Shown here: piece after piece, positions 1-52,664 of the stretch
How the letters are laid out: every line of letters begins with the position of its first letter
Numbering within the stretch: the stretch's first letter is position 1
Notes under the pieces: model-generated
What the model was told of the DNA's origin: nothing
Databases searched by the model: none
The model's input: the letters and a program-made list of their open reading frames with translations, nothing else
Assembly (NCBI GenBank): GCA_016875915.1
Contig: VGOM01000013.1
Span: 1 to 52,664 of the forward strand
DNA from: Chloroflexota bacterium
GTDB lineage: Bacteria > Chloroflexota > Dehalococcoidia > UBA2247 > RBG-13-53-26
DNA: 52,664 nt
Direction: 5' to 3'
Translations under genes and position numbers: made by a program

Positions 1-154
1 TGCCGCCGTACTCCCTGCGCCAGCGATAGTAGGTCTGCTCCGTGACGCCCAGCTTGCGGCTGGCTTCACCGACTGTTGCACCACGGCTGAGCATGACCTC
101 GGCCTCTCGAAGCTTGTTGATGATCTGCTCGGGTTTGAATGCCTTTCTGACCAT
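1..154 (-). CDS. IS3-family transposase OrfA, N-terminal 51 residues
   Basis: The protein starts MVRKAFKPEQIINKLREAEV and continues through a helix-turn-helix with GATVGEASRKLGVTEQTYYRWRREYGG-like order (seen at residues 25-51). This is the DNA-binding N-terminus of OrfA proteins of the IS3/IS911 type, which join with OrfB by frameshifting to make the active transposase. The ATG at 152-154 is preceded by a purine-rich GGGGGCAGGA. The gene is cut by the window edge, so intactness cannot be judged. Confidence 0.85.
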   Translation of the reverse strand, partial: MVRKAFKPEQIINKLREAEVMLSRGATVGEASRKLGVTEQTYYRWRREYGG

Positions 155-223
155 TTCCTGCCCCCTTCTTGCTAGATTTCCAGTCTAACATTGGCACTGG
201 CTCCGTTTTTGGGGGGCAGGTCA
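1..223 (-). mobile_element. IS3-family insertion sequence, one end only
   Basis: The element runs off the left edge. Its outer end is at 223, where the minus strand begins TGACCTGCCCCC, a terminal inverted repeat starting with TG as in IS3-family elements. The end is followed inward by the start of an IS3-type OrfA. The orfB transposase and the other end lie outside the window. I see no clear target duplication at the visible end. Confidence 0.8.
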
Positions 224-255
224 TCCAAACACAGAATACTTCGCTTGTGTTTCTC

Positions 256-335
256 TGACCTGCCCCCGGCAGTTATACCACCTCTTGTGTTGAGGTTGCC
301 ACTTGACGAGTGGCACAACTAATGGGGGCAGGTCA
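256..335. mobile_element. 80-bp mini-element with IS3-type ends (MITE-like)
   Basis: The stretch begins TGACCTGCCCCC (256-267) and ends GGGGGCAGGTCA (324-335). These are perfect 12-bp inverted repeats identical to the outer end of the neighbouring IS3 element (212-223). No transposase is encoded inside. It contains a small internal hairpin (gccac-ttgacga-gtggc, about 298-314). It is either a non-autonomous element mobilised by the same transposase or an internal-deletion remnant. Only 32 bp separate it from the IS end. Confidence 0.6.
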
Positions 336-515
336 GCTGCCTGGATTCGGACCACCTGGCTGCCGTACACCCAGCGGGTCCCCCGGGCGCTTCGTGAAGA
401 GTTCCTGATGGAAGTGGTGGACAGGTATTGTCAGGAGTGCCCATCCGGCGCAGATGGGCGAATCCATGTCGGCATGGTCAGGCTGGAGGTCGAGGTTGAG
501 AATGACACGGCATGA
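336..515 (+). pseudogene. C-terminal remnant of a class I SAM-dependent methyltransferase
   Basis: Starting directly at the edge of the mini-element, the frame reads AAWIRTTWLPYTQRVP, then a helix ending EVVDRYC, then GADGRIHVGMVRLEVEVE and a stop. This is the C-terminal tail I associate with class I SAM-dependent methyltransferases of the trans-aconitate methyltransferase/UbiE type. The N-terminal SAM-binding core (about 200 residues) is missing. No plausible start lies between the mini-element and the remnant. The simplest reading is that element insertion or an IS-mediated deletion removed the 5' part. Confidence 0.65.
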
Positions 516-596
516 GGTGGAGGGACGGCTCGGCGTTGCGACCCCGGGCGGCCCCTTCCGGGCGGGGGCGGATCTGGACCATCTGCCGCTCGCCGG

Positions 597-624
597 TTGC
601 CGGCGAGGGTGAAAGCGCTATAAT
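597..624 (+). promoter_or_regulatory. Sigma-70-type promoter upstream of the LOG gene
   Basis: TTGCCG (597-602), a 16-nt spacer and a perfect TATAAT (619-624). The predicted transcript starts near 631, giving a leader of about 75 nt before the ATG at 705. Confidence 0.6.
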
Positions 625-704
625 AGCGGTCAACGGTCTGATGGCCGCGTTGTTCAGGACGGTCGGGCTTCCTGTGCCCTCGTCCTGACCTGAGGAGACT
701 GCCC

Positions 705-1391
705 ATGCCGCACGGATATGAGATAAATGATCTGGCCAAGGAAGAATCCTGGCGCATGTTCCGCATCATGGGGGAGCTTGTCGAGGGCTTCGACGGCCTC
801 TCCGGTGTGGAGCCGGCGGTGACCATCTACGGCTCTGCCCGCCTCTCGCCCAAGGACGAACTCTACGCCCAGACCGAGCTGATCGCCCGGCTTCTGGGGG
901 AGGCGGGATTCTCCATCATCACCGGCGGCGGCCCGGGCGTGATGGAGGCGGCCAACAAGGGTGCCCGGGAGGCCGGAGTCACGTCGGTGGGTCTGAACAT
1001 CATGCTGCCTGAGGAGCAGCAGCCCAACACCTACGCCACCAAGACCATCACCTTCCGCCACTTCTTCATCCGCAAGGTCATGCTGGTCAAGTACGCCATC
1101 GCCTTCGTCATCATCCCCGGGGGACTGGGCACGCTGGACGAGCTGACCGAAGTGCTCACCCTGATGCAGACCCGCAAGATCAGGCCCTTTCCGGTGATCC
1201 TGTTCGGCGGCGAGTACTGGAAGGGCTTCCTGGACTGGCTGCGCCAGGTGGCCCTGGCCAGGGGGTTCATCTCCGTGGAGGACTTCGATCTGCTCCGGGT
1301 CTGCGATCACCCCGAGGAGGTGGTGGAGGCGGTCCGGGCGTGGCATGTCAAGCAGGAGGTCATGGGCAGGAATGCCCTGTTCATGAGGTAG
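705..1391 (+). CDS. LOG family protein (TIGR00730-type nucleotide 5'-monophosphate phosphoribohydrolase-like)
   Basis: A 228-residue Rossmann-fold protein. It shows the family's two hallmark motifs: a glycine-rich GGGPGVMEAANKGA (residues 74-87) and PGGLGTLDE (138-146), the PGGxGTxxE signature that binds the nucleotide phosphate and carries the catalytic Glu. Family members release free cytokinin bases from riboside monophosphates or act as nucleotide N-glycosidases. Which applies here cannot be told from sequence. Length fits the longer bacterial LOG subgroup. The start is preceded by GAGGAGACTGCCC. DegV follows 30 nt downstream on the same strand, so the two may share a transcript. Confidence 0.85.
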   Translation: MPHGYEINDLAKEESWRMFRIMGELVEGFDGLSGVEPAVTIYGSARLSPKDELYAQTELIARLLGEAGFSIITGGGPGVMEAANKGAREAGVTSVGLNIMLPEEQQPNTYATKTITFRHFFIRKVMLVKYAIAFVIIPGGLGTLDELTEVLTLMQTRKIRPFPVILFGGEYWKGFLDWLRQVALARGFISVEDFDLLRVCDHPEEVVEAVRAWHVKQEVMGRNALFMR

Positions 1392-1421
1392 CCCGCTCTG
1401 CCGGGTTCACGAAGGGAGAGA

Positions 1422-2285
1422 ATGAGAAGGGTTGGCGTTTGCACCGACAGCACCTGCACCCTGCCTCCGGAGGTGCTTCGGGAGCATGATATTCGTCTGG
1501 TACCCATAGTCATTCACCACGGGGGACGGAACTACCGGGACGGCGTGGACATCAGCGCCGGCGAGGTCTACCGTATCATGCGGGAGAGGAAGGACCTGCC
1601 CAGTACCTCGACCCCTTCCGCCGGGGATTTCCTGGACGTCTATCGCCAAATGGACCACGACGCAGAGGGGATAGTGTGCATAACGCTCAGTTCGCTGTCT
1701 AGCAAGACCTATGAGGCGGCCATGGTGGCCAGGGGCATGGCGAAAGAGGCCATGCCGGACACTCAAGTGGAGGTGATCGACAGCCGGGCCGTGGCCGGGG
1801 TGCTGGGATTCATTGTTCTTGAGGCGGCACGTGCTGCTGAACGGGGGGCAAGCCTTCAGGAAGTGTGCGACGCAGCGCGGAGTATGATGAAGAGGGCCAT
1901 CCTCATAGCAATGGTTGACACCCTGTACTATCTGGCCAGGACCGGCCGGGTGGGCAGGGCGGCGGCCTGGGCCGGCTCGCTGCTCAATTTGAAGCCCGTG
2001 CTGGAGCACAATGCCGAGGCGGGGGAACCCATGCCCTTCGCCCGGCCCAGGAGCAAGGCCAAGGCCATCGAGGTCATGCTCCAGGCGCTGACCGACAGCG
2101 TGGGTACATCCAGGGTGCACGTCAATGTGCACCACGCCGATGAGCTGGAGCAGGGGCAGCGGCTGAGGGACGAGATCGGACGCCGGTTCGACTGCGCCGA
2201 GCTGTATCTCACCGAGTTCACCCCCGGCATGGGGGTGCACGCCGGCCCGGGGATCATCGGCTTCTCCTTCTATGCCGAGCGGTGA
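1422..2285 (+). CDS. DegV family fatty-acid-binding protein
   Basis: A 287-residue two-domain EDD-fold protein. The N-terminus has CTDSTCTLP (residues 7-15), followed by the STSTPS loop (61-66) and SSLSSKTY (90-97), the positions where DegV proteins hold the carboxylate of a bound fatty acid. The C-terminal PGMGVHAGPGIIG loop is also typical. In other bacteria such proteins present fatty acids to acyl-phosphate-forming kinases. No kinase partner is visible here. The start ATG is preceded by AAGGGAGAGA. It converges with the downstream flavoenzyme gene. Confidence 0.88.
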   Translation: MRRVGVCTDSTCTLPPEVLREHDIRLVPIVIHHGGRNYRDGVDISAGEVYRIMRERKDLPSTSTPSAGDFLDVYRQMDHDAEGIVCITLSSLSSKTYEAAMVARGMAKEAMPDTQVEVIDSRAVAGVLGFIVLEAARAAERGASLQEVCDAARSMMKRAILIAMVDTLYYLARTGRVGRAAAWAGSLLNLKPVLEHNAEAGEPMPFARPRSKAKAIEVMLQALTDSVGTSRVHVNVHHADELEQGQRLRDEIGRRFDCAELYLTEFTPGMGVHAGPGIIGFSFYAER

Positions 2286-2311
2286 CCGGCGGGACCGCCT
2301 GACGGTGCCCC

Positions 2312-3547
2312 CTATGCCCGGTACGCGGCGCTTATGCCCTTCTTCTTGGTGATCAGCGGGCCCTTGGTGTTGCAGACGCAGTCCACGCCGCCCTTGTCCA
2401 TCTCGGGAATGCAGCGGTTGCAGTGATCGCAGTCCGAGACCAGGGCCTCTCCCCTCTGCCACTTGTTGACGATCTGGGGGTCCTTGATGATGGCCCGGCC
2501 CACCTCCACGAACTCGAAGCCGGCCTGCATGGCGGTATCCAGATTGTCGATGGAGCAGATCCCCCCGATGAGGACCACCGGGATCCTCACCGCCTTGAGT
2601 ACCTTCAGGGCATCCTGCATCAGGAAGAGGTCGTTGTACTCGTAGGTCTGAACCATGAAACGTCCGAAGAGGAGCAGGCCGATCTTCTTGGACAGGCCCT
2701 TCTGGACGGCCACCATCTCCATGGTGGGCACGTTGCCCCGGAGCATCATCAGCGGGGTCTTCGAGGTGAAGCCGCAGCTGGGCACCAGGGCGCTGGCCCC
2801 CTCGGCCTCGAAACGCTTGGCGATGACCACGGCGTCCTCCACCTCCAGGCCGCCCTTGATGCCGTCGGTCAGGTTCATCTTGACCAGGACCGGGAAGCCG
2901 GGTCCCACGGCCTGGCGGACCGCCTTGACCACCGAGGCCGGGAAGCGCATCCGGTTCTCCAGGGTGCCTCCGTACATGTCCCGGCGCTTGTTGGTGTACG
3001 GGGAGAGGAACTGGGCCAGCAGGTAGCCGTGGCCGGAGTGGACCTCGATGGCGTCGAACCCCGCCTCTTTGGCCATGGCCGCCGACCGGGCGAACTGCTG
3101 TACCACGGAGTTGATGTCCTCCTCGGTCATCACCTTGGGGAAGCTCATCCGGAAGAGGTTGAACTTGCGGGAGGCCCCCATGGGCTGGTAGCCGGTGTCG
3201 GCCTTGCTGGCGAAATAGCCGCAGTGCCCCAGTTGAATGGAGGCAGCCGCTCCCTCCTTGTGGATGGCGCCGGTCAGCCGCTTCAGGTCGGACAGGACCT
3301 CCTCCCGCATCCACAGCTCGTGACCGTAGGCCCGGCCTTCCTGGGCCACTGAGCAGTAGGCCACCGTGGTCATGGCCGCGCCGCCCCGGGCTACCGCCGT
3401 GTGGTGCTCAATCAGGCGGTCGGAGCAACTGCCCTCCTGGCACATGCCCTCGAAGCAGCCCGCCCTGATGATGCGATTGCGCAGCTGGAGGTTGCCGAGC
3501 TTGCCCGGTGTGAAAGCCTTGCGTGTTTCCGCCGCTGCCTTTGCCAT
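2312..3547 (-). CDS. Old yellow enzyme-type NADH:flavin oxidoreductase, single-domain with C-terminal Cys cluster
   Basis: A 411-residue TIM-barrel flavoenzyme. The N-terminus LRNRIIRAG and the HSGHGYLLAQFLSP stretch are typical of the OYE/2,4-dienoyl-CoA reductase family. The end of the barrel, EFVEVGRAIIKDP, matches the FMN phosphate site. After the barrel come Cys373, 376, 379, 390 and 392 (CDHCNRC...CVC), consistent with the 4Fe-4S site of dienoyl-CoA reductase-like enzymes. The FAD/NAD(P)-binding second half of those enzymes is absent, so the electron donor is probably a separate protein. Start ATG follows AAGGGGGGTAGGAC. Substrate is unknown; an enoate or enoyl-CoA is the usual choice. 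Confidence 0.88.
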   Translation of the reverse strand: MAKAAAETRKAFTPGKLGNLQLRNRIIRAGCFEGMCQEGSCSDRLIEHHTAVARGGAAMTTVAYCSVAQEGRAYGHELWMREEVLSDLKRLTGAIHKEGAAASIQLGHCGYFASKADTGYQPMGASRKFNLFRMSFPKVMTEEDINSVVQQFARSAAMAKEAGFDAIEVHSGHGYLLAQFLSPYTNKRRDMYGGTLENRMRFPASVVKAVRQAVGPGFPVLVKMNLTDGIKGGLEVEDAVVIAKRFEAEGASALVPSCGFTSKTPLMMLRGNVPTMEMVAVQKGLSKKIGLLLFGRFMVQTYEYNDLFLMQDALKVLKAVRIPVVLIGGICSIDNLDTAMQAGFEFVEVGRAIIKDPQIVNKWQRGEALVSDCDHCNRCIPEMDKGGVDCVCNTKGPLITKKKGISAAYRA

Positions 3548-3600
3548 GTCCTACCCCCCTTTTCTTCAATCCGGCGCTGTGCCGGAGGCACTTTCCTCCC

Positions 3601-3656
3601 GTTCAGGCCTGAACGAGACCGGCACGATTATACTACCGGCGCTGGAACCGCGGCAA
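3601..3656 (-). promoter_or_regulatory. Promoter and palindromic operator of the OYE-type gene
   Basis: On the minus strand TTGCCG (3651-3656), an 18-nt spacer and TATAAT (3627-3632) form a promoter. Just downstream, in the expected leader, lies a perfect 14-bp palindrome GTTCAGG-CCTGAAC (3601-3614). Its position between promoter and start codon suits a repressor site. No local regulator gene can be assigned to it. Confidence 0.5.
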
Positions 3657-3679
3657 TTTCAGGCCGAGATCAGCCTTCT

Positions 3680-4117
3680 CAGCCATCCCAGGATTCTCCG
3701 CGGTCTCTTCCTTCATCAACCTCCACCGTGGGTGGGTGTCGTTCACCTCAGGCAGGTCGGCTTCTTCATGTAGTCATCCCGCACTTGATGCACCATCCAC
3801 CCTCCAATGTCATGCCGCACTTGATGCGGCATCCAGGGCTGGGGTGGTGTGGCACAACTACACATAACGATACCTATGAAGCACTGCACTGGCTTCCTCA
3901 GCCGTGCCAGGATTCCCCGAGGTCTCTTCTTTCAGCAACCCCCGCCGTGGGTGGGTGTCGTTCACCTCAGGCAGGTCGGCGTCTTCATGTAATCACCCCG
4001 CACTTGATGCACCATCCACCCTCCAATGTCATGCCGCACTTGATGCGGCATCCAGGGCTGGGGTGGCGCGGCACAACTACACATAACGATACCTATGAAG
4101 CACTGCACTGGCTTTCT
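3680..4117. repeat. Two tandem copies of a 219-bp non-coding unit
   Basis: Unit 1 spans 3680-3898 and unit 2 spans 3899-4117, with only scattered substitutions between them. Each holds a partial and a complete copy of the palindromic motif CCGCACTTGATGCGG (complete copies near 3813 and 4032). The run stays open in one forward frame, but this is a by-product of low stop content; the translation resembles no protein. It fills the gap between the flavoenzyme gene and the acyl-CoA synthetase gene. The same palindrome recurs near 18869. Confidence 0.85.
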
Positions 4118-4200
4118 CAGCCTTGGCGGATGCCGTATCCCTTCCCATCCCGGTGTGCCCGGCGTCCCGCAACGATTTCACAGGGCCGCCGCGGGTGCTA

Positions 4201-4206
4201 TATAAT
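4201..4206 (+). promoter_or_regulatory. -10 element (TATAAT) of the acyl-CoA synthetase gene
   Basis: A perfect TATAAT ends 16 nt before the TTG proposed as start (4223). The transcript would begin near 4213, leaving a leader of about 10 nt without a Shine-Dalgarno sequence. No convincing -35 is seen; upstream is the repeat unit. Confidence 0.45.
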
Positions 4207-4222
4207 CAGGCCTGTATCAGCC

Positions 4223-5659
4223 TTGAACAAGCCCGCAGTCAACGACTCCTTCTTCCACCACACCTCGGTGGCCATTGCCGGAGCCTCCACCTCCTACAAC
4301 ATCGGACATGCCTTCGTCAGTTGCATGCTCGATTCCGGCTTCAAGGGCCGGGTCTATCCGGTGAACCCCGGCGGTGGGGAGATCCTGGGACTGAAGGTCC
4401 ACCCCAGCGTGGAGGCCATCCCGGATACCGTGGACTACGTCATCTCCTGCATCCCCGCCCGGCTCACCCCGCAGCTGGTCAGGGACAGCGCCGCCAAGGG
4501 GGCCAGGATCGTCTCCTTCTTCACCGCGGGTTACTCCGAGGTCGGCCGGACGGAGGGACGGGAGATGGAAGCGGACCTCCTCCGGGCCGCCCGGGCGGGC
4601 GGCGTCCGCCTGCTGGGACCGAACTGCCTGGGACTGTACTGCCCCGACATCGGACTGTCCTTTGCCTGTGACTTCCCCAAAGAGAAGGGCAATGTGGGCT
4701 TCATCAGTCAGAGCGGGGGCAACGCCATCTACTTCATCCGGGCCGCCGGACAGAGGGGCATCCGCTTCAGCAGGGCCATCTCCTACGGGAACGCCCTGGA
4801 CGTTGATGAGAGCGATCTGTTCGACTACTTCGCCGGTGATCCCCAGACGGAGATGGTGGCGGCCTACCTTGAGGGAGTGAAGGATGGACCGAGGTTCGTC
4901 CGGGCCCTGAAGAAGCTGGCCTCCGTCAAGCCGGTGGTCGTCCTCAAGGGCGGCGCTACCAAGGCCGGGGCGGTGGCCGCCGCTTCCCACACCGGGTCTC
5001 TGGCCGGGTCCGACGAGGCCTGGGAGGCCCTCCTGGACGAAAGCGGCGCGATCAGGGTCCACAATCTGGATGAGCTGGCCGACATGCTGGTCACCTTCGA
5101 GTTCATGCCGCCCCCGCGGGGACGGAACATGGTGGTCTGCGGCAGCAACGGGGGCTTCACGGTGCTCACCGCCGACGAGTACCTGGGCCGCGGTTTCAGC
5201 CTTCCGGAGCTGTCCCCTCACGACCAAGGTGACATAACGAATACTGTTTCCCGGTTCTCTACCACGGACGCCGGCATGATCCTGAGGAACCCGTTTGACA
5301 TAACGAACGTCGGATCAGGCGAGGGCCACTATAGCATCATGCGCAAACTGGCCCAAAACAGCGAGTTTGACCTGTTCACGGCGCAGGTCAGCGTGAGCAA
5401 CTCCGGTTGGCCTCACGCCGAATCGCCTTTCAGGTTCTGGCCGGACATGTTCCTGGATGCACTGCTCAGGGTTCATCGGGAGGTGGACAAACCCATGGCC
5501 GTCATCATCCACAGCGCCATCTCCGGCGCCGACTGCCAGAGGTCGCTGGATCTACAGCAGAAGTGCATCAGTGCCGGACTGCCTGTCTACACCTCGATAC
5601 CGGCTGCGGCCAGGGCCGCGGACCGCTTCCTGCGCTATCACCAAAGGCGACGGACCTGA
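4223..5659 (+). CDS. Acyl-CoA synthetase (NDP-forming type), CoA-binding/alpha subunit
   Basis: A 478-residue protein of the acetyl/succinyl-CoA synthetase superfamily. The N-terminal CoA-binding Rossmann fold (SVAIAGAST at 15-23, GRVYPVNP at 42-49) is followed by GFISQSGGNA (159-168) and the ligase domain with ASHTGSLAGSD. His256 is the expected phosphorylated catalytic His. The ATP-grasp (beta) domain is absent, so a separate beta subunit encoded elsewhere is needed to convert acyl-CoA, ADP and phosphate to acid, ATP and CoA (or the reverse). The frame is open far upstream through the repeats. I place the start at TTG 4223 because the homologous region begins there and a -10 box sits just before it. 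Confidence 0.8.
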   Translation: MNKPAVNDSFFHHTSVAIAGASTSYNIGHAFVSCMLDSGFKGRVYPVNPGGGEILGLKVHPSVEAIPDTVDYVISCIPARLTPQLVRDSAAKGARIVSFFTAGYSEVGRTEGREMEADLLRAARAGGVRLLGPNCLGLYCPDIGLSFACDFPKEKGNVGFISQSGGNAIYFIRAAGQRGIRFSRAISYGNALDVDESDLFDYFAGDPQTEMVAAYLEGVKDGPRFVRALKKLASVKPVVVLKGGATKAGAVAAASHTGSLAGSDEAWEALLDESGAIRVHNLDELADMLVTFEFMPPPRGRNMVVCGSNGGFTVLTADEYLGRGFSLPELSPHDQGDITNTVSRFSTTDAGMILRNPFDITNVGSGEGHYSIMRKLAQNSEFDLFTAQVSVSNSGWPHAESPFRFWPDMFLDALLRVHREVDKPMAVIIHSAISGADCQRSLDLQQKCISAGLPVYTSIPAAARAADRFLRYHQRRRT

Positions 5660-5751
5660 CCCTGCACGCCTCATTCCCTAGCCCGTCTGGTCGTCAACTC
5701 GCTGCGGACCGCGGGAATGCGACGGGGCGTCTCCGGAGCAGATGACCGAAG

Positions 5752-5964
5752 TCAGTCGGCCACCACTTCACTGATCTCGGGAATCGCCTCCTGGAGTTCC
5801 TCTTCCAGAATGGCCAGAGCGGCTTCCTTTGGGGGCCCGCCGTGGCAGCCGGGTGCGAAGACCTGCACCCTGACCACGCCGTCCCTTATGCTCACTAGGG
5901 TCACCTCGGTGGGTCCGAACGCTGGCTTCAGTCTGTCGATGACCTCCTGGACCCTCTCGCGCAT
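5752..5964 (-). CDS. NifU-like C-terminal domain protein with altered cysteine motif
   Basis: A 70-residue protein with the NifU/NfuA-type fold order: an N-terminal helix RERVQEVIDRLKPAF, a strand pair, then a C-terminal helix ending IPEISEVVA. NifU domains normally bind a 4Fe-4S cluster through a CxxC pair. Here the equivalent place reads APGCHGGPPKE, with a single Cys, so ordinary cluster assembly is doubtful unless dimers share ligands. ATG 5964 is chosen over an upstream ATG because GGGAGG lies 6 nt before it and homology starts there. Confidence 0.7.
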   Translation of the reverse strand: MRERVQEVIDRLKPAFGPTEVTLVSIRDGVVRVQVFAPGCHGGPPKEAALAILEEELQEAIPEISEVVAD

Positions 5965-6113
5965 CAATGTCCTCCCGGTCGGTCGCTGTGTCTCCTCTAG
6001 GGAGGATTCTACCGCGGCGCCGGCGGCATGAAAAGGCCTTGCTGCTCTCCAGGGTTCAGACATAGCCTGGGCGAGGTACTTGCACCTGTCTGCGCTCGGG
6101 CGTTGAGTGATGC

Positions 6114-6119
6114 TACAAT
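6114..6119 (+). promoter_or_regulatory. -10 element giving a probable leaderless ABC transporter mRNA
   Basis: TACAAT ends 6 nt before the GTG start at 6126. There is no ribosome binding site between them. A -35 at normal distance is poor (TGCGCT). Confidence 0.4.
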
Positions 6120-6125
6120 TGACAC

Positions 6126-7046
6126 GTGATGCCCATCATCCAGATCAGGGGAGCAGTCAAGGTATTCGGGTCGATCACCGCCGTGGCCGGCGTGGACCTG
6201 GACATCGACAGAGGGGAGTGCTTCGGGCTTCTGGGTCCCAATGGCGCAGGGAAGACTTCTCTGGTGCGTATGATTGTCGGTGTCTCTCCAATGTCGCGGG
6301 GCAGCATCGTCATTGACGGGAAAGACATCACCAGGGAGCCGAGGACGATCAAGGCCGATCTGGGCGTTGTGCCCCAGGAGGACAACCTCGATCCGGATCT
6401 GAATGTGGTGGAGAACCTGACCACCTTCGCCCGCTACTTCGACATACCCGGAGGCGAAGCCAGGCATAGGGCGATGGACAACCTGCGGCTGTTTGAACTG
6501 CAGGACAGGCAGAAGGCCAAGGTCGAGGATCTGTCCGGGGGCATGAAGCGCCGTCTGCTGATTGCCAGGGCTCTCACCAACAGACCGAAGTTGCTCGTCC
6601 TAGACGAACCGACTGTGGGCCTGGATCCCCAGACGAAGCATCTGGTCTGGCGCAAACTCCGCACCCTGAAGGCACAGGGAACCACTCTGCTGCTATGCAC
6701 ACAGAACATGGATGAAGCCTCGTTCCTGTGCGACCGCCTGGCTGTGATGAATGAGGGCAGGATTGTCGCTCTGGACTCCCCTTCAGAGCTTCTCTCCAAG
6801 CACGGCGGTAGTCAGGTGATTGAAGTCCGCGTGCGAGACACCGAGAAGAAGGCCTCAGTACTGTCCCTGATGAGCGAGCGCGGCCTTCAGTGGCAGGAGA
6901 TGGAGGAAGCCATCTACCTCTTCCAGGGGGATGGGCAGGTGCTGGATGAAGGTCTGGCCAGCGAACTGCTGGTGGTGAACCAGCATGTCCCCACCCTGGA
7001 GGACGTCTTCCTGAAGCTGACGGGGAGGTCTCTGAAGGAGCCATGA
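6126..7046 (+). CDS. ABC transporter ATP-binding protein (DrrA/NodI-type)
   Basis: A 306-residue ATPase with Walker A GPNGAGKT (37-44), the Q-loop VVPQEDNL, signature LSGGM (136-140) and Walker B LLVLDEP (156-162), followed by an about 80-residue C-terminal extension typical of DrrA-like exporters of drugs or glycans. The next gene is the ABC-2 permease, overlapping by ATGA. GTG 6126 lies 6 nt after a TACAAT box (6114-6119), so the message is probably leaderless, starting at this GTG or the adjacent ATG 6129. The exported substrate cannot be predicted. Confidence 0.9.
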   Translation: MMPIIQIRGAVKVFGSITAVAGVDLDIDRGECFGLLGPNGAGKTSLVRMIVGVSPMSRGSIVIDGKDITREPRTIKADLGVVPQEDNLDPDLNVVENLTTFARYFDIPGGEARHRAMDNLRLFELQDRQKAKVEDLSGGMKRRLLIARALTNRPKLLVLDEPTVGLDPQTKHLVWRKLRTLKAQGTTLLLCTQNMDEASFLCDRLAVMNEGRIVALDSPSELLSKHGGSQVIEVRVRDTEKKASVLSLMSERGLQWQEMEEAIYLFQGDGQVLDEGLASELLVVNQHVPTLEDVFLKLTGRSLKEP

Positions 7047-7804
7047 ACGTCTCATACCGTTCCCTGCGACTGTGGCAGCGCAATCGGGATGTCTTCTTCA
7101 AGCTGTGGCGCAGCGAGGTACCGGGCTTCTTCGCGGAGCCGATCATGATGCTGCTGGCCATGGGGTTTGGACTGGGGACCTATGTTGCCCTCGATGATGG
7201 CGAGAGGTATGTCGAGTTCATCGCTCCGGGGATCATCGCCGCATACGCCATGTTCAGCGCCAGTTTCGAGTGCACCTACGGCAGCTTCATGCGGATGAAG
7301 CACCAGAAGACATATGACTCCATCATCGCCACCCCGCTGAGCATTGACGACGTATCCGCGGGCGAGATACTCTGGGGAGCTACCCGGTCCCTGATCACCG
7401 CCTGCGTCATTCTGGTTGTTGTCGCTGCCTTCGGCCTGGTGGATTCCCCCTGGGCGGTCCTGGTCCTGCCCCTGGGGGTGTTGACCGGACTGATGTTCTC
7501 CTCGATTGCCCTCTTCTTCACCTCGGTGGCGCCTTCCATCTACTCATTCAACTACTACTTCACCCTCTTCATCACCCCGATGTTCTTCGTCAGCGGCGTC
7601 TTCTTCCCCGTCAGTGCCTTCCCGGACGCGATGCAGCACCTCACCTGGATCGCCCCATTGACGCCGGTGGCTGACCTGGCCAGGACCATGGTCAGCGGTC
7701 AGCTTGGTGAGGGGAACTGGTGGGGGCTGGGCATCATTCTGGGCTACACCGGAGTGTTCTTTCCCCTGTCTCTGGTCATGATGAAGAGACGGCTGCTGAG
7801 ATGA
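7043..7804 (+). CDS. ABC-2 type transporter permease (NodJ/DrrB-type)
   Basis: A 253-residue membrane protein with about six hydrophobic segments, beginning after a basic N-terminus (RSLRLWQRNRDVFF). The conserved ABC-2 stretch near the C-terminal half, ITPMFFVSGVFFPVSAFP followed by PLTPVADLAR, is clear. It overlaps the ATPase gene by four bases (ATGA), so the two are translationally coupled and should form one exporter. Convergent with the histidine kinase gene downstream. Confidence 0.9.
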   Translation: MNVSYRSLRLWQRNRDVFFKLWRSEVPGFFAEPIMMLLAMGFGLGTYVALDDGERYVEFIAPGIIAAYAMFSASFECTYGSFMRMKHQKTYDSIIATPLSIDDVSAGEILWGATRSLITACVILVVVAAFGLVDSPWAVLVLPLGVLTGLMFSSIALFFTSVAPSIYSFNYYFTLFITPMFFVSGVFFPVSAFPDAMQHLTWIAPLTPVADLARTMVSGQLGEGNWWGLGIILGYTGVFFPLSLVMMKRRLLR

Positions 7805-7896
7805 GGTGGTGGTAGTCCCCGTGCAGCGGGCGAGGCATCAGGACTCCCGTAGGACCTGAGGCGAGCGGTGTCTGGGGCGAGCCCGAGACGAAAAGA

Positions 7897-7965
7897 AAGC
7901 CTACCTACTTGTCGTAGACAGGCTTGCTCTGAAAGGGGGGTGACCTCTCATAAGCAAGCCCAGTA
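7897..7965. terminator. Structured intergenic region with two competing hairpins
   Basis: Hairpin A, at 7897-7924, is AAGCCT-ac-CTAC-ttgtc-GTAG-ac-AGGCTT. Hairpin B pairs GGCTTGCT (about 7921-7928) with AGCAAGCC near 7953-7960. Both use the AGGCTT segment, so they exclude each other. The region lies between convergent operons, so shared bidirectional termination is the simplest role. Confidence 0.4.
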
Positions 7966-8011
7966 TAGCGGGGCAGACTTAGGCTGAGATTAGGGAAGCC
8001 TTAGAGGGCGA

Positions 8012-9391
8012 TTAGAGTTTCAACCAGACGGTGAAGGTGCTGCCCTTCCCCGGCTCGCTCGTCACAGTGACCCTGCCACCGTGACGCTCGACAATCCCTT
8101 TGACGATGGCCAAACCCAGGCCGGTGCCGCCGCTGGACTTCGAGCGGGCCTTGTCCACCCGGTAGAAGCGGTCAAATATGTGAGGAAGGTCCTGGGGTGA
8201 GATGCCGATACCGGTGTCACCTACCGCGAGGCAAGCCCACTCGCCATTCCTGAACAACGACAGGGTTATGGTGCCTCCATCGGGGGTGTACTTGATGGCG
8301 TTGTCCACCAGGTTGCTCAGTACCTGCTCCAGTTTGTCGGCATTTCCCTTGACCCACAAGTCCTCCTGGCGTCCGACGACGATCTGCCGGTTGCCGGCAA
8401 GCTGCCGCGCCCTCCTCTGAGCGTCAAGGAGCATCTCTCGCAGTGCGACGGCATCCTCGCGTTCCGGCTGCCCCGAATCAAGCTCTGCGAGGACGAGGAG
8501 GTCACCGACCACCTTGGACATCCTTGTTGTCTCGGCCTCAAGGGCTCTCAGTGACTCCCGTCGGTCTTCCTCGCTGAGGTTGCGTCTGAGCAGATCCAGG
8601 TTACCCCGCATCACGGTCAGAGGTCCCCTCAGCTCATGTGAGGCGTCAGCCACGAAGCTCTTCTGGGCCTTCAATGCATTGTCCAATCGCTCGATCATGC
8701 GGTCGAACGTGGTGGCCAGTTGCCCGATCTCATCACGCGGACCACGGTAACTGACCCTGCGGCTAAGATCAGAGCTGGCCTCGATGCTCTGCGCCGTAGC
8801 CGTGACGCGCCTCACCGGAGACAGTGCCCGGCGGATCAGCAGTGCCCCCGATATCAGTGCCAGGGTGAGAATGACCAGGATGCTGACCAGAAGGAAGAAG
8901 CCGGCCCGGCCCAGGGCGTTGGTGGTGGCCGCCAGGGACTGCGCCACCTCCAGGAAGTGGGTCTGGCCGCCGACTTCCAGCACTGACACCTTGGCGTATA
9001 GGCCGGCGTCGTCATTACTGGTGAACGTGGCGAACGCCGCTCCACCTCTCAGCGCCTCGTCCAATACCTCCTGGTTGACCGGCAGTTCGCCATCGCCCAG
9101 ACTCTCTGACTTGACCACGACATTGCCGTCACCGTCCATCAACTGGTAGAAATCGATGTCGGCCGAGGAGGGGAGCGCTAACTGAACAACAGCATAGTCG
9201 ATGGGTCGGAACTCCTCACTGGCCAGCGGGGCCAGGGCATCCAGCGCCCGGGCTGAGTATACCCTCAGGTTGCTGGCCACCTCGGAGGTCAGCCAGCGTC
9301 CCAGGGCGACGTAGAAGAATGCCCCCGAGACGATGAGAATGATGCACAGAATCAGGGCAAACCACAGGGTCAGCCGCCAGCGAATGGACAT
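8012..9391 (-). CDS. Sensor histidine kinase, HAMP-containing, membrane-bound
   Basis: 459 residues: TM1 at about 8-30, an extracytoplasmic sensor region of about 130 residues, TM2 at about 163-187, a HAMP domain (191-240), a dimerisation domain with FVADASHELRGPL (phospho-acceptor His252), then N box NLVDNAIKYTP, G1 DTGIGI, F box FDRFYR and G2 GGTGLGLAI. All catalytic motifs are present, so it should be active. It lies 4 nt after its response regulator on the same strand. The stimulus is unknown; the sensor region resembles the short alpha/beta sensors of ArlS/BaeS-like kinases. Confidence 0.92.
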   Translation of the reverse strand: MSIRWRLTLWFALILCIILIVSGAFFYVALGRWLTSEVASNLRVYSARALDALAPLASEEFRPIDYAVVQLALPSSADIDFYQLMDGDGNVVVKSESLGDGELPVNQEVLDEALRGGAAFATFTSNDDAGLYAKVSVLEVGGQTHFLEVAQSLAATTNALGRAGFFLLVSILVILTLALISGALLIRRALSPVRRVTATAQSIEASSDLSRRVSYRGPRDEIGQLATTFDRMIERLDNALKAQKSFVADASHELRGPLTVMRGNLDLLRRNLSEEDRRESLRALEAETTRMSKVVGDLLVLAELDSGQPEREDAVALREMLLDAQRRARQLAGNRQIVVGRQEDLWVKGNADKLEQVLSNLVDNAIKYTPDGGTITLSLFRNGEWACLAVGDTGIGISPQDLPHIFDRFYRVDKARSKSSGGTGLGLAIVKGIVERHGGRVTVTSEPGKGSTFTVWLKL

Positions 9392-9395
9392 GAGG

Positions 9396-10061
9396 CTATT
9401 CCTTCAGCACGTAGCCGACTCCGCGAACGGTGTGGATCAGCCGGGGCTGGCCTGCCGCCTCAAGCTTGGAGCGCAGGTAGCGCATGTAGACCTCGATGAC
9501 GTTGGACTCGCCCCCGAAGTCATATCCCCACACCTTCTCGTAGATCATGTCCCTCTTGAGCACCTGCCGGGGGTGACGCAGGAAGAGTTCCAGCAGATTG
9601 AACTCCTGTGCGGTGAGCTCTATGGCGTCGTTGCCGCGCATCACTTCTCTGGTGACGGTGTTCAGCGACAGGTCTAGGAACCGCAGAACCTCGCCTTCGA
9701 CGGGTTGGCTGCGCCTGAGCAGGGACCGCATCCTGGCCAGCAGTTCGTCGAAGGCGAAAGGCTTGACCAGGTAGTCGTCCGCACCGCTGTCCAGTCCCGC
9801 TACCCTGTCGGCCACGGTCCCCTTGGCGGTAAGCATCAGGATGGGGATGGCGCTGGCCTTGCGCAGCCGCTTGGCCACCTCGATGCCGTCTATACCGGGC
9901 ATCATCACGTCCAGTATGACCAAGTCCGGCTCCCGCTCGCGGATCTTGGCTAGGGCTTCGGCGCCGTCGCCGGCCGTATCCACGGTGTATCCCTCGAATG
10001 TCAGACCGCGCTTGAGGAAGCTGACGATCTCCGGGTCATCATCCACAACCAGAATGCGCAT
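9396..10061 (-). CDS. OmpR/PhoB-family response regulator
   Basis: 221 residues: a receiver domain with the acidic pair DDD (7-9), phospho-acceptor Asp51 (VILDVMMPG) and the conserved Lys in YLVKPF, then a winged-helix DNA-binding domain with [20 protein letters not shown] and [10 protein letters not shown], ending RGVGYVLKE. First gene of the two-component operon, with a promoter at 10107-10135. The partner kinase follows immediately. Confidence 0.94.
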
Positions 10062-10106
10062 AGCGTGATCGCCCCCGATTCTCCCTGCGCCGTGCTACCC
10101 TGGCAA

Positions 10107-10135
10107 ATGATAGCGCCCGGCATCCCTCAGGTCAA
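10107..10135 (-). promoter_or_regulatory. Promoter of the two-component operon
   Basis: On the minus strand TTGACC (10130-10135), a 17-nt spacer and TATCAT (10107-10112), about 46 nt upstream of the response regulator ATG. Confidence 0.6.
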
Positions 10136-10276
10136 ACGAAGGAATCCTCTGTGACGGGAAGACGATATGTTTGAGATGGCTCGGTTGTGCTGCAGCCAGT
10201 GTTCCGGGGTCCGCTGCGGGCCGATGCAGAGCCCGCCTGCATCTTCGAGGGGCACAGTCTCAGCTGACGCTTGATT

Positions 10277-10675
10277 TCAGCCCTGCTCAGCGAATTCCAG
10301 GGCCACCGAATTCATACAGTACCGCCGTCCGCTCGGCGGCGGGCCGTCGTCGAAGACATGGCCCAAATGGGCGTCGCACCGCACGCAAGTGACCTCAGTC
10401 CGGGTCATGCCGTGCGATCTGTCCTCAGACTCCGCCACGCTTCCATCGGAGATCGGCGACCCGAAGCTGGGCCAGCCCGTTCCGGAGTCGAACATGGCTT
10501 CCGATCTGAACAGAGGGTTGCCACAGCAGACGCACTTGTATACGCCCCTGAGTCCGGGCTTCTGCCTCTTCCCCGAGAAGGGACGTTCTGTGCCTTTCAT
10601 TCGGGTCACCTGGTACTGATCCGGCGTGAGGATGCGCTGCCACGCATCATGACTTCGCTTCACGTTGTCTGACAT
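10277..10675 (-). CDS. Peptide-methionine (R)-S-oxide reductase MsrB
   Basis: 132 residues. Zinc ligands are CVCCGNPLF and CVRCDAHLGHVF (two CxxC pairs). Substrate-binding GTGWPSF and catalytic RYCMNSVALEF follow, with Cys rather than selenocysteine at the active site. It reduces methionine-R-sulfoxide in proteins. The start MSDNVKRSHDAW is chosen because homology begins there; a longer open frame upstream looks non-coding. Convergent gene pairs are absent on either side; it stands alone. Confidence 0.93.
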   Translation of the reverse strand: MSDNVKRSHDAWQRILTPDQYQVTRMKGTERPFSGKRQKPGLRGVYKCVCCGNPLFRSEAMFDSGTGWPSFGSPISDGSVAESEDRSHGMTRTEVTCVRCDAHLGHVFDDGPPPSGRRYCMNSVALEFAEQG

Positions 10676-10860
10676 GGCACTCGACTCTATCTGGCCCCGG
10701 CGCGATCGGCGCTCATCACCCGTGGCCGCGAGATTCGCGATCAGGACAACCCTATTCTGATCTGCTGCGGGGTAGATGCATGTGATCAATGTCTCGATGC
10801 CGATGCAATCAAGATCGGCACCGGATCAACCGTGGTGCTGAAGCGGGAGGCAAGGTCCGT

Positions 10861-10891
10861 TTGCATGTGCGAGAAGGGATTGGGCTATAAT
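10861..10891 (+). promoter_or_regulatory. Promoter of the 2-oxoacid:ferredoxin oxidoreductase operon
   Basis: TTGCAT (10861-10866), a 19-nt spacer and TATAAT (10886-10891), about 60 nt before the GTG start of the gamma subunit. The -10 is perfect but the spacing is long. Confidence 0.45.
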
Positions 10892-10951
10892 CATGCCATC
10901 GCGGTGGCCAAGGTATGCCGGCTGCGTGGTTCTTGATTCGGGTGTATTGAG

Positions 10952-11548
10952 GTGTCGGCGGACTACTTCTCGGATTCCCGACCGTACGAGGTGAGGTGGC
11001 ATGGCAGGGGTGGCCAGGGGGCCGTCACTGCCGCCAGGACCCTGGCGCAGGCGGCCCACCTCGGAGGCCTCGGGGGAGCCACGGCGTCACCCTCATTCGG
11101 CGCCGAGCGGCGGGGGGCGCCCGTCAGCGCTTCGACGCGGATCTCCCCTGAGCCCATTATGGTGGTATCTCAGATCGAGTCGCCGGACATGGTGGTGGTT
11201 CTGGATCAAACTCTCCTCAAGGATGACGAGGTCATCGGCGGACTGGGCAGTGGCGGCTGGCTGGTGGTGAATACCGCCCGGCCCCCCGACCGGCTGGGAG
11301 TCATCGGGGACTTCAGTGTAGCCACTGCGGATGCCACAGCGATATGCCGGGAGCTGGGGGTGATGGTGGGTGGGCTGATCGTGGTCAATACAGCCATGCT
11401 GGGCGCTGTGGCCCGGGTCTCCGAGTTGGTGGCACTGGCGAACATCGAAGAGGTCATAAGGAGGAGATTCTCCAACCGGTCTGCCGAGTTGAATCTGGCT
11501 GCGATCGAGAAGACCTACAGGACAACGCTGATCGAGAGGAGGCCATAG
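10952..11548 (+). CDS. 2-oxoacid:ferredoxin oxidoreductase, gamma subunit
   Basis: 198 residues with the signature YEVRWHGRGGQGAVTAARTLAQAA (seen at residues 12-35) and SFGAERRGAPV, typical of the gamma domain of pyruvate/2-oxoisovalerate:ferredoxin oxidoreductases. It forms the complex with the delta, alpha and beta subunits encoded immediately downstream in the order gamma-delta-alpha-beta. Start GTG 10952 is preceded by a weak GAGG. The enzyme splits a 2-oxoacid with CoA into acyl-CoA, CO2 and reduced ferredoxin, or runs in reverse. Confidence 0.88.
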   Translation: MSADYFSDSRPYEVRWHGRGGQGAVTAARTLAQAAHLGGLGGATASPSFGAERRGAPVSASTRISPEPIMVVSQIESPDMVVVLDQTLLKDDEVIGGLGSGGWLVVNTARPPDRLGVIGDFSVATADATAICRELGVMVGGLIVVNTAMLGAVARVSELVALANIEEVIRRRFSNRSAELNLAAIEKTYRTTLIERRP

Positions 11549-11557
11549 TCGGGGGCA

Positions 11558-11854
11558 GTGGGAACGCGGGAATGCGGGCACATCTGCGGCGAATCGTCGC
11601 CCGGCATCGGCGAAGCAGGGAAGACTGGGGAGTGGCGCGACTCCCGGCCGGTCATCGATGAAGCCAAGTGCACTCCGGTCCGGAGGAACAAGCCTGCCTG
11701 CTTTCTGTGCTGGCTGTACTGCCCGGACGCGGTGGTCAGCAAGACCGTACCCGTCCGCATAGACATGGAATACTGCAAAGGCTGCGGGATATGCGCCGAG
11801 GTTTGCCCGGTTCATGCCATAGCCATGGTAGAGGAAGACAACTCCAGGTCGTGA
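11558..11854 (+). CDS. 2-oxoacid:ferredoxin oxidoreductase, delta (ferredoxin) subunit with a spread first cluster motif
   Basis: 98 residues. The second cluster motif is regular: CKGCGICAEVCP. The first normally reads KCxxCxxCWxYCP, but here seven extra residues sit between the first and second Cys (KCTP-VRRNKPA-CFLCWLYCPD). The remaining ligands look intact. The protein carries electrons from the TPP site to free ferredoxin. It starts at GTG 11558, 9 nt after the gamma gene stop, with little room for a ribosome binding site other than the GAGAGGAGG within the end of gamma. Confidence 0.85.
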   Translation: MGTRECGHICGESSPGIGEAGKTGEWRDSRPVIDEAKCTPVRRNKPACFLCWLYCPDAVVSKTVPVRIDMEYCKGCGICAEVCPVHAIAMVEEDNSRS

Positions 11855-11873
11855 AGAAGGACGATTCGCCGAC

Positions 11874-13100
11874 ATGAAGGCAAACAGCAAGAAACAAGAT
11901 GCGTCCCAGATGCTGGACGGCAATCGTGCGGCAGCTCTGGGGGCGAAGCTGTGCCGTGTCCAGGTGGTGGCTGCCTACCCCATCACGCCCCAGACGCCAG
12001 TGACGGAGGCCCTGTCCGAGATCGTGGAGAGAGGTGAACTGCAGGCTCAATACGTCACGGTGGAGAGCGAGCACAGCGCCATGGCGGTCTGTAGCTCAGC
12101 CTCGCTGGTGGGAGCGCGGACATTCACCGCCACCAGCTCGCACGGGCTGGCCTACATGCATGAAATGCTGCACTGGGTGGCCGGGACGCGACTGCCGGTT
12201 GTCCTTGCCTGCGTCAACCGCGCCATAGGGGCACCGTGGAATGTGCTGAATGATCTGCAGGACTCCATGTCGCAGCGCGACACGGGCTGGATACAGATGT
12301 ACGCCCGGAACAACCAGGAAATCCTGGACCAGATCATCCAGGCCTACCGGATCGCAGAGAAGGCGTACCTGCCGGTCATGGTCTGTTACGATGGCTACAC
12401 ACTTTCCCACACCGACATGCCGGTGGACGTCCCCTCGCAGGACGCTGTCGATGGCTTTCTGCCGCCGTACAAGGCGCACACAATTCTGGACCCCACCAAT
12501 CCCAAGAACTACAACTTGGTCACCCTGGCCAACCCCAGACTGAATGCCGAAGGCGTGCTCTGCCATGGGTATATGGAGATCAGGTATCTCCTTCAGGAAG
12601 CCCTGGAGAAGTCGAAGGAGGCTATTGCCAGCGTTGGCCGGGAATTCGGGGACCTCTTCGGCCGCAGCTATGCCAGCCTGCTCTGGGAAGACATGATGGA
12701 GGGCGCTGAGATCGCCATTGTGGCCACAGGTGGACTGGCCATGGAAGCCATAGTTGCGGCAGAAATGCTGAGGAGGGATGGAATCAGAGCGGGCGTCATT
12801 GGCCTGAGGGTGTTCAGGCCGTTCCCCAGGGCGGATGTCCTCAGGGCGCTTCAGGGGTGCCGGTTGGCTGTGGTCTTCGATAGGAGCATCAGCTACGGCA
12901 ATGAGGGGACCGCGTGCAGTGAGACAAAGGCCGCCCTGTACGGAACTGGCACAAACATGAGAGTGCACGGGTTCATAGTTGGTTTGGGTGGCCGGGATGT
13001 CAAGGCCCGGGAGTTGGCCGGTGCGGTCAAGAGGACTCTGTCTTTGACTGACAGGGGCGCCCTCAACAGCGAATCCCCCGAATGGGTTTGTGAGATCTGA
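11874..13100 (+). CDS. 2-oxoacid:ferredoxin oxidoreductase, alpha subunit
   Basis: 408 residues. The N-terminal pyrimidine-binding domain has GNRAAALGAKLCRVQVVAAYPITPQTP (seen in residues 16-43) and VESEHSAMAV, and the EATTATSSHGLAY-like region reads FTATSSHGLAYM. The C-terminal domain carries RVFRPFPRADVLRAL and YGNEGTACSE. Closest in layout to pyruvate:ferredoxin oxidoreductase alpha subunits of four-subunit enzymes. Exact 2-oxoacid (pyruvate, branched-chain or aryl) is not settled by sequence inspection. Confidence 0.88.
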   Translation: MKANSKKQDASQMLDGNRAAALGAKLCRVQVVAAYPITPQTPVTEALSEIVERGELQAQYVTVESEHSAMAVCSSASLVGARTFTATSSHGLAYMHEMLHWVAGTRLPVVLACVNRAIGAPWNVLNDLQDSMSQRDTGWIQMYARNNQEILDQIIQAYRIAEKAYLPVMVCYDGYTLSHTDMPVDVPSQDAVDGFLPPYKAHTILDPTNPKNYNLVTLANPRLNAEGVLCHGYMEIRYLLQEALEKSKEAIASVGREFGDLFGRSYASLLWEDMMEGAEIAIVATGGLAMEAIVAAEMLRRDGIRAGVIGLRVFRPFPRADVLRALQGCRLAVVFDRSISYGNEGTACSETKAALYGTGTNMRVHGFIVGLGGRDVKARELAGAVKRTLSLTDRGALNSESPEWVCEI

Positions 13101-13110
13101 GGAGCTGGTG

Positions 13111-14013
13111 GTGTCGCGGGTCAATGCGGTCAACCTCACAGACAAGGAGTACCTCCTGCCGGGCAACAGGCTCTGCCCCGGCTGCGCCGTGTCCCTGGCC
13201 TACCGTCACATCCTCAAAGCCTTGGAGGGGCAGGCCGTGGTTACCGTGCCGGCCAGCTGCCTCACTGTGCTGCACGGCATGTATCCCGTGACCTCCGTCA
13301 CCGTTCCCTGCGTGAACACGCCTTTTGCCTCCACGGCGGCTTCCGCCGCCGGACTGTCGGCGGGGTTGAAGGCACTCGGGAGGACGGACCTAACGGTGGT
13401 GGCCATCGCCGGCGATGGCGGAACGCATGACATCGGCATCCAGGCGCTGAGCGGGGCCGCCGAGAGGCAGGACGACTTCGTCTACATCTGCTATGACAAC
13501 GAAGGGTACATGAACACGGGCAACCAGCGCTCCGGGTCGTCCCCTCTTGGCACCATCTCCGGCACAACGCCCGTTCTGGGCAAGCAGCAGCACCAGAAGG
13601 ATGTCGTGGCCATCATGGAGGCACACCGCCTCCCGTACGTAGCCACCGCCAGCGCCTCCTACCCCTTGGACCTCTATGACAAGGTGAGGAAGGCCAGGTC
13701 CATGAAGGGTCTGCGCTTCATTCATGTTTACACACCATGCCCGCCGGGATGGGGCTTTCCTTTCATGGATACCATCGGAATAGGCGAGATGGCCGTGCAG
13801 ACCGGCTGGAATGTCCTCTATGAGGTCGAAGAGGGGGCCTTTCGGCTGAGCCCGGCCAGTCAGTCTGTGGCTGAGAAGGGCGGTCTCAGGCCGGTGAGGG
13901 AACTAGTGGCATTGCAGGGCAGGTTTGCCAACCTCACCGAGGACAAGATCCAGGCGCTACAGGACTGGGTCACCGGGCGCTGGCAGCGGTATTTGGCGCG
14001 GACAGGCTCGTAG
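13111..14013 (+). CDS. 2-oxoacid:ferredoxin oxidoreductase, beta (TPP-binding) subunit
   Basis: About 300 residues. It has the CPGC motif at the N-terminus (GNRLCPGCAVSLAYRHIL) for a 4Fe-4S cluster and the TPP motif IAGDGGTHDIGIQALSGAA followed by DNEGYMNTGNQRS. I choose GTG 13111 because AGGAG lies 6 nt before it and overlaps the alpha stop. In-frame GTGs at 13090 and 13108 are alternatives. It completes the operon; no terminator is obvious before the tRNA-Thr gene on the other strand. Confidence 0.87.
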   Translation: MSRVNAVNLTDKEYLLPGNRLCPGCAVSLAYRHILKALEGQAVVTVPASCLTVLHGMYPVTSVTVPCVNTPFASTAASAAGLSAGLKALGRTDLTVVAIAGDGGTHDIGIQALSGAAERQDDFVYICYDNEGYMNTGNQRSGSSPLGTISGTTPVLGKQQHQKDVVAIMEAHRLPYVATASASYPLDLYDKVRKARSMKGLRFIHVYTPCPPGWGFPFMDTIGIGEMAVQTGWNVLYEVEEGAFRLSPASQSVAEKGGLRPVRELVALQGRFANLTEDKIQALQDWVTGRWQRYLARTGS

Positions 14014-14035
14014 GGATCCCGGGCGGACACCGGAA

Positions 14036-14107
14036 AGCCAGCGAAGGGAATCGAACCCCCGACCCGCGGTTTACGAAACCGCTGCTCTACCGCTGAGCTA
14101 CGCTGGC
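14036..14107 (-). tRNA. tRNA-Thr (CGT)
   Basis: A 72-nt cloverleaf. Acceptor GCCAGCG pairs with CGCTGGC. The anticodon stem GCGGT/ACCGC encloses TTCGTAA, giving anticodon CGT. The T loop is GGTTCGATTCC. CCA is not encoded. A TATAAT box lies 13 nt upstream on the minus strand (14120-14125). Confidence 0.95.
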
Positions 14108-14158
14108 TTGTCGGCAGACATTATACCAGCGCCGACTACCTGCGGCCAGCCGTGATGG

Positions 14159-14164
14159 TATAAT
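14159..14164 (+). promoter_or_regulatory. -10 element upstream of the enoyl-CoA hydratase-like gene
   Basis: A perfect TATAAT on the plus strand, 102 nt before the ATG at 14266 and back-to-back with the tRNA-Thr promoter. No good -35 is visible. Confidence 0.4.
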
Positions 14165-14265
14165 TGGGCCCGTGTTGCCGGGAGCACTGAGGCCCGCACC
14201 GAATGGATTTGACATAAGGACATGGACAGCTTCGATCAGAAACGGAGTCCAAGGAGGCGCAATCG

Positions 14266-15057
14266 ATGAAATACCAGACCATCAAGCTGGAGCAAGCCGA
14301 TGGCGTGGCAATCATCACCCTGAATGCCCCTGAGAAGCTCAATTCGCTGAGCTGGAAGATGATGCGGGAGATCACCCGGGCATGCGATGAGACGGAGCGC
14401 GGCGGCAAGGCCAGAGTGGTGGTGATCACCGGAGCCGGGCGGGCATTCTGCGCCGGCGCTGATCTGGAGGATCTGCAGAAGACAGTCTCCCTGAAGGCGT
14501 CACAGCGCGAGCCCAACCTGAAGGCCTGGTTCAAGCTGGTCTGGAGGATCAAGAACGTGGGACTGCCCACCATTGCCGCAGTCCACGGAGCGGCCCTCGG
14601 GGGCGGGCTCGCCCTGGCCATTGCCTGCGACATCCGCATTGCCGCAGACGATGCCAAGGTGGGGTCGGTCTTCGTGCAGAGGGGGGCCAGCTCGGCGGAC
14701 ATGGGCATGAGCTGGATCCTGCCCCGGATCGTGGGGGCGGGATGGGCGGCCGAACTGATGTTCACCGGCGATATCATTGATGCTGCCAAGGCCGAGCGCA
14801 TCGGCCTGTTCAACCGCATCGTCCCCCGTGAGCAGCTGATGCCGGCCACCATGGAGTTGGCGACCAAGCTGGCGGCCGGTCCACCGCTGGGCCTGAAGTT
14901 CACCAAGCGGGCATTGAATCGCTCGGTCTGGGAAGGATTGCAGAGCCAGCTGGAATACGAGTCGGCCACACAGACCCTGACCTTCTTCTCCGAGGATTTC
15001 CAGGAGGGGGTGAAATCCTTCTACGAGAAGAGGAAGCCGGTCTTCCGGGGACGCTAG
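14266..15057 (+). CDS. Enoyl-CoA hydratase/isomerase (crotonase) family protein lacking both hydratase glutamates
   Basis: 263 residues with the crotonase core: the oxyanion-hole segments AFCAGADLED and HGAALGGGLALAIACDIRIA. Typical hydratases have Glu in GGGCELA and in the following PE motif. Here those places read GGGLALA and a Gln/Arg-rich QRGASSAD, so classic hydration is unlikely. The Asp in SADMGMSWILP aligns with the isomerase-type Asp of PaaG-like or delta3,delta2-enoyl-CoA isomerases. The ATG follows CAAGGAGGCGCAATCG, a strong ribosome binding site. The uncharacterised gene downstream starts 2 nt after its stop, so the two are co-transcribed. Confidence 0.85.
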   Translation: MKYQTIKLEQADGVAIITLNAPEKLNSLSWKMMREITRACDETERGGKARVVVITGAGRAFCAGADLEDLQKTVSLKASQREPNLKAWFKLVWRIKNVGLPTIAAVHGAALGGGLALAIACDIRIAADDAKVGSVFVQRGASSADMGMSWILPRIVGAGWAAELMFTGDIIDAAKAERIGLFNRIVPREQLMPATMELATKLAAGPPLGLKFTKRALNRSVWEGLQSQLEYESATQTLTFFSEDFQEGVKSFYEKRKPVFRGR

Positions 15058-15059
15058 CA

Positions 15060-15620
15060 GTGACGGAGCGGTCTGACTACAGCGGGGAATTCGATCAAGG
15101 CCTAGGCTTCCGCGACTTCTCCAAGGAGATCCTCATCAAGCTGCTGAGCGTGTATGCCAAGCTGTACCAGACTGTGGATGGCCTCTGGTACACAGCGGTG
15201 AAGGAGAGGTCTGGCAACGAGGAGGCGGTGGCCTGCGACTTCTGGGTGTGGCAGAAACAGACGCCCTACGAGATGGCCCGACTGTGCCGGGCGCTGAAGA
15301 TCGAGCGGGACGGCGTGTCCGGCCTGATGAAGGCGCTGCAGTTCGGCCCGTGGTGCTTCACCCATAAGATGGGCTTCGAGCTCAGAGACAAGAACACCGC
15401 CACTCTCACCATCTCGTACTGTCCCACCCTGGAGGTGATCGAGAAGGAGGGCAACGGCAGGGAGGCGCGCATCTGCGGGCACGTGGACTTCGAGGCCAAG
15501 AAACGACTGGCCAGGTTCTTCCATCCGGAGATGACGGTCAGACCGCTGAAGCTGCCCCCGCGTCAGGACAAAGAGGGGCTCTGCTGCCAGTGGGAGTTCC
15601 AGGTTCCCGCCGCCGGATGA
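15060..15620 (+). CDS. Uncharacterised 186-residue protein (DUF6125-like)
   Basis: A soluble protein without signal peptide. Recognisable are YYxLW-like segments (YQTVDGLWYTAVKE), a central SYCPTLEVIEKEGNGREARIC-type block (about residues 120-140), and a C-terminal GLCCQWEF. These resemble the DUF6125/L-2-amino-thiazoline-4-carboxylate hydrolase-like family as I recall it, but I cannot confirm this. Five Cys are present. It starts at GTG 15060 almost abutting the crotonase stop, so a function in the same acyl-CoA pathway is likely by context. Confidence 0.6.
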   Translation: MTERSDYSGEFDQGLGFRDFSKEILIKLLSVYAKLYQTVDGLWYTAVKERSGNEEAVACDFWVWQKQTPYEMARLCRALKIERDGVSGLMKALQFGPWCFTHKMGFELRDKNTATLTISYCPTLEVIEKEGNGREARICGHVDFEAKKRLARFFHPEMTVRPLKLPPRQDKEGLCCQWEFQVPAAG

Positions 15621-15635
15621 TCCGCAGATAGCATA

Positions 15636-15663
15636 CGGGGGCATGGCCGGTGCCATGCCCCCG
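15636..15663. terminator. Bidirectional terminator hairpin
   Basis: Perfect 12-bp stem CGGGGGCATGGC with loop CGGT, between convergent genes ending at 15620 and 15684. There is no long T run. Confidence 0.7.
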
Positions 15664-15683
15664 CTCGGTGACTCGTTGTTGCC

Positions 15684-16007
15684 CTACGCTCCCAGGAAAT
15701 CCTCGTCGTAGGCCATCGAAGTGGGCAGGGCTTTCAGGGTGTGACGGCCGCGCCCCTCTTCAGACTCCTCCATCAGCTCGATGTATTTGATCTGTTCGTA
15801 GGGCAGATACCGCACTGTTGTCTTGCCGTTCTGGCCGTAGGCCTCGACGATAACGTAGGTCTTGCGAGGGCGGAGGCGGGCCAGTTTGAAGGAGGTGCCG
15901 TCCACGCAGTGGACCTCCACCACCGGCGCAGGGATCTTGCGCATCTTGGCGAAATTGACCAGGCCGGCGCGCCAGGCGCGGGAGCCAAAGAAATCGTGAC
16001 TAAACAT
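15684..16007 (-). CDS. Small uncharacterised protein coupled to the HEAT-repeat gene
   Basis: 107 residues, no TM. It contains a beta-rich middle (EVHCVDGTSFKLARLRPRKTYVIVEAYG) that could form a small barrel, and ends in an acidic tail. Its ATG overlaps the stop of the HEAT-repeat gene by 8 nt, so it is translated together with it and may be a partner. I do not recognise a family. Confidence 0.65.
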   Translation of the reverse strand: MFSHDFFGSRAWRAGLVNFAKMRKIPAPVVEVHCVDGTSFKLARLRPRKTYVIVEAYGQNGKTTVRYLPYEQIKYIELMEESEEGRGRHTLKALPTSMAYDEDFLGA

Positions 16008-17115
16008 CGGAGTCCTCCTTTGCCTTTCCTTCCCTGGTGACTCTCTCTACCTTGATCTTCTTCAGGGACTTGTCGGCAGCTTTGCGCACCCTGACATCCT
16101 TGTCCTTCATGGCCCGAATGAGCGTCCCTGCCGCATCGGGATCTCCGATATTGCCCAGGGCCACGGCGGCGCAATGCCTCACCGCGGCGCTCTGGTCCTT
16201 GGCCACGATCTGACAGAGCGGCTCCACCGCTCTGGTGTCCTCCAGCTGTCCGAGGGTCTTCACACCGATCTTGCGGACGGACTCGGCCTTGGTCCTCAGC
16301 GTGATGTGGATCAGCGGCTCCACCGCCGGCTCGCCCACGATCAAGAGCGCCTCTGCGGCCTCCTGTTTCACCCGGATGTCTCTGCGGTGCGCCAGCGCAT
16401 GGATCAGCGGGGCCACCGCCGCCTGCCCCTTCCGGCGCAGGGATTCCACCGCTTCCTCGCGCACCGCCGGATTGGGGTCTTTCAGGGCGTCGAGTACGGC
16501 GTCCACCGCCGCCCCGGGGTCGCCGATCTTGCCGATGGCCGTGGCCACTTCTTCCTGAACCACCGGGTCGAAGTCCTCCAGCGCCTTGTACAGCGGCTTG
16601 ATGGCCATGACATCCCCGATCACCCCCAGAACCCAGGCGGCCTGCTTTCTGACGTGCCAGTCCTCATCGCCCAGGGCCATGATCAGTGGCGGTATGGCCT
16701 TCTTGTTTCCCATTTTGGCCAGGGAAGTGGCGGCATTCTGGCGAACCTGCCAGTCATCGTCCCGGAGGCTGGCTAGCAGGGGGTCCAGGGCTCTCTCGTC
16801 GCCGATCTCCCCCAGCGCCCAACAGGCCTCGGCACGGACGTCAACGTCGGCGTCCTCCACGGAAAGCAGCAGCCCTCTCACGGCGGGTGTGCCTATCTTG
16901 GTCAGGGCCAGGGCGGCGTTGTACTTCACCAGCCCGTCCTGCCGGTGCCTCAGCGCCTGGATGAGCGGCCCCACCGCCGGGATGCCAATCTCGGCCAGGG
17001 CGTCGGTCACGTCCTCGCGTCCCAGGGAGGCCGTCAGTTGCTCTACAAGCTCCTCCGTGGTCGGTTCCCCACTTGCCTCTTGCAGGTTCTTCGGTTGCAG
17101 GTTGCCTGCTGCCAT
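16000..17115 (-). CDS. HEAT-repeat protein (PBS lyase-type repeats)
   Basis: 371 residues consisting of an about 35-residue leader and about nine short EZ-HEAT repeats of about 31 residues, for instance AVGPLIQALRHRQDGLVKYNAALALTKIG and ALDPLLASLRDDDWQVRQNAATSLAKMG (each longer than quoted motifs). Such proteins act as scaffolds; PBS-lyase chromophore chemistry is not implied. Start ATG 17115 is preceded by AAAGGGGGG, better than the upstream in-frame ATG. A TATAAT on the minus strand at 17223-17228 is a plausible -10. The C-terminal tail is rich in Lys and Glu. Confidence 0.85.
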   Translation of the reverse strand: MAAGNLQPKNLQEASGEPTTEELVEQLTASLGREDVTDALAEIGIPAVGPLIQALRHRQDGLVKYNAALALTKIGTPAVRGLLLSVEDADVDVRAEACWALGEIGDERALDPLLASLRDDDWQVRQNAATSLAKMGNKKAIPPLIMALGDEDWHVRKQAAWVLGVIGDVMAIKPLYKALEDFDPVVQEEVATAIGKIGDPGAAVDAVLDALKDPNPAVREEAVESLRRKGQAAVAPLIHALAHRRDIRVKQEAAEALLIVGEPAVEPLIHITLRTKAESVRKIGVKTLGQLEDTRAVEPLCQIVAKDQSAAVRHCAAVALGNIGDPDAAGTLIRAMKDKDVRVRKAADKSLKKIKVERVTREGKAKEDSDV

Positions 17116-17379
17116 CGCGTCCCCCCTTTGTCGGCCGCCTGCATCAAGATGCTGCGGCTTCAGCCCGGCTGTCACCAGGCTCGCCCCCGCCCCTCTCGCT
17201 CCCGGAGGCGCACCTCGGGCACATTATAGCACAGCGTCCCAAACATGCACGCGCACCCCTGTGGCTTGCCCGCTGCTTGACAATCGTGCGGGGCACAGCC
17301 CCACAGATGCCAAGCAGGCGTGATGAAGCCGTCTGCGGGGTCACTGCGGAAGGGATTGGAGGGGTCCGGCAGCGCGGGA

Positions 17380-17856
17380 CTACTGGCTCTGCGGCAGTCG
17401 TGTCCGCCGTGCCCGTCTTCTCAGGATCACCCCGAGGTAGGTCAACCCCACGGCTGCCAGGAGCACTCCAACCCCGATGCCCGCCCAGGCCCGGGCTGGT
17501 AATCCCTGGTCCTTTTTGAAGACGGCGCTCACGGACAGGCTCTGGGTGATGACGATTTCGTATGGATTGATGTCGCTTTCGTCGTTCCCTGCAAGGTCGC
17601 CTGCCCATTCCACGAAAACGTATCTCTTGTCCGGGATGGCGGTCAGCGTCACCACCGTCCCCGCCCGGTACCCGTCGCTGCATGGCTCAGCCGGATCGGC
17701 GGTGACTGAGCCACCAGTGGAGCTGACGACCGTCAGCTTGAGGTAGGTTCCCGGTCAGGCGGCGCGAGTGAGCTTCGGCGGCGGCAGCAGCGCCGCCGCC
17801 AGCGACATCAAGATAGCGGTCACCAACAGCGCTACTCTGACCTTCTGGTTCTTCAT
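17380..17856 (-). CDS. Exported InlB-type repeat protein with in-frame UGA (candidate selenoprotein 1)
   Basis: From ATG 17856 (GGGAAGAGG just upstream) the frame encodes a signal peptide (MKNQKVRVALLVTAIL, then a hydrophobic stretch to LTRAA, residues 1-33). A TGA is codon 34 (17755-17757). The same frame continues without any other stop: PGTYLKLTVVSSTGGSV, the divergent InlB B-repeat core ending RYVFVEWAGDLAG, a TM segment (GIGVGVLLAAVGLTYLGVIL) and a basic tail. If UGA is read through, the protein is 158 residues. A perfect hairpin with a GGUC loop core lies 17 nt after the UGA (17722-17737). If UGA is a true stop, this is a pseudogene. It follows its paralogue by 58 nt and shows the same arrangement. 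Confidence 0.6.
17722..17737 (-). promoter_or_regulatory. SECIS-like hairpin of candidate selenoprotein 1
   Basis: GCUGAC-GGUC-GUCAGC on the minus strand, a perfect 6-bp stem 17 nt after the UGA, within the coding frame. It is identical to the hairpin of the neighbouring paralogue at 18680-18695. The loop core GGUC is also that of the E. coli fdhF SECIS (AGGUCU). Confidence 0.5.
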
Positions 17857-17914
17857 CCTCTTCCCTCACCTAATGTACCGCCGCCGATTTGACGCAGCGT
17901 TAGCCAGTGGCGGT

Positions 17915-18802
17915 TCAGCCCTTCCGCAGTTCGCCGCGGACGTACCAGATGGCCAGGACAGCCAGCAGCAGTCCAGCGATTCCCACCCCCACCCACCTCC
18001 AGGGGAACTCCCTCGGCTTGGCGAAATGGGCGGTTATGGTCACGAGGCCTTCAACCGTGATGGATTCCTGGGTCTCGCTGCCGGACAGGTCGCCGCTCCA
18101 GTGATCGAACTTGTAGCCATCTGCGGCCACTGCCGTCGCAGTCACGGCAGTCCCCGCCGCGTAGCCGTCGGCTGGCTGTTCCGGGGCTAGGCTCACTGTG
18201 CCGCCCCCCGATGGACTGCGGACTACCTCAACTTTGGGATTGAAGACGGCGACGATGGACTGATTCCCGCTGATGGCTATCAGTGCCGGGTTGACACTCC
18301 CCGCCAGCCCGCCCTCCCAGTGGCTGAACAGATAGCCCGGGGCGGCCGCTGGGGTCAGCGTGACGTTGTCTCCCACCGCATATCCGTCGGGAGGCTGGGG
18401 TGGTGACAAGGTCACTGTGCCGCTGCCTGGGGCAGCCACGTTCACTACGAGGCTGCAGCACGACCCCGATGGGACGAAGTAGGCTGTCAGCGTCTTGTCG
18501 GTGTCCATCACCACAAAGGCGATGTAGCCATCCGAGCTACTGAAATCGCCCACCCAACGGTCGAACTCAAACCCCGGTGAGGCCGTGGCCACGACTGTTA
18601 CGAGCTTGCCCGGCTCGTACAGGTTCTCCGAGTTCGTGGGTGCCGGCTCAAAGATGAACGCCCCGGCACCTTCAGGCGAGCTGACGACCGTCAGCTTCTC
18701 TGTGCATCAAGCAGCCCGCGCCGGGCCTTCAGCCGGCCATGCCACCAGTGCCACTGAAACCACGAGTGCCAGGACAGACCACAGAACAGACCGGTTGAGC
18801 AT
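17915..18802 (-). CDS. Exported InlB-type repeat protein with in-frame UGA (candidate selenoprotein 2)
   Basis: From ATG 18802 (alternatives 18820 and 18823 in frame) the frame encodes a signal peptide (MLNRSVLWSVLALVVSVALV to GPARAA, residues 1-31), then TGA as codon 32 (18707-18709), then Cys. The same open frame continues through three divergent InlB B-repeats (FDRWVGDF, FSHWEGGL, FDHWSGDL) to a C-terminal TM segment (WVGVGIAGLLLAVLAIWYV) and a basic tail. Read through, it has 295 residues. The UGA-Cys pair aligns with the Cys-Cys that opens the second repeat (GSCCSLVVNV). The SECIS-like hairpin starts 11 nt after the UGA. Type I membrane topology with an extracytoplasmic repeat region is expected. 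Confidence 0.6.
18680..18695 (-). promoter_or_regulatory. SECIS-like hairpin of candidate selenoprotein 2
   Basis: GCUGAC-GGUC-GUCAGC, perfect 6-bp stem, 11 nt after the UGA. Counting the U of UGA as 1, the GGUC loop occupies 21-24. In E. coli fdhF the critical loop G and U are 23 and 24. The 20 nt at 18678-18697 are identical to 17720-17739 while flanks are diverged. Confidence 0.55.
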
Positions 18803-18865
18803 CGCAGTACCGCGCTCCATCATGTGGCGCCACTCTATCATTCGTGGCCTCGTTGTCTCAACTCC

Positions 18866-18896
18866 GTGACGTCCCGCACTTGATGCGGGATCCAGA
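18866..18896. repeat. Dispersed palindromic repeat (CCCGCACTTGATGCGGG)
   Basis: A single copy of the palindrome found in the 219-bp tandem units at 3680-4117, followed by the same ATCCAG. It lies between the InlB-type genes and the next small gene and could fold as a 6-bp stem hairpin, like REP elements. Confidence 0.65.
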
Positions 18897-18916
18897 CTCC
18901 AGGGGGTCCCCGAACC

Positions 18917-19159
18917 CTACCCAGGCAGAATCTCATCCGCGAGCAGTCGCCTTGACGCCTCCAGAACCTCCTCCATCGATCCCCTGCCCCGCCACATCGC
19001 CTCGGGAAGATTGAGCAGCAGCCATTTCCGGCGAATGCCCTTGGCAGCGACCATCACGAACTCCCCTGTCCTGTTGTCCTGGCATATCTCAATCATCCCC
19101 TTGTTCTTCAGCCCTGTTCGCCACAGCATAGCCCTGACCGTTGTCTCTTCCAGCTTCAT
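18917..19159 (-). CDS. Small uncharacterised protein, paralogue of the gene at 45701-46087
   Basis: 80 residues from ATG 19159, which has GGGGGGG 5 nt upstream; a longer frame begins at 19213 without a good site. The core KNKGMIEICQDNRTGEFVMVAA, a Trp-Leu-Leu-Asn-Leu-Pro segment and an acidic helix ending LLADEILPG match in order and length the C-terminal two thirds of the 128-residue protein at 45701. No Cys pair or TM. The fold could be a small beta-sheet with C-terminal helix. Function unknown. Confidence 0.7.
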   Translation of the reverse strand: MKLEETTVRAMLWRTGLKNKGMIEICQDNRTGEFVMVAAKGIRRKWLLLNLPEAMWRGRGSMEEVLEASRRLLADEILPG

Positions 19160-19319
19160 TCTGCCCCCCCAAGTGTCGCGCTTCAAGTGTTCCATTATAC
19201 GACTGCCGGGCAACCCAATGCGGTGGTCACCGCATGAACCGGATGGCGAAGTCGCGTTGGACTTGTTGCTGCAATCTTAGTAGCGTATATGTAGTACGGA
19301 AACCGGAGGGAATCCCACC

Positions 19320-19460
19320 ATGCCACTGGCTGAGCGAGACTACATGAGGAAGGACCATCCACCGGCCTGCACCTGCGTGTCATGTGAGAGAAAACGTTCC
19401 TCGGGAATCAGCAGAAGACCGTTCTGGAAGCGGGTCCTGGGCTGGCTCACCCCACGTTGA
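19320..19460 (+). CDS. 46-residue CxCxxC protein
   Basis: MPLAERDYMRKDHPPACTCV, then SCERK and a basic, Trp-containing tail ending GWLTPR. The CTCVSC triad could bind a metal. GGAGGG lies 9 nt before the ATG, and base composition by codon position looks coding. Short proteins opening MPLxERDYM occur in related genomes as I recall. It sits alone between a divergent small gene and tRNA-Leu. Function unknown. Confidence 0.6.
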   Translation: MPLAERDYMRKDHPPACTCVSCERKRSSGISRRPFWKRVLGWLTPR

Positions 19461-19501
19461 GCGAAGGGCTAGAGCGATCTGGACGATCGCCCGCTGATCG
19501 A

Positions 19502-19587
19502 TGCCGAGGGTGGGAGTCGAACCCACACGGACCGTTAGGTCCAACGGATTTTAAGTCCGTTGCGTCTGCCAGTTCCGCCACCTCGGC
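19502..19587 (-). tRNA. tRNA-Leu (TAA)
   Basis: An 86-nt class II tRNA with a long variable arm. Acceptor GCCGAGG/CCTCGGC; anticodon stem AACGGA/TCCGTT around CTTAAAA, anticodon TAA; T loop GGTTCGACTCC. CCA not encoded. A TATAAT box lies upstream on the minus strand (19669-19674). Confidence 0.95.
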
Positions 19588-19860
19588 GCACAGCCCAGGA
19601 TACTGCCGCCAAGACCGTCTCCCTGTGCCCCTGAGACGAGGACTGGAAAGCGCTGCGGCAGAGTGACATTATACAACGCTGTGCGCCGGAAGCGTAGATT
19701 CCTCACGGTTTCTCTAGGGTCGCCCCCCGACAAGAGGAAAATCGCTGCATTTCTCGCCCGTTATCGGGGTATTGCCATGCTTTCTCTAAAGTCTTACACT
19801 GGGCAGCGGCGCGGCAGGGCGAAGAGGAGCGCGCGAAGGCAATCGGGGAGGTGAGGCCCT

Positions 19861-20913
19861 ATGCATTCTAGGTTTCTGGCCCCGCTCTTGATCATGGTGA
19901 TCCTGGCGTCGGTGGCTGTCTGGGGATGCTCATCGATGGAGCGGACTGAGAAGTTCTACGAGACCTATCCCGCCGCGGCAGGGATCAGAGTAGATGTTGC
20001 CAATGCCAGTGGTGGCGATGTGGACATCACGGCATGGAGCATTGACTACGTTGAGGTCAGTGCCGTCAAGAAGACGATCTGGGGTGCCTCCGAGTTGGAC
20101 AAGGTGGACATCCGGGTCAGCACCGAGAGCGATCACATCTTGATCGAGACTGTGCTTGCCGGAAAGAACGTCAGGGCTTCGGTGGACTACGAAATCAAGA
20201 TGCCCAGCAATGCCGTCGCCGGCGCCATCGAGACCACCAATGGCAGGGTGGTCCTGCAGAGCGTCAGCGGCAATCCCGTGGTGACTTCGTCCAACGGCGA
20301 CATAGCCGCCCGCGGCCTGGTAGGCCGGATCACGGCCACGACCAGCAACGGCCGGATTGAACTGGACACGGTGAGCGGCGGTGGCATGCTGACCACGACA
20401 AATGGCGCCATTGTGGTCAAGAAGTCGGGCGCCGCGATCACGGCTGTCACCACCAATGGCGGCATCAGGGTCGAAGACTCCAAGGGCGACGCGATGCTCA
20501 GCAGTTCCAACGGGGGGATAACGGTGAACAGGGTCGATGGCTACATCAGCGCCAGGACAAGCAACGGAGCCATAGAGATCACCGAGGTCGCCGGCATTGT
20601 GATCGCCGAGACCTCCAACAACAGCATCGAGGCGGAGGTGGCCGGCATCGGGCCGGGCGGGACGTCGCTGAAGACCGCCAACGGCTCTATCGAGGTCTCA
20701 GTCTCCCCGGCGCTGAATGCTGATGTTGAGATGAAGACGACTTCGGGGCAGATCTCCATCATCTCCGCTCCCTCGAGCCTGCAGATCGAGACTTTCACCC
20801 CTACCCACTTCCAGGGAGTGCTGGGATCGGGCGGCCCCGAGTTCTATGTTGAGGCCACCAACGGCAGCATTGACTTCTACAAGCTGGAGGCTGGTCCGCC
20901 AAGCGAATCCTGA
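19861..20913 (+). CDS. DUF4097-type beta-helix lipoprotein
   Basis: 350 residues. The signal peptide ends in a lipobox (ASVAVWGC, Cys23), so the protein is lipid-anchored outside the membrane. The rest is a right-handed beta-helix of about 20-residue turns, most containing TSNG, TTNG or SSNG (for example ITATTSNGRIEL, AITAVTTNGGIRV). This is the DUF4097/adhesin-like repeat seen in bacterial surface proteins of unknown role. Start ATG follows GGGGAGGTGAGGCCCT. The glutamyl cyclotransferase-like gene follows 30 nt downstream. Confidence 0.88.
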   Translation: MHSRFLAPLLIMVILASVAVWGCSSMERTEKFYETYPAAAGIRVDVANASGGDVDITAWSIDYVEVSAVKKTIWGASELDKVDIRVSTESDHILIETVLAGKNVRASVDYEIKMPSNAVAGAIETTNGRVVLQSVSGNPVVTSSNGDIAARGLVGRITATTSNGRIELDTVSGGGMLTTTNGAIVVKKSGAAITAVTTNGGIRVEDSKGDAMLSSSNGGITVNRVDGYISARTSNGAIEITEVAGIVIAETSNNSIEAEVAGIGPGGTSLKTANGSIEVSVSPALNADVEMKTTSGQISIISAPSSLQIETFTPTHFQGVLGSGGPEFYVEATNGSIDFYKLEAGPPSES

Positions 20914-20943
20914 TTCCGGGCACGTCCTCCAAGGCAGATTGAC

Positions 20944-21369
20944 ATGTACTACTTTGCCTATGCCTCCAATCTCAGCCGCCAGCAGATGGCGGAGCGCTGC
21001 CCTGAGGCGAAGCCGCTGTTCATAGCCAGACTGCCCCACTACAAGCTGATCTTCTCTGGCTGGTCCAGGAAGTGGCGCGGCGGCACGGCCACCATCAGGG
21101 GCTCCAAGGGCGATGTGGTCATCGGTGCGCTCTACGACGTCTCCGAGCGTGGTCTGGGGCTCCTGGACAAGTATGAGGACTACCCGGCCGCCTGTGACCA
21201 TCTGAAGGTGAAGGTGGTCACCGAAGACGGCGATTTCGTGGAGGCTGTGGCCTACATCAGGACCGACCAGGCCAAGGAGACCGAGCCCTCGCCGGAGTAC
21301 CTGGCCGTGGTCAAGAAGGGCTACAACGACTGGGGCATATCCCGGGCGGGCAAGTTCACCAGGTCTTGA
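20944..21369 (+). CDS. Gamma-glutamylcyclotransferase-like (AIG2/GGCT family) protein
   Basis: 141 residues. The N-terminal YYFAYASNLS is the substrate-binding YGSN-type loop (Ala for the usual Gly) and LDKYEDYPAAC carries the likely catalytic Glu. GGCT-fold enzymes form 5-oxoproline from gamma-glutamyl amines or peptides. The start ATG is poorly served by a ribosome binding site (AAGGCAGATTGAC). Probably co-transcribed with the upstream lipoprotein. Confidence 0.82.
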   Translation: MYYFAYASNLSRQQMAERCPEAKPLFIARLPHYKLIFSGWSRKWRGGTATIRGSKGDVVIGALYDVSERGLGLLDKYEDYPAACDHLKVKVVTEDGDFVEAVAYIRTDQAKETEPSPEYLAVVKKGYNDWGISRAGKFTRS

Positions 21370-21490
21370 TCACGGTGGGAGCATCATCGCCCGGAGAAAC
21401 CTGCGATCTGCGGGTCGTGATCCGGCCTAGTGCGGGAGTCAGATCCCCGACCTGACCCGTGATGGGAGGATTGCGGTCGATGGATTTCTC

Positions 21491-21566
21491 TGGAGGCGGC
21501 GAGCGGATTCGAACCGCTGCATAAGGGTTTTGCAGACCCTCGCCTTAACCACTTGGCAACGCCGCC
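21491..21566 (-). tRNA. tRNA-Cys (GCA), CCA encoded
   Basis: Acceptor GGCGGCG/CGCCGCC, anticodon stem AGGGT/ACCCT around CTGCAAA, anticodon GCA, T loop GGTTCGAATCC, discriminator T followed by an encoded CCA (tgg at 21491-21493 on the plus strand). Two nt downstream of tRNA-Leu(GAG). Confidence 0.94.
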
Positions 21567-21568
21567 CC

Positions 21569-21655
21569 TGGTGCCGAGGGGGAGATTTGAACTCCCACGA
21601 GCTAAGCTCACCACCCCCTCAAGATGGCGTGTCTACCAGGTTCCACCACCTCGGC
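21569..21655 (-). tRNA. tRNA-Leu (GAG), CCA encoded
   Basis: Class II tRNA. Acceptor GCCGAGG/CCTCGGC, anticodon loop TTGAGGG with anticodon GAG, long variable arm, T loop GAGTTCAAATCTC, CCA encoded. Transcribed first in the Leu-Cys pair from a promoter at 21752-21781. Confidence 0.92.
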
Positions 21656-21751
21656 TCTCTCACTACGGCAGCAATACGTGTGGCAGAACTCGGAAGCCAC
21701 AACGCGAACCTGTGGTTCGAATGGGACTGATACCCCCTTGTGACATCAGGT

Positions 21752-21781
21752 ATGATACCGTGTCGCCGGGCATGACGTCAA
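21752..21781 (-). promoter_or_regulatory. Promoter of the tRNA-Leu/tRNA-Cys pair
   Basis: Minus strand TTGACG (21776-21781), an 18-nt spacer and TATCAT (21752-21757), about 90 nt upstream of tRNA-Leu. Confidence 0.55.
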
Positions 21782-21860
21782 CCGTTTTCCGGCCATGGCT
21801 CGCCGTCAGGACGCCCCCGTTCGCGGGAGGCCTTGTGCTGCCCGGACTGGACCATACCGG

Positions 21861-21889
21861 AAAGGCCCGTCCCATCGGGACGGGCCTTT
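21861..21889. terminator. Strong intrinsic terminator
   Basis: A perfect 13-bp stem, AAAGGCCCGTCCC with loop ATC, then its complement ending in TTT. It serves the minus-strand gene ending at 21931 and can also terminate plus-strand transcription. Confidence 0.85.
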
Positions 21890-21930
21890 CTTCGTACTGA
21901 GGACCTATGACAACCATGGCTGCGGGCCAG

Positions 21931-22473
21931 CTATGGGAAGGGCCTTCTGAAGCGCTCCTTGAGATCGTTGAAGCTCTTGGGCACCGGCTTGTCGTCGGCG
22001 GCAGGAGCCACTGCCCCGTGCTCGACCCTGTCCGGAGTCTGTTCCGCGGACAGTGTTCTGACTTCAGCCTCGGGTCTGGCTGAGACCACCGGGGCCTCTG
22101 CCTTTCGCTCCGCCGGCGGTGCAGGCAACTCCGCCTTATGCTGTATCGGGGCTGCGGGCGATTCCGCTCTTCGCGCCACCGGGGAGACTGCCACCGGGTC
22201 AGGCTTCGGCTGATCTGTAGACGGCATTGCCGGCATGTCGACTCTCCGCTGCGGCGGCAAGGCCGGCGTGCTGTGGGCTGCCTTGGCGTGGGCGGCTGTG
22301 CTGAGCATCTCCTCCACCTTGGCCTCAACGAGGGTCAGCAGGGCCTGGATCTCCCTGTTCTCGTGCTCCAGGGTGCCTATCTTGGTATAGGCGGCATCCC
22401 TTTCTTCGTTGAGCGTTCTGAGGACGGTGGTTGCCTCTTCCATTCTCTGCAGCAGTTGTCTCTGTTGGACCAC
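21931..22473 (-). CDS. Coiled-coil protein with Pro/Ala-rich disordered tail
   Basis: 180 residues from GTG 22473, which follows AAAGGAGG at 7 nt. A longer frame from 22545 has no such site. Residues 1-60 form a coiled coil (QLLQRMEEATTVLRTLNEERD and on). Residues 70-160 are low complexity, rich in Pro, Ala, Glu. The tail SFNDLKERFRRPFP is basic. No TM. I do not recognise a family. First gene upstream of the terminator at 21861. Confidence 0.7.
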   Translation of the reverse strand: MVQQRQLLQRMEEATTVLRTLNEERDAAYTKIGTLEHENREIQALLTLVEAKVEEMLSTAAHAKAAHSTPALPPQRRVDMPAMPSTDQPKPDPVAVSPVARRAESPAAPIQHKAELPAPPAERKAEAPVVSARPEAEVRTLSAEQTPDRVEHGAVAPAADDKPVPKSFNDLKERFRRPFP

Positions 22474-22610
22474 GGGTTGACCTCCTTTGCTGTCTTTGGG
22501 GATGTGCTGGGTGGCGTATCCGCCATCCCAAACGTCCTCCGACAACGGAGTCTAACCCCGAGACCTAACAACCGTGTCTCAGGACGGCCGCGCCTCTTCT
22601 CAGTTCCCGT

Positions 22611-22901
22611 TCACGGTCCGGAAGAGGCCTGGGCCAACTCCATGCCCGGGTTGGTCTCACCCGAGATCTCCGGCGCAACGGCCGGTACCGGATGCTGAGC
22701 CTGCGGAATCGGCTCAATCTCGGACTCGCCGATGTACAGTTCGGTGTGGGCGCAGAGGTAGGCCACCAACTTGTTGGCGGCCACCGGCAGGTACAGTCCC
22801 AGCGTCAGCACGGAGAGTACCGCCGTTCGGATGAACCAGGCCAGGATGTCACTGCTGCTTGCCGTGTAGATCACACCTACCCTTCTGTACCGTGCTGCCA
22901 T
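22611..22901 (-). CDS. Small membrane protein, DUF898-like segment
   Basis: 96 residues. One long hydrophobic stretch, ILAWFIRTAVLSVLTLGLYLPVAANK (about residues 19-44), then YLCAHTELYIGESEI. The TLGLYLPVA and HTELYIG pieces resemble the repeated unit of DUF898/YjgN-type membrane proteins, but only one unit is present. GGGGGAGG precedes the ATG. It lies directly after the PQQ-type gene on the opposite side of a 13-nt gap and on the same strand, so co-transcription is likely. Confidence 0.65.
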   Translation of the reverse strand: MAARYRRVGVIYTASSSDILAWFIRTAVLSVLTLGLYLPVAANKLVAYLCAHTELYIGESEIEPIPQAQHPVPAVAPEISGETNPGMELAQASSGP

Positions 22902-22914
22902 CTCTCGCCTCCCC

Positions 22915-24762
22915 CTAGAACTTGCGCTTCGTGGCCGCTCTCAAGAAGAACACCGCCAGGGCAGTGACGGCGATTGCCCCGATGGCCCCGATCAGTGACA
23001 GGATCAGTACGGGCACCAGCAGCACGCTTCTCGATGCCGCTGTGTCAACGTCCGCTTTGACCCTGCCCAGTTCAGTCTCAATGGTGGCCGTGTCCCCCTC
23101 GATCTTGACCACCTTGCCGCTGATGGTTCCCAGTGAGGTCTCGATTGTGGCCGTGTCTCCCTCGATATTGGTCACCCTGGCGCCGATGCTGCCCAGGCTG
23201 GTCTGCACAGTGCCCAGGTCTGTGCTGACGGTGACAATATCGCCTTCAATGGAGGCGATGCTGCCGTTGATGGACTGCAGCCAGCTGTCCCACTCGGCCA
23301 GTGTGGTGCTGAGGCTGAATGAGCCCATTCCGGTCCCGCTGGTGACCGGAGGCAGCAGCGCGTCCACAACCAGGGTGTACGAGCCCGGACTTGTCCCCGC
23401 CGGGATGTCGTAGGGTATCCTGAACAGGCCGGTCTCGACGGCAACCGCCGCCCGGGTCAGGTCTGCCACCAGAGCGCCTCCCGGTCCATGCAGTCTGGCT
23501 GAGACAATGCTGGTGCTCACCCGCAGCCCCAGGCGGCTGGTGACCACGTAGAACTCCGCCTTCTCCCCCGGGAAATGCAGAGCGCCGACATCCACGTTGA
23601 CATCCAGCGGCTCGATGGGCCCGGCGATGGCGTAGAGGCTCCAGTCCCAGGAGCCGACATAGACGGCGCCGTCGGCACCGATGGCCGGTGAAGATGGGGA
23701 GACCCATCCGCCGGTGGTGTAGCTCCACTTCGGCGTGCCGTCGGGATTGATGGCATAGATCTTGTTGTCTTCGGAGCCCACATAGATGGTGCCGTCGGCA
23801 CCGATGGCCGGAGATGAATCGATGCTGCCGCCGGTGGCGAAGAACCACCGCGGTGTGCCGTCCCCTCGTATGGCATACACCCGGCTGTCGCCCGAGCCGA
23901 CGTAGACTGTGCCGTCGGCACCGATGGCCGGCGAGGAGACAACGTCATCAAGGGTGGGGTGCGGCCATTTGAGTGAGCCGTCGGGCTTCAGGGCGTAGGG
24001 GCTGTTGTCGTTTGAGCCGAAGTAGATGGTGCCGTCGTCTCCCACCGCTGGTGAGGACCAAATGGCCCCGCCCGTCTGGTAGGCACTGTTCCACTTGAGA
24101 GAGCCGTCGCCCGGCTTGATGGCGTACAGCTTGCCGTTGTCGGAGCCGAAGTAGATGGTGCCATCCGGGCCAACCGCCGGAGACGTTCTCAAGGCCATGG
24201 GCGGGCCGCTGGCCTGGAACTTCCATTTGAAGGTCCCGTTGGGGTACAGCGCGTACAGATAGCTGTCCAGCGAGGTGAAGTAGACGGCGCCGTCCGGGCC
24301 GATGGCTGGCGAGGACTGAATACCACCGCCTGCGGCGTAGGTCCACCTGAGGGTCCCATCCGGCTTGATGGCGTAGAGTGTGCCGCCGCCGGAGCCGCAC
24401 AGAATGGTTCCGTCGCCGGCGATCGCCGGGGGGGACTCCACAGGGCCACCGGTGAGATAGGACCACTTGAAGCTGCCGTCCGGGTCTATGGCGTACACCT
24501 TGCCGTCGGCGGAGCCGACGTACACGGTTCCGTCTGCTGCCACGGCCGGTGAGGAGGACACGTAGTTTCCGGTCTTGTAGCTCCACCGCAGCGAAGCGGT
24601 GGATGGGCCCGTGTACGGGCTGCGCCCGGTGTGCTGCGCGTCCCCCCGGAACAGCGGCCACGGAGCCGCGGGCGACTCAGCCTGGGCTGCTCCCGGGATG
24701 ACTGTGGTAAAGAAAGCCAGGATGAGGATGACGCACAGGGCTGCCAGGGCCAGTCTCCTCAT
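22915..24762 (-). CDS. Exported PQQ-type beta-propeller protein with C-terminal coiled coil and membrane anchor
   Basis: 615 residues: signal peptide (MRRLALAALCVILILAFF..AQA), then about nine WD/PQQ-like blades of about 38 residues, each with the pattern SSPAIGADGTIYVGSxDxKxYAI followed by DGxxKW. A beta-sandwich region (about 400-510), a coiled coil of heptads (TIETSLGTISGKVVKIEGD and similar), a TM segment (SVLLVPVLILSLIGAIGAIAV) and RKF at the end complete it. The propeller faces the outside. No quinone-enzyme catalytic residues are evident, so this is likely a surface structural or binding protein. Start follows AAGGAGGGATGA. Confidence 0.88.
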   Translation of the reverse strand: MRRLALAALCVILILAFFTTVIPGAAQAESPAAPWPLFRGDAQHTGRSPYTGPSTASLRWSYKTGNYVSSSPAVAADGTVYVGSADGKVYAIDPDGSFKWSYLTGGPVESPPAIAGDGTILCGSGGGTLYAIKPDGTLRWTYAAGGGIQSSPAIGPDGAVYFTSLDSYLYALYPNGTFKWKFQASGPPMALRTSPAVGPDGTIYFGSDNGKLYAIKPGDGSLKWNSAYQTGGAIWSSPAVGDDGTIYFGSNDNSPYALKPDGSLKWPHPTLDDVVSSPAIGADGTVYVGSGDSRVYAIRGDGTPRWFFATGGSIDSSPAIGADGTIYVGSEDNKIYAINPDGTPKWSYTTGGWVSPSSPAIGADGAVYVGSWDWSLYAIAGPIEPLDVNVDVGALHFPGEKAEFYVVTSRLGLRVSTSIVSARLHGPGGALVADLTRAAVAVETGLFRIPYDIPAGTSPGSYTLVVDALLPPVTSGTGMGSFSLSTTLAEWDSWLQSINGSIASIEGDIVTVSTDLGTVQTSLGSIGARVTNIEGDTATIETSLGTISGKVVKIEGDTATIETELGRVKADVDTAASRSVLLVPVLILSLIGAIGAIAVTALAVFFLRAATKRKF

Positions 24763-25030
24763 TCATCCCTCCTTGTGGTCATGTGCCGGCTTTCCAGGGC
24801 GCTCGTGACCGCAGCAGATGGCCGCTCTGGTCTGCCGCGCTGGCCATATGATATCCTGCCAGGCGGTCTGACACAAGAGGTCATCGCAACCGCCGCTCCT
24901 GTGGCTACCACCGCTCCGGCGCAGACCGCTACTCGCCAGGCTGCGATGGTCGCCGCAAACGGCAGGCAACTCACCTGATCGCCTGAGGCCGAGCCGAAGA
25001 CCGGGACTCAACCCGGTCAGGGCATCTCGG
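24763..25030. other. Intergenic region with weak hairpin
   Basis: No convincing gene on either strand. A hairpin ACCGGG-actcaa-CCCGGT at 25000-25017 lies downstream of the small membrane protein gene (25031-25207, minus strand) and may terminate it. Confidence 0.4.
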
Positions 25031-25207
25031 TCAGTAGTCCCTGCCCCTCGCCAGGAACACCGACAGGGCAAACGCGATCACCCAGAAGCCGGCCCCGGCG
25101 ATTATGCCGGTCTCCCAGGTGTAGCGGTCCCAGAGGAAACCCACCAGAACGGCCATAATGCCACACCCGAACAAGAGAGCCGTGAAGGCAGCCAGGAATC
25201 TAGTCAT
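25031..25207 (-). CDS. 58-residue membrane protein with two TM segments
   Basis: MTRFLAAFTALLFGCGIMAV begins TM1, followed by a short loop WDRYTWETG and TM2 (IIAGAGFWVIAFALSVFLA), ending ARGRDY. GGAGGG lies 7 nt before the ATG. No family recognised. It is on the same strand as the PQQ-type gene but separated by 268 nt. Confidence 0.6.
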   Translation of the reverse strand: MTRFLAAFTALLFGCGIMAVLVGFLWDRYTWETGIIAGAGFWVIAFALSVFLARGRDY

Positions 25208-25482
25208 CGCCCATCCCTCCCCGTGATGTCGCTGCTATTGCTGGTCACGAAGGCCCGCCATGACAGGCTTGCGTCTTTGGGCGTCAGTATATTCGCCACC
25301 GACTGGCAGAGTCAATGGCCAGAGGACATCCCGGTGGGCGGCGACACCCCGATTCTTGATTCTGCCCTTGTTCTTGCATAGAATCCTTCAGGCGGAGTCC
25401 AGTCAACGAGGAGTCAGATGGTGTCCAGGAGAGTCATAGCTGTGCAGGTAGAGTCACCGCGGTGATGTGGGAGGGTCAAACG

Positions 25483-25710
25483 ATGCAGCAGACTACTACA
25501 GACAAGGACCGGAAGAAGGCCGAGTTCTGCCTCAACAGGTGCCCCATGTGCACCAAGGCCAGGGAGAAACAGAAGGGGGTCAGGTTCTGGCTGGTGAAGA
25601 ACATCGAGGATGGCCTCTGCCCGGCCTGCAAGGCCTACGCCAGGGTCTACGGCCGCAAGGCGCACGAGCCGGCGCCGACCGGTCCCCAGGGTGAGGCAGG
25701 AAACCGGTGA
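25483..25710 (+). CDS. Small zinc-ribbon protein
   Basis: 75 residues. CLNRCPMCTKA and LCPACKAYARVYG provide a CxxxCxxC and a CxxC pair about 33 residues apart, suited to a zinc ribbon. The tail is Pro-rich. ATG 25483 is chosen since GGGAGGG lies 7 nt before it. No partner is obvious. Function unknown. Confidence 0.7.
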   Translation: MQQTTTDKDRKKAEFCLNRCPMCTKAREKQKGVRFWLVKNIEDGLCPACKAYARVYGRKAHEPAPTGPQGEAGNR

Positions 25711-25792
25711 GGCTGTGCATGCCGGCTTCCCACGGGAACTGAGAACGCCGGCGGGCGCTCAGCATTCGCTGGGCACTGAGGGGGGGATTTGG

Positions 25793-25865
25793 CAGGGGTG
25801 GCAGGACTCGAACCCACGACCGGCGGTTTTGGAGACCGCTGCTCTACCAACTGAGCTACACCCCT
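25793..25865 (-). tRNA. tRNA-Trp (CCA anticodon)
   Basis: Acceptor AGGGGTG/CACCCCT, discriminator G, anticodon stem GCGGT/ACCGC around CTCCAAA, anticodon CCA, T loop GGTTCGAGTCC. Last of three tandem tRNAs. Confidence 0.95.
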
Positions 25866-25873
25866 GTACTGGC

Positions 25874-25949
25874 TGGTACCCCTGGTGCGACTCGAACGCA
25901 CGACACGCGGTTTAGGAAACCGCTGCTCTGTCCTCTGAGCTACAGGGGC
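25874..25949 (-). tRNA. tRNA-Arg (CCT)
   Basis: Acceptor GCCCCTG pairs with CAGGGGT, with a G-U pair at position 1-72. Anticodon stem GCGGT/ACCGC around TTCCTAA, anticodon CCT. T loop CGTTCGAGTCG. Encoded CCA at the 3' end. Confidence 0.93.
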
Positions 25950-25952
25950 ACA

Positions 25953-26025
25953 TGGAGATAGGGGGATTCGAACCCCCGACCTCTGCGATGCGAACGCAGC
26001 GCTCTCCCTATTGAGCTATATCCCC
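25953..26025 (-). tRNA. tRNA-Ala (CGC)
   Basis: Acceptor GGGGATA/TATCTCC contains the G3-U70 wobble that identifies tRNA-Ala. Anticodon stem CTGCG/CGCAG around TTCGCAT, anticodon CGC. T loop GGTTCGAATCC. Confidence 0.95.
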
Positions 26026-26071
26026 CGGTTCACTCCAAACGAACAGGACGACCTGTTCACCGGCAAGACCG

Positions 26072-26101
26072 ATTGTAAGCGCAGCACGCTTGCCGTGTCA
26101 A
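26072..26101 (-). promoter_or_regulatory. Promoter of the tRNA Ala-Arg-Trp cluster
   Basis: Minus strand TTGACA (26096-26101), an 18-nt spacer and TACAAT (26072-26077), 46 nt upstream of tRNA-Ala. Confidence 0.7.
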
Positions 26102-26192
26102 GGGAAACCGCCCTTTGCCATATGCTCCTTTCCGTGGTAGTATGCTGTCCAATGTTCCGGGGCTGTGGCCGCACGCTTCACTGAGGGGGACT

Positions 26193-27563
26193 ATGAAGGG
26201 GACTGGCAAGTATCTGCGCCTGAACTGCATGGACCGGACGGTCCTGGCTTTCCACGAGATCAACGAGCCGTTTCTGATCCACGCCTTTCTGACCCTGGAG
26301 GGCGAGGTCGATCCGTCACGACTGAACCAGGCCATTCGTTCTGCCCAGATGGCCTACCCGGTGATGAGGACCATCCTTCACGGCAAGTACCTCTGCATCA
26401 CCCGTGAGATCCAGGAGGAACTGGGCGACGGCGTTCTCACAGAGGTGGATGGTCGCGGTGGTCAGGAGTATGAGAAGGTGCTCTTTGAATGGGTGAACAA
26501 GCCCATGGACCTGAGAAAGCAACTCCCCCTCAGGGTTCTCCTGTACAGGAAGAGCGAGACTGACTCCATGCTGGTTTTCACTTTCCACCATTCCGCCGCC
26601 GATGGCCTCCGTGCCATGTTCTTCATCAGGAAGATCGTGGAGTACTACAACGATGGCGATATCAAGGATGTGCCGCCGCCGGAGGACATCCGCCTGAGCA
26701 GCAAGGGGGATGCCCTGTTCCAGTTTGCCCAGACCCACCGGGCCAGGGTGAAGAACTACTACTGGAAGATAGCGTATGACATCGCCTATCGCCTGGTACT
26801 GGCCGCCGTGCCCTGGCCGTCGCGGGTGTACTGCAAAGCGACTGGGCGCTCCAGAGACACCTTCTTCTGTAATGCCACCATAGGTCCCGAGGGGCTCGGC
26901 AGGCTTGAAGGCAAGGCGGCCTCAGCCGGAGTAGAGGTGAACGATATCCTCCTGGCTTCCTCCTACCGCATGGTGGACATCTGGAACCGGCTGCACGGCA
27001 AGAGCAGCAACAAGGTCCGGGTCATGGCCATCGTCAACGTCAGCCCCAAGGGCTTCCGTCAGGTGGTCTCCAACCAGATGTCCTGGATCTCGCCGACCAC
27101 CTGGTTCAGGGACAGGGCCGATCAGGCCAGGCTGTTGAAGATGCTCAGGTCGCACACTCTGACCGCGGCCAAGAACAGGATCGCCTTCTCGCTGATCTAC
27201 TTCTGGTACTACAACACCCTGCTGCCGCCAGTCATATACCGACAGATCTTCAGGCTGCTGGTATTGCTGCGGACCCACGTGGACTCCATCTTCCTGACCA
27301 ACATCGGCATCGTCTGGCCCAAGGTGGGCTCTGATGAGCCGGCCATCACCCACATCGGCACGGCCCGGATCGTCAACATCACCGGCTCTCCGCCGGTGGT
27401 CACCCCGTGGAGGCTGGGTTTCGGGGTGAACACCTACAACAGGACGCTGAACATCTCCCTGACCTACCGGCCGGCGATGTTCTCCAGGGAAGAGGTGCAG
27501 CGGTTCCTGGACCTGTACGTCGAAGAGGTGATGAACTACCAGGTCGGCACCAGGGGCTCCTGA
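26193..27563 (+). CDS. Condensation-domain/acyltransferase-like protein
   Basis: 456 residues of the CoA-dependent acyltransferase fold shared by NRPS condensation domains, PapA and wax ester synthases. The catalytic motif HHSAADG (132-138) is intact (HHxxxDG). A DFGWG-type motif is replaced by a less clear region near RLGFGVNTYN. It would transfer an acyl group from a carrier or CoA to an alcohol or amine. ATG 26193 follows GAGGGGGACT; the longer frame has no such site. It converges with and overlaps by 28 bp the phosphopantetheinyl transferase gene that ends the lipid cluster, so it may finish the product made there. Confidence 0.82.
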   Translation: MKGTGKYLRLNCMDRTVLAFHEINEPFLIHAFLTLEGEVDPSRLNQAIRSAQMAYPVMRTILHGKYLCITREIQEELGDGVLTEVDGRGGQEYEKVLFEWVNKPMDLRKQLPLRVLLYRKSETDSMLVFTFHHSAADGLRAMFFIRKIVEYYNDGDIKDVPPPEDIRLSSKGDALFQFAQTHRARVKNYYWKIAYDIAYRLVLAAVPWPSRVYCKATGRSRDTFFCNATIGPEGLGRLEGKAASAGVEVNDILLASSYRMVDIWNRLHGKSSNKVRVMAIVNVSPKGFRQVVSNQMSWISPTTWFRDRADQARLLKMLRSHTLTAAKNRIAFSLIYFWYYNTLLPPVIYRQIFRLLVLLRTHVDSIFLTNIGIVWPKVGSDEPAITHIGTARIVNITGSPPVVTPWRLGFGVNTYNRTLNISLTYRPAMFSREEVQRFLDLYVEEVMNYQVGTRGS

Positions 27564-28168
27564 GGGCGACGGCCGGGGGTGTCCAGGGCGGCCGGAACCG
27601 CCGGGTCGCTGAAGGTCCACTCGACGTGGTTGTCATCCTTCACTACGGCAACGATATGGCCATCGAACCGCAACTGCTCGACGGTGCGCAGGTTGTCCTG
27701 GTAGAAGAGGAGGATTGCCGTCTCGTCGGGCACGGAAATCACCCGGCAAGACCTCATGCCCGCCAGGCCGGTTCCGGCGGCCTTAACCACTGCCTCCTTG
27801 GCCGTCCAGTAGCGGTATAGCGTGTCCCATGACCTGCCGCCGCCCAGATCCCATTCCTCCTCGCTGGCCACGTATCTAAAGATGGACTGCCTGCGGGGCC
27901 TGACCTCCTCGATGTCGATGCCGGCCGGACTGCTGCTGACCACCGCGGCCGCGTACTTCGGCTTGTGAGCGACAGACCAGTAGCAGCCCGCCGAAGGCAG
28001 GGGGACGTCATCCGCGTTCTTGGAGACACTCTGCAGTGCCACCCCGGCTCGGTCGGCGCTCTGTCTCAGGGCCTGCCTGGCGCAACCGCTGAGCAGGGCC
28101 ACCTTCTCCCTGCCCTGTAGGGTCGGCAGTCCCTGGGTCACCGGCAAAACGACGGGGAAGAGGGTCAC
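27536..28168 (-). CDS. 4'-phosphopantetheinyl transferase, Sfp type
   Basis: 210 residues with both signature motifs, GIDIE (83-87) and WTAKEAVVKA (121-130), and the preceding SVAHKP substrate motif. It attaches the phosphopantetheine arm of CoA to Ser40 of the ACP encoded in the same cluster. Start GTG 28168 lies 4 nt after the fabI stop and GGAG is 9 nt upstream. The stop overlaps the convergent acyltransferase gene by 28 bp. A dedicated Sfp-type enzyme supports specialised rather than housekeeping fatty acid synthesis. Confidence 0.88.
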   Translation of the reverse strand: MTLFPVVLPVTQGLPTLQGREKVALLSGCARQALRQSADRAGVALQSVSKNADDVPLPSAGCYWSVAHKPKYAAAVVSSSPAGIDIEEVRPRRQSIFRYVASEEEWDLGGGRSWDTLYRYWTAKEAVVKAAGTGLAGMRSCRVISVPDETAILLFYQDNLRTVEQLRFDGHIVAVVKDDNHVEWTFSDPAVPAALDTPGRRPQEPLVPTW

Positions 28169-28172
28169 GCGC

Positions 28173-28976
28173 CTACTCCGGCCTCAGCGCCCTCTTGACG
28201 ATGTCCTTGTCGAAGGCGTTGACTGACATGCCCGCGTCAATGACGATGCCCTGAGCGTTGATGCCGCTGGACCTCTCGCTGAGGAGGAAGGCGACCACGT
28301 TGGCCACTTCCTGGGTCTCCAGGGCCTTCTTCCGCAGCGTCAACCGCTCGGCGAAGAGGTAGTAGTCGATGTAGCCCGGTATGCCTGCCGAGGCGGAGGT
28401 CTTGAGGAGGCCCGGGTTGACCGAGTTGAACCGTACCTGTGAGAAGGTGCTGAAGGACTTGGCCAGGAAGCAGATGGCGGAGTCCAGTCCCGCCTTCACC
28501 GGGGCCATGAAGCCGTAGGTCTCGACCGCCATTCTGGTGGTCGAGATCGATACCGCCACCACGGAGGCCCTGTTGTCCAGCAGTCGCTTGAAGGCGTTGG
28601 CGATGCTGATCAATGAGTAGCAGGAGACGTCGGCCGACTGGAGGAAGTCCTTCTTCCTGGTTTCGTGGAAGGGCTTCATGCCGTTCTCGTAGTTGGCGAA
28701 GGCGATGGAGTGCACAATGCCATCGATGGTGGAGTGCTTCTTCGAGATCTCATCAGCCAGACTGGCTATCTCTTCTTCCCGTTCCACGTCGCAGGTGTAG
28801 ATCTCTGCTCCGGGCAGGAGTCTGGAGACGCTCTCCTTTCGCTCCGGGGACCTCACGGAGTAGATCACCTCGGCCCCGGCCTGAGTGAGGACCTGGCCCA
28901 CGAAGTAGGCCACGCTCTTCTTGTTGGCCACGCCGAAGACCAGGAAGGTCTTGTTCTCCAGTCCAAGGAAGTCCAT
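28173..28976 (-). CDS. Enoyl-ACP reductase FabI-like
   Basis: 267 residues of SDR fold. The FabI-type catalytic set YxxMxxxK is Tyr154, Met157, Lys161 ([12 protein letters not shown]). The N-terminal dinucleotide motif reads [11 protein letters not shown], as in FabI (GVAxxxSIA). It reduces the trans-2 enoyl-ACP formed by the FabZ-like dehydratase upstream. AGGAGG lies 7 nt before ATG. It is 11 nt from FabZ. Confidence 0.87.
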
Positions 28977-28987
28977 ACAGCGTCCTC

Positions 28988-29407
28988 CTATCCGCCGGCC
29001 ATGGCCACGGCGAATTCCACGGTGGCGGCTGTCTTGCCGTCAACCGAGGCCTTGCCCTTGAGGAAACAGGCGTTGCCCAGTCTCTCGGTGATCTCCGCCT
29101 CGATCTCCATGGTGTCACCGGGCTTGACCATGTTCCTGAACTTGGCATTGCTGATTCGGGTCAGGACCGGGACTCCCCCTCCTCCGCCGGCCATTGCCCC
29201 GGCCAGGAGGACGGCTCCCGACTGAAAGATGGCCTCGCAGACGAGCACCCCGGGCATGATGGGGTTGCCCGGGTAGTGCCCCTTGAAGAAATCCTCATCC
29301 TCTCTGACCTTCCTGGTCGTTGTGATCTTGACTGGTGTCAGTTCCACGATGCTGTCGACGAACAGGAACGGTGGCCGGTGCGGTATGGCTCTGAGTACGT
29401 CTTCCAT
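28988..29407 (-). CDS. 3-hydroxyacyl-ACP dehydratase FabZ-like
   Basis: 139 residues, single hotdog domain. Catalytic [11 protein letters not shown] with His44 and the helix containing Glu58 (CEAIFQ) are as in FabZ. It removes water from 3-hydroxyacyl-ACP. ATG 29407 starts just after the fabG stop, and GGAGG within the end of fabG serves as its ribosome binding site, so the two are coupled. Confidence 0.88.
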
Positions 29408-29408
29408 C

Positions 29409-30149
29409 CTACAGGCCTCCGCTGACCTCCAGCACTGTACCGTGGACGTATGATGCATCCTGGGAGGCCAGGAAGAGGACGCAGGAGGCCACCTCCTCGG
29501 CCTTGCCGAACCGCTTCATGGGTATCTGCGACAGGTAGGAGTCCCGCAGTTTCTCGGGTAGATCATTGATGAACTCGGTGCCGATGAAGCCCGGAGAGAC
29601 GCAGTTCACGGTGATGCCTCTGGTGCCCACCTCTCTGGCCAGCGATCTCATCAGGCCCACCTGACCGGCCTTGGAGGCGGCGTAGTTCGACTGGCCCTCC
29701 CAGCCGAATCTGCCCATGGGCGAGGTGATGATCACAATCCGCCCGTAACGCTTGCGCATCAGGGACATCACGGCGAATTTGCACATGAAGAAGGTGCCGG
29801 TCAGGTTGACGTCCAGCACACTGCGCCAGTCCGCCTCCTTCATCATCCCCAGCACCGAGTCCTTCCTGATGCCGGCGTTGCTGACCAGGACCTCAAACCC
29901 GCCGTACTTGCCGTCGATGTACTTGTAGAACTTCTCCACCTCTTCATAGCTGGCCACGTCGAACTTCTGAACGTCGATCCGGTCAACCGCCTGACTGTGC
30001 TCCTCCCTGAAGCGCTCCGCCGTGGCGTCATCCGAGGTGTACGTGCAGATCACCCTGGCCCCTGAATCTAGGAAGGACTTGGCAATCGCCCTGCCGATGC
30101 CCCTCGTCCCGCCGGTGATGATGGCCGTCTGTCCTCCGAAATCAATCAT
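29409..30149 (-). CDS. 3-oxoacyl-ACP reductase FabG-like
   Basis: 246-residue SDR. GGTRGIGRAIAKSF at the N-terminus binds NADPH, NAGI is present, and the catalytic Ser-Tyr-Lys is in SPMGRFGWEGQSNYAASKAG. It reduces 3-oxoacyl-ACP. GGGAAGAG precedes the ATG. In the middle of the lipid operon. Confidence 0.9.
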   Translation of the reverse strand: MIDFGGQTAIITGGTRGIGRAIAKSFLDSGARVICTYTSDDATAERFREEHSQAVDRIDVQKFDVASYEEVEKFYKYIDGKYGGFEVLVSNAGIRKDSVLGMMKEADWRSVLDVNLTGTFFMCKFAVMSLMRKRYGRIVIITSPMGRFGWEGQSNYAASKAGQVGLMRSLAREVGTRGITVNCVSPGFIGTEFINDLPEKLRDSYLSQIPMKRFGKAEEVASCVLFLASQDASYVHGTVLEVSGGL

Positions 30150-30173
30150 CTCTTCCCTCCCCTGAGGGCACGG

Positions 30174-31583
<1,410 letters not shown>

Positions 31584-31599
31584 CTCTTCTATCCCTGAC

Positions 31600-32982
31600 C
31601 TAGACCCGGAGCAAGTGTAGATTGGCCATGGAGATGCCGCTGAGCAGGGCACCGACGATGCCCAGGAAGCCCTGATCCGTGCCGCAGATGAACAGGTTCT
31701 CCAGGTGCGTCCGGCCATCCCGGATCTTCCGGGGTGAGCCATAGACTGCCCCGTTGAGATGCCCGGTGTACCTGTAGATGGTCCTGGGGGTGAACATGTC
31801 GGTTGACATAATGTTCCTCCTGAAATCGGGGACAACCTCCACCGCCGCCTCCAGGGCAGCCTTCATGCAGGCCTTCTTCTGCGCTCCGTATTCCTCCTGG
31901 CTGAGGCTGTTCCAGCGATCAAAGCTGGCCATGTTGGTGATCCTGATCATGCCCTCCGGCAAGGGGCTGTCATAGTGGAAGTTGTTCGGACAGCATATCA
32001 CACCACTGGCGGTGTCTATCGGAGCGTTGGGCTTCCGATAGCTGAAGCGGTCGGAGTTGTTGAAGAAGACAATGGTTGTGTCCAAGCCCAGCTCCGATGG
32101 CTGCCTGTCCAGCACCATTATAGACTCCACAAAGGAAAGCTGCCCGGCCTCGAGTCCGGAGGCAGGGGCATCGCGCTGTGACAGGAGGTTCATGGTCTCC
32201 ACGTAGCCGATGGAAGACAGCACGTTCCGGGCGGTCAGGACCTCGCCGTCTTCGAGGACGAGCGACTGTGCTCTGCTCCCCGAGACGCCGATGGTGCGCA
32301 CGCCCGACCTCGTTCTCAGTTCACCACCGCACTCCCGGTACTTGCGGACCAGGAGGTCCAGTATGTGGCGGACGCCGTTCCTCGGCCTGGCGAACCCCTC
32401 GCAGAAGATGCTCTTGAACATGATGGCGAACTGGGCGAACTCCATGTCATGCTCCTGCGCGTTCCCGTAGTACATCAGGGGACAGAAGATCATGTCAGCC
32501 AGAATGGGGTCCGAGATGATGCCGTTCACCACCTGGCGCGCAGAAAGCGGTTTGGCCTGGAGCGACAGTTCGTCGTATTCGGATATGTGTTTGAGCAGCC
32601 TCTGGAGGTTGTCGGCCTGTTGGGGGAACTGCTGAGAGACCTCGCCCACGAAGAAGCCGAGGTCGTTGGTGAATCGCAGAGTCCTGCCAGGGAACCTCAC
32701 CATGGACATGCGCTGCTGGCACAGGTCAAGGTCTTCGTATCTCAACCTGAGCTGTCGCAGCAGCTTGGGCAGCGGGGTTGACTTCGTCCCCTTGGGGACG
32801 TAGTTGGTCATGGCGTGGAGACCGACGTCGAACTGGCGGCCATCCTTGTTGTAGAAGGAGTTCAGCCCGCCTACGCGGTGGTGTCTCTCCAGGATGCAGA
32901 CCTTCTTGTCGAAGTGGGCCAGCCTGATGCCGGCGGCCAGCCCGGACATCCCGGCGCCGATAATCGCCACGTCGTAGTTCAT
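31600..32982 (-). CDS. CrtI-like FAD-dependent oxidoreductase B
   Basis: 460 residues. [17 protein letters not shown] and [13 protein letters not shown] form the FAD-binding N-terminus. The C-terminus [24 protein letters not shown] completes the fold. It is a diverged paralogue of the next gene (17 nt downstream) and may work in series or as a complex with it. ATG 32982 is preferred since the flavin motif begins at residue 3; a GTG at 32994 is in frame. Neither has a good ribosome binding site. Confidence 0.83.
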
Positions 32983-33085
32983 GGTCGGTTCCACAGAGTC
33001 TTCGGCGGCATTCCCAGAAGACCAGCGGCGGAGTGGGGGTTGTGGGGGGATGCTGAGGAGAAGCTGCGCTTCCTCGCTGGTCAGG

Positions 33086-33337
33086 CTACAGATGAGTCAT
33101 GCGGGGCTCGAGGTAGGCTACCGCGCCATCGAGAGTGGCCAACTGGATGTAGTCATCTTCAGGGACTTCAATGCCGTAGCGTTTCCGCAACTCCATGATG
33201 ATATCCAGGAAGTCCATGGAGTCCAGCTCTATCTGATCACGAATGCGGATATCGCCCCGCAGATTGCTCAGGTCTTCGTCCGGCAGTATCTGGGAAATCA
33301 CTTCCACGATGATGGCTCTGATCTTCTCCCGGGTCAT
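33086..33337 (-). CDS. Acyl carrier protein
   Basis: 83 residues, four-helix ACP. Ser40 in LDSMDFLD is the phosphopantetheine attachment site. It is acidic, as usual. GAGGGGGG lies 7 nt before the ATG. It follows fabF by 30 nt. The Sfp-type transferase at the end of the operon is its likely activating enzyme, and it probably carries the growing chain for all enzymes of this cluster. Confidence 0.92.
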   Translation of the reverse strand: MTREKIRAIIVEVISQILPDEDLSNLRGDIRIRDQIELDSMDFLDIIMELRKRYGIEVPEDDYIQLATLDGAVAYLEPRMTHL

Positions 33338-33367
33338 GCTGTGTCCCCCCTCTCGAGTATCTCCGCG

Positions 33368-34615
33368 TCAGCGCCCCTCGTACCGCCTGACGATGACGAC
33401 CGAGTTTATGCCTAACATGCCGAAGGAATTATTCATGATATGGTCGATCCTGTCAACGTTGGCCGGATGGTTGATCACCAGATTGGGAACGGTGCACCGG
33501 GGGTCCAGGTTGTCGATGTTTATGGTCGGATGGACAGTGTGATCATTGAAGGAGGGCAGGTTCCCGGCCAGTTCCAGGGCCCCGGCGGCGCCCATGGTAT
33601 GGCCGATGTAGCTTTTGGTGTTGTTGGTGTGGGTCTGCGGGGCGTCCTTGAAGACCTCCGCCAGCGCCAGGCACTCCTGGAGATCGCCTTGCTGGGTCCC
33701 CGTGGCGTGGCTGCTGATGATGTCGATGTCGGCGGGGGATAGCCCGGCCTTCTTCAGGGCCAGCCGCACGCACTCGGCCTGTCTCTGCGCATGTGGCAGG
33801 ATGAAGTCAAAGGCGTCGGAGTTGATGGCATAGCCCACGATCTCGCCATAGATGGTGGCTGACCTCCGCAGGGCATCGGACAGCCGCTCCAGGGTGCAGA
33901 CGCAGCCCCCCTCGGAGACGACGATGCCGTTGCGGTCCCGGTCGAAGGGACGGCAGGCCCTGTTGGGGTTGTCGTGGGAGGCCAGCGCCCCCTCGTTCTT
34001 GAAGCTGGCGAACACGCCGAAGGTGTGGATGCTCTCCGAAACACCCCCGCCAAGGGCCAGGTCTATCTCCCCCAGGAGGAGCATCTGCAAACCGTGAATG
34101 AGGCCGATGTTGCCGGCCGCGCAGGCGGCTCCCAGGGTGTAGTGCGGCCCGGTGATGCCCATGTTCATGGTCACTTCACCGGCGGGGTTGTTGGCTACCG
34201 TTCTGGGGTTGTGGTGATGCGACCAGTACTTGACGTCGTAGTTGTACTGCTTCAGGCCGAAGACCTCATTCTCGGTCTCCACGTTGCCGTGCTCCGTGAT
34301 GCCCAGGTATACGCCAACGCGAGACTTGTCCAGTCCGGCAATATCCAGTCTGGAATCAGCCACCGCCTCGTTGGCGCAGTAGATGGCGATGGAGCCGGCG
34401 CGGGTGCCGCGGCGGAGCTCCTTCTTCTTCTGGTACTTCAGGGGGTCGAAATGGCAGACGCCAGCCAGGACCTCCCCCATGTAGTGTGTTTCGATCTTCT
34501 CGATACTGGCCTTTCCGGCGAGGAGATTGTGTCGGTACTCGGAGAGGTTGTTGCCGTTGGGGGCGCTCAGTCCAATACCAGTTATGACAACTCGACTGTC
34601 GTGGCTCTTCTCGAT
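33368..34615 (-). CDS. 3-oxoacyl-ACP synthase II (FabF-like) with probable AUC start
   Basis: 415 residues. The catalytic Cys165 lies in GAACAAGNIG, and the two His lie in SHATGTQQGD and YIGHTMGAAG, so it should be a true condensing enzyme. The N-terminus SRVVITGIGLSAPNG is family-typical. The in-frame ATG upstream (34664-34666) abuts the -35 box of a strong promoter and would precede transcription start. Between that promoter and the conserved region there is no ATG, GTG or TTG in frame. An ATC (34613-34615) lies 8 nt after AAGGAGG (34624-34630) and gives an N-terminus of normal length. It opens the lipid operon. Confidence 0.85.
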   Translation of the reverse strand: MEKSHDSRVVITGIGLSAPNGNNLSEYRHNLLAGKASIEKIETHYMGEVLAGVCHFDPLKYQKKKELRRGTRAGSIAIYCANEAVADSRLDIAGLDKSRVGVYLGITEHGNVETENEVFGLKQYNYDVKYWSHHHNPRTVANNPAGEVTMNMGITGPHYTLGAACAAGNIGLIHGLQMLLLGEIDLALGGGVSESIHTFGVFASFKNEGALASHDNPNRACRPFDRDRNGIVVSEGGCVCTLERLSDALRRSATIYGEIVGYAINSDAFDFILPHAQRQAECVRLALKKAGLSPADIDIISSHATGTQQGDLQECLALAEVFKDAPQTHTNNTKSYIGHTMGAAGALELAGNLPSFNDHTVHPTINIDNLDPRCTVPNLVINHPANVDRIDHIMNNSFGMLGINSVVIVRRYEGR

Positions 34616-34643
34616 TGGTCCTGCCTCCTTCCGGGTGGAGCTA

Positions 34644-34672
34644 GGAATATCATGTCCACCGCGCATTGTCAA
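34644..34672 (-). promoter_or_regulatory. Promoter of the lipid operon
   Basis: Minus strand TTGACA (34667-34672), a 17-nt spacer and an extended -10 TGA-TATTCC (34644-34649). Transcription would start about 10-15 nt before the AAGGAGG of fabF. Confidence 0.65.
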
Positions 34673-34687
34673 ACGATGCCGGTCCCT

Positions 34688-34716
34688 TTGACAATACGCC
34701 ACTCACGTCCCATAAT
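34688..34716 (+). promoter_or_regulatory. Promoter of marC
   Basis: TTGACA (34688-34693), a 17-nt spacer and CATAAT (34711-34716). Its -35 is only 15 nt from the -35 of the divergent lipid operon promoter, so the two may compete or share control. Confidence 0.7.
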
Positions 34717-34744
34717 CAGGCATCGATTCAAGGCGGGGAGAGAG

Positions 34745-35350
34745 ATGGAAAACGGCTGGTGGCAGGATTTCGTCAAGACATTCGTCCCCCTGTTCATCGT
34801 CATTGATGCCTTCGGCAACCTGCCCTTCGTCATCTCACTGAGCCAGGACATGGTCAGGGGCGAGAGGCGCAAGATGATCAACATAGCCGTGGTGACGGCG
34901 GCGGCGGTGGGACTGGCCTTCCTCTTCCTGGGCAGATTCATTCTGGACGTGATGGGGATCTCCGTGGGGGCCTTCGCCATCGCCGGCGGCCTGATCCTGC
35001 TGGTGCTGTCCATCCGCTACATCCTGACCGGCCACATTGTGGAAGTGATCAAGGAAGAGATGGTGGCCGTGGTGCCCATCGGTACTCCTCTGACCGTGGG
35101 GCCGGCGACGATCGCCACGCTGCTGCTCCTGGCCACCCAGTTCCCGCTGTACATGGTGCTGATCTCCTTCGCCCTGAACATCGCCATAGCCTGGGTGGTG
35201 TTCATGATGAGCGGCTGGTTCGCCCGCTTCCTGGGTCAGGGTGGACTGAAGGCGGTGTCCAAGGTGTTCAGTTTGTTGCTGGCGGCCATCGCCGTGTCCA
35301 TGATCATCGACGGGGTGGACCGACTGGGGATCATCGACATCGATCTCTAG
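34745..35350 (+). CDS. MarC family membrane protein
   Basis: 201 residues with six hydrophobic segments, matching the MarC/YchE/YhgN fold. The family motifs FIVIDAFGNLPFVISL in TM1 and VPIGTPLTVGPATIATLLLLA in the middle are clear. Role unknown in spite of the historical link to multiple antibiotic resistance. ATG follows GGGGAGAG. The open frame extends upstream but homology and the promoter fix the start here. Confidence 0.9.
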   Translation: MENGWWQDFVKTFVPLFIVIDAFGNLPFVISLSQDMVRGERRKMINIAVVTAAAVGLAFLFLGRFILDVMGISVGAFAIAGGLILLVLSIRYILTGHIVEVIKEEMVAVVPIGTPLTVGPATIATLLLLATQFPLYMVLISFALNIAIAWVVFMMSGWFARFLGQGGLKAVSKVFSLLLAAIAVSMIIDGVDRLGIIDIDL

Positions 35351-35377
35351 CGGGCCCGTTCTGGCGGCCGAACTGAG

Positions 35378-36088
35378 ATGGGACTCAACCAACTGAGCAT
35401 CAGTAGCCGGCTGGAGGAGATCAGGCGGGAGTCCTCCCTGGACCTGCTCGGGGTGGCGGACGCGGGGCGGGCGGCGCAGGACTGCCTGGAACTGACCGGC
35501 CCCATCAGCGAGAGGTTCCCCAGGGCAATCGTGGTCGCGGTGCGGGTGTCGCCGGGCGTGCTCGGCACGCTGGTGGACGGTCCGAATCTGCTCTACCTTC
35601 ACCACTACCGGCATCTCAACTTCCAACTGGATCGTGGAGCGCTGCGGATTGCACAGGAGATCGAGCGGATGGGCCATGCCGCCGTGCCCATAGCGGCTTC
35701 TCAGGTGGTGGACTGGACAGCCATGCGGGGCCACGTGTCTCACAAGGAGATGGCCGGCCTGGCCGGACTGGGCTGGCGCGGGAGGAACAACCTGCTGGTC
35801 ACAGGCCAGTTTGGGGCCCAGGTGAGGCTGGCCTCCGTGCTGACCGATCTGCCCCTGGAGCCCGGAGCGCCACTTTCCGCTGGCTGCCAAGGGTGTCAGC
35901 GCTGTCTGGCAGCCTGTCCGGCAGGAGCCATCAGGGGCGAGCCGGAGGAATTCGACCACCAGTTATGCTACGGGCAGCTCAAGGAGTTCAGCAAGACGAG
36001 GCGCATCAGCCAGTACATCTGCGGGCTGTGCGTCAAAGCCTGCAGTGGCCCGCTTCAAGACGGGGCGGGTCCGATATCAGTCAGCTGA
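35378..36088 (+). CDS. Short QueG-like iron-sulfur protein
   Basis: 236 residues. The middle shows the QueG/reductive dehalogenase-like region GLAGLGWRGRNNLLVTGQFGAQVRLASVL, followed by a ferredoxin domain CQGCQRCLAACP and a second set CGLCVKAC. Full QueG proteins are about 100 residues longer, with a C-terminal HEAT-like domain missing here. The N-terminal cobalamin region is only partly recognisable. It may be a degenerate or specialised corrinoid/Fe-S reductase. The DUF4416 gene starts 10 nt after it. Confidence 0.75.
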   Translation: MGLNQLSISSRLEEIRRESSLDLLGVADAGRAAQDCLELTGPISERFPRAIVVAVRVSPGVLGTLVDGPNLLYLHHYRHLNFQLDRGALRIAQEIERMGHAAVPIAASQVVDWTAMRGHVSHKEMAGLAGLGWRGRNNLLVTGQFGAQVRLASVLTDLPLEPGAPLSAGCQGCQRCLAACPAGAIRGEPEEFDHQLCYGQLKEFSKTRRISQYICGLCVKACSGPLQDGAGPISVS

Positions 36089-36098
36089 GGGACAGTCG

Positions 36099-36632
36099 AT
36101 GGGCCAAGCCAGAGAGCCGCAGCCGGTGAAGGCCTTTGTTGGCGTGCTCACATCCCGCTTGTCACTCCTGCGCCGAGTGGACGAACTGCTGAGTGAGAGA
36201 CTAGGACCGATCGACGTGGAAAGTGAGACGCTGGACTTCGACTACACCGGGTACTACGAGAAGGAGATGGGGCCGGGCCTGAAGAAGCGCTTCCTGGGGT
36301 TCGAGAGGCTGGTGCCCCCCGAAGCGCTGGTGGAGATGAAGCTCTTCACCAATGAGTTGGAACGGGCAGTGTCCGAGGAAGGCCGGCGTACGGTCAACCT
36401 GGACCCCGGCTACCTGACGGCGGCCAGAGTGGTGCTGGCCAGTACGAAGGACTATGCGCACCGAATCTACCTGGGCAAAGGGATCTACGGCGAGATCACC
36501 CTGCTCTACCGGGACAGGGGATTCCAGGAGTTGCCCTGGACGTATCCCGACTACCGCAGCCAGCCGTACCATGAGTACCTCACGCGGCTGCGGAGGACCT
36601 ATCTGGCGCAGATAGCGTCAAAAGGCTCTTGA
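36099..36632 (+). CDS. DUF4416 family protein
   Basis: 177 residues. Conserved DUF4416 features are VKAFVGVLTS at the start, SETLDFDYTGYYEKEMG, then NLDPGYLTAARVVLASTKDYAHRIYL and GIYGEITLLYR. The family is uncharacterised. ATG 36099 is 12 nt after GAGGGA; the longer frame overlaps the QueG-like gene. Its stop codon overlaps the next promoter. Confidence 0.9.
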   Translation: MGQAREPQPVKAFVGVLTSRLSLLRRVDELLSERLGPIDVESETLDFDYTGYYEKEMGPGLKKRFLGFERLVPPEALVEMKLFTNELERAVSEEGRRTVNLDPGYLTAARVVLASTKDYAHRIYLGKGIYGEITLLYRDRGFQELPWTYPDYRSQPYHEYLTRLRRTYLAQIASKGS

Positions 36633-36658
36633 CAGCCAGCGTTCGGCGTGCATATTAT
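36629..36658 (+). promoter_or_regulatory. Promoter of the DUF5679 gene
   Basis: TTGACA (36629-36634), an 18-nt spacer and TATTAT (36653-36658), overlapping the end of the upstream gene. Confidence 0.65.
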
Positions 36659-36729
36659 TCGCACAGCGTGGCTGCGAACGTGGTTGAGCGTGGACAGCGG
36701 CGCGAGAAGGAAAAAGGAGGGCGAGGCAA

Positions 36730-36870
36730 ATGGCACAGGCGTACTGCGTGAAATGCCGCAAGAAGAGGGAGATCCAGAATCCCAAACAGGTCACTCTGAA
36801 GAACAAGCGGCCGGCGATCAGCGGCACCTGCCCAGTGTGCAAGACCAAGGTGTTCCGCATCGGCAAGTGA
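36730..36870 (+). CDS. DUF5679 small zinc-ribbon-like protein
   Basis: 46 residues: YCVKCRKKREIQNPKQVTLK, then RPAISGTCPVCKTKVFRIGK. Two CxxC pairs bind a metal. The protein is strongly basic, as ribosome- or nucleic acid-associated small proteins are. AAGGAGGG lies before the ATG, and the gene has its own consensus-like promoter, which suggests high expression. Confidence 0.88.
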   Translation: MAQAYCVKCRKKREIQNPKQVTLKNKRPAISGTCPVCKTKVFRIGK

Positions 36871-37004
36871 TAGGAGCCGCCTGACGGTGGTTCGGACGAT
36901 GGCCTGAGCAAGGCTGCAAAGAGAAGCTGAGAAGAGAGGTCATCCAGGGGAGGTGTTTGCCTGTTTCCCCGGGTGACCGATTCTTTTGTGCCGGTCAGCC
37001 GGGC

Positions 37005-37712
37005 TCAGTCTGGAGTGGTGGCTTCCTGGCAGGGTTCGCCGATGATGGGTTTGACCACAGGCTGAAATACGGCCTTGCCTTCGCCGGTGTACTGCAGCGA
37101 AGCCTCGGCATCGAAGTCCAGAGTCAGTGCTGTGGTGCAGTCGGCCTTGATCTCGAACTGGCCGACCACCTTGAGCTCACCGCTGGGCAACTTGATCTCG
37201 GCTTCAATCTCGTCATTGACGGTGACGTTGTCCACGATGAGCCGGACCTGGGTATAGTGGCCGGGGTCGAGCTCTTCCTCGCCCAGGAGTTCCTGGACGT
37301 CCCTGAGAGCTATGAGGTCGAAGGTCACGGGTTGTGAGATCACCGTTATCCAACCGTCGTCACTAGCGCTATCGTCACCGGCCCGGTGGACCTGAATCTC
37401 GGAGACGGTGACATCCAGCGTCTGAACCTCGCCCGGGGCGTCGGTGACCCAGACTGCCAGAGAGCCCGAGCGCACCGTGTGCGTGGATGTGAGGGAGGCG
37501 ACAGCGAAGTAGGCGATCAGCCCCAGAGCCACGGCGGCGGCAACGGGGGCCCAGACCATGGGGCGGAACCAGAGGGGACGCGGCGCCGGCCGGCTGGCGG
37601 CTTCGACAAGCTGTCTGCGGAGTCTCTCCTTGAACTGAGGTGAGGCAGTCTCCGGTTTGTAGATATCCTTGAGCATCTTCTCCAAGTCGCTGTCGTTGTA
37701 CTCTTCGGTCAC
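37005..37712 (-). CDS. Anti-sigma-like membrane protein with DUF4382 domain
   Basis: 235 residues. The N-terminal about 45 residues (LEKMLKDIYKPETASPQFKERLRRQL) resemble the cytoplasmic part of anti-sigma factors, followed by a TM segment (MVWAPVAAAVALGLIAYFAVA, about 52-72) and an extracytoplasmic DUF4382 domain (SLAVWVTDAPGEVQTLDVTVSEIQVH onward). It lies 41 nt after an ECF sigma gene on the same strand, so it most likely restrains that sigma factor and senses an external signal with DUF4382. Confidence 0.82.
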   Translation of the reverse strand: MTEEYNDSDLEKMLKDIYKPETASPQFKERLRRQLVEAASRPAPRPLWFRPMVWAPVAAAVALGLIAYFAVASLTSTHTVRSGSLAVWVTDAPGEVQTLDVTVSEIQVHRAGDDSASDDGWITVISQPVTFDLIALRDVQELLGEEELDPGHYTQVRLIVDNVTVNDEIEAEIKLPSGELKVVGQFEIKADCTTALTLDFDAEASLQYTGEGKAVFQPVVKPIIGEPCQEATTPD

Positions 37713-37753
37713 ATCGTCCCTCTATCCATCATAGTCGTTGGTGCCCCTCGATA

Positions 37754-38344
37754 TCACTCACCCCACGCGGGCAGGTTCTCCTTCAGGGCCCTTCTGGCCC
37801 GGCTGAGCAATCCCTCGACGGACTTGGGGGAACGCCGCATAATCTTGCAGATCTCCAGAACGGGCAGTTCGTCCACATACTTCAGTATCAGCACCTGCCG
37901 GTAGTCCCAGGGCAGTCGGGCCAAGGCCTGCTGGACAACGGCGGCGGTGTCTATGGAATCCGTGGGATTGGTGTAGGGGACCCTCTCCGCCTGCTGTTCG
38001 CCGGACTCCAGAGCGTCGACATTGAAGGAGCGATCGATGTGCTTGGCCTCGCTGGCCTTTCGTCGGTAGAAATCAGCCACCTTGTGGTAGGCGATGCTGC
38101 ACAGCCAGGTATAGGTGCTGCTCTGGCCGCGGAAGCGCTTGGAAGACCTGACGGCAGCCAGAAAGGTGTCCTGAACGATGTCCTCGGCGGTGCTCCGGTC
38201 TCTGTCCACCTGGTTGTAGACCAGCGAGTAGAGTCGGTCGAAATAGGTGGTGTACAATTCCTCGATGGCCGACGGGTCGTTGCGGTGCAGCCTTCGCACC
38301 AGATCGACCTCTTGTGGCCGGGTTCCCGTCTTGGTGCTGGTCAT
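37754..38344 (-). CDS. ECF-type RNA polymerase sigma factor
   Basis: 196 residues. Region 2 reads AIEELYTTYFDRLYSLVYNQV and DIVQDTFLAAVRS, region 4 LPWDYRQVLILKYVDELPVLEICKIM and SVEGLLSRARRALKE (longer stretches abbreviated). ATG 38344 precedes MTSTKTG; an upstream in-frame start is less likely. It forms an operon with the anti-sigma-like gene. Confidence 0.9.
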   Translation of the reverse strand: MTSTKTGTRPQEVDLVRRLHRNDPSAIEELYTTYFDRLYSLVYNQVDRDRSTAEDIVQDTFLAAVRSSKRFRGQSSTYTWLCSIAYHKVADFYRRKASEAKHIDRSFNVDALESGEQQAERVPYTNPTDSIDTAAVVQQALARLPWDYRQVLILKYVDELPVLEICKIMRRSPKSVEGLLSRARRALKENLPAWGE

Positions 38345-38488
38345 GTCAGGTTCTTCCCACGCCGGGTTTGTGGAATGTCGATGATACTTCAGGGCAAGTG
38401 TATCTCTTGGGAACACGGAGGGCAACCCCCTGGGGCCGCGAGGGTGGGCAGTGCATCGGAGGCCGCCGGGGAGATGTGGTGATCCAGC

Positions 38489-39232
38489 ATGGCTTGTGAT
38501 GCCATCATATCCGACTGGAATGGGACCATCGTGGGCTACCGGGACGAGAAGCCCATTCTGCAGAACATAGCCAGGGGAGTTTTCAAGTCATCCCTGCCGT
38601 TTCACCCCCTGAGAATGGTGAGCATCCTCAGGGCGCAGAGGGAACTGGAGACCCTGTACACAGAAGGGCGACGGAAGGGCGATTTCGACTACATCAGGGA
38701 GATGTTCAGGGTCTTCAACGGCAGGATTGTTGCCGGCGTGCCGGTGCCGCTGGTACTCGCCTTGGTGGACAGATACGCTGCGCAGCCGGGGACACAGAAT
38801 GAACTCGACCTGAGGGTGCTCCGGCCGATCAGTGAGGCTCATCGCGAGGGGAAGGTGACCGGGGTCTACTCCGCCGGGTACAGGTACGGCATCGAGATGA
38901 TCCTGACAGTGGCGGGTTTCCGCCAGGACTTCGACTTCTGTGAGGCCGACGACCTGAGGGAAGAGAAGGGCAGGGCGGTCGGATTCATGCTGAACATCTA
39001 CAGAAACAAGCCCCGGTTGCTGGCTGAGCTGCTGAGCAGAAGGGGCCTGGATGCTCGCAGGGTGGCCTACCTTGGTGACAGCGAGGACGATGAAGGCTGC
39101 TTCGAGATGGTGCAGTATCCCGTGGTGCCCTTCCTGGCGCCGGAGGAGGCGAAGCAGCGCTATGCCCGGAAGTACCGGGCCTTCGTGCCGGAGAGCGAAA
39201 AGGAACTGAGCGATTTCCTCAGGAGGAGATAG
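38489..39232 (+). CDS. HAD-superfamily hydrolase-like protein
   Basis: 247 residues. Motif I is SDWNGT (Asp9, with Asn in place of the second Asp of DxD), motif II is YSAGYRYG, and motif IV is GDSEDDEGCFEMV. A Lys for motif III lies in the REEKGRAVG region. Asn at the general acid/base position suggests altered activity, for instance a phosphonatase-like or non-hydrolytic role. Four-helix cap region between residues 20 and 110. Convergent with the beta-propeller gene. Confidence 0.8.
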   Translation: MACDAIISDWNGTIVGYRDEKPILQNIARGVFKSSLPFHPLRMVSILRAQRELETLYTEGRRKGDFDYIREMFRVFNGRIVAGVPVPLVLALVDRYAAQPGTQNELDLRVLRPISEAHREGKVTGVYSAGYRYGIEMILTVAGFRQDFDFCEADDLREEKGRAVGFMLNIYRNKPRLLAELLSRRGLDARRVAYLGDSEDDEGCFEMVQYPVVPFLAPEEAKQRYARKYRAFVPESEKELSDFLRRR

Positions 39233-39263
39233 CACGGAGCTGGGGGAGTCCCCAGCTCCGTGC
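39232..39263. terminator. Bidirectional terminator hairpin
   Basis: Perfect 14-bp stem GCACGGAGCTGGGG with loop GAGT, between the convergent genes ending at 39232 and 39274. Confidence 0.8.
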
Positions 39264-39273
39264 ATCGGTGCCC

Positions 39274-41175
39274 CTACCGCAGGCTCACCTCACCGATCTC
39301 ATCGAGGGTGTCCAGATCGTTCATCTTCACCTTGACGTCCGAGATGGTGTAGAGCACGTCATCGATGAAGACGGATCTCTCCACGAAGCAGCCCGCGGAG
39401 TAGAAGTAGCCGTACTGGCTGAAGTCCGCGCCGGTGCAGTGAGTGATGCCGCCCCGGAACTCCAGTCCATCTTCAAGGGAGATTTTGAACACATAGGCAC
39501 CCTGCCACACGGGCTCTCCGTAAGCGTGGGGAGGAACGCCGTAGGGATAATCCTTGGCATCGATCTGGGCCACCTGGACAGGGATGACCAGGAGGTTGCG
39601 CGACCTGTCGAACAGCAGGGCTTTGTGGTCCGTCAGGACGGGCGAGTCGGTCCCTCTGTCGCCGATCTCGTACTTTGCGATCTCCTTGGGAGCACTGACG
39701 TCGCTGACGTCGAAGAGCGATATCTTCACCCCCTGGTACCAGGCGAAGTCCTCGCTGGCCGCCACTGTCTCTTTGCCGATGCCGATGATGTGGTTCTCAT
39801 CGTAGGGGTGGAGGTAGTCTGAATAGCCGGTGACCTTCAGCTCCCCCAGAACCTTGGGGTTGTAGGGGTCCTTCAGGTCGATGACGAACAGGGGATCGAT
39901 GCTCCTGAAGGTGACCAGATAGCACCTGTTGCCCATGAACCTGGCCGAGTGAATCTGCTCCCCGGGGGCCAGATTCTCCAGTCGACCCGCGATGTTCAGA
40001 TCTCCGTCCAGGATGTAGACCTGGTTGGTGAGGGTGACGCCGCCTTCCGGGCGGAAATCGTCGGTGGTGGTAGCCACTCTGAAGTACCCCTGATACTCAT
40101 CCATGGAGAACTGGTTGAGCAGCCTGCCGGGGACCTCTCCGCTGCCGTTCAACTCAATCACGCCGTCGTCAATGTGAATCCTGTGAATGGCGGTCTTTGA
40201 GGTGTAGTAGACCCTCTCCGGCATGACCCCCGTCATGGCCGTGGCTTCCATGGCCTGTCCGGGGTAGGTGATGTAGATGTTGCTCGTCGAAACGTAGAGG
40301 CCGCTGGCAGCGCCCACCAGCAGTGTCTGGCGGGCCGGCTCCTGTGCGTCGTCCTCAAGATTGATGGCCATGATAGTGGTGTACATGTAGGAGTAGTCCG
40401 GGACATCGGAATGCCAGATGTCGGAGGCGGGTACGTCGGTGACACTGCCGTCCGAGTAGATACCCGGAGTGACCGGTTCATTGTCAATGCCGTACACCGA
40501 TCCGTTGACGATGACGTAGACGAAGCCGCCGATCATCCTGGAGCCGATGTAGTAGCCGTCAACGGCCAGATCCCGTTTCAGGGCCGGCTTCTCCCTGTTG
40601 GAGATGTCGTAGACCTTGATGGTCACCCTCTGCTCTTGAGGGGCGATGGAGCGGAGCCCGGGCTCATATGGCTCGATGCCATATACCGGCGCGGTGTTCT
40701 CAAAGACGGCCAGCCGGTCTCCCTTGATGAAGATCCCGGCGATACTACCGCCCTCCACCTCTATCTCGGAGAGCACGACAGCTTCATCCGCGGGGTAGGC
40801 CCTGACGATGACAACCCTGTTGTCGATGACGATGTAGAGGTACTGCCCGTCCGTCTTGACGATGTCCGCCTCATCAACACCTTCAACCTGGATGTTGGTC
40901 GTTGAGTATTCCGGGGCCAGTGAGGCCCAGGCCTTGCCGTCCTCTGCTATCCCGAGCGTAGGACCGTTGCGCCAGTCATTGGTGTAGTAGTAGGGATACG
41001 GCGTCGCATTCTTGACGAAATCGGCCAGGTCCTCGTAGGACGCGAACCGCTGCAGGTCCGTGGTTGTGCTGCTTCCTTGTGGAGTCTGCGGCCTGGTCAG
41101 TCCGATGGCCAGGGCCACCACGAAAGCGATCAGCAATGCGAAATACGATAACTTCCTGACATACTCCCTCTTCAT
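39274..41175 (-). CDS. Secreted beta-propeller domain protein (PF09826-like)
   Basis: 633 residues. An N-terminal membrane anchor or signal (KLSYFALLIAFVVALAIGL, about residues 8-26) is followed by the conserved opening of this family, EYSTTNIQVEGVDEADIVKTD (around residue 95), and a propeller of many WD-like blades containing YDISNREKPAL and LKDPYNPKVLGELK. Such proteins are found outside the membrane of archaea and anaerobic bacteria; function is unknown. GGAGGTGA precedes the ATG. Single gene. Confidence 0.88.
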   Translation of the reverse strand: MKREYVRKLSYFALLIAFVVALAIGLTRPQTPQGSSTTTDLQRFASYEDLADFVKNATPYPYYYTNDWRNGPTLGIAEDGKAWASLAPEYSTTNIQVEGVDEADIVKTDGQYLYIVIDNRVVIVRAYPADEAVVLSEIEVEGGSIAGIFIKGDRLAVFENTAPVYGIEPYEPGLRSIAPQEQRVTIKVYDISNREKPALKRDLAVDGYYIGSRMIGGFVYVIVNGSVYGIDNEPVTPGIYSDGSVTDVPASDIWHSDVPDYSYMYTTIMAINLEDDAQEPARQTLLVGAASGLYVSTSNIYITYPGQAMEATAMTGVMPERVYYTSKTAIHRIHIDDGVIELNGSGEVPGRLLNQFSMDEYQGYFRVATTTDDFRPEGGVTLTNQVYILDGDLNIAGRLENLAPGEQIHSARFMGNRCYLVTFRSIDPLFVIDLKDPYNPKVLGELKVTGYSDYLHPYDENHIIGIGKETVAASEDFAWYQGVKISLFDVSDVSAPKEIAKYEIGDRGTDSPVLTDHKALLFDRSRNLLVIPVQVAQIDAKDYPYGVPPHAYGEPVWQGAYVFKISLEDGLEFRGGITHCTGADFSQYGYFYSAGCFVERSVFIDDVLYTISDVKVKMNDLDTLDEIGEVSLR

Positions 41176-41372
41176 TGGTGTTCACCTCCGGCGAATGTGG
41201 CTATTTGCCCTTCTTGCCCATATAGACGAAACCGGGCCGGCAAAAGTTCAATCCGGGCGTTTGCCGAAGGCCAGCGGCTCAGCGAGGTGCCCAGGTGGCA
41301 GGCCTGGGCGGAGGGATGCGGGGGAAAGGCCTGGGGTTCGCCCCCCTGGCGCAACCAATGGTTGCCGGGGGG

Positions 41373-42101
41373 TCAGGACTTGAGGTCGCCTTTCACCCCG
41401 ATGACGATCTCCTCCAGCGGAATCTCCCTACCGCTCAGGGCGATGGCCTGCTGAGCCATGCGGGTCAGTCCGAAGCAGCAGGGCACTTCCATGCGGAGGA
41501 CGGTGAGGCTCCTGACGCGGGACTGGCGGAGGATCTCTGTCAGCTTCCTCTGGTGAGCCTGGTAGTCGTCCAGCTTGGGGCAGGCCACCAGCAGGGCCCG
41601 GTCGGCCAGGAAGCGCTGGTGGAATGCGGCATAGGCAAACGGGACGCAATCGGCCACCAGGAGCAGGTCGGCGTCCTTGAGGAACGGCGCTGTCGGTGGC
41701 ACCAGGGTTAGCTGCACCGGCCAGTGGCCTAGCATTGATGGCTGGTCCGCAGTCTCTGTCGCGGACGGACGGGCGCACGCCCTTTCAAAGCGGGTGACGG
41801 TGGCCGATGGGCAGCCACAGGGGAGCTTGTCGCCTTCGTGGTCGTGTTCCGATTCGTCCAGATGGTGCTTCGTGGCCTCCTCATCGAACTCCTCCGCCTC
41901 CCTCTCCTCGATGGTTATGGCGTCCATGGGGCATTCACCGAGGCAGGCGCCAAGGCCATCGCAGTACGTCTCGCTGACCAGCTTGGCCTTGCCGTCGACT
42001 ATCCGGAGGGCCCCCTCGACACAGGCTGGGACGCAGACCCCGCAGCCGTTGCACTTGTCCTCATCTATCTTGACGATCTTCCGCAATGCCTTGGTCTTCA
42101 T
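41373..42101 (-). CDS. Ferredoxin-domain protein with C-terminal Cys-rich region
   Basis: 242 residues. Two 4Fe-4S motifs at the N-terminus, CNGCGVCVPACVEGAL and CDGLGACLGECPMDAI (the second has CxxxxxC spacing and is slightly irregular), then an acidic His-rich linker (HHLDESEHDHEGD) and CGCPS. The C-terminal half contains VACPKLDD and VPCCFGLTRMA, as in stand-alone Fe-S proteins of anaerobes. GGGAGG precedes ATG 42101. The His-rich linker may bind metal. Specific role unknown. Confidence 0.8.
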   Translation of the reverse strand: MKTKALRKIVKIDEDKCNGCGVCVPACVEGALRIVDGKAKLVSETYCDGLGACLGECPMDAITIEEREAEEFDEEATKHHLDESEHDHEGDKLPCGCPSATVTRFERACARPSATETADQPSMLGHWPVQLTLVPPTAPFLKDADLLLVADCVPFAYAAFHQRFLADRALLVACPKLDDYQAHQRKLTEILRQSRVRSLTVLRMEVPCCFGLTRMAQQAIALSGREIPLEEIVIGVKGDLKS

Positions 42102-42461
42102 GCTCGAACCTCCCGTCCACCGGCGGCACAATCAGGGCTCGCCTCTCTTTGTGATGATCCCATTGTAGTACGAGAGGAGTTGATTCACCATGATCTGGAT
42201 CATGATAGTCCGCTGTCTCCCTCATCGCTGGTCATAGTGCGGACCTAGTGCCAGTCCGGTATCGCCCAACAACTCCCTGCAAGATTCGGCGAAGCTCAGC
42301 AGATTCCTTGCTGCTCGTTCACAGTTCTGCGTGACGCAGCCCACTTGGGCTAGTCTTGTCTCTTGCCAACATCCCGCCTCAGGACTACCATTCTCACTGG
42401 CTACGTGATTCATCGAGCGTACGGCGTACCGAATCCTGGAAAGGAGCCAAAAGGACGAAGT

Positions 42462-43700
42462 ATGGGTGACAGTCATTCCGGCAACCAGCCGCTCAAAGGC
42501 ATTCGGGCTCTGGAGTGGGGAGCGTTTCACGCCGGCCCGGGGACCCTTGCGATCCTAGGCGATCTGGGAGCCGAAGTCATCAAGATAGAGCTGCCCAAGA
42601 CCGGCGACCCCATTCGCATGCTGCTACGTTTCGGCAACTTCCCCGTGGCCAAGGACGGTCACAGCACATTCTATGAGGGAGCCAACCGCCACAAGAAGAG
42701 CATTGCCCTGGATCTGAGCAAGGAGGAAGGCAAGCAGATCGTCTACCGCCTCGTTTCGAAGTGCGACATATTCTTGACCAACCTCCGCGCCAAAGCCGTG
42801 AATGACCAGCGCATGACCTACGCGCATCTGCGGGAGGTCAATCCCGGGCTGATATACGCTGCCGTCTCCGCCTTCGGATCAAGAGGCCCCGACAGGGAGG
42901 CCGGAGGTTTTGATTTCCTCGGTCAGGCCAGATCAGGACTTATGTGGGCCGTGGGCGAGCCCGATATGCCGCCCCTTATCGCCCAGTTTGGCTTGATCGA
43001 CCAGATCACGGCCATCACTGCCAGCCACGCCATCATGACAGCCCTCTATGTCAGAGAGCGCACCGGGCTGGGGCAGGAACTGAAGGTGTCATTGCTGAGC
43101 TCCGCCATGTTCCTCCAGTATTTCAACGTCCTCACCGCCCTGATCATGGGTCAGGATGCGCCGCGCCACCAGAGGAAGTCCACCGATCCGCTGCGCAATT
43201 GCTACAGATGCCAGGATGGCAAGTGGCTCTGCATAACGCTGTCCCACCAGCCGACGGCATGGAGGGATTTCTGCCAGGCCATCGATCACGCGGAGTTGGA
43301 GCACGATCCCAGGTTCGGGAACAGGGACAAGATGTTCGAACATCGAGATGAGTTCATTGCGTTTCTGGACGAGGTCTTCATTGTCAGGCCCCGTGATCGA
43401 TGGCTCCGGGCTTTCTCAGAACGCGACATCTTCTGTTCTCCAGTCAATACCACGCTCGAACTGGCCACAGACCCCCAGGTGACAGCCAACAGCTACATAG
43501 TCGACACGAGTCACCGTCTATTCGGCGACATCAAGGTGCCGGCGTATCCCGTTGAGTTCAGCGAAACGCCGGCCGCCATCGGATTCACCGCACCCCGGCT
43601 GGGCGAGCATACCGCGCAGATTCTGAGAGATATCGGCGGCTACAGCGAGACGGAGATCGCTAGGTTTCAGAATGACGGGGTGATCGACGGGGCCGGGTAG
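42462..43700 (+). CDS. CaiB/BaiF-type (class III) CoA transferase
   Basis: 412 residues. The N-terminal Rossmann part has GIRALEWGAFHAGPGTLAILGDLGAEVIKIE in family order and the catalytic Asp lies in GFDFLGQARSGLM. NRHKKSIALDL and CRNCYRC-like DPLRNCYRCQDGKW are also typical. It moves CoA between carboxylic acids through a covalent Asp intermediate. Substrates unknown; CoA-linked degradation of aromatic or fatty acids is common. ATG 42462 is preceded by AAGGACGAAGT. Confidence 0.9.
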   Translation: MGDSHSGNQPLKGIRALEWGAFHAGPGTLAILGDLGAEVIKIELPKTGDPIRMLLRFGNFPVAKDGHSTFYEGANRHKKSIALDLSKEEGKQIVYRLVSKCDIFLTNLRAKAVNDQRMTYAHLREVNPGLIYAAVSAFGSRGPDREAGGFDFLGQARSGLMWAVGEPDMPPLIAQFGLIDQITAITASHAIMTALYVRERTGLGQELKVSLLSSAMFLQYFNVLTALIMGQDAPRHQRKSTDPLRNCYRCQDGKWLCITLSHQPTAWRDFCQAIDHAELEHDPRFGNRDKMFEHRDEFIAFLDEVFIVRPRDRWLRAFSERDIFCSPVNTTLELATDPQVTANSYIVDTSHRLFGDIKVPAYPVEFSETPAAIGFTAPRLGEHTAQILRDIGGYSETEIARFQNDGVIDGAG

Positions 43701-44047
43701 GCGTCACTCATGTCCGCCCCTTGTCCTGTCGAGACTTCGAACACACGGAGACCAGCGTGTCCTATTCCGCAAATCCCTTGGCACTGGGGACTGATTCCTC
43801 ATTGCCCCCATCATTGACTCTCAGCACCACTCAAGACCGCTGAGCGCGGGAGTCGGTCTGTAGGCACATTCATCCCCCGCAGTGCTCCCGTGGTCACACT
43901 TGGCGCCACAAGCGACCTAGAGGTAGTCTCTCGTTCCACTGCCAGATAGAGAGCCGCATGCGCCATGTCACAGATCGAGTCACCAGCGAGTGGGTGCATG
44001 GCGTTTCGCGGGTCAGTCTGGCCTCAACGATCCGTCGAAAACTGGAT
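43701..44047. other. Intergenic region without recognised genes
   Basis: About 350 nt with no supported open frame or RNA. It leads into the regulator's promoter region at 44048. Confidence 0.5.
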
Positions 44048-44093
44048 ATACCAATTGGTGTGAAATGGTGGTAGTCTGCTAATACCAGATTGG
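44048..44093 (+). promoter_or_regulatory. Direct-repeat operator and promoter of the MocR-type gene
   Basis: ATACCA-ATTGG (44048-44058) and ATACCAGATTGG (44082-44093) are direct repeats 34 bp apart, nearly three and a quarter helical turns. Direct repeats of this kind are usual for MocR regulators. A possible promoter, TTGGTG (44056-44061) and TAATAC (44080-44085), spacer 18, lies between them, so the regulator probably controls its own gene. Confidence 0.5.
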
Positions 44094-44138
44094 GCGGAGC
44101 AAGTCACTGACGGTGATGTTCACGAGGAAGGTGAGGCG

Positions 44139-45704
44139 ATGGCTGTGACAATGAGACGGGACAGCGAGAAGCCAATGTATCTGCAGATAAAGGAGGCCCT
44201 GCAGTCCGGCATCGTCGGGGGTTCAATCCCTTCCGGGACTCGCCTGCCGTCATCCAGACGGCTGGCCAGAGACCTTGAAGTGAGCCGGATAACAGTGACG
44301 AATGCATTCGAGGAACTGCAGGCCGATGGCCTTGTCCAGGGCGATCCGAGGCGCGGGGTCTTCGTCCTGCCTCTGTGGGGAACCGGAATGCGGGCCGCCG
44401 AGGCAGCGGCGGGCTCGGAGCCCAAGTGGCAGGAACTGCTGGACAATGATCCTATCTTGGACGGAGAGGGCGGAAGATCAGATCCGCTGCTGCCTGCCCG
44501 GAATGGCGACTTGATACCGTTCAATGTGCTGCGACACGACCTCGATGCGATGCCAGTGAAGGAATTCGACAGTGCTTTGCGGGGAGTGCTACGTGAAGAA
44601 GGCGGCGCTGCGCTTGACTACGGAACTCCAGAGGGACATCTACCCCTGCGGCAGACACTGGCGCAGTACCTGCGCCGCCTGGGGATCAGGACAGAAGCAG
44701 AGGAGGTGATCATAGCCTCCGGCGCGCAGCAGGCCATCGACCTCCTGTGCCAGGCTCTGGTGCAACCCGGCGGCATAGTCATCGTTGAGGAGCCCACCTA
44801 CTCAGGTGCGCTGCGCACCTTCAGGATACGGCGGGCCAGGATCATGGGAGTGCCCATGGATTCTGAGGGGATGCGGACCGACATCCTCGGGCAGATCTTG
44901 GAGAGGGAGTCCCCACAGCTGATATACACCATTCCCACCTTCCACAATCCGACGGGCGTGGTGATGAGCGCGGCAAGGCGCAAGGAGCTGGTGACGCTGG
45001 CGCATGAGCACGGAGTTCCCGTACTGGAGGATGACTACATGCGGGAGATCCGTTTTGGCAGCCCCATCCCACAGCCCCTTGCCGCCTTCGATCGACACGG
45101 AGATGTAATCCATGTAGGCACCTTCTCCAAGTCACTGATGCCCACACTGAGGCTGGGCTACTCAGTGGCGCGGGGGCAACTCAGAGAGCGCCTGATAGCA
45201 CTGAAGCGAGGGGCGGATCTATGTTCGTCAAATCTCATGCAGATGGCGCTGTGCAGGTATCTGGCAAGTGGGGCAACGCAGAAGCATTGGAGGCGAGTGA
45301 GTCTCCTCTGCAGACGGCGTCAATCGGCCATGATAGCTGCGCTTCGCCGGCACTTCCCTGAAGAGGCCAGGTGGTCCGTCGTCGATGGAGGATTCGTGAT
45401 GTGGGTCTCGCTTCCGCCGGGCACGTCCGTCAGCAGATTGCGGCGGGAGTCCCTGGAGGCGGGAGTGAACTTCGCTCCAGGGGAGATCTTCTTTGTTGAG
45501 CCTTCCGATCAGGGCTTCACAAGGCTGGGTTTCGCTGCGGTCAGCGAGGGACAGATTGAGCGCGGTGTGCGGGTGCTCGGACAGCTCATCCGGTCCCAGA
45601 TGACTGGACCCACCGGCGTGAGCCCGTCCTCCGTATCCAAACGCAAGGGTGGCGTTCAGAGGCAGTCCATTGAACTGCGAGAGCAACAGGGAGGAAGGCC
45701 ATGA
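44139..45704 (+). CDS. MocR-type regulator (GntR winged helix fused to aminotransferase)
   Basis: 521 residues. Residues 12-78 form the GntR helix (PMYLQIKEALQSGIVGG, GTRLPSSRRLARDLEVSR). Residues 120-480 are a type I PLP fold with FHNPTG, an Asp in VLEDDY and the Schiff-base Lys331 in GTFSKSLMP. All PLP residues are present, so it binds the cofactor and may sense an amino acid or vitamin B6. Ribosome binding site GGTGAGG. It overlaps the next gene by ATGA. Confidence 0.93.
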   Translation: MAVTMRRDSEKPMYLQIKEALQSGIVGGSIPSGTRLPSSRRLARDLEVSRITVTNAFEELQADGLVQGDPRRGVFVLPLWGTGMRAAEAAAGSEPKWQELLDNDPILDGEGGRSDPLLPARNGDLIPFNVLRHDLDAMPVKEFDSALRGVLREEGGAALDYGTPEGHLPLRQTLAQYLRRLGIRTEAEEVIIASGAQQAIDLLCQALVQPGGIVIVEEPTYSGALRTFRIRRARIMGVPMDSEGMRTDILGQILERESPQLIYTIPTFHNPTGVVMSAARRKELVTLAHEHGVPVLEDDYMREIRFGSPIPQPLAAFDRHGDVIHVGTFSKSLMPTLRLGYSVARGQLRERLIALKRGADLCSSNLMQMALCRYLASGATQKHWRRVSLLCRRRQSAMIAALRRHFPEEARWSVVDGGFVMWVSLPPGTSVSRLRRESLEAGVNFAPGEIFFVEPSDQGFTRLGFAAVSEGQIERGVRVLGQLIRSQMTGPTGVSPSSVSKRKGGVQRQSIELREQQGGRP

Positions 45705-46087
45705 TGCACGATCGATTCTCTCTTTCGGTCTACGTTCAACACAAGGAAAGCATGTACCAGCATGAGGCTTCACAGAGAAGGCTCCTGCGGCATCTGAGGG
45801 AGCTTGAGGGTGCCGCAGGCCCGAAGCCGAGCCTGTGGGCCCGTCTTCGATACGTGGTCTCACGGTTGACAGAGTCCCGGGACACCAAGGGGCTGATGAA
45901 CAGAGGGCTGATCCGGATCGCTGAAGACCGTGAGACAGGCTGTTTCGTGGTTGCTGCGGGCAGGGGGACAGAGAGACACTGGGGATTGCTCGACCTTCCT
46001 CAGGTACAGTGGAGTGTAGCCTGCAGAAAGGAAGAGGTCAGGGGAGCGGTGGACGAGCTGCTGGAGCAGAAGATACTGGCGGACTAG
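45701..46087 (+). CDS. Small uncharacterised protein coupled to MocR, paralogue of 18917-19159
   Basis: 128 residues. N-terminal coiled-coil-like helices (ESMYQHEASQRRLLRHLRELE), then MNRGLIRIAEDRETGCFVVAAG and LDLPQVQWS, ending LLEQKILAD. The second half matches the 80-residue protein at 18917 in order and spacing. Its ATG overlaps the MocR stop codon, so the two are made together, which hints at a partner or modulator of the regulator. No family recognised. Confidence 0.75.
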   Translation: MMHDRFSLSVYVQHKESMYQHEASQRRLLRHLRELEGAAGPKPSLWARLRYVVSRLTESRDTKGLMNRGLIRIAEDRETGCFVVAAGRGTERHWGLLDLPQVQWSVACRKEEVRGAVDELLEQKILAD

Positions 46088-46150
46088 GCCGCGGCCCGGT
46101 GTCGGGTGCCGTAGGCCGGCGGGCTGCTTCCCGAGTGCGGCTGGTGTCGT

Positions 46151-47284
46151 TCAACCCCTGGCGCCTCTGCCTGCCTCAAGCATGGCCTTGAAGTTGCCGG
46201 GCTCAACATTGCAGGGCACACTGCAGCCACTGCCGAGGATGAAGCCGCCATCGTCGCCGACTAGCTCCACCAGCTTCCTGCAGTAGGCGTGGACATCCTC
46301 CGGCCTGGCTACGGAGAGGAGAGCCGCCGGGACATCGCCATGGAAGCAGGCGTGGCCTCTGAGGACTTCCTTGGCAGCGAAGATGTCCGTGTTCCCGTCC
46401 AGCTCCAGAATGAATGATCCCCTGGGCAACTGGCGGAAGTATGGGATGTTCTTGTCCCAGCGCTGATCGAGGTGGAATATGGTCACCAGCCCCTCCGACC
46501 AGAAGGCATCGACCACCTGTTTGGTGTAGGGCCACCAGAACCTCTCGAAAACGGCGGGTGGATAGAAGTAGCCCGAGGCACGCTCCTCGGTGAACAGCCA
46601 GGTCCCCAGGCCCGATTCCTTGGTCAGAGGTATCTGGTGGGCGATCAGATCCGCCGTCATCCGCCTGATGGCGCGCTCCACCGGCTCCGGGTGATAGTAG
46701 AGGTCCTTGGTGAAGCCCACCATGGAGCGCATCAGGGAAAGGGTGAAGAACGGGTGCATGCCGTTGCCCATGAAGAAGGGCTTGACCTTCCTCTTCTGGC
46801 ACTCCGTGAGGAATCTCTGGAACGTGGTGAAGAGGGCGAGTATCTCCCGGTTGACGTCGTCCGTGGACAGACTGCTGATCCGTCCCAGGTAGTCCTGGTA
46901 GTAGAAGCCGTCGATGCCCATCTCGGATATCCTGTCGTAGTCCTGGGGTTGTAGGATCTCCTCCTCCACCAGTTGCCACATGTAGTCATCGGGCAGATCC
47001 CGGCCGGGTATCCGCACCTTCATCGGATTCACGTTGGAGGCCTGGAGCTGTTGAGGGGTGTACGATCCGGGATAGATCGAGTCCCAGCCGCCGTAATCGT
47101 CGAACACCTGGAGGATGGCATCCAGGGCCAGGGCGTTGTCCGCAGCCACCTTCGCCCGCGTTATCCCCGCCAGGTGGGCTGCCGGCTCCGCCAGCAGAGT
47201 GGGCACAATGGGTACCCGGTCTGTCTTCTCGAGCCTGATCGCCGCCCACAGGCGCTCGGTCCCACTCATCCCCTCTCCGGCCAT
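46151..47284 (-). CDS. Uroporphyrinogen decarboxylase-fold methyltransferase (MtaA/MtbA-like)
   Basis: 377-residue TIM-barrel protein. The N-terminus RLWAAIRLEKTDRVPIVPTL and the region VTIFHLDQRWDKNIPYFRQLPRG are typical of the UroD superfamily branch that moves methyl groups between corrinoid proteins and thiols. A zinc site with His (FHLD) and Cys (GSGCSVPCNV) is plausible. It starts 1 nt after the corrinoid protein stop (GGGAGG 8 nt before ATG 47284), so the two form a methyl-transfer pair. Confidence 0.87.
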   Translation of the reverse strand: MAGEGMSGTERLWAAIRLEKTDRVPIVPTLLAEPAAHLAGITRAKVAADNALALDAILQVFDDYGGWDSIYPGSYTPQQLQASNVNPMKVRIPGRDLPDDYMWQLVEEEILQPQDYDRISEMGIDGFYYQDYLGRISSLSTDDVNREILALFTTFQRFLTECQKRKVKPFFMGNGMHPFFTLSLMRSMVGFTKDLYYHPEPVERAIRRMTADLIAHQIPLTKESGLGTWLFTEERASGYFYPPAVFERFWWPYTKQVVDAFWSEGLVTIFHLDQRWDKNIPYFRQLPRGSFILELDGNTDIFAAKEVLRGHACFHGDVPAALLSVARPEDVHAYCRKLVELVGDDGGFILGSGCSVPCNVEPGNFKAMLEAGRGARG

Positions 47285-47285
47285 C

Positions 47286-47918
47286 CTATTTGCCTCCCGT
47301 CGTCTTCAGACAGTAGGCCACGCCTTCCATAGCATCCGTCGTCTGGAAGTCCGCGCCCACGTAGTCCCGTACCTCCGGGGTGGTGACCCCGCCGCCGATC
47401 ATCACCTTGACGCGGCCCCGCAAGCCTGCTTCCTGGAGAAGGGTCACCGCCTGTTTCATATTGGGGAACGCGGTGGTGATCAGGGCGGAGAATCCGACGA
47501 AATGCGCCTTGGACTCCTTGACCTTCTCGACAGCCACAGAGGGTGGGACATCGACGCCAAGATCCTTCACTTCAAAACCGTGAGCTCTGAGAAGGGTGAT
47601 CAGGATGTTCTTGCCAAGATCGTGGATGTCCCCCATGAGCGTGCCGACCAGCACCCTGCCCCTACTATGGTCGGCCCTGGCCCGCGACAGACGCGGCTCG
47701 ATGATGGCAGCCGCGTCTTTGAAGATTTCGGCCGACAGAATCAGCTCGGCCAGGAAGAAGTCGCCTCGCTGGAATCGTTCGCCCACCAGAGTCATGCCGC
47801 TCCGGCAGTCTTCCAGCACCCGGAGGGGATCCTCGTTGGTCCCAAGCCTGCCTTTGACAGTCTCCAGCACGGCATCCCTTTCCAGCGCCAACAAGAGATC
47901 GCTCAGCTTCTGTGACAT
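47286..47918 (-). CDS. Corrinoid (cobalamin-binding) methyl-carrier protein
   Basis: 210 residues. The N-terminal helical cap (LVGERFQRGDFFLAELILSAE) precedes the B12-binding Rossmann domain with DIHDLGKNI, whose His is the lower cobalt ligand, then GVDVPP, GFSALIT and MIGGGVTTPEVRDYVGAD. This is the MtaC/MttC-type carrier of methylotrophic and O-demethylase systems. The substrate-specific methyltransferase is not adjacent. AAGGGAGGAG precedes ATG. Confidence 0.93.
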   Translation of the reverse strand: MSQKLSDLLLALERDAVLETVKGRLGTNEDPLRVLEDCRSGMTLVGERFQRGDFFLAELILSAEIFKDAAAIIEPRLSRARADHSRGRVLVGTLMGDIHDLGKNILITLLRAHGFEVKDLGVDVPPSVAVEKVKESKAHFVGFSALITTAFPNMKQAVTLLQEAGLRGRVKVMIGGGVTTPEVRDYVGADFQTTDAMEGVAYCLKTTGGK

Positions 47919-47978
47919 CCGACTCCTCCCTTCTCCCCAGCCAGTTCAGGGTGAACCCAGGGCAGTGGGCCGCCTCGT

Positions 47979-48341
47979 TCATGGATTCCCCCTCTGCTGC
48001 GCCAGGACGTGACGGACGGATTCCTCGAACACGGCTTTGTACCGCCGGTATTCCTCCGAATGACTCAGGTTGATCTGGACCCACTCGCGCATCTTCGGCC
48101 TTCCCATTGGCTGGAACGGGACCGCGTTCCGATCTGCACGCAACAGATCCGCGGCCGACTGCTCGGGGAGTCTGACGGCAACGCCCTGCTCATACAGGCA
48201 GATGCAGAGCTTCCTCCCGGCGTAGTAGGCCGGGAAGCCGAACATCCTGCCGGAGCGTACAAGCGGGTGGCCCAGGAGCAGGTCATCAAGAACCGCCTTG
48301 TGTTGAGGGTTGTAGCCCGCCACTGCCGTACCTACCCCCAT
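47979..48341 (-). CDS. TfoX N-terminal-like / YjbR-like small protein
   Basis: 120 residues. RSGRMFGFPAYYAGRKLCICLYEQGVAVRLPE and FQPMGRPKMREWVQINL match the TfoX_N-type fold order. A C-terminal helix (YKAVFEESVRHVLAQ) follows. In enterics TfoX regulates competence, but the isolated domain is widespread and of unknown role. No good ribosome binding site is visible. Confidence 0.75.
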   Translation of the reverse strand: MGVGTAVAGYNPQHKAVLDDLLLGHPLVRSGRMFGFPAYYAGRKLCICLYEQGVAVRLPEQSAADLLRADRNAVPFQPMGRPKMREWVQINLSHSEEYRRYKAVFEESVRHVLAQQRGNP

Positions 48342-48602
48342 AGTTTTACCACTTCCCGGGTCGCCGCTGTTAGGCTGAAGGCGAGTTCAGAGGCTGGTGT
48401 TCCGTCTTCTGCCAAGTATGACCTGCTCGAACCGACTCGAGCCCCCGCTGACCGGGCGTTGGAAGGGAGGACTGAGAGTGGCATTTGCGACTACGGAAGT
48501 GGTACAACTACTGACGTGCTGGGAAAGGGGTGCCTCTGAAGCCCGAAGTGGACACCGAGCGGAAGATCTAGGATGTCAAGGGGCGGCTCGGAAGGAGGGA
48601 AT

Positions 48603-49058
48603 ATGAAGCTGAAGACACTGGTGGGAAGCGGAGAGAAGATCGGATTGCTCACATTGCCGTTCCTTGTTGTTGGCTTGGCACTGAATATCGTATTCCCTTC
48701 TGCGTTCAGCGTTGGCGGCCCGTCGACGGCCTTGAGGGTGGCCGCCGTTGTCATTCTGGTCCCGGGGGTGACCATCTGGATCTGGTCCGTGGTCCTGATC
48801 CTGACAAGAGTGCCCAGGAAGGAGTTGATAACGGACGGCCCCTACTCCTTGGTGAAGCACCCACTGTACACGGGTGTGGCGCTGCTGGTGCTTCCTTGGA
48901 TCGGCTTCCTGTTCAACACGTGGCTGGGAGCCCTGATCGGCGCTGTCCTGTTCGTTGGATCCAGACTCTTCTCGCCTGAAGAAGAGGAGATGCTGGCGAA
49001 GACCTTTGGCACTGCTTGGACTGAGTACTGCCACAAGGTGAAGATCCCTTGGCTGTGA
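48603..49058 (+). CDS. Isoprenylcysteine carboxyl methyltransferase-like membrane protein
   Basis: 151 residues, four TM segments. The C-terminal DGPYSLVKHPLYTGVALLVLPW and FSPEEEEMLAKTFGTAWTEY stretches match the ICMT/PEMT methyltransferase family, with His and Tyr for SAM binding. Such bacterial enzymes methylate lipids or isoprenoid cysteines. AAGGAGGGAAT precedes ATG 48603. Confidence 0.87.
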   Translation: MKLKTLVGSGEKIGLLTLPFLVVGLALNIVFPSAFSVGGPSTALRVAAVVILVPGVTIWIWSVVLILTRVPRKELITDGPYSLVKHPLYTGVALLVLPWIGFLFNTWLGALIGAVLFVGSRLFSPEEEEMLAKTFGTAWTEYCHKVKIPWL

Positions 49059-49135
49059 GCTAGCCCGGACGTATGCTGTCGTGCGAGCTGCCCCTGTGAG
49101 AGACGGTTGGCGGGCAACGAACGAGTGAAGATGTC

Positions 49136-49711
49136 ATGAAGGAACGCCCGGAGAAGAGATTCCCCACTATCGGCTGCTGCGGTATTGACTGCGGGCTGTG
49201 TCCGAGGTACTACACGGCGGGCAGCTCGCGGTGTCCGGGATGCGCCGGCCCCGACTTCTTCGAGAAACACCCCTCCTGCGGATTCATCACCTGCTGCGTG
49301 AAACAGAGGAAGCTGGAAGTCTGTGCCGAGTGTGATGAATTCCCCTGCTCCAGATTCGACTCCTGGGTTGGAGGGGATTCCTTCGTGACTCACCGGATGG
49401 CCCTAGTCAACCTCAGCTCCATGAGGGAGACGGGGCTGGAGCGATTCAGGGAGCAGCAGGAGAAGCGAATGGCCCTGCTTCAGACCATGCTTGAGAAGTT
49501 CGACGACGGCAGATCGAAGAGCTTCTACTGCACGGCTGCAGCGCTGCTTCCGGTGGCGGCCCTGGAGGAATCACTGCGGCAAGTGCAGGGGCAAATCGGC
49601 CAGGCCAAGGTCAGGACGATGGATGCCAAGACACGGGCAGGGATCCTCAGGGGTCTTCTGAATGGCTGCGCGGCCAGTGCGAGAGTCGAGCTCAAACTGC
49701 GGCACAAGTAG
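49136..49711 (+). CDS. DUF3795 cysteine-rich protein
   Basis: 191 residues. The N-terminal third carries many Cys in the DUF3795 pattern: GCCGIDCGLCPRYY, CPGCAGPDFF, SCGFITCCVKQRKLEVCAECDEFPCSRF. It probably binds zinc or an Fe-S cluster. The rest is helical. Function unknown. Weak ribosome binding site. Confidence 0.88.
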   Translation: MKERPEKRFPTIGCCGIDCGLCPRYYTAGSSRCPGCAGPDFFEKHPSCGFITCCVKQRKLEVCAECDEFPCSRFDSWVGGDSFVTHRMALVNLSSMRETGLERFREQQEKRMALLQTMLEKFDDGRSKSFYCTAAALLPVAALEESLRQVQGQIGQAKVRTMDAKTRAGILRGLLNGCAASARVELKLRHK

Positions 49712-49847
49712 TGTAGCCGTGACTGGCGACCGGGGACGGGGCGTCCGCCGGTTGAAGATCTCCTACTACGCCGCCCGGCGGCCGGGTCACGGCCAGCAGT
49801 TGCCCGATGGTCCCCTCGGCTTTCCCCGGGGGAAGCCCCGGATTCGC

Positions 49848-49985
49848 CTAGCCGAGATGGGTGCCCAGGAAGTATGGCCAGACCACTATGCCCAGGATGA
49901 TCTTCCACCAGGCTAGGTGGGCGAAGCCGATGCTGAACAACCAGCCGGCAAACCAGAGAGTGCCTCCGATAGACGCTTCTTTCAT
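49848..49985 (-). CDS. 45-residue small membrane protein
   Basis: MKEASIGGTLWFAGWLFSIG, then FAHLAWWKIILGIVVWPYFL and GTHLG. One or two TM helices rich in Trp. ATG 49985 follows GGAGGG at 4 nt; another ATG is one codon upstream. It lies 37 nt downstream of DUF4389 on the same strand. Its stop is followed by a GC-rich hairpin at about 49818-49837. Confidence 0.6.
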   Translation of the reverse strand: MKEASIGGTLWFAGWLFSIGFAHLAWWKIILGIVVWPYFLGTHLG

Positions 49986-50022
49986 CATACCCTCCTTGGC
50001 AGAACCTGCGCTGCCGCGACGA

Positions 50023-50667
50023 CTATAGGGCCTGATCCCTCAGGGTGAACGGCGGGTATTTGTCCGTGGTCAGGAGAGCGGCGTAGGCAAAGACCCTCAG
50101 CGACCACCGCATCACGCCGACCACGAAGTCGAACAGCCCCTTGGGATAGCGGCCGGTGAACAGGATGGCGAACCAGGTGAGTATCACCACGAAGATTGCA
50201 GCGATGCCCAGGAAGAAGAGGACGATGTAGTGGGGAATGGCCAGCAACCACTTGACCAGCGGCAGCCACTGATTGAGGTCCTTCTGGGCATCGGGATAGG
50301 GTATCTCGATGTGGACTGCCTGCTCTTCGTCGGTTGATGGATACTCATCCCTGAGCAGGGCCAGGTAGGCTCCCACCCTGGCGCTGAACCTGGTCAGGGC
50401 GACGTTCCAGTCAAACCACCAGCGGGGGTACTTCCGTTTGAAGACCAGCATGAGCACGGTGGCCAGGAACAGCACTCCGCCGGCGGAAAAGCTCCAGACC
50501 CATCCGGGATCCTGTCCCCACCTGAAGTCAGCCCCAGTGACCAGACACAGCAGGATGACTATGGGGATGATGACGATGAGACGGAAGAACGAGGTCACGC
50601 GGTTCAGTTCGCGGTCGGGATAGTCAACCAACAGGCTCGCCGGATACTGGTTGTTTCCTTCTGCCAT
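50023..50667 (-). CDS. DUF4389 membrane protein
   Basis: 214 residues with four TM segments. The repeated family motif appears twice: RKYPRWWFDWNVALTRFSARVGAYLALL and GRYPKGLFDFVVGVMRWSLRVFAYAALL, ending LTTDKYPPF. Uncharacterised family. GAGGAGGTG precedes ATG. May be in an operon with the small membrane protein downstream. Confidence 0.9.
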   Translation of the reverse strand: MAEGNNQYPASLLVDYPDRELNRVTSFFRLIVIIPIVILLCLVTGADFRWGQDPGWVWSFSAGGVLFLATVLMLVFKRKYPRWWFDWNVALTRFSARVGAYLALLRDEYPSTDEEQAVHIEIPYPDAQKDLNQWLPLVKWLLAIPHYIVLFFLGIAAIFVVILTWFAILFTGRYPKGLFDFVVGVMRWSLRVFAYAALLTTDKYPPFTLRDQAL

Positions 50668-50729
50668 CAGAACACCTCCTCGCTACGGCCACCATTGCGG
50701 CGGCCTGCATTCGCTCTCCAAAGCCCTCT

Positions 50730-51173
50730 TCACTCAACGAAGACCTTGACGCTCTCTCCGTTCTTGCTGACGACATCCACTTCAAGGTCGCTCAGAGCCC
50801 CGATCAGCTCCTCGATGTCCTCAGGCTTCATGTTACGCGCATCGAAGTCGATGCCCTTCTCGTGCAGGGCCAGGTTCACCTTGTCCCGGGCCTCAGATGG
50901 TATCAGAGAGGTCAGTTTGATGCCAGCGCGGATCAGTGACATGGGCACCCGGATGTTCACCCGGTCATAGCTGCCGGACCTCTCGCTCTCCGGGTTGGGC
51001 AGCACGGTGACACGCAGGTACTTGGCCCTGCTATTCACAGCGGTCTCTGCCCTGCCAGCGCCCTCGCGTCTGCCCTCCCCGCCATCGATGGCACTGAGCA
51101 GGCGATAGGCGTCGTCGGCGCTGATCTTGTTCTTGGCCAGCATCTCCAGGATCTTCTTCTTGTTGTCTGACAT
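50730..51173 (-). CDS. SHOCT/DUF2089-associated protein (LiaX/YvlB N-terminal-like)
   Basis: 147 residues from ATG 51173 (AAGGAGGACC). The N-terminal SDNKKKILEMLAKNKISADDAYRLLSAID is the SHOCT-like helical pair found on YvlB/LiaX proteins. The rest holds YDRVNIRVPMSLIRAGIKL and DIEELIGAL. No TM. Third gene of the DUF2089 operon, likely part of a cell-envelope response module. Confidence 0.78.
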   Translation of the reverse strand: MSDNKKKILEMLAKNKISADDAYRLLSAIDGGEGRREGAGRAETAVNSRAKYLRVTVLPNPESERSGSYDRVNIRVPMSLIRAGIKLTSLIPSEARDKVNLALHEKGIDFDARNMKPEDIEELIGALSDLEVDVVSKNGESVKVFVE

Positions 51174-51195
51174 GGCTTGGTCCTCCTTCACTCGG

Positions 51196-51474
51196 CTAGA
51201 CGACGGATACGGACATGCTTTGACGGCCGCTGTGGACATCGATGCTGAGGCCGCGCATGGCGCAGAACATATCTACCGAGGCCCTCAGCGTGAGCCACGC
51301 CCTCCTCCCCCAGCCGCTGGGCCACAGGATGGCCGTGGTCACCAGGATCAGCGGGCACAGCAGGATGAGGGCCACCAGCGCCAGTGGCAGCATCAGGAAG
51401 AGCGGTAGCCACAGGCCGAATGCCCGTCCATGGCCTTCGACTCTCATGTGCATCAGCATGGGCGGTCGCTTCAT
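51196..51474 (-). CDS. Small membrane protein of the DUF2089 operon
   Basis: 92 residues with one long hydrophobic hairpin, LWLPLFLMLPLALVALILLC and then PLILVTTAILWP, and a C-terminal soluble tail. ATG overlaps the DUF2089 stop (ATGA), with GAGGAGG upstream, so the genes are translationally coupled. No family recognised. Confidence 0.75.
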   Translation of the reverse strand: MKRPPMLMHMRVEGHGRAFGLWLPLFLMLPLALVALILLCPLILVTTAILWPSGWGRRAWLTLRASVDMFCAMRGLSIDVHSGRQSMSVSVV

Positions 51475-51833
51475 CCTGACAACCTCCTCAGGGCCTCCTC
51501 GACAGAGATCTCCCCGCGCTCGAGGCCACTGAGCGCCTCTTCATCCGGTGAGACCTCCACGGTCTCCACAAACTCAAGCCGCCGGGCGATGCGGTTGAGC
51601 CGGTTCTTCACCGTGGGGTAGCTTATGCCGAACATCTCTTCCATGGCCTTGATCGAGCCGTGACAGCGGACGAAGGCGGCGACGAAGACCTGGTCCTCGG
51701 CGGACAGACTGGCCAGCCGGGGAAGCGCGAAACTGCCCTCAATGGCAATTTCCTCGTCGACCACGCGTACGCGTTCCACGGTCACCGGCTTGCCCTGGGT
51801 CATTCTGGTTAGCTCCTGCCAATCCCTTGCCAT
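51471..51833 (-). CDS. DUF2089 family DNA-binding regulator
   Basis: 120 residues. The central part is a helix-turn-helix (LSAEDQVFVAAFVRCHGSIKAMEEMFGISYPTVKNRLNRIARRL, residues about 43-86), the DUF2089 core. A short helical SHOCT-like end (LERGEISVEEALRRL) mirrors the third gene of the operon. It probably controls its own operon. Ribosome binding site AAGAGG. Confidence 0.88.
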   Translation of the reverse strand: MARDWQELTRMTQGKPVTVERVRVVDEEIAIEGSFALPRLASLSAEDQVFVAAFVRCHGSIKAMEEMFGISYPTVKNRLNRIARRLEFVETVEVSPDEEALSGLERGEISVEEALRRLSG

Positions 51834-51882
51834 CTAGATAGCCTCTTAGAATAATTGATATCCTGATTGATTTTCTTCAGTT

Positions 51883-51911
51883 ATCGTAACACTGTCCATT
51901 GATTTTGTCAA
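51883..51911 (-). promoter_or_regulatory. Promoter of the DUF2089 operon
   Basis: Minus strand TTGACA (51906-51911), a 17-nt spacer and TACGAT (51883-51888). The leader (51834-51880) is AT-rich with AATCAATCAGGATATCAATT-like half sites, a possible autoregulatory site. Confidence 0.65.
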
Positions 51912-52114
51912 TACCCTTCCGTCATGGTTGATGGGTGTGGGGTTCCGTCGTGACCGGCGATTTCTGGCGCGGCCCGGCACCAGAGCGGTGTGGGAGTGGA
52001 ACAGGCTTGGGCGGTGGCTATGCGGGACGTGTGGCCATCGAGCACGGTCGACCACAGCGGAAACGGGCCGGACCCAAGGCCGGTCCAGAAGTTGTGGCAC
52101 GGGGACTGCACCGG

Positions 52115-52664
52115 CTACGGCTGTGTCTTGAACTCCTTGCCGTCTTTCTGACAGATGCGCCGGATGATCGTCTTTCCCGAGGCGGCATTATGGGCCAGAG
52201 AACCCATGGCGGTGGCCCATATGCCAACGAAGTAGAAGCTGGACAGCCCCGGCAGCGTGGTCTTGAACTTCTTGTCCGAGAGATCTTCTCTCATGCTGAA
52301 ATCGAGCTTCCGATTGGGCAGATTGAACCATCCCTGAGTGCCGCCCATGTAGCGCTCCCAGGTGAGCAGGGTGTAGACGTCGACGACCTCCACCTGGCCC
52401 TTCAGGCCGCTGAAGCGACTCTCCAGAAGGGCGACCACTTGGTCAGCCACCTTCTGTTTCTCCTGCTTGTACTTCTCTCTGTCGGAATCGTAGAGCTTCT
52501 TCCAGTAGGCATAGCTGGCCGTGAGCTCAACCTTGATGGTGCCCTTGCCGGCTGGGGCCATGGTCCTGTCGAAGCCGTAGAGCTGTGCCTCGATGCTGTC
52601 ATACGTGTGATCGGCTATGGTCACCGGCTGGTCAAGCAGCAATACCAGCGACGAGGGCTCGCTG
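52115..52664 (-). CDS. CrtI-like FAD-dependent oxidoreductase, C-terminal part
   Basis: The gene runs off the right edge; about 182 residues are visible. The C-terminal FAD-binding segment is LPGLSSFYFVGIWATAMGSL, then AASGKTIIRRICQKDGKEF, as in phytoene desaturase-like enzymes of anaerobes. It ends KTQP. It is the third member of this superfamily in the window. The N-terminal dinucleotide motif is outside, so the start and complete function cannot be judged. Confidence 0.82.
   Translation of the reverse strand, partial: SEPSSLVLLLDQPVTIADHTYDSIEAQLYGFDRTMAPAGKGTIKVELTASYAYWKKLYDSDREKYKQEKQKVADQVVALLESRFSGLKGQVEVVDVYTLLTWERYMGGTQGWFNLPNRKLDFSMREDLSDKKFKTTLPGLSSFYFVGIWATAMGSLAHNAASGKTIIRRICQKDGKEFKTQP

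Follow-up and report, generated by a model that had tools for sequence, protein, structure and literature searches.

Predicted selenocysteine-tipped surface stalk proteins built from InlB B-repeats and encoded by two neighbouring bacterial genes

Bacterial selenoproteins have been catalogued in 119 families and subfamilies (PMC13188914), which have an in-frame UGA with a downstream bacterial SECIS-type hairpin, homologues with Cys in place of Sec and, in part of the members, redox-type motifs such as UxxC or UxC. The limits given for the hairpin in the same work are a loop of 3-9 nt, a stem of 4-16 bp, a G in the first two loop positions, 16-37 nt from UGA to loop and an energy of <= -7.5 kcal/mol. 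Most characterised members have a thioredoxin-like fold, and the catalogue lists no family with InlB B-repeats (PF18998, Flg_new_2). Nor did we find such a selenoprotein among the nine new families of PMC12013277, in PMC9312934, PMC4959059 or PMC5736913, or in literature searches limited to open-access work, such that an earlier description cannot be excluded. Here, we describe two adjacent genes in a 52,664-nucleotide stretch of DNA (the window; contig VGOM01000013.1 of assembly GCA_016875915.1, from a Chloroflexota bacterium, the group being probably Dehalococcoidia) which, in contrast to those families, carry the UGA at the N-terminal end of an exported beta-repeat stalk, and which are strongly supported by comparison, although not shown chemically, to encode selenoproteins. 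The parts of the locus are as follows:

17380..17856, minus strand: gene 1, exported, membrane-anchored InlB-repeat protein with one in-frame UGA (158 aa)
17758..17856, minus strand: gene 1 signal peptide region (MKNQ...LTRAA)
17755..17757, minus strand: gene 1 UGA, read as selenocysteine
17722..17737, minus strand: gene 1 SECIS-type hairpin, loop GGUC, 23 nt from UGA to loop
17509..17739, minus strand: gene 1 InlB B-repeat (PF18998), its first strand coded by the hairpin
17422..17487, minus strand: gene 1 C-terminal hydrophobic helix before a basic tail (bounds approximate, counted by eye)
17915..18802, minus strand: gene 2, exported, membrane-anchored protein with three InlB B-repeats and one in-frame UGA, the terminal stop also being UGA
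18710..18802, minus strand: gene 2 signal peptide region (MLNR...ARAA)
18707..18709, minus strand: gene 2 UGA, read as selenocysteine, the next residue being Cys
18680..18695, minus strand: gene 2 SECIS-type hairpin, loop GGUC, 17 nt from UGA to loop
18017..18631, minus strand: gene 2 InlB B-repeats (18470-18631, 18236-18448, 18017-18217)
17939..18001, minus strand: gene 2 C-terminal hydrophobic helix before a basic tail (bounds approximate, counted by eye)

With TGA read as a residue, each frame is open from a start codon to its own terminal stop, gene 1 reading MKNQKVRVALLVTAILMSLAAALLPPPKLTRAA-U-PGTYLKLTVVSS... and gene 2 reading MLNRSVLWSVLALVVSVALVAWPAEGPARAA-U-CTEKLTVVSS..., so that both contain ...RAA-U-.... 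The 16-nt hairpin GCTGACGGTCGTCAGC begins 17 and 11 nt after the respective UGA, within a shared 20 nt, AAGCTGACGGTCGTCAGCTC. A sequence-only reading of the locus had reported these frames, spacings and shared sequence, and had inferred that UGA encodes selenocysteine next to the mature N-terminus of two membrane-anchored surface proteins; the observation is exact, and the interpretation is supported by the analyses below. The repeats score well above the Pfam gathering cut-off (50.9, 103.7 and 123.3 bits against 23.6), and no thioredoxin-like domain was matched. We note, however, that the signal peptides rest on a hydrophobic-core score and on a modelled N-terminal helix for the third copy of the gene described below. 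Evaluated by coding the published limits of bSECISearch, both hairpins comply with the bacterial SECIS model, with a 4-nt loop, a 7-bp stem, 23 and 17 nt from UGA to loop and an energy of -9.7 kcal/mol. The apical loop GGUC, and AGGUCC in several relatives, resembles what is probably the AGGUCU loop of the E. coli fdhF SECIS at a similar distance from the UGA, although the stem sequences differ and the hairpin here codes the first strand of the repeat or a linker. A scan of positions 17300-18900 against Rfam gave no match at E <= 1.

The genome containing the window (2.16 Mb in 115 contigs, 93% complete; G000 below, the window being its contig C13) encodes tRNA-Sec (C26:17149-17241, 77.8 bits, anticodon tca), SelB, SelD and, about 3.2 kb beyond SelD on contig C6, SelA, the genes between them appearing to be a cysteine desulfurase, YedF and YedE. 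In-frame UGA is furthermore found in SelD (GAG-U-ASKLGPGDL; fetched stretch L025 near 7310, contig C6) and in FdhA (HQARI-U-HSPT; L026:2334, contig C26), in each case at what appears to be the canonical Sec site, with the table-11 ORF of SelD starting downstream of the UGA. The 16-nt hairpin occurs exactly three times in the genome, every other site found with up to 2 mismatches having two mismatches, and the third copy lies in a gene that starts about 2 kb downstream of tRNA-Sec and again reads signal peptide - U - PSCYDKLTVVS - repeats - hydrophobic tail. A genome-wide search for PF18998 found 7 repeats, all in these three genes, such that 3 of 3 carry the UGA. To assess whether the arrangement exceeds chance, we sought TGA-N6-24-CTGACGGTCGTCAG in 393 genomes of the class with one central base left free, obtaining 14 matches, of which the 10 with this exact core are all genes of this family with in-frame spacing (12 or 18 nt), while the other 4 carry a different base there.

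A search of 60 genomes with the third gene (gene 3) gave long hits with one TGA inside in six further genomes of the same family as G000 (family f1), although in G001 the hit also runs over the terminal TAG; with paralogues, this makes 11 intact genes in 7 genomes plus one degenerate copy (G003:C175, L066:1376), in which the UGA is kept but two TAG codons follow and the hairpin loop is GGCC instead of GGUC. Profile searches covered 393 genomes of the class, 400 of the phylum, 81 relatives of genome G340 and 156 genomes of one order. In all, 46 genes in 28 genomes, window genes included, have TGA at this point, whereas in the listed rows of the four searches no TAA was counted and the only TAG was the extra one of G003:C175. 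The search of the phylum listed no UGA member besides those of G000, but its list shows only two genomes of family f1, G000 and G007, so it says little. Of 13 non-UGA loci fetched subsequently (L250-L262), four, in genomes G782, G768, G355 and G781, have Cys at the column behind the same signal-peptide end (PVEAG-C-SC, KPVEAG-C-PC, TVEAG-C-PC and VGAAG-C-CG), while of the other nine, L254 is lipoprotein-like, L261 has a Cys behind a different N-terminus, and seven show no equivalent residue or no N-terminal hit. Non-UGA loci read earlier were mostly lipobox-type lipoproteins, and the other exported PF18998 members examined have a lipobox-type Cys or no Cys/Sec N-terminus, and no UGA.

The hairpin is under selection at the RNA level. 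Among 10 family-f1 genes (leaving out the near-identical G002b and the degenerate G003:C175), codon pairs for the same residue are identical in 191/207 cases in the five hairpin codons and in 1050/2581 elsewhere, or 201/236 against 1273/3149 with G340 added. In G009, an inner A-U pair is G-C, which changes Thr to Ala and Val to Ala together, and in G790 against G789 the closing C-G is U-A, which changes Thr to Ile and Val to Ile together. In 12 family-f1 sequences, 4 of 8 pairs have a two-sided change, which 1/500 shuffles reach, while 35/500 reach the paired-cell percentage, 12/500 the covariation score, 52/500 the changed cells and 162/500 the pair types; the two outermost of these pairs are, however, unpaired in 10 and 7 of 12 sequences. 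In the branch with a 7-nt loop (14 distinct sequences), 4 of 7 pairs and 10 cells have two-sided changes, with 0/500 shuffles reaching the paired cells, the changed cells or the covariation score, 16/500 the number of pairs and 492/500 the pair types, and with the outermost pair unpaired in 7 of 14. We note that the shuffles do not remove relatedness.

Over all 46 genes, the summed energy of the best SECIS-type hairpin is -371.0 kcal/mol, compared to a mean of -107.2 and a minimum of -156.6 in 200 synonymous redraws, and 29 of 46 genes reach -7.5 kcal/mol, compared to a redraw mean of 3.3 and maximum of 9. The four Cys genes give -7.4 (37/200 redraws as good), -2.3 (8/200), and no hairpin twice. 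Not all members are convincing individually: 17 of 46 miss -7.5, among them G844b, which has essentially no hairpin (-0.1), G843c and G773b (-3.5), G838b (-3.6) and G841a (-3.9), and in G004 another hairpin was preferred to the GGTC one. Similarly, single-gene synonymous redraws with window codon usage were often unremarkable (stem length matched in 225 to 2222 of 5000 redraws, fold energy in 19 to 243 of 1000); the strength lies in the joint tests. In members of G777, G842, G844, G841, G843 and G773, the hairpin lies in a linker between U and the first strand, in several as GGTCGTC-AGGTCC-GACGACC, so it is not a by-product of the LTVVS peptide.

The family is also linked to the Sec system. 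tRNA-Sec (over 60 bits) was found in 8 of 10 family-f1 genomes and SelB over cut-off in 9 of 11 genomes, and each of the eight UGA-bearing genomes in that set (G000-G004, G008, G009 and G340, the last examined for SelB only) has at least one of the two. tRNA-Sec was not found in G001 and G003 (68% and 72% complete), and SelB was not found in G002 (63%) and not over cut-off in G008 (85%), while G005, G006 and G007 of the same family have the machinery and no UGA member was found in them. In G841, G773 and G843, a UGA gene starts about 0.6 kb from selA in opposite orientation, with selB beyond it in G841 and G773 (the G843 stretch ends inside selA); in G843, a 170-aa ORF that resembles an Rrf2-type regulator by eye (L301:8409-8921) lies between. 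In G842, a UGA gene lies about 1.7 kb from selD, with selA and selB beyond.

Taken together, we consider with high confidence that SelB with Sec-tRNA reads the UGA just behind the signal peptide in both genes, directed by the hairpin that begins 11-17 nt downstream, although there is no protein evidence of selenium and the support is comparative. Export, cleavage and topology are inferred from sequence: the pre-protein would be exported and cut at or one to two residues before Sec, leaving a selenol at or near the mature N-terminus, at the far end of a stalk of InlB B-repeats held in the membrane by a C-terminal helix with a basic tail. Two refinements to the sequence-only reading follow. A Cys within three residues after U occurs in only 18 of 46 genes, so a U-x-x-C pair does not define the family, and by a simple AxA rule Sec falls at predicted mature position +1 or +2 in 33 of 46, with no site called in 10. 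The AlphaFold model of gene 3 (mean pLDDT 85.5, pTM 0.60) has an N-terminal helix, a low-confidence stretch at 24-35, a short turn at the UxxC, many beta-strands and a terminal helix at 276-309, and Foldseek against PDB gave only weak matches to strings of small beta domains.

The role of these proteins is inferred with far less certainty. We tentatively hypothesize a large family of "display" selenoproteins, in which a tethered, outward-facing selenol on a stalk without a catalytic domain, in some members with a nearby Cys, is itself the working part, exchanging electrons with thiols or capturing soft metal(loid)s outside the membrane, and is possibly regenerated by ArsG/DsbD-type electron conduits or a C-GCAxxG-C-C partner. 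This rests on the neighbours in other branches, as read from the fetched stretches. In 8 of the 10 genomes of another family, f89, with a UGA gene, a gene of the C-GCAxxG-C-C redox family (PF09719/TIGR01909), which is a neighbour and not a homologue of the UGA gene, stands directly upstream on the same strand (L269:4488-4877 and equivalents in L263, L264, L267, L268, L272, L290 and L291), in five overlapping or within a few bases; its best NCBIfam match is a fusion selenoprotein model (NF045501, HUGP/GUXX-star), below cut-off. In G777, G773 and G844, an ArsG-type, DsbD-like membrane protein is the upstream neighbour, and in G841 and G843 it lies in the same cluster. ArsR-like and ArsP_1-type genes accompany it in G773, G841, G843 and G844; in the G841/G844 branch (L297:1923-4568, L302:3212-7509), the clustered genes include ArsG (NF040495, over cut-off), an ArsP_1-type permease and DGC-domain genes and, in L302, from G844, an ArsF-type gene. 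Such neighbours are not found around the window genes; those of the family-f1 genes differ, appearing to be formate dehydrogenase, Tat and tRNA-Sec in G000, and CinA-like and beta-helix proteins in others. The latter include a large exported protein resembling a parallel beta-helix, with a similar C-terminal hydrophobic tail, beside the UGA gene in G008 (L287:3246-5159) and equivalents in G001, G003 and G009, with no UGA seen in the G008 copy.

Of the alternatives, the one that survives best accepts Sec decoding but takes the proteins to be adhesion or structural stalks in which Sec forms a diselenide or selenenylsulfide cross-link rather than a redox or metal site. This remains possible, if not favoured, in view of the non-enzymatic repeat architecture, the absence of a partner Cys within three residues in 28 of 46 genes and the tandem or multiple copies in several genomes, although the neighbouring redox and metal(loid) genes in two branches speak against it. 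It is unlikely that Sec takes the place of the lipobox Cys to give seleno-lipoproteins lipidated at Sec: several other exported InlB-repeat proteins of the class that match the profile do have a lipobox-like Cys at about this place, but neither window gene and only 3 of 46 (G758, G793 and G796) match even a lax lipobox rule, AxA-type sites fit 36 of 46, and a lipid anchor would make the C-terminal hydrophobic helix with its basic tail redundant. It is very unlikely that the UGA is a true stop in decayed genes, or between a short signal peptide and a separately initiated repeat protein, with the shared hairpin a relic of gene duplication. Standard table-11 ORFs do start downstream of the UGA, inside the repeats, and G003:C175 is really degenerate, but the frame is kept through UGA in the 46 genes, Cys replaces UGA in four homologues, and the synonymous sites of the hairpin are constrained while its stems covary, so these are not pseudogenes. 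Finally, readthrough as another amino acid, such as Trp, by a suppressor or by stimulation from the hairpin (which could in principle occur) can be all but dismissed, as Cys, not Trp, stands at the column in the homologues, gene 2 and G002b end in UGA themselves, Sec machinery co-occurs and is linked, and the hairpins fit the bacterial SECIS model. One tRNA-Trp gene in the window has the ordinary anticodon cca.

Ten members scanned against NCBIfam passed no selenoprotein model, with only the repeat model TIGR02543 above cut-off, in 7 of 10. The genes belong to an apparently undescribed selenoprotein family, as judged by comparison, with up to four fetched copies per genome (G844, G841). The standard table-11 ORFs of the three genes in this genome start inside the repeats, so ordinary annotation would cut off the signal peptide and Sec and hide the family. 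The SECIS moves between the first beta-strand and a linker and keeps a GGUC-like loop in many members, making the family a natural data set for SECIS rules. With Sec spent on an exported stalk with no enzyme-like domain, the family bears on what Sec is for outside oxidoreductase active sites.
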